The position numbers and the translations under genes are program-made. The notes beneath the pieces were generated by a model. It was given only the letters and a program-made list of their open reading frames with translations, did no database searches and was not told where the DNA came from. This document shows, one piece after another, positions 1 through 64,000 of a stretch of 64,000 nt of DNA; within the stretch, counting starts at the first letter, position 1, and each line of letters starts with the position of its first letter. Source of the DNA: Mesorhizobium sp. 131-2-1 (lineage in GTDB: Bacteria; Pseudomonadota; Alphaproteobacteria; Rhizobiales; Rhizobiaceae); contig NZ_AP023247.1 in the NCBI RefSeq assembly GCF_016756535.1, forward strand, positions 3,658,501 to 3,722,500, in the 5' to 3' direction.

Positions 1-155
1 ACCAATTCGTCGCCCAAGGGGCCGTCGCCTTTGCCATCGAGACCATGGCAGACCGCGCAGGAGTTCAGGTATTCCGCCTGGCCGTAGCTCATTTCCTGCG
101 CAGTTGACGCATTGAAGGTCAGGCTTGTGAAAACTGCAGCGATCAGGAGCTTCAT
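1..155 (-). CDS. small c-type cytochrome, N-terminal part only
   Basis: The gene reads leftward and runs off the window edge, so only about 51 residues are visible. An ATG at 155 opens a short hydrophobic signal peptide ending near residue 19 (A-S-T-A). Residues 33-37 then form the haem-binding motif C-A-V-C-H, followed by G-x-D-G-K-G-D-G-P-L-G, the loop typical of periplasmic class I cytochromes c. It should carry one covalent haem in the periplasm; its redox partner cannot be told from here. It is divergent from the stress protein at 332, with an FNR/FixK box between them. Confidence 0.8.
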   Translation of the reverse strand, partial: MKLLIAAVFTSLTFNASTAQEMSYGQAEYLNSCAVCHGLDGKGDGPLGDEL

Positions 156-209
156 CTTCGTGTCCACCGATTGATCGGCTGAAGCTTACTGCTTCAGCGC
201 GCGCCGCAG

Positions 210-223
210 TTGATCGGGATCAA
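210..223. promoter_or_regulatory. FNR/FixK-type anaerobox (perfect palindrome)
   Basis: The site reads TTGAT-CGGG-ATCAA, an exact match to the FNR/FixK consensus TTGAT-N4-ATCAA. It lies between the divergent cytochrome gene (start 155) and the stress protein gene (start 332). A class II promoter with the box at -41.5 would start transcripts near 175 leftward or near 258 rightward, so it could serve both genes. Confidence 0.75.
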
Positions 224-331
224 TTGGGGCGTCGCAGATGATCTTTGATTCAGCGCAATGAACGCAGCGACCCATCTCGTTACGGTTGCAAGCGCAATTG
301 AAGCCAAACTCGAAAGTCAGGAGCAGCTGCG

Positions 332-1168
332 ATGTCATTCAAGACGATACTCACGGTCACGGAGCCAGGCATGAGTGACGTCGATCTGGAACTCGCTGCC
401 GGCCTGTGCGAGCAGGTCAACGCGCACCTCGCTGTTCTCGTGGTAGCGCTGGCCGCGCCGCCGCCGGTTGGAGAGTTTGCCGCGATCGTCTCAGAAGACT
501 GGCTGAAGGAGCGCCAGGCCGATGAGAAGCTGCTGAAGAAGAAGACAGCGGTCGTTTCGGCATTCCTTGCTGGCCGGACGCTTTCCGCTGATACCGTTAC
601 CGCATATCCGGAAGCCGGCTGGGCCGACGAGACCATCGGGCGCCGCGCCCGCTATGCCGATATCACCATTGTGGGACCGGAAGCGCTTGCCGGCGAGACG
701 TTGAAAAGCAAAGTGGTCGAGGGCGCGCTATTTTCTTCCGGAAAGCCTTTGCTGCTCATCCCCAAGGGTTCTAGGCCGACGCTGAAGCCGAAATGCGTAA
801 TGGTTGCGTGGGATACCCGTCTGGAGTCATCGCGCGCCGTTCGCGAGTCGCTTGACATGCTGATCGGCGCCGATGAGGTGCATCTTGCCCTGGTCGATCC
901 AGTCGAGGGCGAAGCCCATCACGGGGCGGAACCTGGTGCCGATGTCGCAGCCTATCTTGCCCGGCACGGCGTCAAAGTCACGGTCAGCCGTCTGCCGAGT
1001 GCGAACCACTCCGTCGCTGACGTTCTTCGCCAGCACGCGGTCGATTGTGGCGCCGAGCTGTTGGTGATGGGCGCATATGGTCATTCGCGGTTGCGTGAAC
1101 GTATTTTCGGCGGCGTCACCAAATCGATGCTCGAAGGCCCGTCTCTGCCAACCCTTCTGGCGCGCTGA
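332..1168 (+). CDS. tandem universal stress protein (UspA family)
   Basis: This 278-residue protein contains two Usp alpha/beta domains (about residues 1-140 and 150-278). The second keeps the ATP-binding pattern G-x-x-G-(9x)-G near residues 247-260 (G-A-Y-G-H-S then F-G-G-V-T). Tandem Usp proteins are cytoplasmic and induced by starvation or low oxygen; the exact biochemical role is not predictable. The ATG at 332 has AGGAG eight bases upstream (319-323). The FNR/FixK box at 210-223 suggests induction at low oxygen. Confidence 0.9.
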   Translation: MSFKTILTVTEPGMSDVDLELAAGLCEQVNAHLAVLVVALAAPPPVGEFAAIVSEDWLKERQADEKLLKKKTAVVSAFLAGRTLSADTVTAYPEAGWADETIGRRARYADITIVGPEALAGETLKSKVVEGALFSSGKPLLLIPKGSRPTLKPKCVMVAWDTRLESSRAVRESLDMLIGADEVHLALVDPVEGEAHHGAEPGADVAAYLARHGVKVTVSRLPSANHSVADVLRQHAVDCGAELLVMGAYGHSRLRERIFGGVTKSMLEGPSLPTLLAR

Positions 1169-1214
1169 TCAACGAAAACAACTTGGACCGGCCCGTTTCT
1201 GCGGTCGGCCAGGG

Positions 1215-2411
1215 CTATTGACGCCTCTCCACCGGGCCACCATCGACAAGGGTGTCGGATGGGTGGACGACAACGCTTGCACCGGGCTTCAGACCCGTCA
1301 GCACCTCGGCGACATCGTCATTCATGTGCCCGACCTGCACTTCCACTTGCCTGGCGCGACCACCGTCAGCAACAAAGACGTTCCACCGGTCGCCGTTTCT
1401 GAACAGCGCGCCGATCGGCACCTGCAGGCATTGGGCGCACTCCCAGACAGTCATTTCGACAAAGACTCGATAGCCGTGGCCGAGCCGGACGTCGGTGTCT
1501 TCCAGATCCAGAACGACCGTAACCCTCTGCTCCTCGATGCCAAGCGCGGAAACCTTGGTGAATGCCGCTGGATCGACGCGTCTCACCGTCGCACGCAACC
1601 CATGATCGCCGCCCCAATCGCTGATCTTAGCCTTTGTCCCAGGGGCAATGCGAACGGCATCACTTGAAAGCAGGTCGACAGCGATTTCCAGATCGTGGAC
1701 GTTGCCGATCTCGGCGATCTTGGCGCCAGCCGCTACGGCCTGTTCGCTCCTTGCCATGACGGCAAGAACCGTTCCGTCAATGGGTGCGAGAAGATTGACG
1801 CAGCAGCTGTCACCGGTCGGATCCGACGGATCGGGCTGCAGCAGTCGAGCCTCTGCGTTGGCAAGTTCGGCGTTTCTGAGCCGGATGACTGCTTTCGCCG
1901 CATCCACCGCGGCTTTCTGCAGGTCGACTTCGTTGGTGAGCTTCTGCAAAGCGCTCTCCGAGACAAAGCCGGATCCGAACAGTTTGAACGCGCGGACCAA
2001 TTCGTCCTCGGCAAGCTTCAAAGCCGATTGCGCGCGCTGCAATTCGACCTCGGCAACACCGACACCAGCGCGCGCTGCGTCGCGGCTGGCGAGCAATTCG
2101 GCTTCCGCCCGCCGGTCGATCAGTGGAGGGTCGAGCGGATGGATGGCAGCGACAACCGTGTTGTTCGCCTTCACCACATCACCCTCGTTCACCACCGTGC
2201 GCGTCAGATGCCCCGCAATCGGCGCCGATACTGTGTAGACGTCGCGCACCCGCGTCATTCCTTCCTCTCGGACCGTGACTCGCATCGGCGCTGCGGTGAC
2301 TTCAGCCAAATCCACCAGCGCAGGCTGCTCGCGCAAAGCCCAGCCGAAACCTGCAATCAGCGCAAGCGCGACAAGCGCGAGTCCGAGGCGTTTCATCCAG
2401 ATCGACTTCAT
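1215..2411 (-). CDS. HlyD/MacA-type periplasmic adaptor of an ABC exporter
   Basis: This 398-residue membrane-fusion protein has one N-terminal membrane anchor (about residues 7-25). A beta-barrel/lipoyl-like segment follows, then a long alanine-rich coiled-coil hairpin, a returning lipoyl half (L-A-P-I-D-G-T-V) and C-terminal barrel domains. Such adaptors link an inner-membrane ABC transporter to an outer-membrane channel. The ATG at 2411 is preferred over an upstream start because it lies just after the permease stop (2416) and opens the membrane anchor. It is the last gene of the ATPase-permease-adaptor operon. No outer-membrane TolC-type gene is nearby, and the substrate is unknown. Confidence 0.88.
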   Translation of the reverse strand: MKSIWMKRLGLALVALALIAGFGWALREQPALVDLAEVTAAPMRVTVREEGMTRVRDVYTVSAPIAGHLTRTVVNEGDVVKANNTVVAAIHPLDPPLIDRRAEAELLASRDAARAGVGVAEVELQRAQSALKLAEDELVRAFKLFGSGFVSESALQKLTNEVDLQKAAVDAAKAVIRLRNAELANAEARLLQPDPSDPTGDSCCVNLLAPIDGTVLAVMARSEQAVAAGAKIAEIGNVHDLEIAVDLLSSDAVRIAPGTKAKISDWGGDHGLRATVRRVDPAAFTKVSALGIEEQRVTVVLDLEDTDVRLGHGYRVFVEMTVWECAQCLQVPIGALFRNGDRWNVFVADGGRARQVEVQVGHMNDDVAEVLTGLKPGASVVVHPSDTLVDGGPVERRQ

Positions 2412-2415
2412 CGGA

Positions 2416-4779
2416 CTAATCCCTTGTCTTGAGGACACGCACGAGATCCAGTCGGTCGATGCGACGCCGCACAATCAGTGCCGAGAGAGTGGCCACTGCA
2501 AGCACGACCAGGCTGGCAAGCGCGAAAGTCGAACGGTTGACCACGAACGGTATGCGGAAGAGATCGCTTTCGAAGCCCCTGACGACAGACCACGAGAACA
2601 GATAGCCGAGCACCCAGCCAAGAGGCTGCGCCAGAGCCACGATGGTGGCCAGTTCGATGAGCAGGACGCTCGAAACCTCGCTCCTGGTGAAACCGAGCAC
2701 GCGCAAGCCGGCGAGTTCTCGGGCGCGCTCGGAAAGCTGAATGCGGGCCGAGTTGTAGACAACGCCGAAGGCAATGATGACGGCAAGCACCGTGTAGACG
2801 CTGGTCATGATTGTGATGTTCTCGCCAATCGTCTCACGGAAGCGCTGACGCGATATGCCCTGCAGCGCGATCGAGGCGATAGCCGGCGTCTGTTTGATGG
2901 CGCTGTAGGGGTCGCCGAGGCGTGCCGGATCGATAGTTACCCTCACCCCGGAGACGCGTGGTCCGCCACCAACCAGCCGGTCGAGCGCCTCGGTCCGCAT
3001 GTAGACGGCGAGCCCGACATAACTTTGGACAATGCTGGTCACGGGAACGCGGACCTTTTGATGCGCCTTTTCGAGCTGTTCGACCTCTGCCAGATCTCCA
3101 ATACGCAGGTCGAGTAGCGAAGCGACCCTTTCGGACAGCATGAGGCCGGCCTGTGGTGGATCGATCGGAGCGAGATCGAGATCGAGAGCCCGGGCGAGAT
3201 CGGCCTTTTGCGGAACACTGGAGATCACCAGCCGGCGCTCGCGATGGCCGTGGCGCAGGATCACTGCCGTTGCCCGGAACGGTTCGGCGCGCAGCACGCC
3301 AGGCATGGCGGCGACCGACTGCAGTGCGCGTGGTGATTGCTCGACCCCGAATGATAGGGTCGCGTCCTGTCGCTCAGCACGGAAGAACACTGTGTCGACC
3401 ATGAAGGCGATGGAATCGAAGGAGAACAGCGCAGTGACCAGCAGAGCGACGGCAAGTGAGGTCCCCAATGCCGTCAGCAACGAGCGCAGAGGCCAGCGCA
3501 CCAGATGTCTGAACGCCATGATGGTCAATTGCGAGAAAGCCGGCAGAGGATGTCGGCCGCTCGTGAGGAAGGCTCGGTATCGGGCCGGAGCCGGCGGTTG
3601 CATAGCGACCGCCGGTGCAAGGTTCACAACACTCCAGATAGCGCGCGCCGCGCCCAACAGGGCCGCCAGCGCGCTTATGGTGGCGGCGATGGCATACAAG
3701 TCGAGACTGTGCTGGAAGATGAGGAAGGGAAAGGAGAAGAACCGCGCATAGAGCGTGGTGAGACCGTGGCCCAGCCAATTGCCGGCACCCGCGCCAATGG
3801 CGATGCCGGTCGACGCGATCACCAGCGTCAGCTTTGCATAGTGCCAGCCGATTGCCCCCGATCCGTACCCAACGGCCTTCATCAACCCGATCTGTTCGCG
3901 CTCGAGCACGATCAACCGTGACAGGATCATGTTGACCAGGAAGGCGGACACGAAGAGGAACACCGGGGGGATGACGGTGGCCATTGCACGGAGCTGGATC
4001 AGCTCATTGTCGAGAAATGCATGGGATATCTGGTCGGTACGCCCATGCGTCCCGGTTCCTCCATACGGCTTCAGGATACGATCGACTGCGTCCTCGACTG
4101 CCTGGATGTCGGCACTGCGCTGCGTGCGCATGGCGACATCGTTGAATGCGCCATCCATGTCGAAGATGCCGGCGAGCACGGTTCGGGGCATGAAGAAGAC
4201 GCCGAAGCGCCGCGGGTCCGGTACCATGTCGCCAGGGCCGAGCGCGTAGATGTATTCGGGTGTAAGTGCGATGCCCGTGACGGTAAGCGTCCGCTTGCGG
4301 CCGTTCAGGACGGCATCGAACGTGCTTCCGGGCGCCATGCGGTGCACGGTCGCGAAACGCTCGGTCACCGCTACCTCGCCGGGCCGTCCGGATTCAGGCA
4401 GCCGGCCGTTGCGCAGGTAAAGTCTGTTGACAGAAGGCTCGCCGCGATCGGGGATCGAGACGGCAATGGCGGTTGCCGGCTCAGCCATGCCAGGCATGTC
4501 CAGTAAAACCGGCTTGACGATACGCAATTCGATGCCGCTTATCCCCGCGATCGACGCCATGCGCTCGCGAAGATGCAGCGGCGCGCGCGTCAGCCCGGAA
4601 AAGACGGTGGCAAACCTGTAACGGTCGTAGAATGCGGCGCGGGTTTGCTCCAGCGAGCGATAGCCGCCGACGGCGATCACGATCGTGGCGACGCCGCAAG
4701 CCATGACGAGCGCGATGGCGAGGACCTGCGCCCACATCCGCAGGAGATCGCGCAGAAGTTTGCGATCGAGAACCGACAC
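2416..4779 (-). CDS. ABC transporter permease with two FtsX/MacB units
   Basis: This 787-residue protein has two repeats of a periplasmic MacB-type domain followed by FtsX-type membrane helices. There is a first helix at about residues 15-38, a three-helix FtsX block at about 265-385, a second N-terminal helix near 435 and a last FtsX block at about 660-780. The layout matches LolC/MacB-like mechanotransmission permeases that push lipophilic or peptide substrates from the periplasm rather than classical importers. It follows the ATPase gene by 4 bases and precedes the HlyD adaptor by 4 bases, so the three form one exporter operon. Confidence 0.9.
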   Translation of the reverse strand: MSVLDRKLLRDLLRMWAQVLAIALVMACGVATIVIAVGGYRSLEQTRAAFYDRYRFATVFSGLTRAPLHLRERMASIAGISGIELRIVKPVLLDMPGMAEPATAIAVSIPDRGEPSVNRLYLRNGRLPESGRPGEVAVTERFATVHRMAPGSTFDAVLNGRKRTLTVTGIALTPEYIYALGPGDMVPDPRRFGVFFMPRTVLAGIFDMDGAFNDVAMRTQRSADIQAVEDAVDRILKPYGGTGTHGRTDQISHAFLDNELIQLRAMATVIPPVFLFVSAFLVNMILSRLIVLEREQIGLMKAVGYGSGAIGWHYAKLTLVIASTGIAIGAGAGNWLGHGLTTLYARFFSFPFLIFQHSLDLYAIAATISALAALLGAARAIWSVVNLAPAVAMQPPAPARYRAFLTSGRHPLPAFSQLTIMAFRHLVRWPLRSLLTALGTSLAVALLVTALFSFDSIAFMVDTVFFRAERQDATLSFGVEQSPRALQSVAAMPGVLRAEPFRATAVILRHGHRERRLVISSVPQKADLARALDLDLAPIDPPQAGLMLSERVASLLDLRIGDLAEVEQLEKAHQKVRVPVTSIVQSYVGLAVYMRTEALDRLVGGGPRVSGVRVTIDPARLGDPYSAIKQTPAIASIALQGISRQRFRETIGENITIMTSVYTVLAVIIAFGVVYNSARIQLSERARELAGLRVLGFTRSEVSSVLLIELATIVALAQPLGWVLGYLFSWSVVRGFESDLFRIPFVVNRSTFALASLVVLAVATLSALIVRRRIDRLDLVRVLKTRD

Positions 4780-4783
4780 GACG

Positions 4784-5491
4784 CTACCAGCTTACTTCAG
4801 CGGGCCGTGCCCGCTGGTCGTTGATGGCGACGTCAGCGATGCGGCCGTCCCTGAAGGTGAAGACGCGGTGGGCGATCTGCCGGATACCGGCATTGTGCGT
4901 GATGATGGCCATCGTCGTCTTCATCTCCTCGTTGATCCGCGACAGCGCTTCGAGGACCAGAACGCCTGTCTTCGAATCCAGGGCGCCGGTGGGCTCGTCG
5001 CACAGCATCACTTCCGGGCGCTTGGCGATTGCCCGGGCAATCGCCACCCTTTGCTGCTCGCCGCCGGAGAGCTGGGCGGGGAAATGCGTTAGGCGGTCCT
5101 TGAGCCCGACCATCTCCAGCGCCTCCTCGGGTTTCATCGGATTGGACGAAATCTCCGTGACCAGCGCGACGTTTTCCCAGGCGGTCAGGCTCGGGATCAG
5201 ATTGTAGAACTGGAACACGAAGCCGATATGATCGCGCCGGAAGCGGGTGAACTGCCTTTCTGAGAAGGTGGTCAGATCCTGGTCGCGAAAGTGCACCTCA
5301 CCTGCGGTCGCGCGATCAAGCCCGCCCATAATGTTGAGGAGAGTCGACTTTCCGCTGCCCGATGGCCCAAGCAGGACGGCGATCTCTCCCTCATAGAGCT
5401 CGAGATCGACACCGCGCAGGGCGAACACCTCGATCTCGCCGGCGTCGTAGACCTTGGTCACCCCATGGGCAGAAAAAATCGGGTTTTGCAT
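4784..5491 (-). CDS. ABC transporter ATP-binding protein (LolD/MacB type)
   Basis: This 235-residue cytoplasmic ATPase has Walker A G-P-S-G-S-G-K-S at about residues 42-49, the signature L-S-G-G-E-Q-Q-R and Walker B V-M-L-C-D-E-P. This is the LolD/MacB/FtsE class that pairs with FtsX-type permeases, here the next gene. The ATG at 5491 is chosen because the protein then begins at the family's normal point and has AAGGA directly upstream. A longer reading frame to 5722 has an arginine-rich, unlike-family extension. Confidence 0.92.
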
Positions 5492-5580
5492 TCCTTGCTG
5501 CCCTCTTGAACGCAACCATTGTGGCGGCGTTCGCGGCCGGGCACCTTGACGCTCATCAAACAGTGCCTTCTCTGGGCGGC

Positions 5581-6027
5581 TTACTCGCTCGCCGCCCGGC
5601 CCGACACCTGCTCGATGAGGATCCGGAAGAAAACGTGCGGCGCGCTGTCGGAGGCGGGAGGAATGACCGGTTTGAGAGCACCTGGTTCCCACCAATCGGG
5701 ATGCTTGCTCAACACCGTCCATGCATGATCGCGTTGGAGCTTGTAGCCGATCCGGTCAGGCAGTTCCTCGTAGCGGCCGTCGACAATCACACTTTTCCAT
5801 GCTCGCCCTTGGCCGTGTTCGTCGACCTGGACGGACACAAGAGGGTTGGCTCGCATCCAGTCGATCTTCTTGCCCGGCATGGAAAACGCATAGAGATGAT
5901 TGTCCGCATGGACGTAGTGGAACGGTACGATATAGGGCTGCCCATCCTTCGCGCATGCGAGGTGGCCGATACGATTGGCCGTAAGCAATTTCGTGCATTC
6001 CAGGTTAGAGAGTGTGCGGACCAGCAT
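5581..6027 (-). CDS. pyridoxamine 5'-phosphate oxidase-like flavoprotein
   Basis: This 148-residue protein is a single split-barrel FMN-binding domain. The stretch [16 protein letters not shown] and the later V-S-V-Q-V-D-E are the usual strands of this family. Members bind FMN, F420 or haem, and the substrate cannot be assigned; true PdxH activity is unlikely because the protein is short and lacks the PdxH C-terminal part. The ATG at 6027 starts the family core, 11 bases after the phosphoribosyltransferase stop. Relatives often occur in low-oxygen stress regulons of rhizobia (established pattern, recalled). Confidence 0.82.
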
Positions 6028-6038
6028 GGGCCGATCTC

Positions 6039-6758
6039 CTACTTTTCTGCGCCTGCTTCGCGCCGCTGTTTCTTTGTCACGATGATCTGTTTTTGCTTCC
6101 CGCGCTGCCTGGCACTTTGCGACCGGGCCGCTTTGTCCATCGCGGAGACGACGTCGCCGTCGGAAAGCTGCGGGAAGCCGAGATAGTGTTGACCGAGAGC
6201 ATGAAAATGCGCCGGTTGATTGAGACAAACGATCCAATCCGCTTCGCAGGCAAGCTCAGCCAAAGTGTCCGGGGGCGCCACGGGAACGGCCACGACGACC
6301 TCTCGAGCCGAGCGCCTTTTGAGGGCACGGATCGCGACCTTCATCGTCGTGCCGGTCGCAACGCCGTCGTCGACGATGATTGCGGTCTTTCCGGCGATCG
6401 ACAGGGGCGGATGTTTTCCGCGATAGGCAAGCCGGCGGCGCTCCAGCTCGGGCCGCTCACTGGCGATCAAGGTCCGAAGCTGGTCATCGTCGAGCGCGTA
6501 GGCTTCGACGATGTCTCGATTGAGCACGACATCCGGAGGATCGCCGTCGACGATCGCCGCAACAGCCAGTTCGGGGTTCCCCGGCGCTCCCACCTTGCGC
6601 ACGATAATCAGGTCAAGTGGGGCCCTGAGGGCCTTGGCCACTTCAGCCGCGACAGGAACGCCGCCTCGCGGTAGGGCCAGCACCACAGGCTGATGCAGCC
6701 GGAGCTTTTCCAGTTCGATGCCAAGCTTTTGTCCGGCTTCCTGACGGTCACGAAACAT
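6039..6758 (-). CDS. phosphoribosyltransferase family protein
   Basis: This 239-residue cytoplasmic protein has the type I PRTase PRPP-binding loop at about residues 125-138 (T-A-I-I-V-D-D-G-V-A-T-G-T-T). It also has the upstream P-R-G-G-V-P-V motif at 30-36. It belongs to the stand-alone group often annotated as putative phosphoribosyltransferase and linked with dienelactone-hydrolase or erythromycin-esterase fusions, not to a defined salvage enzyme. The C-terminal 25 residues are strongly basic. It leads a leftward run with the flavoprotein gene and possibly the ABC exporter. Confidence 0.85.
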   Translation of the reverse strand: MFRDRQEAGQKLGIELEKLRLHQPVVLALPRGGVPVAAEVAKALRAPLDLIIVRKVGAPGNPELAVAAIVDGDPPDVVLNRDIVEAYALDDDQLRTLIASERPELERRRLAYRGKHPPLSIAGKTAIIVDDGVATGTTMKVAIRALKRRSAREVVVAVPVAPPDTLAELACEADWIVCLNQPAHFHALGQHYLGFPQLSDGDVVSAMDKAARSQSARQRGKQKQIIVTKKQRREAGAEK

Positions 6759-7072
6759 CGGTCAATCCACCGTCCACAATTGACGAAGTGACTTCTTCAT
6801 CGAGTTTCCTACCTGCACGATCTCGCCAGCTTCAGCCATGGACTTGTCCTCGAAGTGAGTTTGATCGGCAGGTACCGCCGCCTCGACCCGTCCACCCCTC
6901 CAGGGAAGGGGCGCCAGAGCCCGAGGTCGGCGGACCGCTCGCCAGGAACCCTTGCCGAGTTGGTTCATCGCTTCGCGAATCCGCGCTTGCGACGCGATCC
7001 TCCGCGCCCGCTTCGCCAAAGCCGGTAAACCTGACGAGGGCTGCATCAAAGCACCTCGCCGACGGAGCCGTA

Positions 7073-7086
7073 TTGATCTGGGTCAA
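7073..7086. promoter_or_regulatory. FNR/FixK-type anaerobox (one mismatch)
   Basis: The site reads TTGAT-CTGG-GTCAA, one base off the palindromic consensus. Its centre is 50 bases upstream of the perfect box at 7123-7136. If the start of transcription is near 7171, it would sit at about -91.5, a position used by class I CRP/FNR activators. Confidence 0.6.
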
Positions 7087-7122
7087 GGGCTCCGCGCCTG
7101 GGTACTGCGGCAAGGGTGTACC

Positions 7123-7136
7123 TTGATCTCGATCAA
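7123..7136. promoter_or_regulatory. FNR/FixK-type anaerobox (perfect palindrome)
   Basis: The site reads TTGAT-CTCG-ATCAA, a perfect consensus. Placed at -41.5 it predicts transcription from about 7171, which leaves a normal leader only if the phasin-like gene starts at 7198 rather than at the earlier ATG at 7177. Confidence 0.75.
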
Positions 7137-7197
7137 CGACGTTCCGTCGGCTCGGGTTAGCTTTCTTGAAATACCCATGACGAAACGGAATGGACCA

Positions 7198-7536
7198 ATG
7201 ACGATGACCAATGGCCAGAAGTTCCTCTTTGCCGCGGCCGACCTTCAGGCGACTGCTCTCAAGGCCGCCATACGTTGTCAGATCGAGACGCTTTCCTTCC
7301 TGAAACGCCGCTGCGAGCAAAACGTCAAACTGATCGATGATCTCTTCGCTGGCGACGAGTTCGTGGACGTTTTCGATGTCACCAGCAATTTTCTGCAGAA
7401 CGCGACCTCGGACTATGCGACTGAGGCCGGTAATCTCGCCCGCGTCGGGTCGCGGCTCACCTCGGACATGGCCAGGCGCGTGCGCAGGGAAGCCGAGAGT
7501 GCCATCGAAGACATGGCGGCGAGCACCGTAGCGTGA
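7198..7536 (+). CDS. phasin-like small helical protein
   Basis: This 112-residue, almost wholly helical protein has the spacing of charged and hydrophobic residues seen in small phasin-domain proteins. Those proteins coat polyhydroxyalkanoate granules or act as chaperone-like amphipathic helices. There is no signal peptide or membrane segment. The start at 7198 is chosen because ACGGA lies just upstream and because the FNR box at 7123-7136 predicts transcription from about 7171; ATG 7177 is the alternative. It is followed by the cytochrome gene 52 bases later, so the two may be co-transcribed. Family assignment is by overall look, not by a strict motif. Confidence 0.6.
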   Translation: MTMTNGQKFLFAAADLQATALKAAIRCQIETLSFLKRRCEQNVKLIDDLFAGDEFVDVFDVTSNFLQNATSDYATEAGNLARVGSRLTSDMARRVRREAESAIEDMAASTVA

Positions 7537-7588
7537 TCGGCTCTCGAGGAAGTACAGCCGTGGGCAAAACCACCGGAGGGGCATTGCG

Positions 7589-7939
7589 ATGAACTTGGCA
7601 CGGCTGAGCCGATTGTTAGCATGTGCTCTGCATGTGGTGGCCCTTGCTGCGGCGTTTGGCCTGTCCGGCAGTTGGGCAAGCGCCGATCCGGTATCGCACG
7701 GGAAGGCATTGGTCGAATCCAATTGCGCGCGATGCCACGCTATCGGAAGAACAGATAAGAGCAGCCACCCCGACGCTCCTGCATTTCGCGTCTTGTCGCA
7801 GCGCTATCCGATCGCGGATCTCGAAGAGGCGTTGGCCGAGGGCCTTTCGACCGGGCACCCCGATATGCCCGAATGGGTTGCCAGCCCCGATCAAATCGAC
7901 GCTATCCTTGCCTATATCGAAACCCTGCAGCAGCCGTGA
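7589..7939 (+). CDS. periplasmic monohaem cytochrome c
   Basis: This 116-residue protein has a signal peptide (about residues 1-32, cut near A-S-A), a haem site C-A-R-C-H at 46-50 and a likely axial methionine at 93 in G-H-P-D-M-P-E-W. This is a class I cytochrome c of about 9 kDa when mature. It should shuttle electrons in the periplasm. It sits downstream of an FNR/FixK-controlled phasin gene and upstream of the P-type ATPase. Confidence 0.9.
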   Translation: MNLARLSRLLACALHVVALAAAFGLSGSWASADPVSHGKALVESNCARCHAIGRTDKSSHPDAPAFRVLSQRYPIADLEEALAEGLSTGHPDMPEWVASPDQIDAILAYIETLQQP

Positions 7940-8077
7940 TTGCCGCCGCAAAGGTCGGAACCATTTTGCTCGGCGCCTCTAGGATTGATCTTCCAGGGCG
8001 CGCTTGCCGTCGATGGTTCCTGCCTTGTTGTGGGTGGTTCGTCCAGGATCGGTCATAGCCGTCCGTGGGAAGGCTCA

Positions 8078-8091
8078 TTGATCCCGATCAA
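8078..8091. promoter_or_regulatory. FNR/FixK-type anaerobox (perfect palindrome)
   Basis: The site reads TTGAT-CCCG-ATCAA, an exact consensus. It lies 107 bases before the chosen ATPase start (8198). At -41.5 it gives a transcript start near 8126 and a leader of about 70 bases. It also argues against longer versions of the ATPase that would begin upstream of the box. Confidence 0.75.
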
Positions 8092-8197
8092 GGAAGGAGC
8101 CCGCCATCTGGCGCTCCATGTCGCGCCGGTCTCCGGTCATGGTGTCCGGCGAACTCAACCAGTCCGGACGCGATGCAGCGGCAAGCGAAGGGACCAG

Positions 8198-10816
8198 ATG
8201 CGATCTGCCCTCATATCGACAGGCGCCACCGGCGACGGCTATTGGTCGATCGAAACACACGAACTCCTGCGCCGGCTGCAAACGTCCGCTTCGGGGCTTT
8301 CAAGTGCCGAGGCGGCGTCCCGGCTTGCAGAATGCGGACGAAACACCCTGGTGTCCCGATCCGGCATGTCGGCGCCGGCCGTCTTTGTCAGGCAGTTTCG
8401 CAGCGCACTCGTCCTCATTCTCATCTTCGCGGCCATCGTCTCGGCATTTGTCGGCGAAGGCCAGGAGGCCGCGATTATCGGCGCGATTGTGCTGGCTAGC
8501 TGTGTCCTGAGTTTTACCCAGGAGTACGGCGCGTCGCGTGCGGCAGAGGCGCTCAAAAGGCGCATTTCGAGCAAGGCCGCGATCCGGCGTGACGGCGTCG
8601 AGCGATCGATCGGAGCCGAAGACGTTGTGCCCGGCGATGTGATCCGGCTCTCGGCAGGAAACCTTGTTCCCGCGGATGGCATCATTCTGGATGCGCGCGA
8701 TTTCAATGTCAGCGAGGCCGTGCTGACCGGCGAGACCTTTCCAGTTGTGAAAGCGCCGGGCCGGTCTGCGCCAGGCGCTTCCGTCGCCCAGCGCAGCAAT
8801 GCCGTCTTCGCAGGGACGTCGGTCCGCAGTGGCACCGCGACTGTGCTTGCGGCGGCAACCGGCCAGCGCACCGAGTTCGCGGCAATCGCAGCGGCCCTCG
8901 AACGACGTGTCCCGGAGACGGACTTTGCCAGGGGGATCAGGCTTTTCGGCTATCTAATGACGGAGATCATGCTGGCGATTGTCATACTGGTGTTCTTCGC
9001 CAATCTTCTTCTCCATCGGCCGCTGATTGAATCACTGTTGTTTTCCCTGGCGCTCGCGGTCGGCCTTACCCCGGAACTTCTTCCGGCGATTATCAGCGTG
9101 ACGCTGGCTCGGGGTGCCCATGCCATGGCGGCCAATGGCGTCATCGTTCGCCGTCTCGATGCCATCGAGAATTTGGGCAGCATGGACCTGCTCTGCACCG
9201 ACAAGACCGGAACGCTGACGGAAGGGGTCATTCACCTCGACGGATGGCTCGATCCCGATGGCAACTTATCCACGGATGTCCTGCTCTGGGCGCGTCTCAA
9301 CGCGACCATGCAGACCGGATTGAAGAACCCGCTTGACGAAGCGATAGCCGGCACGCAAGGCACAGACGCAAGGTTGACCGCCTTTGCGAAGGTCGACGAG
9401 ATTCCCTACGATTTCATCCGTAAGCGCCTTTCCGTTGTCGTGCGGACCAAGGACGCCGAAGACCTCCTGATCACAAAGGGCGCAGTGCAGAATGTCCTGA
9501 ACGCCTGTGGGTTTGTTCAAACCGCAAAAGGGTCGCAGCCCTTGGACGACACGCTTCGCGCCGCAATCGACGAGAAGTTCCGACGCTGGAGCGCGGACGG
9601 CTATCGTGTTCTGGGAGTGGCAATCCGCCACCTCAAAAGCCAGGGGGCCGGATCGAGGAAGGAGGAGACCGATCTGACGTTCGCAGGCTTCCTGCTCTTC
9701 CTCGATCCGCCGAAGGACGGTGTCAAGGAGACGCTGACGGCACTCGCCCACCGTGGCATTGCCGTCAAGGTCATTTCGGGTGACAACCGTTACGTCACCG
9801 CGCATCTTGCTGACGCACTCGGCCTGCGGGCTGACAGGATCATGACCGGTGAAGACCTGTCGAAACTGACAAAGAGCGGACTTTTCGCAGGCGTCCAGCG
9901 GACCGATCTCTTCGTCGAGATCGATCCTAACCAGAAAGAGCGCATCGTTCAGGCTTTACGCAGCTGCGGCCATGTCGTCGGCTATCTGGGCGATGGCATC
10001 AACGATGCGCCCGCGCTGCACGAGGCGGACATCGGCATCTCCGTCGACACGGCTGTCGATGTCGCCCGCGAGGCCGCCGACATCATCCTCCTGAAACAGG
10101 ATCTCGACGTGCTCGTGCGCGGGGTTGACGACGGCCGCAAGACGTTCGCCAACACGATGAAGTACATCTCCATTACGACCAGTGCCAATTTCGGCAACAT
10201 GATCAGCATGGCCGTCGCGTCGCTGTTCCTGCCTTTCTTGCCACTTCTGGCGGCACAGATCCTGCTCAACAATTTCCTGTCCGACATTCCTTCGCTTGCC
10301 ATCGCCACCGACAATGTCGACCGGGACCAGCTGCGTCGGCCGCGCCGTTGGGACATCAGCTTCGTCAGGCGATTCATGGTCGGCTTTGGCCTGGTCAGCT
10401 CGCTGTTCGACCTTGCAACCTTCGCTTTCCTGCTGCTTCTTGCAAATGCGACGGCGGCTGCGTTCCAGACAGGATGGTTCGTCGAGTCGCTGCTGACAGA
10501 GCTCGCCATCGTGCTCATCGTGCGCACGCACAAGGCGTTTTGGACGAGCCGCCCCAGCCCACTGCTTGCCTGGCTTACGCTGGCTGTTGCGCTTGTCGCG
10601 ATCGCGATGCCCTACCTTCCCTTCGCTGCGTACTTCGGATTTGTGCCTCTGCCCCTGCCTGTGCTTGTCGGGCTCATCGCCATCACCGGGGTGTATCTAT
10701 TGGCCTCGGAGATGACGAAGCGCTGGTTCTTCGAGCATGAAAGCAGACACCAGCATCGATCAAGGGCAGGGCGCGCTCTCGGCGGGACCGTACCCCATTC
10801 AACCCGCATCCGATGA
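8198..10816 (+). CDS. magnesium-type P-type ATPase (MgtA/MgtB family)
   Basis: This 872-residue integral membrane pump has an N-terminal cation-ATPase domain (residues about 10-80) and the actuator motif L-T-G-E-T-F. The phosphorylation site D-K-T-G-T-L-T has its aspartate at about residue 335, the hinge G-D-G-I-N-D-A-P is near 598, and several C-terminal helices end in a lysine/arginine-rich tail. Length and motif set match P3B Mg2+-importing ATPases, although substrate choice cannot be proved by eye. Start ATG 8198 is favoured because the reading frame upstream of it contains the FNR/FixK box. FixK control of such an ATPase is notable, since mgtA is usually Mg2+/PhoP controlled. Confidence 0.88.
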   Translation: MRSALISTGATGDGYWSIETHELLRRLQTSASGLSSAEAASRLAECGRNTLVSRSGMSAPAVFVRQFRSALVLILIFAAIVSAFVGEGQEAAIIGAIVLASCVLSFTQEYGASRAAEALKRRISSKAAIRRDGVERSIGAEDVVPGDVIRLSAGNLVPADGIILDARDFNVSEAVLTGETFPVVKAPGRSAPGASVAQRSNAVFAGTSVRSGTATVLAAATGQRTEFAAIAAALERRVPETDFARGIRLFGYLMTEIMLAIVILVFFANLLLHRPLIESLLFSLALAVGLTPELLPAIISVTLARGAHAMAANGVIVRRLDAIENLGSMDLLCTDKTGTLTEGVIHLDGWLDPDGNLSTDVLLWARLNATMQTGLKNPLDEAIAGTQGTDARLTAFAKVDEIPYDFIRKRLSVVVRTKDAEDLLITKGAVQNVLNACGFVQTAKGSQPLDDTLRAAIDEKFRRWSADGYRVLGVAIRHLKSQGAGSRKEETDLTFAGFLLFLDPPKDGVKETLTALAHRGIAVKVISGDNRYVTAHLADALGLRADRIMTGEDLSKLTKSGLFAGVQRTDLFVEIDPNQKERIVQALRSCGHVVGYLGDGINDAPALHEADIGISVDTAVDVAREAADIILLKQDLDVLVRGVDDGRKTFANTMKYISITTSANFGNMISMAVASLFLPFLPLLAAQILLNNFLSDIPSLAIATDNVDRDQLRRPRRWDISFVRRFMVGFGLVSSLFDLATFAFLLLLANATAAAFQTGWFVESLLTELAIVLIVRTHKAFWTSRPSPLLAWLTLAVALVAIAMPYLPFAAYFGFVPLPLPVLVGLIAITGVYLLASEMTKRWFFEHESRHQHRSRAGRALGGTVPHSTRIR

Positions 10817-10901
10817 GAGCCGCATGGTTGAGGTCCGAAGCATGGTGGGGAATGCAGCCGCTTTGCCGATCGACAATTGTCGACAGGCTTGGAGACAGGC
10901 C

Positions 10902-11369
10902 TCAGCCGCCTGTGGCGGCTCTGGCCACATTCACACCCAGATCATAGACAAGCAGGCCGCCGTAGTAGGCGGTGACGGTTACAAGTGCCGCGCCTGCAAC
11001 TTCGATTACGGGAACGGCGATCGCCAGTGGCCCCAACTCGCGATTGCGGACCCACAATGCGACTCTGACGACCCCCCAGGTCAGAAAGGCAAATGCCGTG
11101 ATTCCGCCAAGGCTTTCGTGCGTCTCCGCTATGGCACTGCTGAAGCCGGCAGCTTCGGCATGGTCAAGCGCCAGTCCGCCGTAGAACCAGGTTCCTATGG
11201 CGAAGACTCCCGCTGCGAGCGCAACGAATGTGGAAATCGTGCCCACGCCCGAGCGTCTCGTCACGGCATTGCTGCTCGCAAGCGCCACGAGGTCGAGGAC
11301 CACGAGCGTGTAGATGAGCACAATGGGAAAATGCACGAGGATGGGGTGGATATGCTGGATTGCGATCAT
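10902..11369 (-). CDS. DUF2231 four-helix membrane protein
   Basis: This 155-residue protein has four predicted membrane helices and opens with the family pattern H-P-I-L-V-H-F-P (residues 8-15). It also has the conserved H-E-S-L-G-G segment near residues 84-89. DUF2231 proteins have conserved histidines suited to haem or metal binding and often neighbour cytochromes, but their role is not established. It is convergent with the P-type ATPase. Confidence 0.85.
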   Translation of the reverse strand: MIAIQHIHPILVHFPIVLIYTLVVLDLVALASSNAVTRRSGVGTISTFVALAAGVFAIGTWFYGGLALDHAEAAGFSSAIAETHESLGGITAFAFLTWGVVRVALWVRNRELGPLAIAVPVIEVAGAALVTVTAYYGGLLVYDLGVNVARAATGG

Positions 11370-11487
11370 CAGAAAAGCTCTCCGGAGACGGGCTTGGAAA
11401 TTGGCGAAGCGAAGGGGGGGCTCGGCGTTGGCGACGAGCTGGCGGGGCAGGCGTCAATGATGCCCAGGCGGGATCAGGTCGGTGATT

Positions 11488-11760
11488 TCAGTCGTCTTCT
11501 TCCCGGCCGTCGTCATCGGTGCTGTTCAAAGCGGCCTTGTCGGAGGTGAGGCCGTCGCCGCATCCGTCGTCATCGCCCACGCCCTTGATGGCCATGGGGC
11601 CGGTAGCATCCTGCATGGGGATAGCGTCGAGATTGATCGGCCCGGCCTGCGCGGCGGAAGGTGACGCGCTGCACGAGCTTTCGTCCGATCCAGCGACCGC
11701 CGGCGGGGCAAAGATGGTCAGGCTCCCAAGTGCTAGGAGCAAAAGCAGGGAATTGCGCAT
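11488..11760 (-). CDS. small acidic secreted protein of unknown function
   Basis: This 90-residue protein starts at ATG 11760, with AAGGA about a dozen bases upstream. It has a signal peptide (about residues 1-22, ending A-V-A-G). The mature part contains three or more cysteines and ends in aspartate-rich runs (G-D-D-D-G-C-G-D-G and T-D-D-D-G-R-E-E-D-D). The acidic tail looks suited to divalent-metal binding, which is inference. It is divergent from the PepSY gene, whose mature N-terminus is also Asp-rich, so both may belong to the same two-component regulon. No family recognised. Confidence 0.6.
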   Translation of the reverse strand: MRNSLLLLLALGSLTIFAPPAVAGSDESSCSASPSAAQAGPINLDAIPMQDATGPMAIKGVGDDDGCGDGLTSDKAALNSTDDDGREEDD

Positions 11761-11889
11761 GGTTTCGACATCCTTCTCGGCGCTGCCATGATTGGCGGCG
11801 ATCATGCCTTGATAGAGAACCCTTGCTTGCAGGCAGCTGAGGATGGCTGACAGCGGATTGAAAGCTTCGACGTGCGACATGCCGAGTTC

Positions 11890-12219
11890 ATGATGGCCAG
11901 TTTGAAGCGCCTCGCTATCTTGGGCCTGACCGGGCTTGTCCTGGTCCAGCCGGTAGACACGCGCGCCGACGAGGACGACGATGGCGACCACGACCGGGCG
12001 CGGGACCTTTATGAGCAGGGCGAAATAAAGGGCCTTGCCGATATCCTCGACATCGTACGCGCGCAGGCCCCGGGCGACGTCGTCGCGGTCAATCTCGTGC
12101 GTAAAGCCAACAAATGGGTCTACCGGTTCCAGGTCGTCGGCGCCGACGGCCGGCGAACGATCGTCGATGTGGACGCCGGTGCAGGTGTCATCCTGCCCGA
12201 CGGGGAGGGGGACAGATGA
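11890..12219 (+). CDS. exported PepSY-like protein
   Basis: This protein of about 109 residues has a signal peptide ending near T-R-A, an acidic stretch D-E-D-D-D-G-D-H-D and one PepSY-type domain. The helix L-Y-E-Q-G-E-I-K-G-L-A-D-I-L is followed by strands carrying V-Y-R-F-Q-V-V and I-V-D-V-D-A-G-A-G. Single PepSY proteins encoded just before an OmpR/HK pair are common and are thought to modulate the sensor or periplasmic enzymes. Its stop overlaps the response regulator start by four bases (ATGA), so translation is coupled. ATG 11890 or 11893 are both possible. Confidence 0.8.
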   Translation: MMASLKRLAILGLTGLVLVQPVDTRADEDDDGDHDRARDLYEQGEIKGLADILDIVRAQAPGDVVAVNLVRKANKWVYRFQVVGADGRRTIVDVDAGAGVILPDGEGDR

Positions 12220-12881
12220 AGATCCTCCTGGCTGAGGACGAGGCCCGCATAGCCGCCGATGTCGCGACTGCTCTCAGGGCATCCGGAATGGCTGTCGATT
12301 TGGTGCAGGACGGCGAAGCTGCCTGGTTTGCTGGCGATGTGGAGAACTATGACGCCGCCGTTCTGGATATCGGCCTCCCCAAGCTCGATGGCCTTACCGT
12401 CCTGAAGCGCTGGCGGGCCAACGGACGCCGGTTTCCGGTTCTCATTCTGACTGCAAGGGGGATGTGGACGGAGCGTGTGGAGGGCATTAATTCCGGCGCT
12501 GACGACTATCTTCCGAAGCCCTTTGAAATGGAAGAACTGCTTGCCCGGTTGCGGGCAATCCTGCGTCGCTCAGCTGGGCAGGCGGCACCCGTGTTGAAGT
12601 CCGGCCCGTTGCTTCTGGACACCCGCCAGATGCGCATCACTCTGCGCGGCATTCCCGTTTCTCTTTCGCCGCTGGAATACCGGCTCCTGGCGTTTCTGAT
12701 GCATCACGCCGGGCGGGTGGTAGCGCCGACAGAACTTGCCGAGCATTTGTACGATTCAGGGAATGACCGCGATCCGAACACGATCGAGGTCATTGTAGCG
12801 CGGCTGCGACGCAAGCTCGGCAGCGATGTCATCGAAACAAGACGCGGCTTCGGCTACCTGATACCCGATGATCCCGCCTGA
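12216..12881 (+). CDS. OmpR-family response regulator
   Basis: This 221-residue protein has an N-terminal receiver domain with phospho-acceptor D51 (V-L-D-I-G-L-P), acidic pocket E7/D8 and a K-P-F switch lysine near 102. It has a C-terminal winged-helix DNA-binding domain (about 127-218). It overlaps the PepSY gene by four bases and the kinase gene by one base, forming one operon. Likely targets by position are the divergent acidic protein and the flavin/electron-transfer operon, but no repeated operator was identified. Confidence 0.92.
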   Translation: MKILLAEDEARIAADVATALRASGMAVDLVQDGEAAWFAGDVENYDAAVLDIGLPKLDGLTVLKRWRANGRRFPVLILTARGMWTERVEGINSGADDYLPKPFEMEELLARLRAILRRSAGQAAPVLKSGPLLLDTRQMRITLRGIPVSLSPLEYRLLAFLMHHAGRVVAPTELAEHLYDSGNDRDPNTIEVIVARLRRKLGSDVIETRRGFGYLIPDDPA

Positions 12882-14224
12882 TGGGTAACTCTATCCGCTT
12901 CAGGCTGTGGTTGGCGGCAACCATCTCGATCCTTGTCGCGCTCGCCATCGCCGGCGCCGGCTTGCGCTATCTGTTCGAGCTCCACGTCGAGCGGCGCGTG
13001 GTGGGCGAACTGACGGTCGACCTCAACGAGCTGATCGGCGCAACGACCTTCACAAGCGACGGCCGCCTTGTCGTGACCCCGGTGCTCACCGACCCTCGTT
13101 TTGCCAATCCGCTGTCAGGTTACTACTGGCAGGTGGAGGACATCGGCACCGGCAGTCTCGAGCGGTCGCGATCATTGTGGGACGCCAAGCTGGTCCTGCC
13201 TGCCTCGGGCGAGGGCGGCGAACTGCGGACGGTCGAAGAAATCACGGGCCCTGCCGGAGAACTTAGCATTGCGGTCGAGCGTACGATCATCGACGCCGGA
13301 GGCCGGTCCTTTCGCGCAATCGTGGCGGAAGATCATCGAACCGTTGAGGTGTCTGTTAGCGAATATGTTCGCGATCTCGCTCCAGCTCTCTTGATGCTCG
13401 CTGCAGTTCTCATGGCCGCGTTTTTCATCCAGATCACCGTCGGCCTTGCGCCGCTGCAGACCCTCAGGGTCGCCGTCAGAAACGTGATCGCGCAGCGAAC
13501 GGCACGGCTCGAGGTGACGGCACCAAGCGAGGTGCAGCCGCTCGCCGACGAAATCAATCGTCTTCTCGATGCCCAGGAGAAGGCTCTTGCACGAGCCCGC
13601 TCGCGCGCTACCGATCTGGCGCACGGTCTCAAGACGCCGCTCCAGGTGCTGTCGGCCGACATCCGTGCGTTGCGCAGGAAGGGCGAAACGGATCTGGCCG
13701 ACGAGATCGAGAAGAGCGCTGGAGCGATCCGGCGCCATGTCGAGCGGGAGCTCGCGCGCGCCCGCCTGGCGCCCGGCGTTGCCGGCATGGCATCCTGCCG
13801 GGTATCGGAGACTGCGGCGGGTGTCATTGCCGTCGTCAGAAGGACGCCAAGCGGCAAGCGGCTTTCATTCACGATGGACGTCGCGGAGGATTTGACGGCG
13901 CCAATCGACGAAGGCGACCTGTCCGAAATTCTGGGCAATCTGGTCGAGAACGCCGCGCGCTACGCAAAGTCGTCGGTCCGTGTCCACGCATCCGCCGCAG
14001 TTGGAGAGGTGATCGTCGCGGTCGCCGATGATGGCCCGGGCATACCGGATGCCGATCGGCAATCCGCCTTGTCACGCGGCGTCCAGCTCGACAGCAAGGG
14101 CGGCGGCAGCGGCCTTGGCCTGGCCATCGTTTCCGACATCGTTGAAGCCTATGGCGGACACCTTGCCATGGACAACGCCGATCCGGGTCTGGTCGTGACC
14201 TTTTCCCTGCCGAGACACAGTTGA
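12881..14224 (+). CDS. sensor histidine kinase, partner of 12216-12881
   Basis: This 447-residue inner-membrane kinase has helices at about residues 9-30 and 165-190 enclosing a periplasmic sensor of about 130 residues. The dimerisation helix carries phospho-acceptor H248 in D-L-A-H-G-L-K-T-P-L, and the ATP-binding domain has N-box L-V-E-N-A-A-R-Y, D-D-G-P-G-I and G-S-G-L-G-L-A-I. The layout is PhoQ/QseC-like. The signal is unknown; the company of Mg2+- and VIT-type transporters makes a divalent cation plausible (inference). Confidence 0.92.
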   Translation: MGNSIRFRLWLAATISILVALAIAGAGLRYLFELHVERRVVGELTVDLNELIGATTFTSDGRLVVTPVLTDPRFANPLSGYYWQVEDIGTGSLERSRSLWDAKLVLPASGEGGELRTVEEITGPAGELSIAVERTIIDAGGRSFRAIVAEDHRTVEVSVSEYVRDLAPALLMLAAVLMAAFFIQITVGLAPLQTLRVAVRNVIAQRTARLEVTAPSEVQPLADEINRLLDAQEKALARARSRATDLAHGLKTPLQVLSADIRALRRKGETDLADEIEKSAGAIRRHVERELARARLAPGVAGMASCRVSETAAGVIAVVRRTPSGKRLSFTMDVAEDLTAPIDEGDLSEILGNLVENAARYAKSSVRVHASAAVGEVIVAVADDGPGIPDADRQSALSRGVQLDSKGGGSGLGLAIVSDIVEAYGGHLAMDNADPGLVVTFSLPRHS

Positions 14225-14233
14225 GCGCGTGCT

Positions 14234-15745
14234 TCACGCGAAACCCGGGAAATAGTCGACCTTTATGTTCGAGCGGCGAACGCCCATGGCCAGCAGCCTT
14301 TGGCGCAAAGCCTTGACCATCGCCTGCGGGCCGGAAATGTAGAAGGTGCGTTCAAGGAAGTCGGGTATCGCCAGACGTACCAGGCGCTCGTCGATGTATC
14401 CGGGGTACTGGCCGCGCTCACCTCCTCGCGCCACGGCGTGGACCGTCTTGATTCCAAGTTCCCGCCTGGCGGCATCAAGCACGTCGCGATAAGCGATGTC
14501 CTGCTGGCCTTCGGTTCCGTAGAGGACGACGATCGGTCGCCGCTCTTTGCGGTCGAGGAGATATTGCAGCATCGAGCGGAACGGCGTGATGCCGATGCCT
14601 CCGGCCAGAAACGCGATCTTGGTCTCACGCCGGGCGGGCAGCGTGAAGTTGCCGGCCAGTTGCGCGGCGTGGATCGTGCTGCCTGGCTTCATGGTCATCA
14701 GTTCGCGCTTGAAAGCGCTTGATTGCGGATAGAACTTTACGCCGAGGCGGACCGTTTCCTCCGTCGGCGCTGATGCAACCGTGAAATAGCGGCGGTTGCC
14801 GCGATTGTCGGCACGATCGAGGCCGAGTGTCCATTCGAGAAACTGGCCGGGCTCAAAGGCGAGCTTGCGCGGTGACCGGAAGATGAAGTCAAAGCAATCG
14901 ACGGCCGATTGGTCGATACGTTCCAGGGTCAGCACGAAGCGCCCCTTCGGGCCTGCCGCATAGGCGAACAAGTTGCCGGCGAGCAGTGCCAGTTCCGGTG
15001 TGAAATAGAACGAGCCGATGTGGATGTCGGGCGCAAACAGAAAACCGACGATGGCGGCAAAGGCGATACGCGGCCATCGCATCGTCGGAGCGGTCAGCGG
15101 CTCAGTCAGCATCACAAAGGCAAAGAACAGCAGAGGCGACGAACCCAGGGTCTCGGCAAGCGCGGTCCAGTACTGCGATGGGTCCGTGGTTGCCAGGATG
15201 GTCGCCAGTGCCACGACAACGAATGTGGAGACAAGATCGAGCCGGCGCAGTTTCCGGACAATGAGCATGCCGCCGAGGAGCACGAGCGGAAGCAACGCTA
15301 GATTGCCGCCAACCCACCAGGTGGCGGGTTGGTCGAGCAGCAGCGCGGACAGCGCCACGCCCAATGCAGCCGGATTGAAAAGATGCTTCCGCCGGATGGC
15401 GAGAATGAATTTGGATGAAATCGCCCAGACGGACGTGAATGCCAGCGCCGCGATCCCCTTGCTGTCCGTGGCGGCTACCGGATCGAGGATGAGCGCAAGG
15501 ATGAGGGCTGTGATGTAGACGGATTCGTTGTTGGCCGGGACTGCGAAGATACGCGCGAAGACCTTGTTGGTGAGCCAGCAGGCGGCCAGGGTTAAAGCGG
15601 TCGTGAAGGCGAGTGCAATCGGATCATGTGGCACGAGCCTGACCAAGCCGAGCACGAACGCTGCCCCGACCAGCGCCATCAGATAGTAGAGGACCAGCCG
15701 GTACATGGTCAGTTGATCGAGAAATCGGTCGACGGTCTTGATCAT
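14234..15745 (-). CDS. RnfD/NqrB-like membrane domain fused to ferredoxin-NADP reductase-like domain
   Basis: The 503-residue protein has two parts. Residues about 10-265 form a multi-helix membrane domain resembling RnfD/NqrB, including the late motif M-L-T-E-P-L-T-A-P-T. Residues about 270-503 are a cytoplasmic flavin reductase: R-Y-F-T-V-A-S FAD site, G-G-I-G-I-T-P-F NAD(P) site, and a C-terminal Y-I-S-G-P-Q-A. It should carry electrons from NAD(P)H into or across the membrane. The S-G-A-T motif for covalent FMN in true NqrB/RnfD is not visible in the membrane part. ATG 15745 overlaps the apbE stop (ATGA). Confidence 0.85.
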   Translation of the reverse strand: MIKTVDRFLDQLTMYRLVLYYLMALVGAAFVLGLVRLVPHDPIALAFTTALTLAACWLTNKVFARIFAVPANNESVYITALILALILDPVAATDSKGIAALAFTSVWAISSKFILAIRRKHLFNPAALGVALSALLLDQPATWWVGGNLALLPLVLLGGMLIVRKLRRLDLVSTFVVVALATILATTDPSQYWTALAETLGSSPLLFFAFVMLTEPLTAPTMRWPRIAFAAIVGFLFAPDIHIGSFYFTPELALLAGNLFAYAAGPKGRFVLTLERIDQSAVDCFDFIFRSPRKLAFEPGQFLEWTLGLDRADNRGNRRYFTVASAPTEETVRLGVKFYPQSSAFKRELMTMKPGSTIHAAQLAGNFTLPARRETKIAFLAGGIGITPFRSMLQYLLDRKERRPIVVLYGTEGQQDIAYRDVLDAARRELGIKTVHAVARGGERGQYPGYIDERLVRLAIPDFLERTFYISGPQAMVKALRQRLLAMGVRRSNIKVDYFPGFA

Positions 15746-16485
15746 GGCAGGCAAAGGGCTCCGAACCCGCTTGTCGGTGTGGCGCGGCCATTGGTGTCGA
15801 CGACATACCCCTCCAGGCCAGGCGTCTGCTCGACGAACAGAATGCCGTCCCGGCCCATGGCGAAGGCAGCAGTGGCGAAACGATCGGCTTCGAGCACATC
15901 GGCGCCAATGACGGTCAGGCTGACGATGTCCTGGATTGGACGGCCAATTCCATGCGGATTGTAGATGTGTTGGCCGCGGACATAGGTGCCGGAGGTCGCC
16001 ATGCCGCGGCCGCGGGGATAGACGACCTTTACGATCTCGTCGGCGTTGAAGGGATTGCGGATGCCGACGCTCCAGTCATAGCCCGAAGCATTCTTGCCGC
16101 AGGACTGGACGTCGCCTCCCGCCTCGATGAAGAAATCCCTTATGCCGGCTCGCTGAACGATGGCTGCCGCGTTGCGGATGGCCCAGCCCTTGACGATACC
16201 GGAAGGATCGAGCGACCCGTCGGGCTTGCGAATATCGAAGTAGCCGTCCGTCTCGCCTTTCGTCCGTTCGGCGATAGCCAGCACTTCCAGCATCTCGCCG
16301 CTCCAGTCGGCGACCGGAACATCGCCGCGGTTGATGGCCGCGATCTCACTATCGGAGCGGTATGTGCTGAAGCGCCGGTCGATCTGCTCGAAATATCCGT
16401 AGACCGTTTCGATCAGCTCACCCTTCGACGCGCCGGCTATATCGACCGTGACGGGCATCCCCATGAGGATCCGTGTCGCGCGCAT
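15742..16485 (-). CDS. apbE: FAD:protein FMN transferase (ApbE)
   Basis: This 247-residue enzyme transfers FMN from FAD to a threonine of target proteins. Family marks include T-D-G-Y-F-D, S-G-I-V-K-G-W-A, E-A-G-G-D-V and the metal/FAD loop with D-R-F-A-T-A-A-F. It starts M-R-A-T-R-I-L-M-G-M with no visible signal peptide or lipobox, unlike many periplasmic ApbE proteins; a missed start further upstream would overlap the FMN-carrier gene. It sits between the FMN-carrier gene (gap 4 bases) and the reductase fusion (4-base overlap), so its substrate is very probably the adjacent carrier. Confidence 0.92.
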   Translation of the reverse strand: MRATRILMGMPVTVDIAGASKGELIETVYGYFEQIDRRFSTYRSDSEIAAINRGDVPVADWSGEMLEVLAIAERTKGETDGYFDIRKPDGSLDPSGIVKGWAIRNAAAIVQRAGIRDFFIEAGGDVQSCGKNASGYDWSVGIRNPFNADEIVKVVYPRGRGMATSGTYVRGQHIYNPHGIGRPIQDIVSLTVIGADVLEADRFATAAFAMGRDGILFVEQTPGLEGYVVDTNGRATPTSGFGALCLP

Positions 16486-16489
16486 GAAA

Positions 16490-17236
16490 TTAGGACGACG
16501 CCTTCTTCAGCGCGCCGCCAAGCGACTGGATGAAGGCTCTGCTGGTCAACGTCGCACCGGAGATAATGTCGACATTGGCGCTTTGGGCACTGATCGCCTC
16601 GTCGCGCAGCATGGGCAGCGCCTGTCTGTTGATGCTGACGGAAGTGCGGCGGTCCGACGGATACTTCAGCACTTTCAGCGCCGTCAGGCGTCCGCCCTGG
16701 ACGAGGGCCTGGATCTGGATGATGCCATAATAGGCATCCGCGGCTGGGCCGGTGTAGACGCCATCGGCATAACCATGCGCCGCCAGCTTCATGCCCGTAC
16801 GGATGACGCGAGCCGGCGCATCCGGGTATGCCGGCCTTGGCTGGGGAATGGGTATGTAGACGGCAGGCGTGACGGCGAAGGTCGGCGCTTGCGGCGCGGC
16901 TGCGCTGACGAAGGGCGCAGCCGGCGGCGCGGATGGAACCGCCGGCGGCATCGCCGGAACACTTGACCTCAGGGCTGGCGCCGCAATGCTGGCCGGCGTT
17001 TCGCTGGCGACGGGGAAGCGGGCCGTGACTTCCGTTTCGAGCGGCGCCGGAACAGCGCGAATTGCGGGCAGGGCGGTGCTGTGGGCGGCTACGTTTGATC
17101 GCCCGACAGGCGCCGCTGCCGCGTCCGCCGGGAGTCCGAAATCAAGGGTATCTTCGGCTGGGCTCTTCCCCGCCTCGTCCCACACATAAGCGCCTGAGGC
17201 GGCGATCACTAAAAGCGACAGGGCAATCTGTTTCAT
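16490..17236 (-). CDS. exported FMN-binding carrier protein (NqrC/RnfG-like domain)
   Basis: This 248-residue protein has an N-terminal membrane anchor or signal (residues 1-18) and a proline/alanine-rich linker (about 30-140). Its C-terminal FMN-binding domain contains the flavinylation motif S-G-A-T-L-T at 226-231; T229 is the expected covalent FMN site. The linker would let the domain swing from the membrane. Together with ApbE and the membrane reductase it forms a plausible route for electrons to periplasmic acceptors. The start ATG 17236 directly precedes the hydrophobic anchor. Transcription may be controlled from the degenerate FNR box at 17371-17384. Confidence 0.88.
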   Translation of the reverse strand: MKQIALSLLVIAASGAYVWDEAGKSPAEDTLDFGLPADAAAAPVGRSNVAAHSTALPAIRAVPAPLETEVTARFPVASETPASIAAPALRSSVPAMPPAVPSAPPAAPFVSAAAPQAPTFAVTPAVYIPIPQPRPAYPDAPARVIRTGMKLAAHGYADGVYTGPAADAYYGIIQIQALVQGGRLTALKVLKYPSDRRTSVSINRQALPMLRDEAISAQSANVDIISGATLTSRAFIQSLGGALKKASS

Positions 17237-17370
17237 CCGAATTGTTCCACGTTGTGGGCGCGAAGCCGGTTTGGGCGCGTATGACGCAATATCCCACGAC
17301 GAAGCTGACAACTGGCTGTCAGGGGGGCTGACAGCCGGATGTCCAAGCTCATGGACGGCAGCAAATCGAT

Positions 17371-17384
17371 TTGTCATAGATCAA
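17371..17384. promoter_or_regulatory. degenerate FNR/FixK-type box
   Basis: The site reads TTGTC-ATAG-ATCAA: one half-site is perfect, the other has two mismatches. It lies between the divergent FMN-carrier (start 17236) and VIT transporter (start 17512) genes, at distances compatible with a box at -41.5 for either. Support is moderate and rests mainly on the perfect boxes elsewhere in this block. Confidence 0.4.
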
Positions 17385-17511
17385 CACGTTCGCACAAACC
17401 TCGGGCTAGGAGGGCTCTGGCAAGCGAGGTCGTTGTGGCAGCATTTTTTCATGAAATCGGACGTGCTGGTCAGGATGCTGCGGCCGGCGACGCGGCGCAT
17501 ACGGTGACGAC

Positions 17512-18207
17512 GTGAGCCGCCTGCATGGTGAAAGCCATCTCATATCGCGCATCGGTTGGCTGCGCGCTGCCGTGCTTGGCGCCAATGACGGCATCGTATC
17601 GACGGCCAGCCTGATCGTCGGCGTTGCGGCGGCCAATGCCGCGGCAAGCGATGTTCTCGTCGCAGGGGTTGCCGGCCTGGTCGCGGGCGCGATGTCGATG
17701 GCGGCGGGTGAATATGTGTCGGTCAGCTCGCAAGCCGATACCGAGCAGGCTGACCTCAGCCGAGAGCGGGCCGAACTCGCAACGCAGCCCGATTTCGAGC
17801 GCGATGAGCTTGCACAGAGCTATGTGGCGCGTGGTGTGGAGCCGGATTTGGCGCTGCAAGTCGCGGACCAGATGATGGCGAAGGATGCGCTTGGTGCCCA
17901 CGCGCGCGACGAACTCGGTATTTCGGAGGTGACGACCGCGAGGCCGATCCAGGCTGCCTTGGCTTCGGCCGCCGCGTTTTCGGTCGGTGCAGCCATGCCG
18001 CTGGCAATGGTGCTAATTGCGCCGGCGGCGAGGCTGGTCCCAATTGTGTCAATTGCCTCGCTTCTGTTCCTTGCACTGCTGGGTGCCGTTGGGGCCAAAG
18101 CCGGTGGTGCCAATGCGCTGAAGGCAAGTGTTCGCGTCACGTTCTGGGGCGCATTGGCAATGGCATTGACCGCTGGCATTGGGGCCGTGATCGGTACTGC
18201 CGTCTAA
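17512..18207 (+). CDS. VIT1/CCC1-family Fe2+/Mn2+ transporter
   Basis: This 231-residue membrane protein matches the vacuolar iron transporter family. It has a first helix with L-R-A-A-V-L-G-A-N-D-G-I-V-S-T and a second with G-A-M-S-M-A-A-G-E-Y-V-S-V-S-S. A cytoplasmic metal-binding helical hairpin (about 75-135) is rich in E and D, and two C-terminal helices end at G-T-A-V. It probably exports ferrous iron or manganese from the cytoplasm. The start codon is GTG at 17512. It closes the redox/metal block. Confidence 0.9.
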   Translation: MSRLHGESHLISRIGWLRAAVLGANDGIVSTASLIVGVAAANAAASDVLVAGVAGLVAGAMSMAAGEYVSVSSQADTEQADLSRERAELATQPDFERDELAQSYVARGVEPDLALQVADQMMAKDALGAHARDELGISEVTTARPIQAALASAAAFSVGAAMPLAMVLIAPAARLVPIVSIASLLFLALLGAVGAKAGGANALKASVRVTFWGALAMALTAGIGAVIGTAV

Positions 18208-18382
18208 ACATTTGCCCGATCTTGGATCTGGGTCGACGCTCGGCGCCTGTGCTAAGATCGTCGTTCAGGCAGACCTGATGGAACTTCATCTGGCGCCTTA
18301 AATAGCGATTGAGAAGGTTGGTGGGTCTGGGGGTGGGTCTGAAGGGAAGGCTATTTCAAGCTGTTGTTTTCGCTATAGCTTA

Positions 18383-18646
18383 TTGAGAAATTGGCGGAGG
18401 GAGTGTCCGTCTCCGCCTAATCCAAGGTGTGGCCGGGAAGAGGAAAGTCTAGCGTATACGCACGCGCGAGAGACGTTCACCGACGAGCTTCCTCTTGATC
18501 CTCCCGAGACAGTCGAGGCAGCCAGGGTTTGGCTCAGTGGGAAAGGCATCCCGAGCGGTGACAGGCTCGAAAGGGCTGTTCATCGAGCCAGGCGCGGAAA
18601 GCTGCTGCCGTCGGACATCGAGAAGCTGAAGGCAGAAGCGGCATGA
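18383..18646 (+). CDS. small hypothetical protein upstream of the HTH gene
   Basis: An 87-residue frame opens with TTG at 18383 and has no clear ribosome-binding site, so the true start is uncertain. The C-terminal 50 residues look helical and charged (T-V-E-A-A-R-V-W-L and S-D-I-E-K-L-K-A-E-A-A). The stop overlaps the next start by four bases (ATGA), which supports it as real and co-translated with the HTH gene. Small pairs like this are common on rhizobial islands and prophages. Function unknown. Confidence 0.45.
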   Translation: MRNWRRECPSPPNPRCGREEESLAYTHARETFTDELPLDPPETVEAARVWLSGKGIPSGDRLERAVHRARRGKLLPSDIEKLKAEAA

Positions 18647-19239
18647 CCGATGCCTGTTCCCCGGGGGAACACTCCCATTCCGATCGGCCGAACTTCACGC
18701 TGGAGGACTATCTCGCCATGTGCCGGGCGGGCGAAGCGGCCTTCTCGATAGCCGAGGCCGCTCGCGTCATGGGCAAGTCGCGCGCCTACCTCTACCGCGC
18801 CATACTGTTTGCCAGCATCCCTGAAGACCAATTCGAGGCCGTGCTCGACGAGGTCCGAGCGAAGGGCCTGACATCGGAAACCGCGGTTGCCGACGAGATC
18901 AAGCGCCGCACCGGCAAGGCAAAGGAATACGTCGAAGCCTGCCCGCACTGCGGCGGCGTGCTTCGGAGGCGCGCGTCCGATGAGCCCCATGATGGCGGTG
19001 GCGTCAGCCTGCTCAGTCGAGATCTACTTCGACCGAGGATTCATAGCCGTCGATCCAATCGATGCGGGACGGATGCCCGCACGGAAAGGGGTTGTCGTCC
19101 CTTTCCATCCCCATGCGAGCGGCGTAGACGCCTCTTTGAAACGCGGTCGAAACAGGCGGGTTGGCGATCATTGCGGTATGTCGGCCGTAGAACAGCGATC
19201 TTCCAAAATCGATCAGTTCAGTCCGGTTCGGGATCATGA
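18643..19239 (+). CDS. HTH protein with zinc-ribbon end, apparent read-through tail
   Basis: The first 110 residues look native. They contain a helix-turn-helix (F-S-I-A-E-A-A-R-V-M-G-K-S-R-A-Y-L-Y-R), a helical middle (E-I-K-R-R-T-G-K-A-K-E-Y-V) and a knuckle C-P-H-C-G-G-V-L at about 101-108. From about residue 112 the frame becomes arginine/serine-rich and runs antisense through the RMF-like gene at 19013-19237, suggesting that the original stop was lost by mutation or a small indel. It is probably a DNA-binding protein of an island or phage. The frame is given in full; the functional end is likely near 18980. Confidence 0.55.
   Translation: MTDACSPGEHSHSDRPNFTLEDYLAMCRAGEAAFSIAEAARVMGKSRAYLYRAILFASIPEDQFEAVLDEVRAKGLTSETAVADEIKRRTGKAKEYVEACPHCGGVLRRRASDEPHDGGGVSLLSRDLLRPRIHSRRSNRCGTDARTERGCRPFPSPCERRRRLFETRSKQAGWRSLRYVGRRTAIFQNRSVQSGSGS
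19013..19237 (-). CDS. small RMF-like protein
   Basis: This 74-residue protein has the spacing of the ribosome modulation factor/CrpP-like family: A-F-Q-R-G-V-Y-A-A-R then N-P-F and later D-W-I-D-G-Y. Such proteins are short, are found in phages, plasmids and islands of alphaproteobacteria, and in the E. coli case inactivate ribosomes in stationary phase. The family call is by pattern only. It lies fully antisense to the tail of the HTH reading frame, and the native look of this protein is one reason to think that tail is not genuine. Confidence 0.5.
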   Translation of the reverse strand: MIPNRTELIDFGRSLFYGRHTAMIANPPVSTAFQRGVYAARMGMERDDNPFPCGHPSRIDWIDGYESSVEVDLD

Positions 19240-19415
19240 AACAACCTCAGCGCGGTTGAACTTCAGCACGCGAAACATCTTCGGGCTGCAAATGGTTCCA
19301 GCACGATGCGTGACAGGCTGTTTTGTTCCGGTGACCGGATGTCGTGCCTGGCAGGGGCGCAGGTCCATCTGTGCTGGTCCGGATTGCCCAATTTGCAAAA
19401 GCCAGATTGGCCTTC

Positions 19416-19727
19416 TCAGAACATCAATGTGGCTTTGCAGGAAATTTCGCCCGAAGCGGTCGCGGGGTCACGACTGGGTAGGTCTGAACCTGCCCCCTGG
19501 CCGACAGCGGCTATCCCCACCGAGGCCATGGTGCCAGCCGAACCGTCCGCCTCATCGTCAAGCCGTATTCGGTTACGTCCACACGTCCGGTTTTGCTTGT
19601 CCCATACGGCTAAGCCAGCCCGATGCAAGATGTGAGCCGAAGCTCGATCAAACACATCAGTCCGACCCAACAGATTCAGGCGCCTCAACAGGCTGTAGGG
19701 CCCTTGAGACAACAGGTGCTCGACCAT
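19416..19727 (-). CDS. hypothetical protein with strong ribosome-binding site
   Basis: This 103-residue frame starts at ATG 19727 with GAGGAGG seven bases upstream, the best Shine-Dalgarno in this islet. The N-terminal half (Y-S-L-L-R-R-L-N-L-L-G-R-T and H-I-L-H-R-A-G-L-A-V-W) looks protein-like; the last third is low in complexity. No family recognised. A plus-strand frame with a C-x(4)-C-x(2)-C arrangement overlaps it, so one of the two is spurious. Confidence 0.35.
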   Translation of the reverse strand: MVEHLLSQGPYSLLRRLNLLGRTDVFDRASAHILHRAGLAVWDKQNRTCGRNRIRLDDEADGSAGTMASVGIAAVGQGAGSDLPSRDPATASGEISCKATLMF

Positions 19728-19842
19728 CGGAACCTCCTCTCGATTCGTCGAAGCGATCAGTATATCGCCCCGACGAGGAGTTTATCCAAGGTTTAGACCA
19801 GATCCTGTGAGTTTGAGATACGAAACGATGACCCTCTGCGTT

Positions 19843-20037
19843 TCAGGTGGTGGGCCTATAAGTTCCGACGACGCCATAGGGTGTCCATGGTGGGTCAGCC
19901 TCAGTGTTGATCCCGACATAACGTTTCAGGAGTTCCCCTCGAATTTCCCACACTCCGTCGATCACTTCGTATACGTCGCTAGTAGCGCCTAGTGGCCCAA
20001 GTACGATCCGCTTCGTAATCAGATTTCCGTCCATCAT
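19843..20037 (-). CDS. short hypothetical protein
   Basis: This 64-residue frame contains a plausible folded sequence (S-D-V-Y-E-V-I-D-G-V-W-E-I-R-G-E-L). It has no recognised family and only a weak ribosome-binding site. It reads in the same direction as its neighbours in the islet. Could be real or chance. Confidence 0.3.
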   Translation of the reverse strand: MMDGNLITKRIVLGPLGATSDVYEVIDGVWEIRGELLKRYVGINTEADPPWTPYGVVGTYRPTT

Positions 20038-20191
20038 CGCGAGGAAGTCCGTCCGAAATCGCTTTTGTCCGTTGCGGATTATCTATGCCAGCGCCGCCTG
20101 CTCGGCGCGATTGAGAATTTCAACATTCTTGAGAGCTTCCTGATTCCAAAACTCCCACTGGCTTTGGTTCGACTTTGCTATCCGCCGTCTT

Positions 20192-20443
20192 TCAGCATCG
20201 TGAATTGGCCATTCCAACAAGATAAGCGCCAAGCGAAACGATCAGGATGGCGGCTCCGAAAACGGCAGCTAAGCCGGCGACGGCCACCCAGCCGGCATCC
20301 AACTTCGCAAACGGTCCGACCCCAAAGGAATTCAGCCCTAGGACCGACAGACCAGCGACGAGCCAAGTCCAGCCTTGTCTCGCGGTCAACCCCAAGACCG
20401 ATTGAAGAAGGCTTACGAAATGCTCCATGTTGTGGTCTCCCAT
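20192..20443 (-). CDS. small two-helix membrane protein
   Basis: About 83 residues from ATG 20443, or 78 from an internal ATG at 20428. Two hydrophobic helices (about residues 25-43 and 53-77) are joined by a short loop with F-A-K-L-D-A-G-W. No motif gives a function. Small inner-membrane proteins of this size occur in phage and island cargo, for example in superinfection exclusion, but nothing here proves that. The adjacent gene at 20544-20843 is another short membrane protein on the same strand. Confidence 0.5.
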   Translation of the reverse strand: MGDHNMEHFVSLLQSVLGLTARQGWTWLVAGLSVLGLNSFGVGPFAKLDAGWVAVAGLAAVFGAAILIVSLGAYLVGMANSRC

Positions 20444-20543
20444 GTCCGCGTCTCTGTCGCGGGCCCGCCGATAGTCGCAGGAAACAATTGGCACCGCAGT
20501 TGGTCGGCGGTAGCGGCCCCGCTGCCTCACGGTGGCGGGCTTT

Positions 20544-20843
20544 TTAGTGAGTAACAATGCCTATGGCACGTCCGATTTCGACCAGAGCCACAACCACGGT
20601 TGCAATGGTTGCAGCTAGCGCCATGCCTCGCTCGAAGGTGGCGAGGCGCTTTACAGTCGCCAGTTCCTGACCATCCCAGAACAGTTGATTCGTAACCGGA
20701 TGCATGCCCAGAAGGGTAAGCCCCTCAATGCTGGTCACCTTGATTCCAGCCGGCCATTCAGGGGGAGGGGCCGCCGTTGCGTATCGATGGGCTCTGATCT
20801 GTGCCCAGTCTACAGTGTCCAATGGATGGCGATTCCATGCCAT
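20544..20843 (-). CDS. small hypothetical protein with C-terminal membrane helix
   Basis: 99 residues from ATG 20843. A soluble N-terminal part carries W-P-A-G-I-K-V-T-S-I-E-G-L-T-L-L-G and P-V-T-N-Q-L-F-W-D-G-Q, and a single hydrophobic helix lies near the C-terminus (about 75-93). The pattern resembles short membrane proteins seen repeatedly in rhizobial accessory regions. The start at 20906 would add an unrelated-looking extension. It lies 70 bases from the tRNA-Ser gene. Confidence 0.5.
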   Translation of the reverse strand: MAWNRHPLDTVDWAQIRAHRYATAAPPPEWPAGIKVTSIEGLTLLGMHPVTNQLFWDGQELATVKRLATFERGMALAATIATVVVALVEIGRAIGIVTH

Positions 20844-20913
20844 TTCCCCCTTGTTCGCAGCTTTGTACGTAAGATCAATAGAAGGAAGATTATGCAAGTA
20901 AACCAAGGACGTA

Positions 20914-21003
20914 TGGCGGAGGGAGTGGGATTCGAACCCACGGTGAACTTGCGCCCACGCCGGTTTTCAAGACCGGTGCCTTAAACCGCTCGGCCATCCC
21001 TCC
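20914..21003 (-). tRNA. tRNA-Ser (anticodon UGA)
   Basis: A 90-base class II tRNA reads leftward. The acceptor stem pairs GGAGGGA with TCCCTCC, and the 3' CCA is encoded. The anticodon stem pairs CCGGT with ACCGG around a loop with TGA. A long variable arm (GCGTGGGCGCAAG region) is followed by the T arm GTGGGTTCGAATCCCAC. It decodes UCA/UCG-type serine codons. It marks the right edge of the small accessory islet; tRNA-Ser genes are frequent integration targets. Confidence 0.95.
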
Positions 21004-21147
21004 ATGGTGATCTTTCAATCACTTGGGTGCCTGTGTTGACGTTCGGATCGTGCTGTTGGCACGTCAAAGCAGAAGGTCAATCGCACCCGCACTGCTCTAG
21101 TGCGTGGCGCAAAGACCTGTCAACCGCGCCGCTCTGTACATTTGCCG

Positions 21148-21165
21148 AAACGCAACAGCTTCCGC
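21148..21165. repeat. 18-bp direct repeat, copy 1
   Basis: AAACGCAACAGCTTCCGC occurs here and again at 21715-21732, 567 bases apart. A looser relative (GCAACAGCT) lies near 21484. Flanking sequence does not match, so it is not an obvious attachment-site pair. Meaning unknown. Confidence 0.5.
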
Positions 21166-21349
21166 TTATCGTCCCTTTCCCCAAAGGACCAGAATGCTTC
21201 ATTCGGCGGTTGAGCCAGGGACCGCTAAATCGGACAGGGTTTCTGGGAGCGCCCGGCGATTCCCTAAAAGTCTAGCGATCGGAAGAGTGCGCTGGAAAGT
21301 ACGTGTGGTAACAGTTGATTCAACCATCGCTGGTATTTAAGGCGAGTGT

Positions 21350-21391
21350 GGCGGCTCCGACCGGCGTTGGGGTGGGGTTGCCGGAGCCGCC
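21350..21391. ncRNA. strong hairpin, possible structured RNA (part 1)
   Basis: GGCGGCTCCG (21350-21359) pairs exactly with CGGAGCCGCC (21382-21391) across a G-rich loop of 22 bases. It is followed 23 bases later by a second perfect hairpin. No open reading frame spans the pair, so an sRNA or attenuator-like element is possible; no promoter was identified. Confidence 0.35.
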
Positions 21392-21414
21392 TGCGCGGCC
21401 AGGGGTAGTTAGTT

Positions 21415-21447
21415 GACCGCGCTGTCTCAGAATAGGACAGCGCGGTC
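21415..21447. terminator. perfect 12-bp hairpin, possible terminator of an RNA
   Basis: GACCGCGCTGTC (21415-21426) pairs with GACAGCGCGGTC (21436-21447) around a 9-base loop. No T-run follows on the plus strand, so intrinsic termination would be weak. It could equally be a protein-binding palindrome. Confidence 0.35.
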
Positions 21448-21714
21448 TACGAACGGTTAATACGTCGCAGATTGCTAAATCAGCAACAGCTAACGGAACG
21501 GAAGCGGCTTCCCGCTATTTGAATCGAATTCAAGTTTTGCGTGGGGCGTTCCGATGCGTAAGCCTGCCGACTCCGGCGCCGCTCGGCATCTGAAGGTCGA
21601 GCTAAAGCGCGCCGATCTGACATGACGGGCTGGCCGTACGGCTCAGAGAACACGGCTTCAACGAAACGAATGCGAGCATTGCTGCTTCGCCGCACCCGTG
21701 GCGTTTGCGCCACA

Positions 21715-21732
21715 AAACGCAACAGCTTCCGC
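21715..21732. repeat. 18-bp direct repeat, copy 2
   Basis: Second exact copy of the repeat at 21148-21165. It lies 81 bases upstream of the lasso-leader-like peptide gene. Confidence 0.5.
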
Positions 21733-21813
21733 CAATCAAGCCGGCCTCATTGACAATGCGGCGCAGGGCTGGCCAATCTGTGGCGTGGCCATTTTGCCAC
21801 GGGGTAGGGAACC

Positions 21814-21900
21814 ATGAGAAAGACATACGAAAAGCCGGTTCTGATCAGGCGTCAGAAGCTGTCGGTTGTGACGGCACAGGTTGTCACGTCGACGGACTGA
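21814..21900 (+). CDS. 28-residue putative RiPP precursor, lasso-leader-like
   Basis: ATG 21814 to TGA 21900 encodes 28 residues, with GGGTAGGGA just upstream as a usable ribosome-binding site. The peptide carries Y5, P8, L10, L16 and T20 at exactly the spacing of the lasso-peptide leader pattern Y-x-x-P-x-L-(5x)-F-(3x)-T that binds the recognition element; the usual F is L and the usual G at 14 is Q. After T20 only eight residues remain, ending in D28, too few for a normal threaded lasso. Similar short peptides are, from memory, annotated in rhizobia as putative RiPP precursors. No cyclase, protease or recognition-element gene is in the window. Confidence 0.6.
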   Translation: MRKTYEKPVLIRRQKLSVVTAQVVTSTD

Positions 21901-22202
21901 CCGCATTGACTTGCGCCGGCGGGCTTGATCCGGCGCGACTGTTCCTGAGCCTTTTTGAGGAGATGCGAGGCTCTCCCAACAAACTTTCGGCGTCAGCAGG
22001 GCGCCGTAGTTGTGTGACATCCACACCAGTACGGCTCTTGCCACAATCTCGCCCCCTTCCGACCACAATCGGTTAATACCGTGATAAGCAATTCCTGCGC
22101 ACAAGGGGATTGGGGATCCGGGTGTCGCTGGCAAGTGTCGGGCTGGTGCTTTGGCTCCGCTGACGTTCAGCTGGTGGCGAGACTGTAGGGGACATCATAC
22201 AA
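21901..22202. other. intergenic region between the peptide gene and rlpA
   Basis: About 300 bases with a short hairpin near its left end (21913-21936), then no recognisable gene or conserved site. Frames crossing it on both strands do not resemble proteins. Confidence 0.5.
21913..21936 (+). terminator. short hairpin after the peptide gene
   Basis: GCGCCGG (21913-21919) pairs with CCGGCGC (21930-21936) around a 10-base loop, 12 bases after the peptide stop. A run of five T follows only at 21952-21956. It may be a weak terminator, which would make the peptide a monocistronic transcript. Confidence 0.35.
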
Positions 22203-23447
22203 ATGCAGACTTCGGCGCGCCCGCGTCTTCGTCGCGCTCCTGCTCTTGCACTGTGCGCCCTGTCGGCGGTGTTGCTTGCCGCCTGCACGTCGACGCCGCA
22301 ACCGAAGGCGATGATCGACAAGAGGCCGCGCTCCAAGGAGTATTTCGCCGAAACCGAATATGGCGTGAAGGCCAGCCCGCGCGTTGCCTTCATGCGGCGC
22401 GGCGGCGGCCGCGACCAGCTCGGCAAGCCCTACCAGGTGCGCGGCAAGTGGTACTATCCCAAGGAAGACAAGCGCTACGCCAAGGTCGGTCTGGCGTCCT
22501 GGTATGGCGATGCCTTCCACGGCCGGCTGACCGCCAATGGCGAAGTCTACGACATGACGCATCTGACGGCGGCGCATCCGACGATGCCGCTGCCGAGCTA
22601 CGCCCGCGTCACCAATCTCGATACCGGCAGCTCGGTCATCGTGCGCGTCAACGATCGCGGCCCGTACCATGAGGGCCGCATCATCGACGTGTCGGAGCGC
22701 GCCGCGCAAATGCTCGACTATGCCAAGGTCGGCACCGCCAAGGTGAAGGTCGAATACGTCGGCCGGGCGCCACTCGACGGCGATGACGACCAGTATCTGA
22801 TGGCCTCCTACCATCCCGGCAACAGGCGGCCGGATCCGTCGGACGGCTTGCCGACCGGCGTGATGGTGGCCATGAACGGCCCGATGCCGAGCCTGTCGGT
22901 CGGCGCGCCTGCCGCCGCCGTGCCGTTCCCGGGTCAATTGACCAATTCCGGGGATGCCCCTGCCGCCCAGCCGGCCTTGTCGGATCAGCCGGCGATGTCG
23001 GCGCAGGGCGTCAGCGATGTCGTGTTGCCCGATTTCGGGCCGATCGTGCCGGAGCGGCCGGAGATCAATCTGCCGCCGAATTCGCCCTTCGCCATGGCCT
23101 CGCTCTCCTACGCGGACGAGCGCGTCGGACGCGCCGACGTCTTCGCCGCCTTCGACGGCGCCGGGATGTCGCCGTCGGACATCCTGCAGTCCTGGAAGAA
23201 ATCCAATTCGACGTCGCCGGCCGTCGCCGACTATGTCGCCGCCGGCTCTTTCGATGATGCCGCCGAGGCGAAGCGGGTGGCGGCGGCGCTCAAGGCTTTC
23301 GGCAGGACCGAAATCCAGCGCACCGAGCTCGATGGCGACGACTGGTACGCGGTCAACGTCTATCCGGACGGCCATGGCAGCGTCGATGATCTGCTGAAAG
23401 CCGCCTGGTCGCACGGCGCGCCGGACGCGCTTGTCGTGCGTGACTGA
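22203..23447 (+). CDS. rlpA: RlpA-like lipoprotein (septal lytic transglycosylase type)
   Basis: The 414-residue lipoprotein has a signal with lipobox L-L-A-A-C (C28). A double-psi beta-barrel domain (about 95-190) carries G-L-A-S-W-Y-G, the catalytic-type aspartate in V-N-D-R-G-P-Y and I-I-D-V-S. A long linker leads to a C-terminal SPOR domain (about 335-410) that binds denuded septal glycan. In Pseudomonas the family cleaves naked glycan strands; in rhizobia the activity is inferred. It is followed by the DacC-like gene, a usual pairing for wall remodelling. Confidence 0.9.
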   Translation: MQTSARPRLRRAPALALCALSAVLLAACTSTPQPKAMIDKRPRSKEYFAETEYGVKASPRVAFMRRGGGRDQLGKPYQVRGKWYYPKEDKRYAKVGLASWYGDAFHGRLTANGEVYDMTHLTAAHPTMPLPSYARVTNLDTGSSVIVRVNDRGPYHEGRIIDVSERAAQMLDYAKVGTAKVKVEYVGRAPLDGDDDQYLMASYHPGNRRPDPSDGLPTGVMVAMNGPMPSLSVGAPAAAVPFPGQLTNSGDAPAAQPALSDQPAMSAQGVSDVVLPDFGPIVPERPEINLPPNSPFAMASLSYADERVGRADVFAAFDGAGMSPSDILQSWKKSNSTSPAVADYVAAGSFDDAAEAKRVAAALKAFGRTEIQRTELDGDDWYAVNVYPDGHGSVDDLLKAAWSHGAPDALVVRD

Positions 23448-23531
23448 TCTATTTCGATCGCACGGTTGATCCGCCGGAAAAAAGCCTGATAGCTTTGCCC
23501 TTGCCAATACCGGCTAACAGGTCGAGCCTTT

Positions 23532-24689
23532 ATGCAGTTTCGCCTTTTTCCGCCCCTCGCTGGGCTTTGCCTGTTGCTGCTTTCCCTGATCCCGGCCAAC
23601 GCGCAACTTTTCGAAACCAAGGCGGCCCAGGCCTTCATGATCGATGCCGACACCGGCACCGTGCTGTTCGCCAAGGATGCCGACAAGCCGATCCCGCCGG
23701 CCTCGATGGCCAAGCTGATGACGATGGAAGTGGTCTTCAACGCCATCAAGTCCGGCCGCATGACGCTCAACGACACCTTCGTGGTCAGCGAGAACGCCTG
23801 GCGCACCGGCGGCGCGCCGTCCGGCACGTCGACCATGTTCGCCAAGCTCAAATCGGCGGTTCGCGTCGAGGACCTGATCCTGGGCGTGACGGTGCAGGCC
23901 GCCAATGACGGCTGCATCGTGCTGGCCGAAGGCATGGCCGGCTCGGAGGCCAATTTCGCAGCGCAGATGACCGAGCGCGCCCGCGAGCTCGGCCTGCAGA
24001 AATCGACCTTCGTCAACGCCACCGGCCTGCCGGCAGACGGCCAGCGGACGACCGTTCGGGAGCTTGCGCAGCTCGCGCTGCATATCTGGCGCGACTACCC
24101 CGATTTCTATCGCTACTACGGCCAAGCGGATTTCACCTGGAACAAGATCACCCAGAAGAATCGAAACCCGCTATTGGCCATGGGCATCGAGGCTGATGGC
24201 TTCGTCGCCGGCATGAGCGAGGGCGCGGGCTTCGGCATCGTCGGCTCGGTCAGCCACAACGGTACCCGCGTCATCGTCGCGATGAGCGGGCTGGCAAGCG
24301 ATCGCGAACGCTCCGAGGAGGCGCGCAAGCTGCTCGACTGGGGTGTGCGTTCGTTCCAGAAGACCGAGATCTTCGCCAAGGACGAGGTGGTCGGCGAGGC
24401 CCAGGTGTTCGGTGGCGCCAAATCCGGCGTGGCGCTGAAGGCGAAGGGACCGATCGATATCTTCCTGCCAATCGCCAACCGCGACAAGCTGACCGCAAGA
24501 ATCGTCTATGATGGGCCGGTCTCGGCGCCGGTGGAGGAGGGGCAGCCGGTCGGCAAGCTGCGCGTCTGGATCGGCGACACGTTGAGCCAGGAGACGCCGC
24601 TGTTCGCCGCCGAAACGGTCGGCGTCGGCACGCTGCCGCAGCGCGCGCTCGATGCCGCCAAGGAACTGGCCGTCGGCTGGCTGCGTTAG
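23532..24689 (+). CDS. D-alanyl-D-alanine carboxypeptidase family protein with altered active-site motifs
   Basis: The 385-residue exported penicillin-binding protein has a signal peptide (1-24), a transpeptidase-like domain and a C-terminal PBP5-type beta domain (about 277-370). Motif 1 is intact (S58-M-A-K61). The S-x-N position reads A123-A-N125 and the K-T-G position reads V225-A-G227. Loss of both the serine of motif 2 and the lysine of motif 3 would be expected to cripple DD-carboxypeptidase activity, so this may be a substrate-binding or regulatory homologue. It lies between rlpA and tmk on the same strand. Confidence 0.85.
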   Translation: MQFRLFPPLAGLCLLLLSLIPANAQLFETKAAQAFMIDADTGTVLFAKDADKPIPPASMAKLMTMEVVFNAIKSGRMTLNDTFVVSENAWRTGGAPSGTSTMFAKLKSAVRVEDLILGVTVQAANDGCIVLAEGMAGSEANFAAQMTERARELGLQKSTFVNATGLPADGQRTTVRELAQLALHIWRDYPDFYRYYGQADFTWNKITQKNRNPLLAMGIEADGFVAGMSEGAGFGIVGSVSHNGTRVIVAMSGLASDRERSEEARKLLDWGVRSFQKTEIFAKDEVVGEAQVFGGAKSGVALKAKGPIDIFLPIANRDKLTARIVYDGPVSAPVEEGQPVGKLRVWIGDTLSQETPLFAAETVGVGTLPQRALDAAKELAVGWLR

Positions 24690-24774
24690 AGCAATTCCAG
24701 GAAAAGTGTGAAACGGTTTTCGGTCGGGAATTGCGTCAAAACAACGAGATAGAGCGGTTCGGCGTTTCCGTGAA
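24688..24774. repeat. Mesorhizobium-type intergenic repeat (RIME-like)
   Basis: The segment begins AGAGCAATTCC, has an inner inverted pair GCAATTCC (24691-24698) / GGAATTGC (24727-24734), and continues AGAGCGGTTCGGCGTTTCCG. This sequence pattern is one I recognise as very frequent between genes in Mesorhizobium and related genomes. It fills the gap before tmk. Confidence 0.6.
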
Positions 24775-24852
24775 ATGATGAGCCCCTCTGGCGTGGACCT
24801 TTTCTCAGACGAGGGCTATGACAGCGTCCAGCACGGGCAGAGGCTTTTTCCG

Positions 24853-25527
24853 GTGACGAGCGGATTTTTCATCACCTTCGAAGGCGGCGAGGGGGCAGGC
24901 AAGTCGACGCAGATCGAGCGGCTGGCAAAGCGCATGCGCGCCAAGAAGTATGACGTCCTCGTCACCCGCGAGCCCGGCGGCTCGCCGGGCGCCGAGGCGG
25001 TGCGGCATGTGCTGCTTTCCGGTGCCGCCGAGCCCTTCGGCCCCAAGATGGAAGCGCTGCTATTCGCAGCCGCGCGCTCCGACCATGTCGAGCAGGTCAT
25101 CCGGCCGGCGGTCGAGCGCGGCTCGATCGTGCTCTGCGACCGCTTCATCGATTCCTCGCGCGTCTACCAGGGTGTCACCGGCGGTCTCGATCCGGCCTTC
25201 ATGGAGACGCTGGAGGCGGTCGCCATCAACGGCATGGTGCCCGACATGACGCTGATCTTCGACATCGATCCCGCCGAGGGCCTGCGCCGCGCCACCGCCC
25301 GCCGCGGCGCCGATGACGGCCCTGACCGCTTCGAGAAGGAAACGCTCGATATCCATCGCCGCCGCCGCGAGGCCTTTCTTGCTATCGCTGAGGCCGAGCC
25401 GGAGCGCTGCATCGTCATCGACGCCTCCGCCGACCCCGACACGGTCGAGAACATCGTCACCGCCGCCGTCTTCGCGGCGCTGGAGACGATGACGCCGGCC
25501 GAGAAGCGGCAGACGGCGCCGGCATGA
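24853..25527 (+). CDS. tmk: thymidylate kinase
   Basis: From GTG 24853 the protein has 224 residues, normal for bacterial TMP kinase, and opens directly into the P-loop [11 protein letters not shown]. The D-R-F/x substrate motif appears as L-C-D-R-F-I-D-S-S, and the lid contains several arginines (R-R-A-T-A-R-R-G-A). It phosphorylates dTMP to dTDP. An ATG at 24775 would add 26 residues that begin right at the end of the intergenic repeat, so the shorter form is preferred. It overlaps holB by four bases. Confidence 0.93.
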
Positions 25528-26579
25528 TCTTCGAACGCATCGCCCCCGAGCAGCACGACACGCTGGACGGCGTGCCGGAGCCGTCCGAGACGGCTCGCCT
25601 GGTCGGCCACCATCAGGCGGCATCCATGTTTGCCGCCGCCTACCGCTCCGGCAAGCTGCCGCACGCGCTGATCCTCGCCGGGCCGGTCGGCATCGGCAAG
25701 GCGACGCTCGCCTTCCACCTTGCGCATCATCTCCTGAAGCATCCGGCCTTCGAGCGGGCGCCGGACGCGATCGCCCAGCCGGACCCGGCCTCATCGTTGT
25801 TCCGCCAGATCGCCACTGGGGCGCATCCTTCGGTGCTGCACCTGACCCGGCCGGTCAACGACAAGACCAAGAGCTTCAAGACGGTCGTCACCGTGGACGA
25901 GATCCGCAAGGTCAGCCGCTTCCTGTCGATGACCTCGCACGACGGCAGCTACCGCATCGTTATCGTCGACCCGGCCGACGACATGAACACCAATGCCGCC
26001 AATGCCTTGCTGAAGAATCTGGAGGAGCCGCCGGCGCGCACGCTGTTCATCCTCATCGTGCATGCGCCGGGAAGCCTTTTGCCGACCATCCGCTCGCGCT
26101 GCCAGATGGTGCGGCTGACGCCGCTTGGCGACGAGGAGCTGATGACGGTTCTGCAGGGCATCGAGCCGCCGCCACCCGAGGAGCCGGCCGCGCGCGCGGC
26201 ACTTGCGGAGCGGGCAGGGGGCAGTGCCCGCAACGCGATCCTTCTGACCCAATATGGCGGGCTGGAGATCGCGGCCGCGCTTGACACCCTGGTCGCCGCG
26301 ACGAAGAAGGATGTCGCCGGCGCCCACCGGCTTGCCGAGGCGGTCGCCGGCCGCGACCAGGCAATCCAGTTCGACATCTTCAACCGCCACGCGCTCGACC
26401 TCTTGTCATCGGGCGCCAGCGAAGCGGCTCTCGCCGGCGATCTGGCGCGGGCCAAGGCGCTGTCCGAAGCTTGGCAGGAAGCGCAGAACGCTATATCTGA
26501 CACCGAGACCTACAATCTCGACAAGAAGCAGCACGCCCTGACCATGATCGAGCGCCTGAATTCTGCGATGCGAATGTGA
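25524..26579 (+). CDS. holB: DNA polymerase III subunit delta'
   Basis: The 351-residue clamp-loader subunit has a P-loop G-P-V-G-I-G-K-A-T near residues 53-61 and the conserved [14 protein letters not shown] sensor region. It is followed by the arginine-containing I-R-S-R-C-Q segment typical of the delta' family. It works with DnaX and HolA to load the sliding clamp. It is translationally coupled to tmk (ATGA), an arrangement conserved in many bacteria. Confidence 0.93.
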
Positions 26580-26588
26580 CGGTTCTTT

Positions 26589-26641
26589 TGGTGCATGCCG
26601 TTGCCCCAAAACCGGGCCCCACTTTTGGGCGGCATGCACCA
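26589..26641. repeat. palindromic intergenic repeat
   Basis: TGGTGCATGCCG (26589-26600) and CGGCATGCACCA (26630-26641) are exact inverted copies enclosing CCCCAAAACC and ACTTTTGGG. This type of element, GCATG-(C/T)CG with an inner CCCAAAA/TTTTGGG pair, is common between genes in Mesorhizobium. It may form a hairpin and stop holB transcripts. Confidence 0.65.
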
Positions 26642-26719
26642 GCCTCGGGATGGCAATCGCCGCCCTGATGCGATATCCACCGCCACAACTCACATTCAGA
26701 CATTCATGACGGTTCTTTC

Positions 26720-28270
26720 ATGTCACGCGACACGTTCTACATCACGACGGCGATTTCCTACCCGAACGGCAAGCCGCATATCGGCCATGCCTATGAGCTG
26801 ATCGCCACCGACGCGCTTGCCCGCTTCCAGCGGCTCGACGGCAAGCAAGTCTTCTTCCTCACCGGAACAGACGAGCACGGCATCAAGATGCTGCAGACGG
26901 CGCGCAAGGACGGTATTTCGCCGCGCGAGCTGGCCGACCGCAACTCGGTCGAGTTCAGGCGCATGGCCACGGCGCTCAACGCCTCCAACGACGATTTCAT
27001 CCGCACCACCGAGGAGCGCCACTACGCGTCCTCGCAGGCGATCTGGAAGGCCATGGCCGCCAATGGCGACATCTACAAGGGCGGCTATGCCGGCTGGTAT
27101 TCGGTGCGCGACGAAGCCTATTACGGCGAGGAAGAGACCGAGCTCCGCCCCGACAACGTCCGCTATGGACCGCAGGGGACGCCCGTCGAATGGGTCGAGG
27201 AAGAGAGCTATTTCTTCCGGCTTTCGGCCTATCAGGACAAGCTCATAGCGCTCTACGAAAGCCAGCCGGACTTCATCGGCCCGGCCGAGCGACGCAACGA
27301 GGTGATGAGCTTCGTCAAGTCGGGGCTGAAGGATCTATCGGTCTCACGCACCACTTTCGACTGGGGCGTGCCGGTTCCCGGCGACGAGAAGCATGTGATG
27401 TATGTGTGGGTCGACGCGCTGACAAACTACATCACCGGGATCGGCTATCCCGATGAAAACGCTGAGAATTGGAAGTTCTGGCCGGCCGATGCGCACATCA
27501 TCGGCAAGGACATCGTGCGCTTCCACGCCGTCTACTGGCCGGCCTTCCTGATGTCGGCGGGGATCCCGCTGCCCAAGCGCGTCTTCGGCCATGGCTTCCT
27601 GTTCAACCGCGGCGAGAAGATGTCTAAGTCGGTCGGCAACGTCATCGACCCGTTCACCATGGTGGAGCACTACGGCGTCGACCAGGTGCGCTATTTCTTC
27701 CTGCGCGAGGTGCCGTTCGGCCAGGACGGCAACTACAGCCACGAAGCGATCGTCAACCGCACCAACGCGGATCTCGCCAACGGGCTCGGCAATCTGGCGC
27801 AGCGCTCGCTGTCGATGATCGCCAAGAACTGCGGCGGCGTGGTGCCGAAGCGCGGTGAATTGACGGAGGCCGACGGGGCCATCCTCGATCAGGCGGTGGA
27901 AGCGCTGGCGACGGCACGCAAAGCGATGGCGGAGCAGGGCATCCATCTGGCGCTGGCGGCGATCTTCGGCGTGGTGGCGGAAGCCGATCGCTACTTCGCC
28001 TCGCAGGAGCCCTGGGCGCTGCGGAAGACCGATCCTGTGCGCATGGAGACGGTGCTGTGGACGACCGCCGAGATCGTGCGTCGCGTGGCACTGCTGAGCC
28101 AGCCCTACATTCCAGGTTCGGCGGCAAAGCTGCTCGATCTGCTCGCGGTGCCGGCGGACAAGCGCGATTTCGAGCATGTCCATGCCGACCATGCGCTCGT
28201 GCCGGGCACGGCCCTGCCGGCGCCCGAGGGCGTGTTCCCGCGATATGTCGAGCAGGATGCCAAAGCCTGA
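26720..28270 (+). CDS. metG: methionyl-tRNA synthetase
   Basis: The 516-residue class I aminoacyl-tRNA synthetase has the HIGH-type signature P-H-I-G-H at about residues 17-21, the [10 protein letters not shown] segment and K-M-S-K-S at about 300-304. It lacks the C-terminal tRNA-binding domain found in E. coli MetG, as is usual for this shorter alphaproteobacterial form. It charges tRNA-Met. Its stop shares one base with the tatD start. Confidence 0.96.
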
Positions 28271-29064
28271 TGCTTGTCGACAGTCACTGCCATCTCGACT
28301 TTCCGGACTTCGCCGAGGAGCGGGCGGCCATCGTCGCTCGCGCCCTGGCGGCCGGGATCGGCCGCATGGTGACGATCTCGACACGCGTGAGGCGATTTCA
28401 GCAAATACTTGAAATCGCTGAGAATTTTAATGAAGTCTACTGCTCGGTCGGCACCCATCCGCACAATGCGGCGGAAGAGCTCGACGTGACGGCCGACGAG
28501 CTGGTGCGGCTTTCCGCGCACCCCAAAGTGGTGGCGATCGGCGAGGCCGGGCTCGACTATTTCTACGATCGCGCGCCTCGCGATGCGCAGGCGCAAGGCT
28601 TCCGCACCCACATCACCGCCGCGCGCCAGACCGGCCTGCCGCTGGTCATCCATTCGCGCGATGCCGACGACGACATGGCCGCGATCCTCGAGGACGAAAC
28701 AGGGAAGGGCGCCTTCCCCTTCATTCTGCACTGTTTTTCGTCCGGGCGCAGGCTGGCGGAGGTCGGCGTCGCGCTTGGCGGCTATGTCTCGTTCTCTGGC
28801 ATCCTGACCTTCAAGAACTCGACCGAATTGCGCGCCATCGCAGCCAGCGTGCCACGTGACCGGCTGCTGGTCGAAACCGACGCGCCATATCTTGCGCCGA
28901 TCCCGTTTCGCGGCAAGCGCAACGAGCCGGCCTATGTCGCCAACACCGCCAAGGTGCTGGCCGAGACGATCGGCGTCAGCGAGGCCGAGATCGCCGACAT
29001 CACCACCGACAATGTCTTCCGGCTGTTCCGGAAGATGCCGCGTCCCGATGCGCCGGGCGCCTGA
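28270..29064 (+). CDS. tatD: TatD-family metal-dependent DNase/hydrolase
   Basis: 264 residues from ATG 28270. Metal ligands are visible in D-S-H-C-H-L-D at the N-terminus, E-A-G-L-D-Y, V-I-H-S-R-D and E-T-D-A-P-Y, which is the complete TatD set. The family removes nucleotides or acts as 3'-5' exonuclease and D-aminoacyl hydrolase; the biological role is often uncertain. It lies between metG and a PhnP-like hydrolase, a standard gene order. Confidence 0.92.
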   Translation: MLVDSHCHLDFPDFAEERAAIVARALAAGIGRMVTISTRVRRFQQILEIAENFNEVYCSVGTHPHNAAEELDVTADELVRLSAHPKVVAIGEAGLDYFYDRAPRDAQAQGFRTHITAARQTGLPLVIHSRDADDDMAAILEDETGKGAFPFILHCFSSGRRLAEVGVALGGYVSFSGILTFKNSTELRAIAASVPRDRLLVETDAPYLAPIPFRGKRNEPAYVANTAKVLAETIGVSEAEIADITTDNVFRLFRKMPRPDAPGA

Positions 29065-29067
29065 GGC

Positions 29068-29886
29068 ATGAGCGACCGGCTGCGCCTCACCATCCTCGGC
29101 TGCGGCTCGTCGCCCGGCACGCCGCGCATCACCGGCGACTGGGGCAATTGTGACCCGGCCAACCCCAGGAACCGGCGCATGCGCGCCGCCGCATTGGTCG
29201 AGCGGATCGCGGCGAACGGCGCCCGTACGACGGTCGTCATCGACACCGGGCCGGATTTTCGCGAGCAGATGCTGCTGGCATCGGTCAAGCGCATCGACGC
29301 TGTCGTCTACACGCATCCGCATGCCGACCATATCCACGGCATCGACGACCTGCGCGGCTATGTGCTGGAACAGCGCCACCTGATCGACATCCATGCCGAC
29401 CAGCCGACGATGCAGCGCCTGCAAGAAGCGTTCGGCTATTGCTTCGAAACGCCGCCGGGCAGTTCCTATCCGCCGATCGTCAGGCCGCATCTCATCGACC
29501 ACGCCAGGCCGGTGGTGATCGAAGGCGAGGGGGGTCCCCTCGCCCTCGAGCCGCTGCCGCAGATCCACGGCGACATCATTTCGCTCGGTTTCCGCGCCGG
29601 GGCGCTCGCCTACTGCCCTGACATCAGCGACTTTCCGGACGCCAGTGTGGAGCGCCTGCGCGGCCTGGAGATGCTGGTGATTGACGCGCTGCAGTACAAC
29701 ACCCATCCGAGCCATTTGTCGCTCGGCCAGGCGCTCGGCTGGATCGAGACGCTGGCACCGAAAAACGCCGTGCTGACGCACATGCATGTGCCGCTCGACT
29801 ATGCCAAGGTGATGGCCGAGACGCCGGATCACATCGTGCCGGCCTATGACGGCATGGTGATAGAAATTCCTTATGAATCAGAATGA
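29068..29886 (+). CDS. PhnP-like metallo-beta-lactamase-fold hydrolase
   Basis: The 272-residue protein has the metal site T-H-P-H-A-D-H-I-H-G (H83, H85, D87, H88), a distal D-I-S-D and the C-terminal T-H-M-H. It groups with PhnP/RNase Z-like phosphodiesterases, which hydrolyse cyclic phosphates. The conserved position after tatD in alphaproteobacteria suggests a housekeeping rather than phosphonate role. Starts three bases after the tatD stop. Confidence 0.88.
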   Translation: MSDRLRLTILGCGSSPGTPRITGDWGNCDPANPRNRRMRAAALVERIAANGARTTVVIDTGPDFREQMLLASVKRIDAVVYTHPHADHIHGIDDLRGYVLEQRHLIDIHADQPTMQRLQEAFGYCFETPPGSSYPPIVRPHLIDHARPVVIEGEGGPLALEPLPQIHGDIISLGFRAGALAYCPDISDFPDASVERLRGLEMLVIDALQYNTHPSHLSLGQALGWIETLAPKNAVLTHMHVPLDYAKVMAETPDHIVPAYDGMVIEIPYESE

Positions 29887-29913
29887 TGGATCGAACTTCT
29901 CGCGAATTATGCC

Positions 29914-30678
29914 ATGAGATCGTTCACGCTGAGTGGAGATCGGGGAAACCTGCTCTATCATAACATTCCAGGTGTCGGCGTTCCGCTGATATTCATCCAC
30001 GGCCTCGGCTGCGCCTCTTCCTGTGATTATCCACGGGTTGCTTGCGACCCTGCGCTGGCAGGCAGGCGCATGGTGCTGATTGACCTGCTTGGATTTGGTT
30101 TCAGCGACCGCCCGGCTGGCTTCGGCTACACGATCGACGACCATGCGCGAACCCTGGTGGAACTCCTAAGCGAGTTGGCCCCTGAAAGCCTGGATCTCTT
30201 CGGCCACAGCATGGGAGGTTCCGTGGCTATCGTTGCGGCAAGCCTGATTGGCGATCGCGTTCGGAACCTTGTGTTGAGCGAACCCAATCTGGATCCAGGC
30301 GGCGGCTTCTACAGCCGGAAAGTCGCGGCAATGAACGAGCGTGACTATGTGGCCTATGGCCACGAGGCTCTGGTGAGGACGTCCAAGTCGGACGGCGACG
30401 GTATCTGGGCGGCTTCCTTGTCGGTGAGCGCACCACATGCCGTGCACCGCGGAGCTATATCGCTCGTTGCCGGCGGCAAACCGGCCTGGCGTGAGTTGCT
30501 GCTTGGGATGGCAATGCCAAGGACGGTGATCTTCGGCGAAAACTCTCTGCCGGACGAAGACACGCAACGCCTGCCTCAGCAAGGCATCAACATCAGCGTC
30601 GTGCCGCAAGCTGGACATTCCATGGCCTGGGAGAACCCGGCCGGATTGGCGAATTCACTACGGGAAGCGCTGTCCTGA
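29914..30678 (+). CDS. alpha/beta hydrolase
   Basis: The 254-residue cytoplasmic hydrolase has oxyanion motif H-G-L-G (29-32), nucleophile elbow G-H-S-M-G-G with S99 and C-terminal catalytic H235 in A-G-H-S-M. The substrate is unknown. GC at third positions appears lower than in its neighbours, which could mean later acquisition, but this was judged by eye only. Confidence 0.85.
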   Translation: MRSFTLSGDRGNLLYHNIPGVGVPLIFIHGLGCASSCDYPRVACDPALAGRRMVLIDLLGFGFSDRPAGFGYTIDDHARTLVELLSELAPESLDLFGHSMGGSVAIVAASLIGDRVRNLVLSEPNLDPGGGFYSRKVAAMNERDYVAYGHEALVRTSKSDGDGIWAASLSVSAPHAVHRGAISLVAGGKPAWRELLLGMAMPRTVIFGENSLPDEDTQRLPQQGINISVVPQAGHSMAWENPAGLANSLREALS

Positions 30679-30717
30679 TGGCAGCCTCGCCATTGCCTGT
30701 CAGTTCCATAATCTATC

Positions 30718-31590
30718 TTATGCGACTTTTATACGATAGCTCAGGACTCGCTTGGCACCCGGCTCGATCAGCATCACGCCAGGTTTGTCGGCGAACTCGC
30801 CATCGAAATCGATCGGGCTTGCAAGGCCATGCCAGGGCTCGATGCACAGGAACGGGGCGCCTCCCGGCTTGGACCAGATGCCCAACTCATTGAAGCCGTG
30901 CCAGGATATTTCGATCGCCGGCCCGCGCTCGGCGGCATAGCGGACACTTGCGCTGGCTGGTTGATCCAGGATGACGGCATCATCGTCGAAGAGCTGCTCG
31001 GAAAGCGCAAGCGTCTTACCTTCGATCGGTGTGGGCCGGGCCGTTGGCAGCAGCAGACCATCCTTCAGGCGGCGGATCGGCGCAGGTTCGTTCTCGGCAA
31101 ACGTTAGCCGATAGGCTTCTTTGGGCAATTCCGGCAGTAGCGGCCAGTTGAAGGCAGGATGCGCGCCGACCGAAGCAGGCAGCACCTCATTGCCTGTGTT
31201 GGTGACCTCGAAGGTCACGCCGAGGCTGCGAGGACCGAGGCTGTAACGTATCGCCAGGCGAAAGGCGAATGGGTAGCGTGCGCGGCTTTCGGCATCGTCA
31301 GTCAGGATCAGCGTGCAGGAGGAAGGTCCCTGCTCCGCCCAGGCAAAGCGCCTGTCGCGGGCAAAGCCATGCTGCGTCATCGGATAGTTTTTGCCACGGT
31401 GGCGCAACTGGTCGCCTCTCAACCGGCCGACAATGGGAAACAGGACCGGCGAATGACGGCGCCAGGCGGGACCGGCTTGCCATAGGAACTCAATGCCTTC
31501 GGCGTTGCGCAACGAGACCAGTTCGGCCCCCTGCTGGACAATGGTCGCCGAGATGCCGTCACCGTGAAGTGTCAGGCTATCCTGTTCCAT
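30718..31590 (-). CDS. aldose 1-epimerase family protein (LacX-like)
   Basis: The 290-residue beta-sandwich protein has the galactose-mutarotase pattern G-A-E-L-V-S-L (20-26), P-I-V-G-R-L-R, N-Y-P-M-T-Q-H-G-F-A and the catalytic-type histidine in V-G-A-H-P-A-F-N-W. This subgroup acts on free or phosphorylated aldohexoses but its physiological sugar is not fixed. It is convergent with the alpha/beta hydrolase. Confidence 0.88.
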   Translation of the reverse strand: MEQDSLTLHGDGISATIVQQGAELVSLRNAEGIEFLWQAGPAWRRHSPVLFPIVGRLRGDQLRHRGKNYPMTQHGFARDRRFAWAEQGPSSCTLILTDDAESRARYPFAFRLAIRYSLGPRSLGVTFEVTNTGNEVLPASVGAHPAFNWPLLPELPKEAYRLTFAENEPAPIRRLKDGLLLPTARPTPIEGKTLALSEQLFDDDAVILDQPASASVRYAAERGPAIEISWHGFNELGIWSKPGGAPFLCIEPWHGLASPIDFDGEFADKPGVMLIEPGAKRVLSYRIKVA

Positions 31591-31723
31591 ACGTCCTCAC
31601 GGCTGGTTTGGTGCGGCTGGCAGGCTAGCAAAAGGCTTCGCGAACTCAAGGGCGGTGGCTGCGCGCCCCATGGGCTCCACTCCGATTTCGAATGCCATGG
31701 TGGGCGCCCATCGTTTCCGTCAT

Positions 31724-32500
31724 TCAGTGCGTGTCGCCCGTGATGCGCCGATGGATTCCGTCCAGGCTTTCAGCGAGTGCGCCGAACACATCACGCGCCG
31801 TGAGCTCGCGCAGAACCTGTTCGTTGATGCCGCCGCGTGTCGCATAGTCCTGCGCCAGATCCATGAAACCCGCATCCGGCGACGTCTCAGGCGCGGTCCC
31901 CAGCGCCTTGAAAAGCGAGGAGACGTAGTCGCGCGCGGTGCCCTCCCCGACGCCGTGGCTCGTCAGCCAGTTGTGGATGGTCTCGAGGTATTTGAAATAG
32001 CTGGCATAGGTCGCGGTGGCGACGCTCAAGGCGTCGAATTCGCCGGAATTTTCGACCTCGATCACCTTGCCCAGCCTGCCGAACAATGCCGCGGCGCCTG
32101 GATCAGGTGGACAGATGATCGTGGCGCCCAGCCGGTGCGCGATCATCGGCATGGGAAGCGCCTTCGTCAGGTGTCCGGCGGGCGCCGTCAAAGCCTTTAT
32201 GTCCTCGAGAGACAAGGTGGCGATCAGGCTGATGAGGCGATGGTCGGGTCGAAACCGCAATTCGCCGAGCACTTGACTGGCAATCTGCGGCCGCACCGCG
32301 AGCATGACAGTATCGCAATCATCGAGGACGGCCTGGTTGTCGCTGGCAACGCGCACATCCGGGTGGCGGGAAGCAAGGTTCGTCGCGATCTCTTCGTTGC
32401 GGGGCGAAAGCACAATTGAAACAGAGCTTTCCGCGAGGGACTTGAGCCCCGTGACGATTGCGGCGGTGAGCGCGCCTGTGCCGATAAAGCCGAGTTTCAT
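31724..32500 (-). CDS. divergent pyrroline-5-carboxylate reductase-like protein
   Basis: 258 residues from ATG 32500. The N-terminal Rossmann fold is clear (F-I-G-T-G-A-L-T-A-A-I, V-M-L-A-V-R-P-Q, and L-T-K-A-L-P-M-P). The C-terminal dimer/active-site domain lacks the usual S-G-S-G-P-A-Y and T-S-P-G-G-T-T motifs of ProC; it has G-V-G-E-G-T-A-R and T-R-G-G-I-N-E-Q instead. It is therefore a ProC-family oxidoreductase whose substrate may differ from pyrroline-5-carboxylate. Confidence 0.8.
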   Translation of the reverse strand: MKLGFIGTGALTAAIVTGLKSLAESSVSIVLSPRNEEIATNLASRHPDVRVASDNQAVLDDCDTVMLAVRPQIASQVLGELRFRPDHRLISLIATLSLEDIKALTAPAGHLTKALPMPMIAHRLGATIICPPDPGAAALFGRLGKVIEVENSGEFDALSVATATYASYFKYLETIHNWLTSHGVGEGTARDYVSSLFKALGTAPETSPDAGFMDLAQDYATRGGINEQVLRELTARDVFGALAESLDGIHRRITGDTH

Positions 32501-32574
32501 GAGACGTCCCGAGAGGTTGGTTAATGTGATGGCCGGCCGACCATAGTAGCAGGTGTGCCGGGTGGAAACGGCCA

Positions 32575-32808
32575 ATGGCCCGACGATCGCGGTCGGCCGC
32601 CTTCATCTCCGCCTGGAACGAGTTCATGTTCAGCTATGGGCTGATCAATGACGATGCGCGCCGCACGCTGACGCCGGGCATCATGATCTTTGCGTCAGAC
32701 CGACTTGAGGGCGCTGACCGCGGCTTCCGTGCCCGCGGTCGTGCCGCCATCGCCTACCTGCAGCGCTTCCTTGGTCGAGGGCTTGCGGCGGGAGTGGTCA
32801 AGGGGTGA
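32575..32808 (+). pseudogene. remnant of a sugar ABC transporter permease (MalG-like C-terminus)
   Basis: The frame begins with F-I-S-A-W-N-E-F-M-F, the EAA-loop-adjacent signature of carbohydrate ABC permeases, and ends with Y-L-Q-R-F-L-G-R-G-L-A-A-G-V-V-K-G, the usual C-terminus. Between them the frame is wrong: the expected A-L-T-A-A-S-V-P-A-V-V-P-P appears in another frame from about 32710. Two compensating indels have therefore occurred. The N-terminal two-thirds of the gene are absent, so this is a decayed relic, not a functional gene. Confidence 0.75.
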
Positions 32809-32822
32809 GCAGGATGGGGATG

Positions 32823-32850
32823 GGCCCGGCCGAGGTGCCTCGGCCAGGCC
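32823..32850 (-). terminator. GC-rich hairpin after the Bax-inhibitor gene
   Basis: GGCCGAGG (32828-32835) pairs with CCTCGGCC (32838-32845), extended outward by GGGCCC / GGCCC. It lies about 15 bases after the stop of the leftward gene. No T-run follows, so it may act as a Rho-independent-like pause or a plain palindrome. Confidence 0.45.
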
Positions 32851-32864
32851 CGGTGCCTAAAGGC

Positions 32865-33581
32865 CTATTCGCGTTCGCCGGTGAAGTTCAGCAGCAGCTG
32901 GAAGATGTTGACGAAGTTCAAATAGAGCGAGAAGGCGCCGAAAACGGCCAGCTTCTGCTGCGATTCTGCGTCGAAATTCTCGGCATACTGCTCCTTGATC
33001 GTCTGGGTATCCCAGGCGGTGAGCCCGATGAACACGGCGATGCCGATCACCGAGATGGCGAACTGCAGCGCGGTCGAGCCGAGGAACAGGTTGACGAGGC
33101 TGGCGATCACCACGCCGATGAGGCCCATGATCAGGAACGACGAGAACTGCGTCAGGTCGCGCCTGGTCGTATAGCCATAAAGGCTTGTCGCGCCGAACAT
33201 GGTGGCGGCGATGAAGAAGGTGCGCGCGATGCTGGTGCCGGTGAAGACCAGGAACACCGAAGCCAGCGACAGGCCCATGACGGCGCAGAAGGCCCAGAAC
33301 ATCGCCTGCGCGCTGGCCGCCGACATGGTCTGCATGCGGAACGAGAACAACAGCACGAAGGCGAGCGGCGCGAGCATCACCACCCATTTCAGCGGGCTGG
33401 AGAAGATCGGTACGTAGAGCGCCGGCGTCGAGGCCACGGCGAAGGCGATAGCGCCGGTGACGACGAGGCCAAGGCCCATATAGTTGTAGACGCGCAGCAT
33501 ATGCTGGCGCAGGCCCTCGTCGTAGAGGGCGCCGGTTCGGGCGCCGCTGCCCGCGCGATATCCCAGATTGGGGGTATTCAT
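32865..33581 (-). CDS. Bax inhibitor-1/YccA family membrane protein
   Basis: 238 residues with seven hydrophobic helices and the family signature region around L-T-A-W-D-T-Q-T-I-K near the last helices. Bacterial members (YbhL, YccA, YetJ) include a proton/calcium leak channel and an FtsH inhibitor; which applies here is not known. The N-terminal 30 residues are cytoplasmic and glycine-rich. The gene is flanked downstream by a GC-rich hairpin. Confidence 0.92.
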   Translation of the reverse strand: MNTPNLGYRAGSGARTGALYDEGLRQHMLRVYNYMGLGLVVTGAIAFAVASTPALYVPIFSSPLKWVVMLAPLAFVLLFSFRMQTMSAASAQAMFWAFCAVMGLSLASVFLVFTGTSIARTFFIAATMFGATSLYGYTTRRDLTQFSSFLIMGLIGVVIASLVNLFLGSTALQFAISVIGIAVFIGLTAWDTQTIKEQYAENFDAESQQKLAVFGAFSLYLNFVNIFQLLLNFTGERE

Positions 33582-33602
33582 GTTCAGTCTCCTTGGTTGA
33601 TC

Positions 33603-34373
33603 TCAGTAAAGCGTGCGGGCGAGCGTTTCGGCGGCGCGGTCGAGGTTGCGCGCATCGCTGCGCGCGACGACGGCGTAGGCGACCTCGCCGATCTGGAAAT
33701 AGGCCGAGGAAATATCGCCCGAGGGCGCAACGGCCGGCTTCACCACGTCAAAGGTTCCGGGCCTGATGGCGAACAGCGAGACGAGGCCGAGATCCCTGGT
33801 TTCGAGCGCCATCTCGACGCTCGGCCCGAAGCGCGACGGATAGATCTGCACGTCGCGCACCTTCCAGTCGACGGGCAGCGACGGCATGACGATCGCGGTC
33901 GCGGCACGGATTTCACCGGGGTTATAGTCCGGCGCTTCCCGCTGGGAGGTCATCGCCTCGCGCATCAGCGTCGTCCGGTGCGCCCTCACCGCCTCTTCAA
34001 CATAGGCCGGCGGCTGGGTGGAAGCGACGACCTTGGTCACCGCGACCGGTCCGAAAATACCGTTCGCCAGCCAACCGGCGGCGATCAGGATGGCCGCCGC
34101 TGCCGCCCGCTGCAGCATACCGAAGAAGCGGTCGCGGCCAAGCCCGCGCTCCAGCCGTCGTGCCGCCTCGGTCGTTGCCGGCCGCACCATGCCCTTGCCG
34201 GCGAGCGCCACGCGCAGCTCATCGCGCGTCCTGAGGTCGGACATGACGCGCGCGGCCACCTCCGGCCGGGTGGACAGGAATGCCTCCACCTCGATGCGGC
34301 GAGCCACTTCCAACTGGTCGTCGACATAGGCGTCGAGATCGGCGTCGGTCACGGGATCGAGCATTGCGTTCAT
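33603..34373 (-). CDS. membrane anti-sigma factor
   Basis: The 256-residue protein has an N-terminal cytoplasmic sigma-binding segment (D-L-D-A-Y-V-D-D-Q-L). A single membrane helix lies at about 88-106, and a periplasmic domain of about 145 residues follows. No H-x(3)-C-x(2)-C zinc motif is present, so it is a zinc-free type. It overlaps the ECF sigma gene by four bases, the standard arrangement for a cognate pair. The signal that releases sigma is unknown. Confidence 0.88.
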   Translation of the reverse strand: MNAMLDPVTDADLDAYVDDQLEVARRIEVEAFLSTRPEVAARVMSDLRTRDELRVALAGKGMVRPATTEAARRLERGLGRDRFFGMLQRAAAAAILIAAGWLANGIFGPVAVTKVVASTQPPAYVEEAVRAHRTTLMREAMTSQREAPDYNPGEIRAATAIVMPSLPVDWKVRDVQIYPSRFGPSVEMALETRDLGLVSLFAIRPGTFDVVKPAVAPSGDISSAYFQIGEVAYAVVARSDARNLDRAAETLARTLY

Positions 34374-34900
34374 CGCTCACCTCTGACGATCCTGAGATGG
34401 TTCTTGCCGGCGGGTGCGGCCTCCTCCATCTCGCGCAGCGCCGCGCGGGCCCGGCCGATGCGCGACATCAGCGTTCCCAGCGGCACGCCGCTGACCTCGG
34501 CCGCCTGGGCGTAGCTCAGCCCCTCGATGGCGACGAGATGCAGCGCCGAGCGCTGCTCCTCCGGCAGGGATAAAAAGGCCGTCCGCACCTGCGCCAGGCG
34601 GACCGAATGGTCCTGGGGCGCCGGCGTGGTGCTGTCGGCAAGGTATCCGGCCTGCTCGACGCGCGCCGCTTCCGACCGGCGTGAGCGGACACCGTCGATG
34701 AAGGCGTTGTGGACGATCGCGAGCAGCCAGGCGCGCAGGTTGCTGCCGGCGCGAAAGGTAGCGCGCCGCTCATAGGCGCGCACCAACGCGTCATGCACCA
34801 GGTCCTCGGCCTCCGTGCTGTCGCGCGTCAGCGAGCGCGCATAGCGGCGCAGCGAACCGAGCTGTCCGACGATATCGAAGCGAGGCATCGACCGTTTCAT
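34370..34900 (-). CDS. ECF-type RNA polymerase sigma factor
   Basis: The 176-residue protein has sigma region 2 (Y-A-R-S-L-T-R-D, D-L-V-H-D-A-L-V-R-A-Y, L-R-A-W-L-L-A-I-V-H-N) and region 4 (L-P-E-E-Q-R-S-A-L and A-E-V-S-G-V-P-L-G-T-L-M-S-R). It directs polymerase to stress promoters under control of the downstream anti-sigma protein. No autoregulatory -35/-10 pair could be identified upstream by eye. Confidence 0.92.
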   Translation of the reverse strand: MKRSMPRFDIVGQLGSLRRYARSLTRDSTEAEDLVHDALVRAYERRATFRAGSNLRAWLLAIVHNAFIDGVRSRRSEAARVEQAGYLADSTTPAPQDHSVRLAQVRTAFLSLPEEQRSALHLVAIEGLSYAQAAEVSGVPLGTLMSRIGRARAALREMEEAAPAGKNHLRIVRGER

Positions 34901-34976
34901 GCCCTGTTTACGGAGCAGGGCAAGGTTTTAATCCCGCTGCTGGCGTCTTTTTTGGATGATGCGGGCCCACCGGCGT

Positions 34977-35789
34977 TCAGGGCCTCTCGCCGCGCCGGAG
35001 CCTTCCCTCGATCGCGGCGATGACCGGCATCAGGTCGGCGACGCCGTTGACGACATAGTGCGCGCCGGCGGCGCTGAGTTTCGCCTGCGCCTCGGCCCGC
35101 TTGATGCGGAAGACGTCCGGCGCCAGCGCCTGGGTCTCGGCCAGCGTATGACCGAAGACATTGCCGGTCACCGCCACGCCGACCGTCCAGGCGCCGGCAT
35201 TGAGGCCTTCGGCGATGCCGACCTCGGTGTCGTCGACCTTGACGGCGAGCCAGGGCGGATAGACGCCGAGCTCGGTCAGCGCCTTCCACAGCATGAACGG
35301 CGTCGGCCTGCCGTCCGGCGTGTCGCCGGTGCAGACCAGGCAGTCCGGCGAGAACCCCTGCCCGGCGGCGACCGGCAGGATCTCGGCCATGATGTCGCGC
35401 GTGTAGCCGGTGGTCGAGCCGATCTTGAGGCCGCGCGCGCGGAGCGCCGATACCACGTCGGCAACGCCCGGGATGACATCCGAGAAGCGCGCCGCGACCG
35501 CCCGATTCTTCGGCACGAACACGTCGTAGACGGCGTCGATATCCGCCTCGGTCGGCGCGTGGCCGTGCTGCTTCGTCCAGGCTTTAGCTATCCGGGGCAG
35601 CGCCATCAGGGCCGCGATATGCGGGCGCTTGGCCATGCCCATCGGCCCGCGCGCCTCCTCGATGGTGATCGCCACGCCGAACTCTGCGAAGGCTTCGACG
35701 AACACCCCCATCGGCGCCAGCGAGCCGTGGTCGACCACGGTGCCGGCCCAGTCGAACACCACGGCGCGCAGCAAACCTTGTGTCGTCAT
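34977..35789 (-). CDS. phnX: phosphonoacetaldehyde hydrolase
   Basis: The 270-residue HAD-superfamily enzyme has nucleophile D13 in D-W-A-G-T and the cap-domain lysine K54 in G-M-A-K-R-P-H-I that forms the Schiff base. It also has T-T-G-Y-T and V-K-V-D-D-T. It cleaves phosphonoacetaldehyde to acetaldehyde and phosphate. It is coupled (4-base overlap) to an FAD oxidoreductase. No phnW (AEP transaminase) is nearby. Confidence 0.92.
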   Translation of the reverse strand: MTTQGLLRAVVFDWAGTVVDHGSLAPMGVFVEAFAEFGVAITIEEARGPMGMAKRPHIAALMALPRIAKAWTKQHGHAPTEADIDAVYDVFVPKNRAVAARFSDVIPGVADVVSALRARGLKIGSTTGYTRDIMAEILPVAAGQGFSPDCLVCTGDTPDGRPTPFMLWKALTELGVYPPWLAVKVDDTEVGIAEGLNAGAWTVGVAVTGNVFGHTLAETQALAPDVFRIKRAEAQAKLSAAGAHYVVNGVADLMPVIAAIEGRLRRGERP

Positions 35790-36937
35790 GCGATCTTCCT
35801 TGCTTCTGCCGCGCCGAACAGCTCTGCGATCACCTCTTCGGCGATCGCAAACGAGGTGCTGGCGCCGGTGCCGCTGGTGATCATCACCAGCCGCACATCC
35901 TCATGCGGCGCATCGGCGAACATAGTGCGGTCGGCAGCCGATGCGTAAATGCCGGTCCAGCGTTCGATCACGGCGGGCGGCGGGGTGCCGAACACGGCGC
36001 TGAATTCTTCCAGGATGATCTCATCGACCCGCTCGGAGGCGAACGGATACGGCGTCGTTGCATAGTGGTGGGAGTCGCCCACCACCAGGGTGCCGTCGGC
36101 GCTCTGCACCACGATCAGATGCACGCCATTGTCCAGCGCGTCGCGCTGATCGCTCTCCAGCCGGCGCCGCAGGGCTGCCGCCTCCGGCAAGGCGGCATAG
36201 CCGGCGTAGCGGGCGAGGCCGAGGTCGGACATGACCGACGCCGGCAGCGGGAAGCCAGGATCGGCAAGGCGCATCATCTGCAGCTTGCAGCGCGTGACGG
36301 AATATTGCGCGATGCGCTCGGGATAGAGCGTCGCCAGGTCGTCGCCCGGACAGACGACCACCTTGCCGGCCTGCACCCTACCCCGGCTCGTCACGATATC
36401 GGGCGGCTCGATCGCACGCACCGCCGTTTCGCGGTGGAATTCGACGCCGTGCTTTTCAGCGAGCCAGGCGGCAAGCAGCGGGATCGCCCAGCGCGACTCG
36501 ACACGCACCTCATGCGGGCTCCACAGGCCACCGGCGAACCCTTCCCCGCCAAGACCAGGAAAGTCGCGGCGAAGCTCTCCGGGTTCGAGCAGCTTGCAGT
36601 CCTCGCCCATCTCCGTTTGCAGGAAGGCCTCGATCACCGCCCTCGCCTCCGGGCGGCGCGCGACGACAACCGTGCCGCGCTGGAGGATGTCGATGCCGGC
36701 GGGGCCAGCCACCTCACGCCAGATATCGCGGGAGCGCATGGCCCGGCGCCACACCTGGCCCCGCTCCTGGCCGCTGACGGTGATGAAGCCGAAATTGCGC
36801 ACCGAAGCGCCATTGGCTTGCGCATCGCGGTCGATGACGACGACGCTGAGGCCGCGGCGAACGGCGGCCAGCGCATGCGCCAGGCCGACAATGCCGGCGC
36901 CGACGATGGCGAGATCGAATTCTTGCTGCCGGCTCAT
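35786..36937 (-). CDS. FAD-dependent amine oxidase-like enzyme of a phosphonate operon
   Basis: The 383-residue DAO-type flavoprotein has the FAD motif G-A-G-I-V-G-L-A-H near residues 12-20 and a glycine-oxidase-like layout. The D-S-H-H-Y loop and C-terminal T-S-G-T-G-A-S-T also match. This family (TIGR03364 in my recollection) recurs beside phnX, which suggests it makes phosphonoacetaldehyde by oxidising 2-aminoethylphosphonate or an N-methylated form. It starts at ATG 36937 and overlaps phnX by four bases. Substrate is inference from context. Confidence 0.82.
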   Translation of the reverse strand: MSRQQEFDLAIVGAGIVGLAHALAAVRRGLSVVVIDRDAQANGASVRNFGFITVSGQERGQVWRRAMRSRDIWREVAGPAGIDILQRGTVVVARRPEARAVIEAFLQTEMGEDCKLLEPGELRRDFPGLGGEGFAGGLWSPHEVRVESRWAIPLLAAWLAEKHGVEFHRETAVRAIEPPDIVTSRGRVQAGKVVVCPGDDLATLYPERIAQYSVTRCKLQMMRLADPGFPLPASVMSDLGLARYAGYAALPEAAALRRRLESDQRDALDNGVHLIVVQSADGTLVVGDSHHYATTPYPFASERVDEIILEEFSAVFGTPPPAVIERWTGIYASAADRTMFADAPHEDVRLVMITSGTGASTSFAIAEEVIAELFGAAEARKIA

Positions 36938-37087
36938 CAGTTTTCCATGCTCGGGGACGTTCCATTGAAACTACGCCGATGTGACAGGAACGTGTAGGGC
37001 AGCGCGGTCTCAAGGTCGATGCAATCGAAAAGCGCTGGCGGAGCGCGGCCGTTTTGCGTATCACTCCGCCGCCATTGGAGCCTTGTG

Positions 37088-38272
37088 ATGTTTGAAACCC
37101 TGCAGCCCGCCCCCGCCGACAAGATCCTTGCGCTGATTGGCCTTTATCGCGCCGATCCGCGTCCGAGCAAGGTCGACCTCGGCGTCGGCGTCTACAAGGA
37201 TCGCGACGGCAAGACGCCGGTGATGCGCGCCGTGCGCGAGGCCGAAAAGCGGCTGCTGCAGAGCCAGGATACCAAGACCTATCTCGGCCTTGCCGGCGAC
37301 ACGGGCTTCAACGCGGCAATGGCCAAGCTCACCTTTGGTGACAATGCGGACCTCTCGCGCATCCGCACAGCGCAGGCGCCGGGCGGCTCCGGCGCGCTCA
37401 GGCTGGTGGCCGAGCTCTTGCAGCGTACCCGTCCTGGCGCGACGGTGTGGCTGTCCGATCCGACCTGGCCGAACCACATGCCGGTGATGCGCGCCGCCGG
37501 CCTGCAGATCCGCGACTATCCCTATTTCGACGCCGCTTCCGGCTCTGTGCGCTTCAAGGACATGCTGGCGGCCCTGCGGACGGCCGAACGCGGCGATGTG
37601 GTGCTGCTGCATGGCTGCTGCCACAATCCGACCGGCGCCAATCTCGACGCCGCGCAGTGGGCCGAGGTCGCCGATCTCGTCGTCGAGCGCGGCCTGCTGC
37701 CGTTCGTCGACATCGCCTATCAGGGCTTTGGCGAGGGCCTCGATGCCGATGCGGCAGGGCTGCGCCTGCTAGCCGCCAAGGTTCCGGAAATGGTCGTCGC
37801 CTCGAGCTGCTCGAAGAACTTCGCCGTCTACCGCGACCGCGTCGGCGCGGCGATGATCCTGGCAAAGGACGGCGCTGAGGCCGATGTGGCGATGAGCCAG
37901 ATGCTGTCGGCGGCGCGCGCCATGTATTCGATGCCGCCGGACCATGGCGCGGCGGCGGTGCGCATCGTGCTCGAAGACGCCGCTTTGCGCGCCGACTGGC
38001 AGGCCGAGCTCGAGGAGATGCGGCTGCGCATGCTGCGGCTGCGCGTCGCCTTCGCCGAGGCGCTGCGCCGGCAGTCCAATTCCGACCGCTTCGATTTCGT
38101 CGCCAGCCATCGCGGCATGTTCTCGCGCCTCGGCCTTTCGGAAGCCCAGGTCGAGCGGCTGCGCACCGAGCACGCCATCTATATGGTCGGCGACAGCCGC
38201 ATCAACGTGGCTGGTCTGCCCGAGGAAGGCATGGACGCGCTGGCCAAGGCGATTGTTTCGGTTTTGGACTGA
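37088..38272 (+). CDS. aromatic/aspartate aminotransferase (class I, type Ib)
   Basis: 394 residues from ATG 37088, the start of the family N-terminus (M-F-E-T-L). The PLP lysine is in S-S-C-S-K-N-F-A-V-Y-R; the phosphate-binding arginine follows in Y-R-D-R-V-G. The H-G-C-C-H-N-P-T-G motif and C-terminal V-G-D-S-R-I-N are TyrB/AspC-like. It transfers amino groups between aromatic or acidic amino acids and 2-oxoglutarate. It is divergent from the phosphonate pair; whether it participates there is open. Confidence 0.92.
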   Translation: MFETLQPAPADKILALIGLYRADPRPSKVDLGVGVYKDRDGKTPVMRAVREAEKRLLQSQDTKTYLGLAGDTGFNAAMAKLTFGDNADLSRIRTAQAPGGSGALRLVAELLQRTRPGATVWLSDPTWPNHMPVMRAAGLQIRDYPYFDAASGSVRFKDMLAALRTAERGDVVLLHGCCHNPTGANLDAAQWAEVADLVVERGLLPFVDIAYQGFGEGLDADAAGLRLLAAKVPEMVVASSCSKNFAVYRDRVGAAMILAKDGAEADVAMSQMLSAARAMYSMPPDHGAAAVRIVLEDAALRADWQAELEEMRLRMLRLRVAFAEALRRQSNSDRFDFVASHRGMFSRLGLSEAQVERLRTEHAIYMVGDSRINVAGLPEEGMDALAKAIVSVLD

Positions 38273-38354
38273 AGTCTCGCGCAACTGTGGACAATAGGCT
38301 TTTGGCAGTCGGCGGGATTGGTCGCCTGCCTCTGCGCGCGCTAGGGTTTGCAGC

Positions 38355-39179
38355 ATGAAGCCCTCCAAGGATATTTCCCGGCTGATCGAGATCATGGCGG
38401 CGCTCAGGGCCCCGAAGACCGGCTGCCCCTGGGATATCGAGCAGAATTTCTCGACCATCGCGCCCTACACGATCGAGGAAGCCTACGAGGTGGCAGACGC
38501 CATTGCGCGCGGCGATTTCGACGATCTGCGCGAGGAGCTCGGCGACCTGCTGCTGCAGGTTGTCTACCACGCGCAAATGGCTGAAGAGGTTGGCGAATTC
38601 GCCTTCGGCGACGTCGTCGAGGCGATCACCACCAAGATGATCCGTCGCCATCCGCATGTCTTCGGCGACGAGGAGGCGCGCAGCGCCGGCATGGCCAAGG
38701 GCATGTGGGAAAAGATCAAGGCGGTGGAGAAGGCGGAGAAGCGCGATGCGCGTCTCGCCCGCGGGCTCGACCCCGAGGACAACGGCAAAGGGTTCCTAGA
38801 TAGCGTGCCGGTCGCGCTGCCCGCGCTGACCCGGGCGCTCAAGCTGCAGGAAAAGGCGGCTCGGGTCGGCTTCGACTGGAGCGAGGCGGCGCCCATTCTC
38901 GACAAGATCGAGGAGGAGATCGGCGAATTGCGGGAAGCACTCGCCACCGGCGACGCAGCCCCCATCAAGGACGAGTTCGGCGACATGTTGTTTGCCGTCG
39001 TCAATCTCGGCCGCCATCTCAAGCTCGACGCCGAAGCCGCGCTCAGCGGCACCAACGAGAAATTCCGCACCCGCTTCCACTATGTCGAGCAGGCGCTGGA
39101 AGGCTCCGGCAGTTCGTTGGAAAAGGCGACGCTGGACGAGATGGAAGCGCTCTGGCAGCAGGCCAAGGGCGCGAAATAA
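38355..39179 (+). CDS. mazG: nucleoside triphosphate pyrophosphohydrolase MazG
   Basis: The 274-residue protein has two all-alpha NTP-PPase domains. The first has C-P-W-D and E-E-A-Y-E-V-A-D-A-I...E-E-L-G-D-L-L-L-Q; the second has E-E-I-G-E-L-R-E-A and D-E-F-G-D-M-L-F-A. Mg2+ ligands E/E/D are present in both. It hydrolyses abnormal dNTPs and, in E. coli, lowers ppGpp under starvation. It converges with hflX, leaving only 6 bases between the stops. Confidence 0.95.
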   Translation: MKPSKDISRLIEIMAALRAPKTGCPWDIEQNFSTIAPYTIEEAYEVADAIARGDFDDLREELGDLLLQVVYHAQMAEEVGEFAFGDVVEAITTKMIRRHPHVFGDEEARSAGMAKGMWEKIKAVEKAEKRDARLARGLDPEDNGKGFLDSVPVALPALTRALKLQEKAARVGFDWSEAAPILDKIEEEIGELREALATGDAAPIKDEFGDMLFAVVNLGRHLKLDAEAALSGTNEKFRTRFHYVEQALEGSGSSLEKATLDEMEALWQQAKGAK

Positions 39180-39185
39180 CCAGGC

Positions 39186-40574
39186 TCAGCCGTTGTTCTT
39201 ACGGTGCAATCGGCTGTCGATCTCTTGCCGCGCGCTGTGTGTGGCATTGATCGACATGGTCACGCTGCCGTCCTCATTGTCGGCCCGCGAAACGACGTCG
39301 CCATTGCGGTAGAGCCAGTCGACGAGACCGAACTGGGCCGGCGTCAACGTCAATGTCAGCGTTTCCAGCTCGCCCGACATCCTGGTCTCGATGATCGCCT
39401 TAAGGGCATCGATGCCCTCGCCGGTGACAGCCGATATGGCGACCGGCGGCGCCTTGGCGGCGGCACCATCGGCCAATAGCCGTTCCCGATTGCCCTCGTC
39501 GAGCAGGTCGATCTTGTTCCAGACCTCGATGACGCGCTTGGTATCGCCGGCATCGACGCCGAGGTCGGCCAGGATGCGCTCGACATCCTCGGCTTGCGCC
39601 GCCGTATCGGGATCCGAGATGTCGCGCAGGTGGATGACAAGATCCGCCTCGACCACCTCTTCCAGCGTCGCCCGGAAGGCGGCGACCAGATGCGTCGGCA
39701 GGTCCGAGATGAACCCGACCGTGTCCGACAGGATGACCGGCGTGCCATGCGGCAGCCGCACGCGGCGCAGCGTCGGGTCGAGCGTGGCGAACAGCATGTC
39801 TTCCGCCAGCACCCCTGCCCCGGTCAGCTTGTTGAACAGCGTCGACTTGCCGGCATTGGTGTAGCCGACGATCGCCACCACCGGGAATGGCACCTTCTTG
39901 CGCTTGGCGCGGTGCAGGTCGCGGGTGCGACGCACGGTTTCCAGCTCGTGCTTCAGCTTGATGATCTTTTCCTGCAACTGCCGCCGGTCGGATTCGATCT
40001 GCGTTTCACCGGGACCGCCGAGGAAGCCGGCGCCGCCGCGCTGGCGTTCGAGGTGGGTCCAGCTCCGCACGAGGCGACCCTTCTGGTAGTTGAGGTGGGC
40101 AAGCTCGACCTGCAGCGTGCCTTCCTTGGTGCGGGCGCGCTCGCCGAAGATCTCCAGGATCAGCCCGGTGCGGTCGAGCACCTTGGCGTTGAATTCCTTC
40201 TCGAGATTGCGCTGCTGCACCGGCGTCAGCGGATGGTCGACGATGACCAGTTCCGCGTGGCGCTCCTTCACGATATCGGCGAACTCCGCCACCTTGCCGC
40301 TGCCAAGCAAGGTGGCCGGGCGCGGATCGGTGACGGTCACCACTGCGGTATGGACCGGATCGAGGTCGATGGCGCCGGCGAGGCCGACCGCTTCGTCATG
40401 GCGGGCCTGGGCGGAACGCGTCAGACGCGGCCGATTGGTCTCGTCCTCGCCGCGCGCCTGGCGGGTAAGCACGGGCACAATAACAACGGCCCGGGTCGGA
40501 GCTTTGTCTTCCGGCCTCAGCTGATGCGCTGGTTTCCCGCGGACGCTGCGGTCCGCGTCTTTCTCACGTGCCAA
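39186..40574 (-). CDS. hflX: ribosome-associated GTPase HflX
   Basis: The 462-residue protein has an N-terminal HflX domain with G-S-G-K-V-A-E and G-G-P-G-E-T-Q-I-E-S-D-R-R. Its GTPase domain shows G-Y-T-N-A-G-K-S-T (G1), D-T-V-G-F (G3) and N-K-I-D (G4). It splits stalled or heat-damaged ribosomes. The start codon reads TTG at 40574, directly abutting the hfq stop, so hflX translation probably depends on hfq translation. The adjacent hfq is the usual partner. Confidence 0.95.
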   Translation of the reverse strand: MAREKDADRSVRGKPAHQLRPEDKAPTRAVVIVPVLTRQARGEDETNRPRLTRSAQARHDEAVGLAGAIDLDPVHTAVVTVTDPRPATLLGSGKVAEFADIVKERHAELVIVDHPLTPVQQRNLEKEFNAKVLDRTGLILEIFGERARTKEGTLQVELAHLNYQKGRLVRSWTHLERQRGGAGFLGGPGETQIESDRRQLQEKIIKLKHELETVRRTRDLHRAKRKKVPFPVVAIVGYTNAGKSTLFNKLTGAGVLAEDMLFATLDPTLRRVRLPHGTPVILSDTVGFISDLPTHLVAAFRATLEEVVEADLVIHLRDISDPDTAAQAEDVERILADLGVDAGDTKRVIEVWNKIDLLDEGNRERLLADGAAAKAPPVAISAVTGEGIDALKAIIETRMSGELETLTLTLTPAQFGLVDWLYRNGDVVSRADNEDGSVTMSINATHSARQEIDSRLHRKNNG

Positions 40575-40820
40575 TCAGGCGCCCTGGCCTTCCTCGCCAT
40601 CGAACATCTGAACCGGCTGGCTCGGCATGATCGTGGAAATGGCGTGCTTGTAGACAAGCTGGGAGTGCCCGTCACGCCGCAACAACACACAAAAATTGTC
40701 GAACGAGGTGACCACGCCAGTCAGCTTCACGCCGTTGATGAGGAAGATGGTGAGTGGATTTTTGCTCTTGCGAACTGAATTCAGGAACAGGTCCTGAAGG
40801 TTTTGCGATCGTTCCGCCAT
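40575..40820 (-). CDS. hfq: RNA chaperone Hfq
   Basis: 81 residues from ATG 40820. The Sm1 region ([22 protein letters not shown]) and Sm2 motif ([10 protein letters not shown]) are intact. The C-terminal tail is short, as in other rhizobia. The hexamer pairs sRNAs with mRNAs; in rhizobia it controls nitrogen-fixation regulators such as NifA. A longer frame to 40880 lacks family resemblance. Confidence 0.97.
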
Positions 40821-40964
40821 TGTTCTTGTCTTTCGCCGATCCCCTTCGGTTTGCAGCCAATGCGCCAATTTATCCGGCACATGTCAAGCGCGCAAACACC
40901 CTCTTGTCGTCAATAACGACAAGCAGAACGAGATATATTGATTTTCATTCCATCTTTGCGGTTA

Positions 40965-41828
40965 TCAGGCCGGACTTTTTTCCGCAACGTCAAAAAAGGC
41001 TTGGCGCAACGAAAGTGTCATGGAACCGGGGTGGCCATTGGCAACCGGAGCGCCGTCGATTGCCACGATCGGCATGGCGATCGTGGTCGCGGAACTGATG
41101 AAGGCCTCGCGCGCCGCCTTGGCCTCGGCGACCGAAAACTTGCGTTCCTCGATCGTCAGGCCAAGCTTGGCGGCTACGTCGAACAGCGTCGTGCGGGTGA
41201 TGCCGCGCAGGATTCCGTGCTCGGCGGGCCGCGTCACCAGCACGCCGTCCCTGGTGACGATCCAGGCGTTGGAGGAGCCGCCCTCGGTGACCATGCCGTC
41301 GGTGTCGACGAACCACGCCTCCTGGGCGCCGGCTTCCTTGGCCTTCTGCTTGGCCAGCACGTTGGGCAGCAGGCCAGTGCTCTTGATATCGACCCGGTCC
41401 CAGCGGTTCTCCGGCACGGTGATGACCTTGATGCCGGTCTCGGCCCGCCTCGCCGCGGCGGCCGGATCGGCCTTCCTGGCGGTCACCACCAGCGACGGCC
41501 TAGTGCCGGGCGCCGGGAAGAAGAACTCGCGGCTGGCGACGCCACGCGTCACCTGGACATAGACGAGGCCGTTGACGACATGGTTGCGGCGCACCACCTC
41601 GCGCAGGATGAGCGGCAGCACGCGCTGCGTCACCGGCCAGTCGATCGACAGTTCGGCAAGCGACCGGCCCAGGCGGCCGAGGTGGCGCGGCATGTCGACG
41701 ATGAAGCCGCGCGCCACCTCGCAGACCTCATAGACGCCGTCGGCGAACTGATAGCCGCGATCCTCGATATGCACGGAAGCGTCGGCATGGGCGACATAGC
41801 GCCCGTTCACATAGGCAATGCGCGGCAT
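40965..41828 (-). CDS. dat: D-amino-acid aminotransferase (PLP class IV)
   Basis: The 287-residue branched-chain/D-amino-acid transaminase-like fold has the N-terminal Y-V-N-G-R-Y-V-A-H-A-D and E-D-R-G-Y-Q-F-A-D-G-V-Y-E. It also shows V-R-R-N-H-V-V-N and the cofactor-binding T-E-G-G-S-S-N. It interconverts D-alanine and D-glutamate through 2-oxo acids for peptidoglycan. The place between ntrX and hfq is conserved in rhizobia. Substrate assignment rests on family and context. Confidence 0.9.
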   Translation of the reverse strand: MPRIAYVNGRYVAHADASVHIEDRGYQFADGVYEVCEVARGFIVDMPRHLGRLGRSLAELSIDWPVTQRVLPLILREVVRRNHVVNGLVYVQVTRGVASREFFFPAPGTRPSLVVTARKADPAAAARRAETGIKVITVPENRWDRVDIKSTGLLPNVLAKQKAKEAGAQEAWFVDTDGMVTEGGSSNAWIVTRDGVLVTRPAEHGILRGITRTTLFDVAAKLGLTIEERKFSVAEAKAAREAFISSATTIAMPIVAIDGAPVANGHPGSMTLSLRQAFFDVAEKSPA

Positions 41829-41927
41829 GGATCACCCCTGAAGACTTTCGGTTTGTTTAAGCGATTCCGCCGCGGCCGTAACCGGCATTTGGCCGGCCGG
41901 GCGCTGCTGGACCAACAACAGCTGTCC

Positions 41928-43289
41928 TCAGACGCCCAGCGACTTCAGCTTGCGGTGCAGGGCAGAGCGCTCCATGCCGATGAACTCGGCGGTTTTCGAG
42001 ATGTTGCCGCCGAAGCGGTTGATCTGGGCGATCAGGTAGTCCTTCTCGAACTGTTCGCGCGCCTCGCGCAGCGGCAGCGCCATGATGTGCTGGTCCGATT
42101 GGTTGGGCGTGCGCGGCATGACGTCGCCGATCTCCGACGGCAGCAGATCGGCGGTGATCGGGGCGTCGACATCGTCGCCGCGCGCCAGGATCATCAGCCG
42201 TTCGACATTGTTGCGCAGTTGCCGGACATTGCCCGGCCAGTTATGCGCCTGCAGCACGGCGAGCGCGTCGTCGCCGATGCGGCGCGGCCTGATGCCGGCC
42301 TGGCGCGCGATCTGCTTCATGAAATTGTCGACCAGATAGGGAATGTCCTCGCGCCGCTCGGCCAGCCCCGGCACCATGACCGGAACCACTGCCAGGCGGT
42401 GATAGAGGTCCTCGCGGAAACGGCCGTCGGCGATCATCGCCTCCAGGTTCTGCGAGGTGGACGAGATGATGCGGACATCGACCTTGACCCGCTTGGTGCC
42501 CCCTACCCGCTCGAACTGCTGCTCGACCAGCACGCGCAGGATCTTGTTCTGCGTCTCGCGCGGCATGTCGGCCACTTCGTCGATGTAGAGGATGCCGCGA
42601 TGCGCCTCTTCCAGCGCGCCGACCTTGCGCTCGGTGCCGTTCGATTCGGTGCCGAACAGCTCGACCTCCATGCGCTCGGGCGTGATGGTGGCCGCGCTCA
42701 GCGTCACGAACGGTCCGGCCTTGCGCGTCGACAGCGCATGGATGGCGCGCGCCGCCAGTTCCTTGCCGGAACCGGACGGGCCGACGATCATGATGCGGCT
42801 GTTGGTCGGCGCGACGCGTTCGATGGTCTGGCGCAACTGGCTCATTGCCGACGACATGCCGATCAGGTCGAAGGTCTCACCGCTGCGCTGCTTTAGGTCG
42901 GAGACCTCGCGCCTCAGCTTCGAGGTTTCGAGCGCGCGCTCGGCGATCAGGATCAGCCGGTCGGCCTTGAACGGCTTCTCGATGAAGTCGTAGGCGCCGC
43001 GACGGATGGCGGAAACCGCCGTCTCGATATTGCCGTGACCGGAGATCATCACCACCGGCAGGGTCGGATGCATCGTTTTGATCTCGTCCAGCAGCGCCAG
43101 GCCGTCCAGGCGCGAGCCCTGCAGCCAGATGTCGAGGAAGATCAGCCTCGGCGCGCGGTCTGCAATTGCTGCAAGCGCGCTGTCGGCGTCGAACGCCGTG
43201 CGGGTTTCGTGACCTTCGTCGCTCAGGATGCCTGCGACGAGCTCGCGGATGTCTTCCTCGTCATCGACGATGAGAATGTCAGACGCCAT
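41928..43289 (-). CDS. ntrX: NtrX response regulator lacking the GAFTGA loop
   Basis: The 453-residue protein has a receiver domain with phospho-acceptor D53, a central AAA+ domain (G-P-S-G-S-G-K-E at 170-177) and a C-terminal Fis-type HTH ending K-L-K-S-L-G-V. At residues 211-230, where sigma-54 activators carry G-A-F-T-G-A, the sequence is L-F-G-T-E-S-N-G-T-E-R-K-V-G-A-L-E-E-A-H. It thus probably regulates without sigma-54. Its start (43289) overlaps the ntrY stop by 11 bases. Confidence 0.94.
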   Translation of the reverse strand: MASDILIVDDEEDIRELVAGILSDEGHETRTAFDADSALAAIADRAPRLIFLDIWLQGSRLDGLALLDEIKTMHPTLPVVMISGHGNIETAVSAIRRGAYDFIEKPFKADRLILIAERALETSKLRREVSDLKQRSGETFDLIGMSSAMSQLRQTIERVAPTNSRIMIVGPSGSGKELAARAIHALSTRKAGPFVTLSAATITPERMEVELFGTESNGTERKVGALEEAHRGILYIDEVADMPRETQNKILRVLVEQQFERVGGTKRVKVDVRIISSTSQNLEAMIADGRFREDLYHRLAVVPVMVPGLAERREDIPYLVDNFMKQIARQAGIRPRRIGDDALAVLQAHNWPGNVRQLRNNVERLMILARGDDVDAPITADLLPSEIGDVMPRTPNQSDQHIMALPLREAREQFEKDYLIAQINRFGGNISKTAEFIGMERSALHRKLKSLGV

Positions 43290-45570
43290 TACCGACCTTT
43301 TCAGTTTCTCTTTCGTGTTCGTTCCGGCCTTCGCCGCGAGGTGGCGCGGCAACGACCGCCGCCGGCGGCAGGATGATCGAGATCATTGCGCCGCGGCCAT
43401 CGTGGAAATCCGCCGGCGCATCGTTGAGTTCGAGCCGGCCGCCATGGTCCTCCACGATCTTCTTGACGATAGCGAGGCCAAGGCCCGTGCCTTTTTCACG
43501 CGTCGTCATATAGGGCTCGAGCAAGCGCTGCCTATTCTCGCGCGGCAATCCCCTGCCATTGTCGATGACATCGATTCGGATGGCGCCATTTTGACGTCCG
43601 GCTTGAATCCGGATTGTGCCGTCCGAACGATCTTTTGCATCAAGTCCGTCAATGGCCTCGGCGGCGTTCTTGATGACGTTGCCAAAGGCCTGCGCCATCA
43701 GCCGGCTGTCGAAGGTGCCCTTCAGCGGTTCACTGCCGAAATCGCGCTCGAAAGCGATGTCGGAACGGCTGACCTCGACCAGGAACGAGGCCTCGCGCAG
43801 CGATTCGCGCAGATCGATGGCTTTCATCTCCGGCTTCGGCATGCGCGCGAAGGCCGAGAATTCGTCGACCATGCGGCCGATATCCTCGACCTGCCGGATG
43901 ATCGTGTCGGTGCACTGGTCGAAAACCTCGCGGTCCTCGGTGATGACCTTGCCGTAACGGCGCTTGATGCGCTCGGCCGAGAGCTGGATCGGCGTCAGCG
44001 GGTTCTTGATCTCGTGGGCGATGCGCCTTGCCACATCGGCCCAGGCCGAAGAGCGCTGGGCCTGCACAAGGTCGGTGATGTCGTCGACCGTCACGACATA
44101 GGATTTTTCCTCCGAGCCGTCGTCGCCGGCCTCGATGGTGATCTGCACATTGAAGGTGCGCTCGGCGCCGCCGCGGTAGAAGGTCACCTGCTCGCGATAG
44201 ACCGGCTTGCCCGACTTGCGGCCGATCTCGAAGACGCGGCCGACATGCGGCAGCACGGCGGACAGGTTCTGCCCAAGAGCTGCGCTCGCCGAGATCGCCA
44301 GCATGGTCTCGGCCGAGCGGTTGACGATGGTGACAATGCCATAGGGGTCGACGCCGATGACGCCGGCGGTGACGCCCGCCAGCACGGCTTCCGAAAAGCG
44401 CCTGCGCTCGTCGATCAGGTCCTTGGCGGAGAGCAGCTCGTTGCGCTGCGATTTGAGCTCCAGGATCATGTTGTTGAAGGTGTCGCCGAGCGAGGCGACG
44501 TCGCCGTCGGACAGCCTCACCGGCACGGCGACATCGAGATTGCCGGTCGCGACCTCGTCGGCGGCGCCGATCAGCTGGCGGATTGGCCGCACCAGGCGGT
44601 CGGCGACCGCGATGCCGGTCCAGATCGCCGACAGGATGACGATCAGCGTCAGCGACAGGTAGGGCAGCGCGAAGGCCACCTGCGAGGTGCGGCGGTTGTC
44701 TTCCAGGTTGCGGTATTCGTCGGTGTTGGACCGCACGATCTGCCGGGCCTTGATCACATCCGGGTCGACCAGGCGAATTGTGTAGAGATAAAGCCCTTCG
44801 ATCTCGCGCAGCTTGACGATGGCGCCCATGATGTTGCGGGTGCGCGGCTCGATCAGCACCGGCTTGCCGTCAGCCGCCGTTTCCACCGCGCCCGGCGGAG
44901 GCTCCGGCATGGCGAAGTCGGCATCGGTCTTGGCGCTCATCACAAAGGAGCCGTCGGGCTTGATCAGCGCGGCATGCGCCAGCGAGCGGCCAACCGCTTC
45001 CTTGTTCATCAGATCGAGGAAACCGGTGCGGTCGAGGCCATAGAGCGTGCGCGACGCATCGAGATCATAGGCCATCGACAGCGTCGTGCCTTGCAGGTTG
45101 CGGGCGTTTTCCTGCACATAGGCGTCGGCGATCGACAGCGAGGAATTGACGATCGTCTTGGTGCGGATCTCGAACCAGCGGTCGAGGCCGATGTCGAGCG
45201 TGATCGAGGCGATGATGGCCACCATGATGGCGGGAATGGCGGCGACCAGCGCGAACATCGCCACGATGCGCACATGCAGCCGTGAGGCCGCCTTGCCGTG
45301 TCGCCGCGCCATCACAATGCGGTGAACCTCGCGGCCGACCAGCGCAATCAGGAACAGGACGAAGACTGCGTTGAGCGCGATCAGCGCCATCGTGGCCTTT
45401 GCATCCGGCGCGATCGGCGTCGCGCCGACCAGAATCGCAAAGGAGATCGCCGCCGTGATCAAGGCGCCGGCAATCGCCAGCACGCCGGGCAACGCCAGCA
45501 GCCGGCGTCTGTCCTCCACGCCGGGCTTGCTGAAAAGCGGTTCGTTCAATGTTGGGGCCTGGGAAGCCAT
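43279..45570 (-). CDS. ntrY: NtrY nitrogen/redox sensor histidine kinase
   Basis: 763 residues from ATG 45570. Several N-terminal membrane helices (around 33-55, 65-85 and 110-135) and a periplasmic loop come before a further helix near 310. HAMP and PAS domains follow, then a kinase core with [22 protein letters not shown] and G-T-G-L-G-L-A-I. It is the partner of NtrX and affects nitrogen metabolism, envelope and redox control in alphaproteobacteria. Confidence 0.95.
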   Translation of the reverse strand: MASQAPTLNEPLFSKPGVEDRRRLLALPGVLAIAGALITAAISFAILVGATPIAPDAKATMALIALNAVFVLFLIALVGREVHRIVMARRHGKAASRLHVRIVAMFALVAAIPAIMVAIIASITLDIGLDRWFEIRTKTIVNSSLSIADAYVQENARNLQGTTLSMAYDLDASRTLYGLDRTGFLDLMNKEAVGRSLAHAALIKPDGSFVMSAKTDADFAMPEPPPGAVETAADGKPVLIEPRTRNIMGAIVKLREIEGLYLYTIRLVDPDVIKARQIVRSNTDEYRNLEDNRRTSQVAFALPYLSLTLIVILSAIWTGIAVADRLVRPIRQLIGAADEVATGNLDVAVPVRLSDGDVASLGDTFNNMILELKSQRNELLSAKDLIDERRRFSEAVLAGVTAGVIGVDPYGIVTIVNRSAETMLAISASAALGQNLSAVLPHVGRVFEIGRKSGKPVYREQVTFYRGGAERTFNVQITIEAGDDGSEEKSYVVTVDDITDLVQAQRSSAWADVARRIAHEIKNPLTPIQLSAERIKRRYGKVITEDREVFDQCTDTIIRQVEDIGRMVDEFSAFARMPKPEMKAIDLRESLREASFLVEVSRSDIAFERDFGSEPLKGTFDSRLMAQAFGNVIKNAAEAIDGLDAKDRSDGTIRIQAGRQNGAIRIDVIDNGRGLPRENRQRLLEPYMTTREKGTGLGLAIVKKIVEDHGGRLELNDAPADFHDGRGAMISIILPPAAVVAAPPRGEGRNEHERETEKVGNGV

Positions 45571-45686
45571 ATCGCCGTTTAGAGTCAGTGGTTGCGTCGG
45601 ATGTATGCAACGCATTGTGGCGATTATGCAACAAGTGTGGCCGGGACGGAAATCTTTCCCCGGCTTATTGCCTTCTCAGGGGAACG

Positions 45687-47143
<1,457 letters not shown>

Positions 47144-47147
<4 letters not shown>

Positions 47148-48286
47148 GTGCGGTCTCCTTCAGCTTCTTCGTCGACGCCGTGCGCGGTCTCCTTCCAGGC
47201 CGGCATCAGAATCCGGAACGTGGTTCCGCGCGGCGTCGAATCGCATTCGATGATGCCGCCATGCTCGCCGACGATCTTGGCCACCAGCGCCAGCCCGAGG
47301 CCGGAGCCGTTCGGCTTGGTGGTGATGAACGGGTCGAACAGGATCGGCAGTATGTCCTCCGAAACGCCAGGGCCGTTGTCGCGCACGCAGAATTCCAGCG
47401 GCAAGGACACGCGATCCTGGGTTCCGGGCACCGAAACACGGATGCCCGGTCGGAAAGCGGTCGACAGCACGATCTCGCCTTGCGGGTCCGAACCGATCGC
47501 CTCGGCGGCGTTCTTGACCAGGTTGAGGAACACCTGGATCAGCTGGTCGCGGTTGGCGAAGACCGGAGGAAGTGATGGATCGTATTCCTCCAAGATCTTG
47601 ATCCGCTTGGCAAAACCGTTCTTGGCAATAGCCTTTACATGGTCGAGCACGACATGGATGTTGACCGGGTAGCGGTCGATCGGCCGTTCGTCGGAAAACA
47701 CCTCCATGCGGTCGACGAGCGAGACGATGCGGTCGGTCTCGTCGGTGATCAGCCGGGTCAGCGCGCGGTCCTCATCGGAGGCCGACAGTTCCAGCAACTG
47801 GGCGGCGCCCCTGATGCCTGAGAGCGGGTTCTTGATCTCGTGCGCCAGCATGGCGGCTAGGCCGGTGACCGAGCGGGCGGCGCCGCGATGCGTCATCTGC
47901 CGGTCGATCTTGTCGGCCATCGACCGTTCCTGGAACATCACCACCACCGAGCCCGGGAATTCCGGCACCGGCGCGACATAGAGGTCGACGACCTTTTCGA
48001 TGCCAAGGCGCGGCGACGAGACATCGACCCGGTATTCGTTGACCGGCGCCCGGCGTTCGCGCACCTGGTCGACAAGGGTGAGCAGCGGGCTGCCGAAGGG
48101 CACGAGCTTGGACAGCGTATTGCGGGCAAGCATGGTCGCGCTGGAGCGGAAGAAATCCTCCGCGTCGGCATTGGCGAAGATGATGAAGCCGTCGTTGTCG
48201 ACCATGATGACAGGGCGGCGGATGGTGTTCAGCACGATATTGGCGGCGTCCACCATGTCCTGCCCCTGAGCAACTGTAGCCTTCAT
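47144..48286 (-). CDS. ntrB: NtrB nitrogen sensor kinase
   Basis: The 380-residue soluble kinase has an N-terminal PAS domain (about 15-125), phospho-acceptor H149 in [10 protein letters not shown], and ATP-binding motifs N-A-A-E-A-I, D-N-G-P-G-V and G-S-G-L-G-L-A-L. It phosphorylates or dephosphorylates NtrC in response to PII. Four-base overlaps with dusB (upstream) and ntrC (downstream) show a tight dusB-ntrB-ntrC operon. Confidence 0.97.
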
Positions 48287-49311
48287 GCCGCGCTCCGCAG
48301 GCTGTCGGGGCGGGCGAGGCTGGAGAACACCCCGCGCAGCCCGGCAATGACGCGAGCGGGTTCAAAGGAGGTCAGGATCGTCTTGCGCTGTTCGGCATCC
48401 GCGCCGGCGGCATGGCGATCGAGATACCAGCCGAGATGCTTGCGCGCCTGCCGCAGACCGCTTTCGACGCCATAGAGCGCCAGCATGTCCTCATGGTGGG
48501 CGACGATGTACTCGGTCAGGGCCAGCGGATCTCCGGGAATGGCTGGCGGCGTCTCACCTGCCGCGGCCGCGGCGATCCTGCCGGCGGTCCACGGGGCGCC
48601 ATAATGCGCGCGTCCGATCATCACCGCGTCGGCGCCCGATTGCTCGAGGATGACGGCCGCTTCCGCCGGCGAGCCGACATCGCCATTGGCGACGACCGGG
48701 ATCGAAACGGCCTCCTTGACCCGCGCGATGGCGCGCCAGTCAGCCTTGCCCTGATAGAACTGGCAGCGGGTGCGGCCATGCACGGTCACCATCCGCACGC
48801 CGGCCTGTTCGGCGCGGCGCGCGAGCATCGGCGCGTTGAGCGCGCTTTCGTCCCAGCCAAGCCGCATCTTCACGGTCACCGGCACCTCGACGGCGCCGAC
48901 CACCGCTTCGATCAGCGACAGGGCGTGGTCGAGATCGCGCATCAGCGCCGAACCGGCATAGCCGCCCGTCACCTTCTTGGCCGGGCAGCCCATGTTGATG
49001 TCGATGATGTCGGCGCCCTCGCCCGCGGCGATCCGGGCGCCTTCGGCCATATGCGCCACTTCCCGGCCGGCGAGCTGGACCATGTGGACCGGCAGCCCGG
49101 AATGGCGGATGCGCAGGTCGCAGCCGGCCCTGCCTTTCGCAAGCTCTCCGCTCGCCACCATTTCCGACACGACAAGCCCGGCGCCATGCCGATGGGCGCG
49201 CTGCCGGAACGGCTCGTCGGTTATCCCCGACATCGGCGCGAGGAAGACACGATTGCGGATTCTCACGCCGCCAATGTCGAGCGGCAGAGCCAATTTGGTC
49301 AATTCGGGCAT
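48283..49311 (-). CDS. dusB: tRNA-dihydrouridine synthase B (NifR3)
   Basis: 342 residues from ATG 49311. The FMN TIM barrel shows [13 protein letters not shown], the [11 protein letters not shown] signature with the active-site cysteine, and V-N/A-N-G-D-V. It reduces uridine in tRNA D-loops. It is the first gene of the ntrBC operon, as known for nifR3 in Rhodobacter and rhizobia. Confidence 0.95.
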
Positions 49312-49439
49312 GCACAAAAACCAAGCATATCGGATTGCTGCACATTCTCTAGCCAGAAGCAAGGCAATGTGCAACGCGCAATGACGTCAAATCAAGGCGC
49401 ATTTGGGAAAATGCTTGGCCTTCGGCCTGTCCCCCGACC

Positions 49440-49542
49440 AAAGCGCCGCGCGTCCTTCAGGAACGCGCAAAGGACGCTTTGGAATTCACAATTGGCGCAC
49501 GATCTTTTCCGAAAACCGATTACACTTTTTCGGATCGTGCGC
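49440..49542. repeat. composite Mesorhizobium-type intergenic repeat
   Basis: Two palindromic modules lie side by side. The first is AAGCG...CGTCCTT / AAGGACGCTT (about 49440-49480). The second is GCGCACGATC (49495-49504) and GATCGTGCGC (49533-49542) enclosing TTTTCCGAAAACC and CACTTTTTCGG. Both motifs are recognised as frequent intergenic repeats in Mesorhizobium. They fill the divergent dusB-ispDF gap, so they may carry no promoter themselves. Confidence 0.6.
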
Positions 49543-49555
49543 TAAGCCAATCGCA

Positions 49556-50785
49556 ATGACTGACGCAAGCGAAAATCAGGCTTCGGGCGCGGATGACAAG
49601 GTCGCGGTGGTTATCGTCGCGGCCGGGCGCGGCGCGCGCGCCGGGCAGGCCAATGGACCGAAGCAATATCAACACATCGGCGGCCGCGCCGTCATCGCGC
49701 GCACCCTGGAGACATTCCTGTCGCATCCGAGGACCGGTCCGGTCGTGGTGGCCATCCACGCCGACGACGGCGAGCTTTTCCGCAAGGCCGTGGGCGCGGA
49801 TGCCGACCATGTCATCACGGTCACCGGCGGCGATTCGCGCCAAGCCTCCGTCAGGCTGGGCCTGCTGGCGCTCAGGGACTCCGCGCCAGGCCGCGTGCTC
49901 GTCCATGACGCCGTACGCCCCTTCGTCGACGCCACCCTCATCGACCGCACGATCGATGCCATCGGCGAGCGTCAGGGCGCGCTGCCCGCGCTGCCCGTCG
50001 CCGACACGCTGAAGCGCGAGTCGGCAGCCGGGATGATCGAGGAGACCGTATCGAGGAACGGGCTGCACGCCGCCCAGACGCCACAGGGCTTTCCCTTCTG
50101 GCCGCTCCTTGCGGCGCATGAGAAGGCCCATCACCTCGGCAAGGCGGATTTCACCGATGACGCCGCGATCGCCGAATGGGCGCACATACCGGTCAAACTG
50201 GTGCCGGGATCGCCGGACAACATAAAACTTACCTGGGCAAGGGATATCGCGATGGCGGACCAGCGACTTTCCGGCGAACGGCCGCGCTTTCCGGATATAC
50301 GCACCGGCAATGGTTACGACGTGCACGCCTTCGAGCCGGGCGACCATGTCACGCTCTGCGGTGTCGACATTCCGCACGAGAAAAAGCTCGCTGGCCATTC
50401 GGATGCCGATGTCGGACTTCACGCTCTCACCGATGCGCTGCTCGCAACGTGCGGCGCCGGCGATATCGGCACGCATTTCCCGCCGTCGGATCCGCAATGG
50501 AAAGGGGCTGCCTCGAAGATCTTCGTCGAGCGTGCAGCGAGGCTGGTGCGCGAGCGCGGCGGACGCATCGCGAATGCCGACATCACGCTGATCTGCGAGG
50601 CGCCACGCGTCGGCCCGCATCGCGAGGCGATGACCGCGGCGCTTGCCGCGATGCTCGGCATCTCAAGCGAGCGGATATCGATCAAGGCGACCACCAATGA
50701 GAGACTGGGCTTCGTCGGCCGACAGGAAGGCATAGCGGCCATTGCCACCGCCAGCGTCGTCTTTCCAGGTGAGGTCCCCGAATGA
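49556..50785 (+). CDS. ispDF: bifunctional IspD-IspF (MEP isoprenoid pathway)
   Basis: The 409-residue fusion combines two enzymes. Residues about 15-235 are MEP cytidylyltransferase ([16 protein letters not shown], and T-D-D-A). Residues about 248-409 are MECDP synthase ([17 protein letters not shown], metal ligands D/H/H, and I-S-I-K-A-T-T-N-E). It performs steps 2 and 4 of isoprenoid precursor synthesis. This fusion is a regular trait of alphaproteobacteria. ATG 49556 is used because the frame upstream is repeat DNA. It overlaps cinA by four bases. Confidence 0.95.
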
Positions 50786-51264
50786 GCAATGCCGAACTCG
50801 CGAACACCCTGCTCCTGGCTTGCCAGCAACGCGGCATCATGCTGGCGACGGCCGAAAGCTGCACCGGCGGCCTGATCATCGCCGCGCTCACCGACATTGC
50901 GGGCTCCTCGGCGGTGGTCGACCGCGGCTTCATCACCTATTCCAACGAAGCCAAGATGGAGATGCTCGGCGTTTCCGCCGCAACGCTCGACGCCCATGGC
51001 GCCGTCTCGCGCGAAACCGTGCTCGAAATGGCGGCGGGCGCGCTGGCGCATTCGCGGGCGAGCCTCTCGCTCGCGGTCACCGGCATTGCCGGCCCGACCG
51101 GCGGTTCGGCCGACAAGCCGGTCGGCCTGGTCTGGTTCGGCCTTGCGCTTACCGGCCAGCCGATCATCGCCGAGCGCCAGCTATTCGGCCACAAGGGCCG
51201 CGAGTTCATCCGCCACGAGACGGTGCGGCACGCGCTGCAACTCGGCCTGCGCGCGCTGGGCTAG
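50782..51264 (+). CDS. CinA C-terminal domain amidohydrolase (PncC-like)
   Basis: The 160-residue protein is the stand-alone CinA C-terminal domain with the signature A-E-S-C-T-G-G-L and Y-S-N-E-A-K. It probably hydrolyses nicotinamide mononucleotide to NaMN in the pyridine nucleotide cycle. It is coupled to ispDF (ATGA overlap) and converges with the COQ10-like gene. Confidence 0.92.
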
Positions 51265-51277
51265 ACCGCGTTTGAGG

Positions 51278-51733
51278 TCAGGCCGGCCTGGTGCCGTAGA
51301 TCTGGTCGGCGCGCTTCTCGAAGGCCTCGGCAAACATGCGGAAGGCGCGATCGAACATCGCCCCCATCAGCGCGCCGAGAATGCGGCTCTTGAACTCATA
51401 GTCGATGAAGAAATGTACTTCGCAGCCGCCTTCGGCCGGGTCGAAACGCCAGATATTGCTGAGATATTTGAACGGCCCGTCGATATATTTGACGTCGATG
51501 GCATTCTCGTCGGGCTTCAACAGCACTTGCGTCGTGAAGGTCTCGCGGATCGCCTTATAGCCGATGGTCATATCGGCAAGCAGGATGGTGCGGCCGTCGC
51601 GCTCCTTGCGCGAGCGCACCGTCAGCGCCTCGCACAGCGGCAGGAACTGCGGATAGGCCTCGACGTCCGCGACCAGCGCGAACATCTCCTGCGCCGTATG
51701 GGCGACGCGGCGAGCGGCTTCGAATTTCGGCAT
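51278..51733 (-). CDS. COQ10/RatA-like START-domain protein
   Basis: 151 residues from ATG 51733. The SRPBCC fold is shown by F-A-L-V-A-D-V-E-A-Y-P-Q-F-L-P near the N-terminus and a C-terminal helix with F-E-K-R-A-D. Relatives bind ubiquinone (COQ10) or, in E. coli RatA, act on ribosomes; the coenzyme Q role is the more likely one in alphaproteobacteria. It follows lipA by 7 bases. Confidence 0.88.
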   Translation of the reverse strand: MPKFEAARRVAHTAQEMFALVADVEAYPQFLPLCEALTVRSRKERDGRTILLADMTIGYKAIRETFTTQVLLKPDENAIDVKYIDGPFKYLSNIWRFDPAEGGCEVHFFIDYEFKSRILGALMGAMFDRAFRMFAEAFEKRADQIYGTRPA

Positions 51734-51740
51734 TCGGGGG

Positions 51741-52706
51741 TTAGCTGGCTTTTCTGAGCTGCGCTTCCCGCGCCGCGCGCAGCCTGGCGAAATCCTCGCC
51801 GGCATGATGCGAGGAGCGCGTCAGCGGGCTCGACGCCATCAGCAGGAAACCCTTGGTCCTGCCGATCGTCTCGAAGGACTTGAACTCCTCCGGGGTGACG
51901 AAGCGGATGACCGGATGGTGCTTCTTCGACGGCTGCAGATACTGGCCGATGGTCATGAAGTCGACATTGGCCGAGCGCAGATCGTCCATCAGCTGCAGGA
52001 TCTCGTTCCGCTCTTCGCCCAGGCCCACCATGATGCCGGACTTGGTGAAGATCGACGGATCGAGCTCCTTGACCCGCTGCAACAGCCGGATCGAATGGAA
52101 ATAGCGGGCACCGGGACGCACGGTCAGGTAGTTCGACGGCACGGTCTCGAGGTTGTGGTTGAAGACGTCGGGCTTCGCCGCGACAACGATCTCAAGCGCG
52201 CCGTCCTTGCGTAGGAAGTCCGGCGTCAGGATCTCGATCGTGGTCGAGGGCGCCGCCGCGCGGATGGCGCGGATGACCTCGGCGAAATGCTGCGCGCCGC
52301 CGTCGGCAAGGTCGTCGCGGTCGACCGAGGTGATGACGACGTGGCTCAACCCCATCTGCTTGACGGCATGCGCGACGCGCGCCGGTTCATCGGGATCGAG
52401 CGCGGTCGGAATGCCGGTGGCGACGTTGCAGAAGGCGCATGCGCGCGTGCAGATCTCGCCCATGATCATGAAGGTGGCGTGCTTCTTGTCCCAGCACTCG
52501 CCGATGTTCGGGCAACCGGCCTCCTCGCACACCGTCACCAGCTTGTGCGACTTCACGATCTCGCGCGTCTCGGCATAGCCTTTCGAGACCGGCGCCTTGA
52601 CGCGGATCCAGTCGGGCTTGCGCAGCACCTCCTGGTCCGGCTTGTGCGCCTTTTCAGGGTGCCGCACGCGCGGCGCATTGGCGATCGTGTCGAGGACAGT
52701 GACCAT
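51741..52706 (-). CDS. lipA: lipoyl synthase
   Basis: 321 residues from ATG 52706. The radical-SAM cluster C-x(3)-C-x(2)-C is in C-T-R-A-C-A-F-C, and the auxiliary cluster cysteines lie in [14 protein letters not shown]-terminal R-S-S-x-H-A motif appears as T-R-S-S-H-H-A-G. It inserts sulfur into octanoyl groups on lipoyl domains, such as those of the pyruvate dehydrogenase subunits encoded just upstream. Confidence 0.96.
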
Positions 52707-52781
52707 CTCAAACCCGGTTCCTGAGCGATCGCCTGTCCGGCGCTCGCATTCCAACGTCACTTAAGACTTTTCGATGCAAAG

Positions 52782-52819
52782 AAAAAGGCCACGCCGGCGC
52801 ATGCCGCCACGGCCTTTTT
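52782..52819 (-). terminator. Rho-independent terminator after the GlsB-like gene
   Basis: AAAAAGGCC (52782-52790) pairs with GGCCTTTTT (52811-52819), and both strands end in T-runs, so it can act in both directions. It separates the GlsB-like gene from lipA. Confidence 0.8.
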
Positions 52820-52841
52820 CGCATAGCGGTATCGATGCCAG

Positions 52842-53099
52842 CTAACGCCGCACCAGCCGTCCGACAAAGATCAGCAGGCAGGCGCCGATGAAGCCGGTGA
52901 TCAGATAGGCGAACCAGCCGACGCCGAAAGACTGGAAATTGAGAGCCTGCAGGATTGCGTTCAGCACGACCGCGCCGACGATGCCCAAGATGATGTTCAT
53001 GAAGATGCCGGTGTTGCTCTTCATCACCATTTCGGCGAGCCAGCCCGCCAAACCGCCGATGATGATAGCTCCGATCCAGCCCACGCCATTCACGTCCAT
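52842..53099 (-). CDS. GlsB/YeaQ/YmgE-type small stress membrane protein
   Basis: The 85-residue protein has three hydrophobic glycine-rich helices and the family pattern G-W-I-G-A-I-I-I-G-G-L-A-G-W-L-A. Members are transglycosylase-associated stress proteins of unknown mechanism. It is followed by a strong bidirectional terminator. Confidence 0.92.
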   Translation of the reverse strand: MDVNGVGWIGAIIIGGLAGWLAEMVMKSNTGIFMNIILGIVGAVVLNAILQALNFQSFGVGWFAYLITGFIGACLLIFVGRLVRR

Positions 53100-53201
53100 A
53101 TGCCCACTCCTCCTGTGACGGGTGAAAACGCATCCGGAAACGAACTGCCTTGCCGCCGAGTCTCCCAGGCTTTCGCAGGTGAGTCTCGCGCGGCAAATCT
53201 A

Positions 53202-54650
53202 TCATGCGTTGAGCGCCCGGCCATAGGCGTCGAGCACGCTTTCCTTCATCATCTCCGACAGCGTCGGGTGCGGGAAGATGGTGTGCATCAGCTCTTCCTC
53301 GGTGGTTTCGAGGTTCATCGCCACGACGAAGCCCTGGATCAGCTCGGTCACTTCGGCGCCGACCATGTGCGCGCCGAGCAACTGGCCGGTCTTTTTGTCG
53401 AAGATGGTCTTGATAAAACCCTGGTCCTCGCCGAGCGCGATCGCCTTGCCGTTGGCGCCGAACTGGAAACGGCCGACGCGGATGTCTTTGCCCTCGGCCT
53501 TGGCCTTGGCTTCGGTCAGGCCAACCGAGGCAACTTGCGGGTTGCAATAGGTGCAGCCGGGGATCTTCAGCTTGTCGGTGGCATGCACGCCCGGGAAATT
53601 GGCGATCTTTTCGATGCAGACCACGCCTTCATGCTCGGCCTTGTGGGCGAGCATCGGCGGGCCGGCGACATCGCCGATGGCGTAGATGCCCGGCACGTTG
53701 GTCTTGCCGTAACCGTCGACGACGACGCAGCCGCGGTCCGTCTTCACGCCGAGCGTCTCGAGCCCGAGGTTTTCGATGTTGCCCTGCACGCCGACGGCCG
53801 AGATCATGCGGTCGGCGGTGATCTTCTCAACCTTGCCGTCTTTCATCTCGACATGCGCCGTCACCGAGTTCGCACCCTTCTCGACCTTTGTCACCTTGGC
53901 TTCGAGGATGATCTTCATGCCTTGCTTCTCGAACTGCTTCTGCGCGAATTTCGAGACCTCGGCGTCCTCGACCGGCATGACCGCCGGCAGCAGCTCGACC
54001 ACGGTCACCTCAGCGCCCATGGTGCGGTAGAAGGAAGCAAACTCGATGCCGATGGCGCCCGAGCCCATCACCAGCAGCGACTTCGGCATCTCCTTCGGCA
54101 CCATCGCCTCGAAATAGGTCCAGATCAGCTTGCCGTCCGGTTCGATGCCGGGCAGCGCGCGCGGCCGGGCGCCGGTCGCCAGGATGATGTGCTTGGCGGT
54201 ATAGGTGCCCTCGCCCTTGACGCCTTTCGGCACCGGCGGCTGCGGCTCCATCGGCTTCTTGGCCGTCTTGAAGACAACGATCTCACCCGGCTTCGAAAGC
54301 TTGGCCTCGCCCCAGATGACGTCGACCTTGTTCTTCTTCATCAGGAAGGCGACGCCGCCATTCAGCCTGAGCGACACCTTGCGCGAACGGTCGACCACGG
54401 CCGCCGTGTCGGCGCTGACCTTGCCGCCATCGAGCTTCAGCCCGTAATCCTTGAGGTGGTCGGAATAGTGCATGATCTCGGCCGAGCGCAGCAGCGCCTT
54501 GGTCGGGATGCAGCCCCAGTTCAGGCAGATGCCGCCGAGATGCTCGCGTTCGACGATCGCCGTCTTGAAGCCGAGCTGGGCGGAACGGACCGCCGTGACA
54601 TAGCCGCCGGGGCCGGAGCCGATGATGATGACGTCGTAGGATTCAGCCAC
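53202..54650 (-). CDS. lpdA: dihydrolipoamide dehydrogenase (E3)
   Basis: The 482-residue flavoprotein has FAD motif G-S-G-P-G-G-Y at 11-17, redox-active disulfide C42-L-N-W-G-C47, NAD motif G-S-G-A-I-G-I-E and C-terminal H-P-T-L-S-E active-site histidine. It reoxidises dihydrolipoyl groups of the pyruvate dehydrogenase complex encoded upstream. Two unrelated genes (54669-55729) sit between it and pdhC. Confidence 0.96.
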   Translation of the reverse strand: MAESYDVIIIGSGPGGYVTAVRSAQLGFKTAIVEREHLGGICLNWGCIPTKALLRSAEIMHYSDHLKDYGLKLDGGKVSADTAAVVDRSRKVSLRLNGGVAFLMKKNKVDVIWGEAKLSKPGEIVVFKTAKKPMEPQPPVPKGVKGEGTYTAKHIILATGARPRALPGIEPDGKLIWTYFEAMVPKEMPKSLLVMGSGAIGIEFASFYRTMGAEVTVVELLPAVMPVEDAEVSKFAQKQFEKQGMKIILEAKVTKVEKGANSVTAHVEMKDGKVEKITADRMISAVGVQGNIENLGLETLGVKTDRGCVVVDGYGKTNVPGIYAIGDVAGPPMLAHKAEHEGVVCIEKIANFPGVHATDKLKIPGCTYCNPQVASVGLTEAKAKAEGKDIRVGRFQFGANGKAIALGEDQGFIKTIFDKKTGQLLGAHMVGAEVTELIQGFVVAMNLETTEEELMHTIFPHPTLSEMMKESVLDAYGRALNA

Positions 54651-54668
54651 GGGTTTCTCCCTGGTTTT

Positions 54669-55307
54669 CTAGAGTTCCAGCATGACGCGCACCATTGGTG
54701 CCAGCGCCTTGCCGACCTTGCGTGTGTTCTCGGCATCGAGGTGGACGCCGTCGAGCGGCGTGGTGACAGCGACGGAGCCGGCGTCGAAGAAGCCGCAGCC
54801 GGCCTCGTCGGCGAGCGCCGAATATTGCGGCGCCAGCCGTTTCGAGGCTTCGTCGCCGCCGGCGAACATTTCCTTGAATTCGGCATTGTCGGTGCGGGTG
54901 ACCGCCGGCGGTGCGACGATCAGGATCTGGGGTGCGGCCCAGTCGAACGGATAGTCGTGGCCGCGCACGATGTCGATCAGCCGCTGCATGCCTTGCTTTG
55001 CGGCGACCGGATTGCCGTGGATCCACGGCTTCATGTCGTTGGCGCCGAGCATGAAGACGATCAGGTCGATCGGCGCGTGGGTCGTCAGGATCGTTGGCAG
55101 CACCCGCGCGCCGTTGCGGTCGGCGCCGGCGAGATGATCGTCGAAAGCGGTGGTGCGGCCGTTCAGGCCCTCGGCGATGACCTCGACGCCGTCACCCAGC
55201 GCAGCCTTGAGCACGCTCGGCCAGCGGTCTTCCAACGCATGGCGGCCAAGGCTGGCGGCGTCATAGCCCCAGGTCAGCGAATCGCCATAGCAGAGAATTG
55301 TCTTCAT
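54669..55307 (-). CDS. SGNH/GDSL esterase within the pdh cluster
   Basis: 212 residues from ATG 55307. Block I G-D-S-L-T-W-G holds the nucleophile serine, block III is G-A-N-D, and block V is D-G-V-H-L-D with the catalytic histidine. It resembles cytoplasmic aryl-esterase/arylesterase-like hydrolases (TesA-like family without signal peptide). The substrate is unknown. It overlaps the upstream membrane-protein gene by four bases and precedes lpdA by 18 bases. Confidence 0.88.
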   Translation of the reverse strand: MKTILCYGDSLTWGYDAASLGRHALEDRWPSVLKAALGDGVEVIAEGLNGRTTAFDDHLAGADRNGARVLPTILTTHAPIDLIVFMLGANDMKPWIHGNPVAAKQGMQRLIDIVRGHDYPFDWAAPQILIVAPPAVTRTDNAEFKEMFAGGDEASKRLAPQYSALADEAGCGFFDAGSVAVTTPLDGVHLDAENTRKVGKALAPMVRVMLEL

Positions 55308-55729
55308 GCGCTTGCCCCACCCCTGCCGAACGCTGCCGCCGAGCGCTTGAGCCGCCAGCGCACGAACAGCCATTGCACGATGATCGCCGCCACACCGGGA
55401 AGGATCAGCCCGGCGACGATCGAAAGGTCACTCGCCGTCGCTCGATTCTCGGCCGGCACCGAAAAGGTCCATCCTGCCAGCGCCAGCAGCGCGAGGCCGA
55501 ACATCGCGAGCAGCCACCACAACGTGCGGTCGACGGCTCGCACCGGCTCGGCGAAGAACTGCACGATGAAGAAGGCCATCGTCACAGCGATGACGACAAG
55601 CACCGTCGCCGCGAACACCACTATGTACTCCTCGGTCGCGCCGGTCATGACCGCGAGCTGCTGAGCCATCAGCCCGCCTGCCAAACCGGAGAGAATGAAG
55701 GCGAAAAGGCTGGTGAAGAATTTCCGCAC
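55304..55729 (-). CDS. four-helix membrane protein within the pdh cluster
   Basis: The 141-residue protein is mostly hydrophobic with about four helices (near residues 5-25, 33-55, 72-90 and 103-122) and a basic tail. No family recognised. It starts 14 bases after pdhC and is translationally coupled to the SGNH hydrolase, so the pair is probably transcribed with the pdh genes. Confidence 0.75.
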   Translation of the reverse strand: MRKFFTSLFAFILSGLAGGLMAQQLAVMTGATEEYIVVFAATVLVVIAVTMAFFIVQFFAEPVRAVDRTLWWLLAMFGLALLALAGWTFSVPAENRATASDLSIVAGLILPGVAAIIVQWLFVRWRLKRSAAAFGRGGASA

Positions 55730-55743
55730 CGCCTTTTTCCTTC

Positions 55744-57108
55744 TCAGACCAGCATGCCCATCGGGTTCTCGATCATGCGTTTGAAGGCGCCGAGCAGTTC
55801 GGCGCCGAGCGCGCCGTCGACGGCGCGGTGATCGGTCGACAGCGTCACCGACATCACGGTGGCGATCTTGATCTCGCCGTTCTTGACCACCGCCCGCTCC
55901 TCGCCGGCGCCGACCGCCAGGATCGTCGCGTGCGGCGGGTTGATGACGGCCGCAAAATCCTTGATGCCGAACATGCCGAGATTGGAGACCGCCGTGGTGC
56001 CGCCCTGGTATTCCTCCGGCTTCAGCTTGCGGCCGCGGGCGCGGCTGGCCAGGTCCTTCATCTCGTTGGAGATGGTGGACAGCGTCTTTTCGTCGGCGTG
56101 GCGGATGATCGGCGTGATCAGGCCGCCGGGGATCGACACAGCGACGCCGACATCGGCGTGCTTGTGCTTGACCATGGCGCTGTCGGTCCAGGACGCGTTG
56201 GCGTCCGGCACCGCCATCAGAGCCATCGCCATCGCCTTGATAACCATGTCGTTGACCGAGAGCTTGTAGGCTGGAACCTCGCCCTTCTCGGTCTTCTTCA
56301 TCGGCGCTGCCGCATTGATCTGCGTTCGCAGCGCCAAGAGCGCGTCGAGCTCGCAGTCGAGGGTCAGGTAGAAATGCGGGATCGTGCTCTTGGCCTCGAC
56401 CAGGCGGCGCGCAATCGTCTTGCGCATGTTGTCGTGCGGGACGAGCTCGTAGGAGCCTTCGGCGAACAGTTTCAGCACCTGGTCGTCCGACATCGGCTTC
56501 GCCGCTGCAGCCGGAGCTGCCGCCGGTGCGCCAGCGGGTGCCTTGGCGGCGGGTGCGGTCTTGGCACCGCCGCCGGCAATCGCAGCCTCGACATCGGCCT
56601 TGACGACGCGGCCGTGCGGGCCAGTGCCCGTCACGGCAGACACGTCGACGCCAGCGTCCTTGGCAATACGGCGGGCAAGCGGCGACGCGAAGGTGCGCTC
56701 GCCCCCGGCATGGCCGTTGGCCGCCGGAGCAGGCTCCGCCTTCGCCGGCGCGGGCGCCGCAGCGGCTGCCGGCTTCGGGGCTTCCGCCTTCGGCGCCTCG
56801 GCTTTCGCCGCCTCGGCCTTGGGCGCGGCACCGCCGTCGCCCTTCGCCGCGGCACCGGCATCCTCGCCTTCGCCGGCAAGGATTGCGATCAGCGCGTTGA
56901 CCTTGACGCCTTCGGTGCCGGCCGGGACGACCAGCTTGGCGACCGTGCCTTCATCGACGGCTTCGACCTCCATCGTCGCCTTGTCGGTCTCGATCTCGGC
57001 GATCACGTCGCCCGGCGAAACCTTGTCGCCTTCTTTCACGAGCCACTTGGAAAGATTGCCCTCTTCCATCGTGGGCGAGAGCGCCGGCATGGTGATGTTG
57101 ATTGGCAT
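55744..57108 (-). CDS. pdhC: pyruvate dehydrogenase E2 (dihydrolipoyl acetyltransferase)
   Basis: 454 residues. There is one N-terminal lipoyl domain with K43 in E-T-D-K-A-T-M, a long Ala/Pro/Lys-rich linker, a peripheral subunit-binding domain (S-P-L-A-R-R-I-A-K-D...G-P-H-G-R-V) and the catalytic domain. The active-site histidine is H427 in D-H-R-A-V-D-G. It transfers acetyl groups to CoA. It follows pdhB by 18 bases. Confidence 0.96.
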   Translation of the reverse strand: MPINITMPALSPTMEEGNLSKWLVKEGDKVSPGDVIAEIETDKATMEVEAVDEGTVAKLVVPAGTEGVKVNALIAILAGEGEDAGAAAKGDGGAAPKAEAAKAEAPKAEAPKPAAAAAPAPAKAEPAPAANGHAGGERTFASPLARRIAKDAGVDVSAVTGTGPHGRVVKADVEAAIAGGGAKTAPAAKAPAGAPAAAPAAAAKPMSDDQVLKLFAEGSYELVPHDNMRKTIARRLVEAKSTIPHFYLTLDCELDALLALRTQINAAAPMKKTEKGEVPAYKLSVNDMVIKAMAMALMAVPDANASWTDSAMVKHKHADVGVAVSIPGGLITPIIRHADEKTLSTISNEMKDLASRARGRKLKPEEYQGGTTAVSNLGMFGIKDFAAVINPPHATILAVGAGEERAVVKNGEIKIATVMSVTLSTDHRAVDGALGAELLGAFKRMIENPMGMLV

Positions 57109-57126
57109 GTTGTCCTCCCGACCGGC

Positions 57127-58512
<1,386 letters not shown>

Positions 58513-58527
58513 GTCCTTGCCCTCCCT

Positions 58528-59562
58528 TTACAGTACGATGTCGGTCCAGAGCTCGGACGGATCCGGCTCGGCGTCGTTCTGGGCAAATTCGGCGGCGTCG
58601 GCGACGATGTCGCGGACCTCCTTGTCGATCGCCTTGAGCTCGTCCTCGCTCGCCCACTTCTTGTCGAGCAGCCGCGCCCTGACCTGCTCGATCGGGTCGT
58701 GCTCGGAGCGCATCTTCTGCACTTCTTCCTTGGAGCGGTACTTCGCCGGGTCGGACATCGAGTGGCCGCGATAGCGGTAGGTCTGCATCTCGAGGATCAG
58801 CGGGCCGTTGCCGGCGCGGCACCATTCGGTGGCGAGATCGGCGGCGGCCTTCACGGCGCGCACGTCCATGCCGTCAACCTGGATGCCGGGGATCTTGAAG
58901 GAAGCGCCGCGATGCGAGAAATCCGTCTCGGCTGAGGAGCGCGACACCGAGGTGCCCATGGCGTAGCGATTGTTCTCGATGATGAAGATCACCGGCAGCT
59001 TCCACAACGAGGCCATGTTGAAGCTTTCGTAGACCTGGCCCTGGTTGGCGGCGCCGTCGCCGAAATAGGTCAGCGAGACGTTCTTGTTTTCGCGATAGCG
59101 GTTGGCGAAGGCGAGACCAGTGCCGAGCGACACCTGGGCGCCGACGATGCCGTGGCCGCCATAGAAATGCTGCTCTTTGGAGAACATGTGCATGGAGCCG
59201 CCCTTGCCCTTGGACAGGCCGCCCCGGCGCCCGGTTAGCTCGGCCATGACGCCCCGCGGCGAAAGGTCCATAGCCAGCATGTGGCCGTGGTCGCGATAGG
59301 CGGTGATCATCTGGTCGCCTTCGATCAGCGCCATCTTCATGCCGGTGACGACGGCCTCCTGGCCGATATAGAGGTGGCAGAAGCCGCCGATGAAGCCCAT
59401 GCCGTAGAGCTGGCCGGCCTTTTCCTCGAAGCGGCGGATGAGCAGCATGTGCCGGTAGGCGGCAAGCTCGTCCTGCTTGGTGAATTCGGCTGGCTTGGGG
59501 GCGGAAAGCCCGGATGATTTGCTATTGGATTTGGCAGGCGCTTTTCTGGCGGCGGTGGCCAT
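58528..59562 (-). CDS. pdhA: pyruvate dehydrogenase E1 alpha
   Basis: The 344-residue protein has the ThDP/Mg motif G-D-G-A-A-N-Q-G-(x)-V-x-E-S-F-N and the phosphorylation-loop-like Y-R-Y-R-G-H-S-M-S-D-P. It also has G-G-H-G-I-V-G-A-Q-V. It decarboxylates pyruvate with PdhB and is the first gene of the pdhA-pdhB-pdhC cluster. A basic, alanine/serine-rich N-terminal extension of about 25 residues precedes the core. Confidence 0.96.
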   Translation of the reverse strand: MATAARKAPAKSNSKSSGLSAPKPAEFTKQDELAAYRHMLLIRRFEEKAGQLYGMGFIGGFCHLYIGQEAVVTGMKMALIEGDQMITAYRDHGHMLAMDLSPRGVMAELTGRRGGLSKGKGGSMHMFSKEQHFYGGHGIVGAQVSLGTGLAFANRYRENKNVSLTYFGDGAANQGQVYESFNMASLWKLPVIFIIENNRYAMGTSVSRSSAETDFSHRGASFKIPGIQVDGMDVRAVKAAADLATEWCRAGNGPLILEMQTYRYRGHSMSDPAKYRSKEEVQKMRSEHDPIEQVRARLLDKKWASEDELKAIDKEVRDIVADAAEFAQNDAEPDPSELWTDIVL

Positions 59563-59758
59563 GCATCACTCCCTGTTGGCGTCTCTTCGCGGACATTTAG
59601 AGCAGGATGAAATCCGCTCCGAGGGAGATCGTCTCTCCCCACCGATTTGAGCGAGGCTAACATGCAAGAAAGCATTGCGCCATGCAGAAAAATGCATGGC
59701 TGGCATGCGTCTAAGCGATTAAAATCATTGAAAATATAGGCGATTAACTGGAATACAG

Positions 59759-60082
59759 TTATTTCGCAGAAGCCGGCAGCATGATGGTGATTTCGTCGGC
59801 ATGGGAGAGATTGAGCGCCTTGCGCGCCTGCTCGTCAAGCATATCTTTCTCCAACGTGCCCTCATGCATAAGCTGGACGCGCCGTTCGAGATCGACCCGG
59901 CGCGCCTTGACGGCATCGAGCTGCGCCTGCAGTTCGACCGCCCGGGCTTCAAGCTGGTATTTGGAATAGATGCCGAACTCGCCGTGATAGGCATGGAAGC
60001 CGAAATAGGCCAGGAACAGCACGCAGAGCGAGGGGATGATCAGCCGGCCGGTGTTTCTCTGCTTGTGCTGACGTGTCCACAT
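59759..60082 (-). CDS. FtsB/DivIC-like septum initiator protein
   Basis: 107 residues from ATG 60082. A short cytoplasmic start is followed by one membrane helix (about 14-32) and a coiled coil (K-Y-Q-L-E-A-R-A-V-E-L-Q-A-Q-L) that ends with L-P-A-S-A-K. The layout fits FtsB, which bridges FtsQ and FtsL at the division site. Its place between eno and pdhA is conserved in many proteobacteria. Confidence 0.9.
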   Translation of the reverse strand: MWTRQHKQRNTGRLIIPSLCVLFLAYFGFHAYHGEFGIYSKYQLEARAVELQAQLDAVKARRVDLERRVQLMHEGTLEKDMLDEQARKALNLSHADEITIMLPASAK

Positions 60083-60186
60083 GATCCGAATCCTCGCGGC
60101 CGCGAACTCGAACGACCCAGGAATCTTTTCGCCCAATTGTGCTTAATGGACGGTTACGGACGGACGGATCCGGACCTCAAAATGAA

Positions 60187-60210
60187 AAGGGCGGGGAATG
60201 CCCCGCCCTT
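60187..60210 (-). terminator. Rho-independent terminator after eno
   Basis: AAGGGCGGGG (60187-60196) pairs with CCCCGCCCTT (60201-60210) around a four-base loop. On the minus strand it is followed by TTCATTTT. It lies 27 bases after the eno stop. Confidence 0.85.
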
Positions 60211-60236
60211 CCTCGATCCTTGCCCGGGACGCCGGT

Positions 60237-61631
<1,395 letters not shown>

Positions 61632-61710
61632 TCATCATAAGTCATGCGCGGCACGCCGCTTTCCGGTCTATGATTCCCATTGCGCGGGGCGAAACAGGAG
61701 GAGTTTCGCC

Positions 61711-61833
61711 ATGTCCCAGTTAAGCGGTATCGTGAGTTTGTTCCTGATCGCGGCAGCATTCCTGACGTCGTGCGACAACCAGCAGCCCCAGCAAGGCGCC
61801 GCGCAACTGTCGACACTTCAGGCTGCGCAGTAG
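61711..61833 (+). CDS. 40-residue lipoprotein
   Basis: ATG 61711 has AGGAGGAG about ten bases upstream. A hydrophobic signal ends in the lipobox F-L-T-S-C (C21), and the 19-residue mature part is glutamine-rich. Entericidin-like small lipoproteins of this size exist, but the mature part shows no shared motif. It is followed directly by a strong terminator, which supports its being transcribed. Function unknown. Confidence 0.7.
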   Translation: MSQLSGIVSLFLIAAAFLTSCDNQQPQQGAAQLSTLQAAQ

Positions 61834-61843
61834 GATGTTCCAG

Positions 61844-61875
61844 AAAAAAGGCCCCCGCATGTACGGGGGCCTTTT
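61844..61875. terminator. strong bidirectional terminator
   Basis: AAAAAAGGCCCCCG (from 61844) pairs with CGGGGGCCTTTT (to 61875). It is placed between the small lipoprotein gene and the convergent PRC-barrel gene and can serve both. Confidence 0.88.
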
Positions 61876-61895
61876 GATTCAGGGCCGGGTTGGCT

Positions 61896-62261
61896 TCAGT
61901 GCCAATAGGGCTCGACCCGGTAATAGCTGTACGACGCGTCACGCGCCGCTTCGCCATCGGCGCCCGTCAGCTCATCGATCGAATAGGCAGGTGCCGCGCG
62001 GAGCTGCTCTTTCGAGAACGGCACGACATAACCGCCCTTGTCCTTGTCGTAGTCGAGGCTCGCCCACGGGATGGCGTGGTACTTCTCGCCAACCCCGAGG
62101 AACCCGCCAAAGCCGATCACCGCGAACATGATGCCGTTGGAGGTCTTGTCGAGCATGACGTCCTCCACGGTGCCGATGCTCTTGCCTTCGGTGTTGTAGA
62201 CCGACGTGCCGATGACGCGCGAGGCGGCAATGGCTTCGGTGTGTCCGGTCTGGGTCGTCAT
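61896..62261 (-). CDS. PRC-barrel domain protein
   Basis: The 121-residue protein carries a PRC-barrel-like domain (V-I-G-T-S-V-Y-N, S-I-G-T-V-E-D-V-M-L-D and V-I-G-F-G-G-F-L-G-V-G-E-K-Y). Such stand-alone proteins are abundant in rhizobia and thought to be stress or cell-envelope related; the exact task is not known. It ends beside the shared terminator. Confidence 0.88.
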   Translation of the reverse strand: MTTQTGHTEAIAASRVIGTSVYNTEGKSIGTVEDVMLDKTSNGIMFAVIGFGGFLGVGEKYHAIPWASLDYDKDKGGYVVPFSKEQLRAAPAYSIDELTGADGEAARDASYSYYRVEPYWH

Positions 62262-62343
62262 GGTCTGCTCCTCGTTGTCATTGATACTGGTGGGACAATG
62301 AGGGGGGCGGACGAAGGTTCCGGACTTTTGTGACGCCGATCCG

Positions 62344-62547
62344 CTATTCGGCGAGAATGAACGTTACCTTCATGTTGACGCGATAGGCGGAGATCTTGCC
62401 GTCCTCGACGACGATTTTCTGGTCCTGGATCCAGGCGCCCTCGACATTCTTCAAGGTCTTTGCGGCGCGCGCAATTCCCTTCTCGATGGCGTCCTGAAAG
62501 CTCTTCTTGGACGACGACGTGATCTCGGTTACGCGGGCGACGGACAT
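62344..62547 (-). CDS. dodecin family flavin-binding protein
   Basis: The 67-residue protein has the dodecin pattern V-T-E-I-T-S-S-S-K-K-S-F-Q-D-A-I-E-K-G-I near the N-terminus and a final strand K-V-T-F-I-L. Dodecins form dodecameric shells that store riboflavin/FMN or CoA and buffer free flavin. This adds to the flavin-related genes of the window but is far from the ApbE operon. Confidence 0.92.
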   Translation of the reverse strand: MSVARVTEITSSSKKSFQDAIEKGIARAAKTLKNVEGAWIQDQKIVVEDGKISAYRVNMKVTFILAE

Positions 62548-62684
62548 GGCTTCCTCCTGCCAAGACGCTCAGTTGCGGGCCGAGCCTACTGCCGGCGGTT
62601 GCCGGCGACAAGCCAAGCTTGCTGTTGTCACGCCGCCATCCGCCATGGCATTGAACGACAAGTCCGGTCGTTCATGGGGCGGTA

Positions 62685-63378
62685 ATGACCAGCAGACGCA
62701 GTCGACGACAGACGATGGCGCAACCGTCAGCGTCCGCTGTTGACGCCAATGCCGCCAACGCGTTCAGCGGCTATCTGTTTGCCGGCGCCATGGCACTGAT
62801 TTCCGTACTGATCCCCTGGTATTTCGAGTTTCCGCTGAACTTCGACGTCACGGACCGCGAATTCAATCCGCTCGTCTTCGTTCCAGTCGTGTTCGCCCTC
62901 ATCGGCCTCTATTCATTGCTGCAGGCCATCCGAGACACGCTTCGCGTCCGCAAATTTGGCGCAACCACGCTGGTCGCTGGCACCGCAAAACCAGGCCAAA
63001 TTTTCGAAGGTGTGCTCCGGTCGAGCCGCGACCTGACTCCCGACGGCGACTACACCGTGCTGTTGCGCTGCATCCGTACCTATCGCGTCGGCGGGCCGAA
63101 CCCGCATGCCACGGCGGCAGATAAACCCATCTACGGCGGCAGATAAACCCATCTACAAGGATGAACTCAGGTGGGAAGGAAAGCAGGTCGTACCGCGCAG
63201 CTCGGTGCAATCGAGCGTCGGCATTCCCTTCGTCTTTTCCTTACCTGCGGATGCGCTGCCTTCGCACGGGCCGCCGGTCTACGAAAGAGTGGACGGCAAT
63301 GTGCGCTGGATCTTGACCGTCACCGCACCCATGCCGGGCCTGGACTACTATGCGGCTTTCGCCGTCGATGTGAAGTGA
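62685..63378 (+). pseudogene. DUF3592-like membrane protein split by a 22-bp duplication
   Basis: The intact N-terminal part (to stop 63146) has two membrane helices (about residues 28-50 and 65-85) and a soluble strand-rich domain. After the second copy of a 22-bp tandem duplication the frame is shifted; the missing C-terminal part is readable in another frame to 63378 and ends G-L-D-Y-Y-A-A-F-A-V-D-V-K. Removing one copy restores one continuous protein of about 223 residues. The family looks like DUF3592 proteins with an arrestin-like C-terminal sandwich. The start could also be ATG 62715. Confidence 0.8.
63112..63155. repeat. perfect 22-bp tandem duplication
   Basis: Bases 63112-63133 and 63134-63155 are identical and adjacent. 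As 22 is not a multiple of three, the duplication shifts the reading frame of the surrounding gene. The copies show no differences, so the event is recent, or it is an assembly artefact. Confidence 0.95.
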
Positions 63379-63401
63379 TCCGGCCAGGACGACGGCTGAA
63401 G

Positions 63402-64000
63402 CTAGCGCCCCTTGGCAACGCGGTCGAACGCCATCAGCCTTTCGAGCAGCGCCGGCATGTCCTCCAGCGGCACCATGTTGGGGCCGTCGGACGGCGCGTT
63501 GTCGGGGTCCTGGTGCGTCTCGATGAACACGCCGGCCACGCCGACGGCAACCGCCGCGCGGGACAGCGTCTCGACGAAACGCCGCTCGCCGCCGGTCGAT
63601 CCGCCCTGCCCGCCAGGTTGCTGCACCGAATGCGTGGCATCGAAAATCACCGGCGCGCCGATCTCGGCCATGAGCGGCAGCGCGCGCATGTCGGAGACCA
63701 GCGTGTTGTAGCCGAAGGAGGCACCGCGTTCGGTCACCAGCACATTGGCATTGCCGGACCCGGTGATCTTGGCGACGACATTCTTCATGTCCCACGGCGC
63801 CAGGAACTGCCCCTTCTTCACATTCACGACCTTGCCGGTTAGCGCCGCCGCAATCAAAAGGTCGGTCTGGCGGCTGAGAAAGGCCGGTATCTGCAGGATA
63901 TCGACGTGAGGAGCCACCAAAGCGCACTGTTCTTCGGTGTGGACGTCGGTCAGGATCGGCAGTCCGAATTCCTTGCGCAAATCGTCGAACACCGGCAGCG
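63402..64000 (-). CDS. kdsA: 3-deoxy-8-phosphooctulonate synthase, C-terminal part
   Basis: The gene enters from the right edge; about 199 C-terminal residues are visible. They carry the KdsA marks [24 protein letters not shown] and F-D-A-T-H-S-V-Q, and the late F-I-E-T-H-Q-D-P. The enzyme condenses arabinose-5-phosphate with phosphoenolpyruvate for lipopolysaccharide Kdo. Phosphoenolpyruvate is the product of eno encoded nearby. The true start lies outside the window. Confidence 0.95.

Follow-up and report, generated by a model that had tools for sequence, protein, structure and literature searches.

The window analysed here, 64,000 nucleotides of the Mesorhizobium sp. 131-2-1 genome, carries a 28-codon gene that is probably a working precursor of a lasso-derived RiPP system without a cyclase. 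As no ring would be closed, the product would be a short linear peptide phosphorylated at Ser26. A wider proposal, which we favour only slightly, is that a dispersed library of such mini-precursors, 3-29 per Mesorhizobium genome with cores of about 7-20 residues, is processed in trans by one enzyme set and gives rise to varied linear Ser/Thr-phosphopeptides, perhaps with further decoration, and that these represent an undescribed kind of RiPP in Rhizobiales.

The precursor gene, 28 codons and a TGA stop, is found at positions 21814-21900 of the plus strand and reads MRKTYEKPVLIRRQKLSVVTAQVVTSTD*. The frame and the residues named in the original prediction (Y5, P8, L10, L16 and T20, with eight residues past T20 and D28 as the final one) agree exactly with the translation. 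The window holds a single frame of no more than 45 residues that fits Y-x-x-P-x-L-x(5)-[LF]-x(3)-T, and 200 dinucleotide-preserving shuffles gave none. If the peptide is cut after A21, a site adopted from lasso precursors, the leader would comprise M1-A21 (21814-21876, +), with the RRE-binding YxxPxL motif, L16, and T20 at position -2, and the core would be QVVTSTD (21877-21897, +). Ser26, whose codon is at 21889-21891 (+), would then be core residue 5, the conserved hydroxyl residue and proposed phosphorylation site, and D28 (21895-21897, +), earlier put forward as a candidate ring residue, would be core residue 7.

A purine stretch resembling a Shine-Dalgarno sequence, GGGGTAGGGAA, is located directly 5' of the frame (21801-21811, +), and TTGACA, which resembles a promoter -35 element, is found 64 nt 5' of the ATG (21750-21755, +). 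A sigma-70 scan of the locus gave no sites, and no -10 hexamer was identified beside the TTGACA. About 0.8 kb without any recognised gene precede the frame, in line with the roughly 800 gene-free bases reported earlier. The neighbours are a tRNA-Ser(TGA) on the minus strand (20914-21003) and an ORF read as an RlpA-like lipoprotein (22203-23447, +), which was used as a downstream synteny anchor. None of the NCBIfam models, including those for lasso leaders, assigns the window peptide to a family, unlike the lasso precursor of the same genome, which passes NF033521 and NF033528. The Pfam family DUF5972 (PF19397) was considered and rejected; it matches residues 2-12 of the leader only locally and weakly, with 15.1 bits against a cut-off of 22.6, and it is named by no paper found in the open-access literature. 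The 28-residue peptide is very probably encoded by a real but easily missed gene, and the frame is, judging from its sequence, likely to be translated.

The anchor DNA downstream of the peptide is matched in all ten chosen relatives, and a family peptide precedes it in six of them (G001, G078, G133, G050, G016, and G129), while no family peptide was found by pattern at the anchor of the other four (G002, G003, G138, and G144). Another four anchor-locus copies (G035, G115, G006, and G033) come from the 29 loci that match the window peptide most closely; having been drawn by similarity, these form a biased set. All 11 locus copies, the window included, have an upstream TTGACA and a serine at core position 5. 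An acid is found at core position 7 in seven of the 11, as D in the window and G001 and as E in G050, G033, G006, G035, and G115, and is missing in G078, G133, G129, and G016. It occurs in two of the six copies from the relatives chosen beforehand and in all four of the added copies. In the five copies with E7 another 2-4 residues follow the glutamate, so the acid is terminal only in the window and in G001. This placement of D/E two residues past the conserved serine (21889-21897 in the window) sets the locus copies apart from the family at large.

The syntenic ortholog of G001 is identical to the window peptide in 26 of 28 residues, and the two ORFs differ by five silent and two replacement changes. 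Conservation is weaker just downstream, and just upstream it equals that of the ORF. When seven locus copies were aligned, the mean pairwise identity was 0.77 for the leader, 0.68 for the upstream DNA, 0.55 for the core, and 0.37 downstream. Their leader codons display 105 silent and 112 replacement differences, which taken alone indicates moderate constraint only. A relative in G111 (L057) likewise ends in VVVSTD, and the anchor DNA is unmatched at that locus. The tRNA-Ser beside the G001 peptide (L035, about 1841-1900) diverges midway from the sequence in the window, as might be the case if a mobile element had inserted there.

The peptide was originally described as an orphan. This holds locally, but it is one of about 11 copies in its own genome and has relatives in the hundreds. 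The window peptide matches ten places in the genome (E<=10), and an alignment of 31 members matches 11 (E<=0.01); four of these members are in tandem, two lie beside the biosynthetic locus at C1:232-237 kb, and five are single. The starts of the tandem quartet (C1:4459765-4460376; L031:7766-8378) are 166-178 nt apart and its cores differ, which suggests duplication and core diversification. Conservation in related genomes, suggested earlier as a check, is indeed seen: the alignment finds members in 102 of 146 Mesorhizobium genomes and up to 29 per genome (E<=0.01). In a family sample of 297 genomes from 109 genera, capped in size, where the thresholds were chosen by us, members were found in 13 genomes of eight other genera (E<=1e-4). 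Three members are found on Mesorhizobium plasmids: NZ_CP045499.1:135342-135419 (-), NZ_CP080532.1:4853-4915 (-), and NZ_CP080533.1:339106-339183 (+). Two of these (H1 and H3) have no annotated feature, and the remaining one is in frame within a longer hypothetical CDS that starts upstream. A 43-residue paralog used as query retrieved 12 proteins, of which three are named, two as hypothetical and one with an unrelated-looking name. No description of the precursor family in Mesorhizobium was found in the open-access literature, to which the search was confined.

A leader-only model gave 191 matches in 12 Mesorhizobium genomes, and the best 150 were all tallied as relatives. As the model covers the leader only, their selection is independent of the core. 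Another member is found within 1 kb for 71 and within 5 kb for 76 of these best 150 of 191, so about half of the members are solitary. The columns of Y5, P8, L16, and A21 are invariant in the 31 aligned leaders, whose consensus is MKKTYEKPxLxKRxKLSxVTA, and position -2 (residue 20) of the best 150 of 191 is Thr in 116, Val in 23, Ala in 10, and Ser in one. Lasso leaders combine YxxPxL with Thr, or Ile/Val, at -2, and both the T20 of the window and the family leaders bear out the lasso type of RRE-binding leader proposed originally. The start codon in the best 150 of 191 is ATG in 131 and GTG in 16, with none recognised in three, and a Shine-Dalgarno-like motif precedes 139 of the 147 with a start codon, compared to 46 of 149 control stretches. 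The element TTGAC[ATG] is located 50-69 nt upstream in 96 of the best 150 of 191, and anywhere in the 165 nt before the gene in 111 of them, against 12 of 50 control stretches further upstream. Between nearest neighbours among 129 relatives, the leaders show 567 silent and 381 replacement differences, with an excess at third positions.

When it comes to the C-terminus, the conservation of which had been raised as a question, the terminal acid is not family-wide. As judged from the tallied cores, the family-wide feature is a serine, usually five residues past the leader. Serine is found at core position 5 in 108 of the best 150 of 191 relatives, and at core positions 4-6 in 140 of them; the corresponding values after permuting the residues within each core (2000 rounds) were a mean of 23.3 with a maximum of 40, and a mean of 63.5 with a maximum of 84. 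Ten of the best 150 of 191 have no serine at positions 4-6, while all 11 members in the genome of the window have one. By comparison, D or E at core positions 7-9 (15 of the best 150 of 191) is not enriched over the shuffle mean of 12.9, and 109 of these cores contain no acid at all. Among 29 pattern-found peptides from other genera, Ser or Thr is present at core positions 4-6 in all 29, as Ser in 14, and nine have an acid at positions 7-9. Threonine replaces the serine in all ten peptides of one of these genera (two genomes) and in five of ten at another locus. At the window's locus, the acid two residues past the serine could be part of a kinase site (S-x-D/E) or of a ring; since the acid is present in G033 and G050, which have no recognised cyclase, the latter is less likely.

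The original prediction stated that the window holds no maturation genes. This is right for B2, for which two genome-wide searches returned nothing within the window, but such genes are found elsewhere in the genome, about 3.4 Mb away at C1 about 232-237 kb. That locus encodes B1 (PqqD), B2 (Transglut_core3, C1:235.7 kb), a kinase-like protein (K), an NTP_transf_5 protein (N), and a formyltransferase. The PqqD, Transglut_core3, and NTP_transf_5 domains all score above their cut-offs, as does the match to the lasso B2 model; a second B2 above cut-off is encoded at C1:262 kb. Of the lasso genes B1, B2, and C that were to be looked for genome-wide, the first two are present at this distant locus, and no match to the lasso cyclase was found in the 19 kb around it. 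Processing in trans, as foreseen originally, is required and plausible.

B1, B2, K, and N are found together in the genome of the window and in all 12 congeneric neighbourhoods fetched, whereas a full formyltransferase match is found in the former and in four of the 12. The lasso cyclase, an Asn-synthetase-like enzyme that belongs to any lasso locus, was used as tblastn query in the version of the same genome. At E<=1e-5 it gave no match in the own 19 kb stretch or in any of the 12 congeneric neighbourhoods, which span 14-19 kb, and at E<=1e-4 none in the eight loci from other genera, which span 10-18.5 kb. Six of the eight stretches fetched from other genera contain B1-B2-K-N (L230-L233, L236, and L237). 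Five of these six also hold pattern-found precursors, and in the sixth (L237, genome G418) a peptide some 2.4 kb away from B2 was detected by profile search; L234 and L235 have peptides, and the four genes were not found there. The transporter ORF of the lasso locus has only remote matches (about 24-35% identity), kilobases off and in some of the stretches. An AMP-binding enzyme is encoded at L230:9758-11736, L233:11525-12991, and L236:3549-5572, and a GNAT acetyltransferase is found as well in L230 and L236; both are possible further tailoring steps.

The signature H...GK[T/S]...DD is kept in 19 of 19 K proteins; alignment A4 contains 11 of the 19 cluster kinases. The predicted structure of K (mean pLDDT 90.8) matches PEPCK and HprK/P (1jb1). 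PEP carboxykinases head the list of fold matches, with HprK/P ranking 41st, and HprK/P is absent among the best 50 rows listed when the model is compared using VIA-align. K does not reach the cut-offs set for HprK-related models, and is here termed HprK-like because of the signature and the predicted fold. A sequence search of the PDB returned remote lasso RREs for B1 (TfuB1 and TbiB1) and nothing for B2 or K.

Among the 146 congeneric genomes, 97 have both the cluster B2 and the peptides, none has this B2 alone, five have peptides alone, and 44 have neither. All 97 B2-positive genomes carry at least three peptides, while the five B2-negative ones (G014, G019, G020, G119, and G134) have one or two matches each. 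In the 297-genome family sample, which includes five matching Mesorhizobium genomes, the corresponding numbers are 18, 2, 0, and 277, so that two of 20 genomes with this B2 are devoid of peptides at E<=1e-4. The Fisher p-values are tiny but treat the genomes as independent, ignoring shared ancestry. The B2 of the lasso locus is found in 104 of the 146 congeners (weakly in G040, and in two pieces in G017). Five genomes with only the cluster B2 (G016, G033, G050, G122, and G126) have 6, 6, 8, 6, and 16 peptides, respectively, the G122 assembly being 79% complete, whereas 12 genomes with only the lasso-locus B2 have 0-2. The peptides track the cluster B2 and not the lasso-locus B2. None of the five cluster-B2-only genomes has a lasso cyclase (NF033535) above cut-off; they have weaker Asn-synthetase-like matches, the best with 236 bits against a cut-off of 525. 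The maturation B2 has only two of the best 150 of 191 Mesorhizobium precursors, and two of the 11 in the genome of the window, within a distance of 5 kb; the pairing of peptides and enzymes in this genus therefore rests on co-occurrence. Of the 13 genomes from other genera that have peptides, eight encode one no more than 5 kb from the cluster B2.

The genome also contains an ordinary lasso locus (C1 about 261.3-267.1 kb; L030:7286-13128), with a precursor, a B1-like ORF, B2 (C1:262 kb), and a cyclase that exceeds the cut-off of NF033535. An HprK-like protein that does not reach its cut-offs and a putative ABC transporter ORF are found there as well. Its precursor is MEQNVEKQEYETPSLTVHGSIETITQ/GGSGTTALD..., where the slash marks the presumed cut and the D is core residue 9. 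The lasso locus is situated within an apparent exopolysaccharide gene region.

Based on these observations a pathway can be proposed. Each genome with the system would have one B1-B2-K-N locus and several mini-precursor genes; in Mesorhizobium there would be three to 29, nearly all far from the locus, single or in small groups, and many of them would have their own promoter-like element. The RRE of B1 would bind the YxxPxL leader and present the peptide, after which the HprK/PEPCK-fold kinase K would phosphorylate the conserved core serine, Ser26 in the window. The cysteine leader peptidase B2 would cut after T20-A21, and N, in some genomes together with the formyltransferase, may decorate the phosphoserine. 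The product would be QVVT-pS-TD or a derivative. Phosphorylation, cleavage site, and decoration, like export and a role in the cell, are what we infer. A cyclase-less offshoot of phosphorylated lasso biosynthesis is the simplest account.

Some of the same data can be read in other ways. B1 and B2 might bind the peptide while the serine is nucleotidylated, glycosylated, acylated, or formylated, with K having some other activity. The NTP_transf_5 protein, the formyltransferase in this genome and in four of 12 congeners, and the AMP-binding and GNAT enzymes in three and two of the other-genus loci fit with such a fate, which we still consider rather unlikely, given that K retains the signature reported for lasso precursor kinases. 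The N enzyme of pseudomycoidin is moreover reported to act on phosphorylated serine (PMC9266682), so such steps may follow phosphorylation. The original prediction had suggested a tail-less ring on D28, in which a cyclase, for example that of the lasso locus (about 262-264 kb), would join Q22 to D28 in a seven-residue macrolactam. D28 is core residue 7 if the cut is after A21, seven of 11 locus copies have an acid there, and the genome does encode a lasso cyclase above cut-off. A lasso, however, has D/E at core positions 7-9 and a tail, and D28 is terminal with no tail; four of 11 locus copies have no acid at position 7, and acids at core positions 7-9 in the best 150 of 191 relatives equal the shuffles. 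No lasso cyclase above cut-off is found in G033 and G050, although both carry E7. The five genomes devoid of both lasso-locus B2 and such a cyclase still hold 6-16 precursors, and the lasso locus is provided with a precursor of its own, in which D is core residue 9. The acid is thus a feature of this locus that is not enriched in the family, and the ring is improbable.

A leader-only decoy was also suggested earlier. The short core (seven residues here) and its variability would fit with such a decoy, or with a regulator, that has no functional core and acts by titrating B1. This is very improbable, as a serine is kept at core position 5 in all 11 locus copies and in 108 of the best 150 of 191 relatives, and at positions 4-6 in 140 of them, and a co-occurring peptidase and kinase locus would be left unexplained. 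That the frame is a chance ORF or a decaying, functionless relic can hardly be credited: it is true that the plasmid homologs H1 and H3 have no annotated feature, that four of ten relatives have no family peptide at the locus, and that the upstream DNA is as conserved as the ORF between the window and G001, but the pattern is absent from all 200 shuffles, silent changes outnumber replacements five to two in that comparison with conservation weaker just downstream, and the relatives share the third-position excess, the promoter-like element, and the Shine-Dalgarno motif.

A cyclase-less phosphopeptide pathway can be compared to several known systems. Linear polyphosphorylated peptides (LPPs; Popov et al., 2026) are described as restricted to Bacillota (PMC13381572). 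Like the present system they have a discrete RRE, an HprK-like kinase, a nucleotidyltransferase, a YxxP leader, and no cyclase; a core serine is phosphorylated where here one is conserved, and a lasso locus is often found in the same genome (PMC13381572). Their peptidase is SpI-like (SipW-type) (PMC13381572), while this slot is here taken by a lasso-type B2. An MsbA-like transporter is a further trait of LPP loci; here, the remote matches to the lasso-locus transporter ORF are kilobases off and occur in some of the stretches. One to three LPP precursors of 35-200 residues are encoded inside the locus (PMC13381572), while the present ones are mostly 28-45 residues long, number 3-29 per Mesorhizobium genome, and are nearly all encoded off-locus. 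The LPP motif YxxPxVLxHQxIxFETxxS is not found in the family consensus, and the LPP phosphoserine is core residue 3 (PMC13381572), whereas the conserved serine here is mostly residue 5. As precursor motif, size, number, and placement differ, and the peptidase and phosphosite appear to do so, the system is best placed outside the LPPs.

Paeninodin, pseudomycoidin (PMC9266682), and Bsf (PMC10368454) likewise have a precursor, B1, B2, and a kinase with the kinase signature, and a nucleotidyltransferase is shared by pseudomycoidin, Bsf, and the present locus. The phosphorylated lasso peptides have Thr at leader position -2, or Ile in Bsf (PMC10368454), and differ in having a cyclase and a ring-closing core acid, neither of which features in the present family. 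BsfK phosphorylates core Ser3, and also the S3T variant, with assistance from its B1 (PMC10368454), while LppK did not accept Thr (PMC13381572). The proven phosphosites of related systems are core Ser3 or a C-terminal serine, and not core residue 5. We would class the system as a probable variant among linear phosphopeptide RiPPs with lasso-type RREs, and not with the lasso peptides or LPPs. In the RRE-Finder study the discrete lasso RRE model detected almost 8,000 proteins, only about 4,000 of which are accompanied by leader peptidase and cyclase, and some of the remaining ones are treated as possible false positives (PMC7470986); loci such as B1-B2-K-N would presumably fall in the non-co-occurring group. 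Prochlorosins also have many precursors per promiscuous enzyme, as proposed here, but they have Nif11-family leaders and ProcM-type lanthipeptide chemistry (PMC10783134), and no sequence relation is claimed.

If the proposal is true, lasso-type leader recognition and peptidase would have been reused in Alphaproteobacteria without a cyclase, and many scattered mini-genes would be served by one small locus. Genome mining restricted to the surroundings of the enzymes would miss nine of the 11 precursors in this genome. One B1/B2/K locus with dozens of natural cores and one conserved serine would make a clean test system, and it would bear on the purpose of phosphorylated peptides, which the LPP paper leaves open (PMC13381572). 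Mesorhizobium and its relatives would, if this is correct, possess a combinatorial repertoire of phosphopeptides, resembling the prochlorosins in logic.
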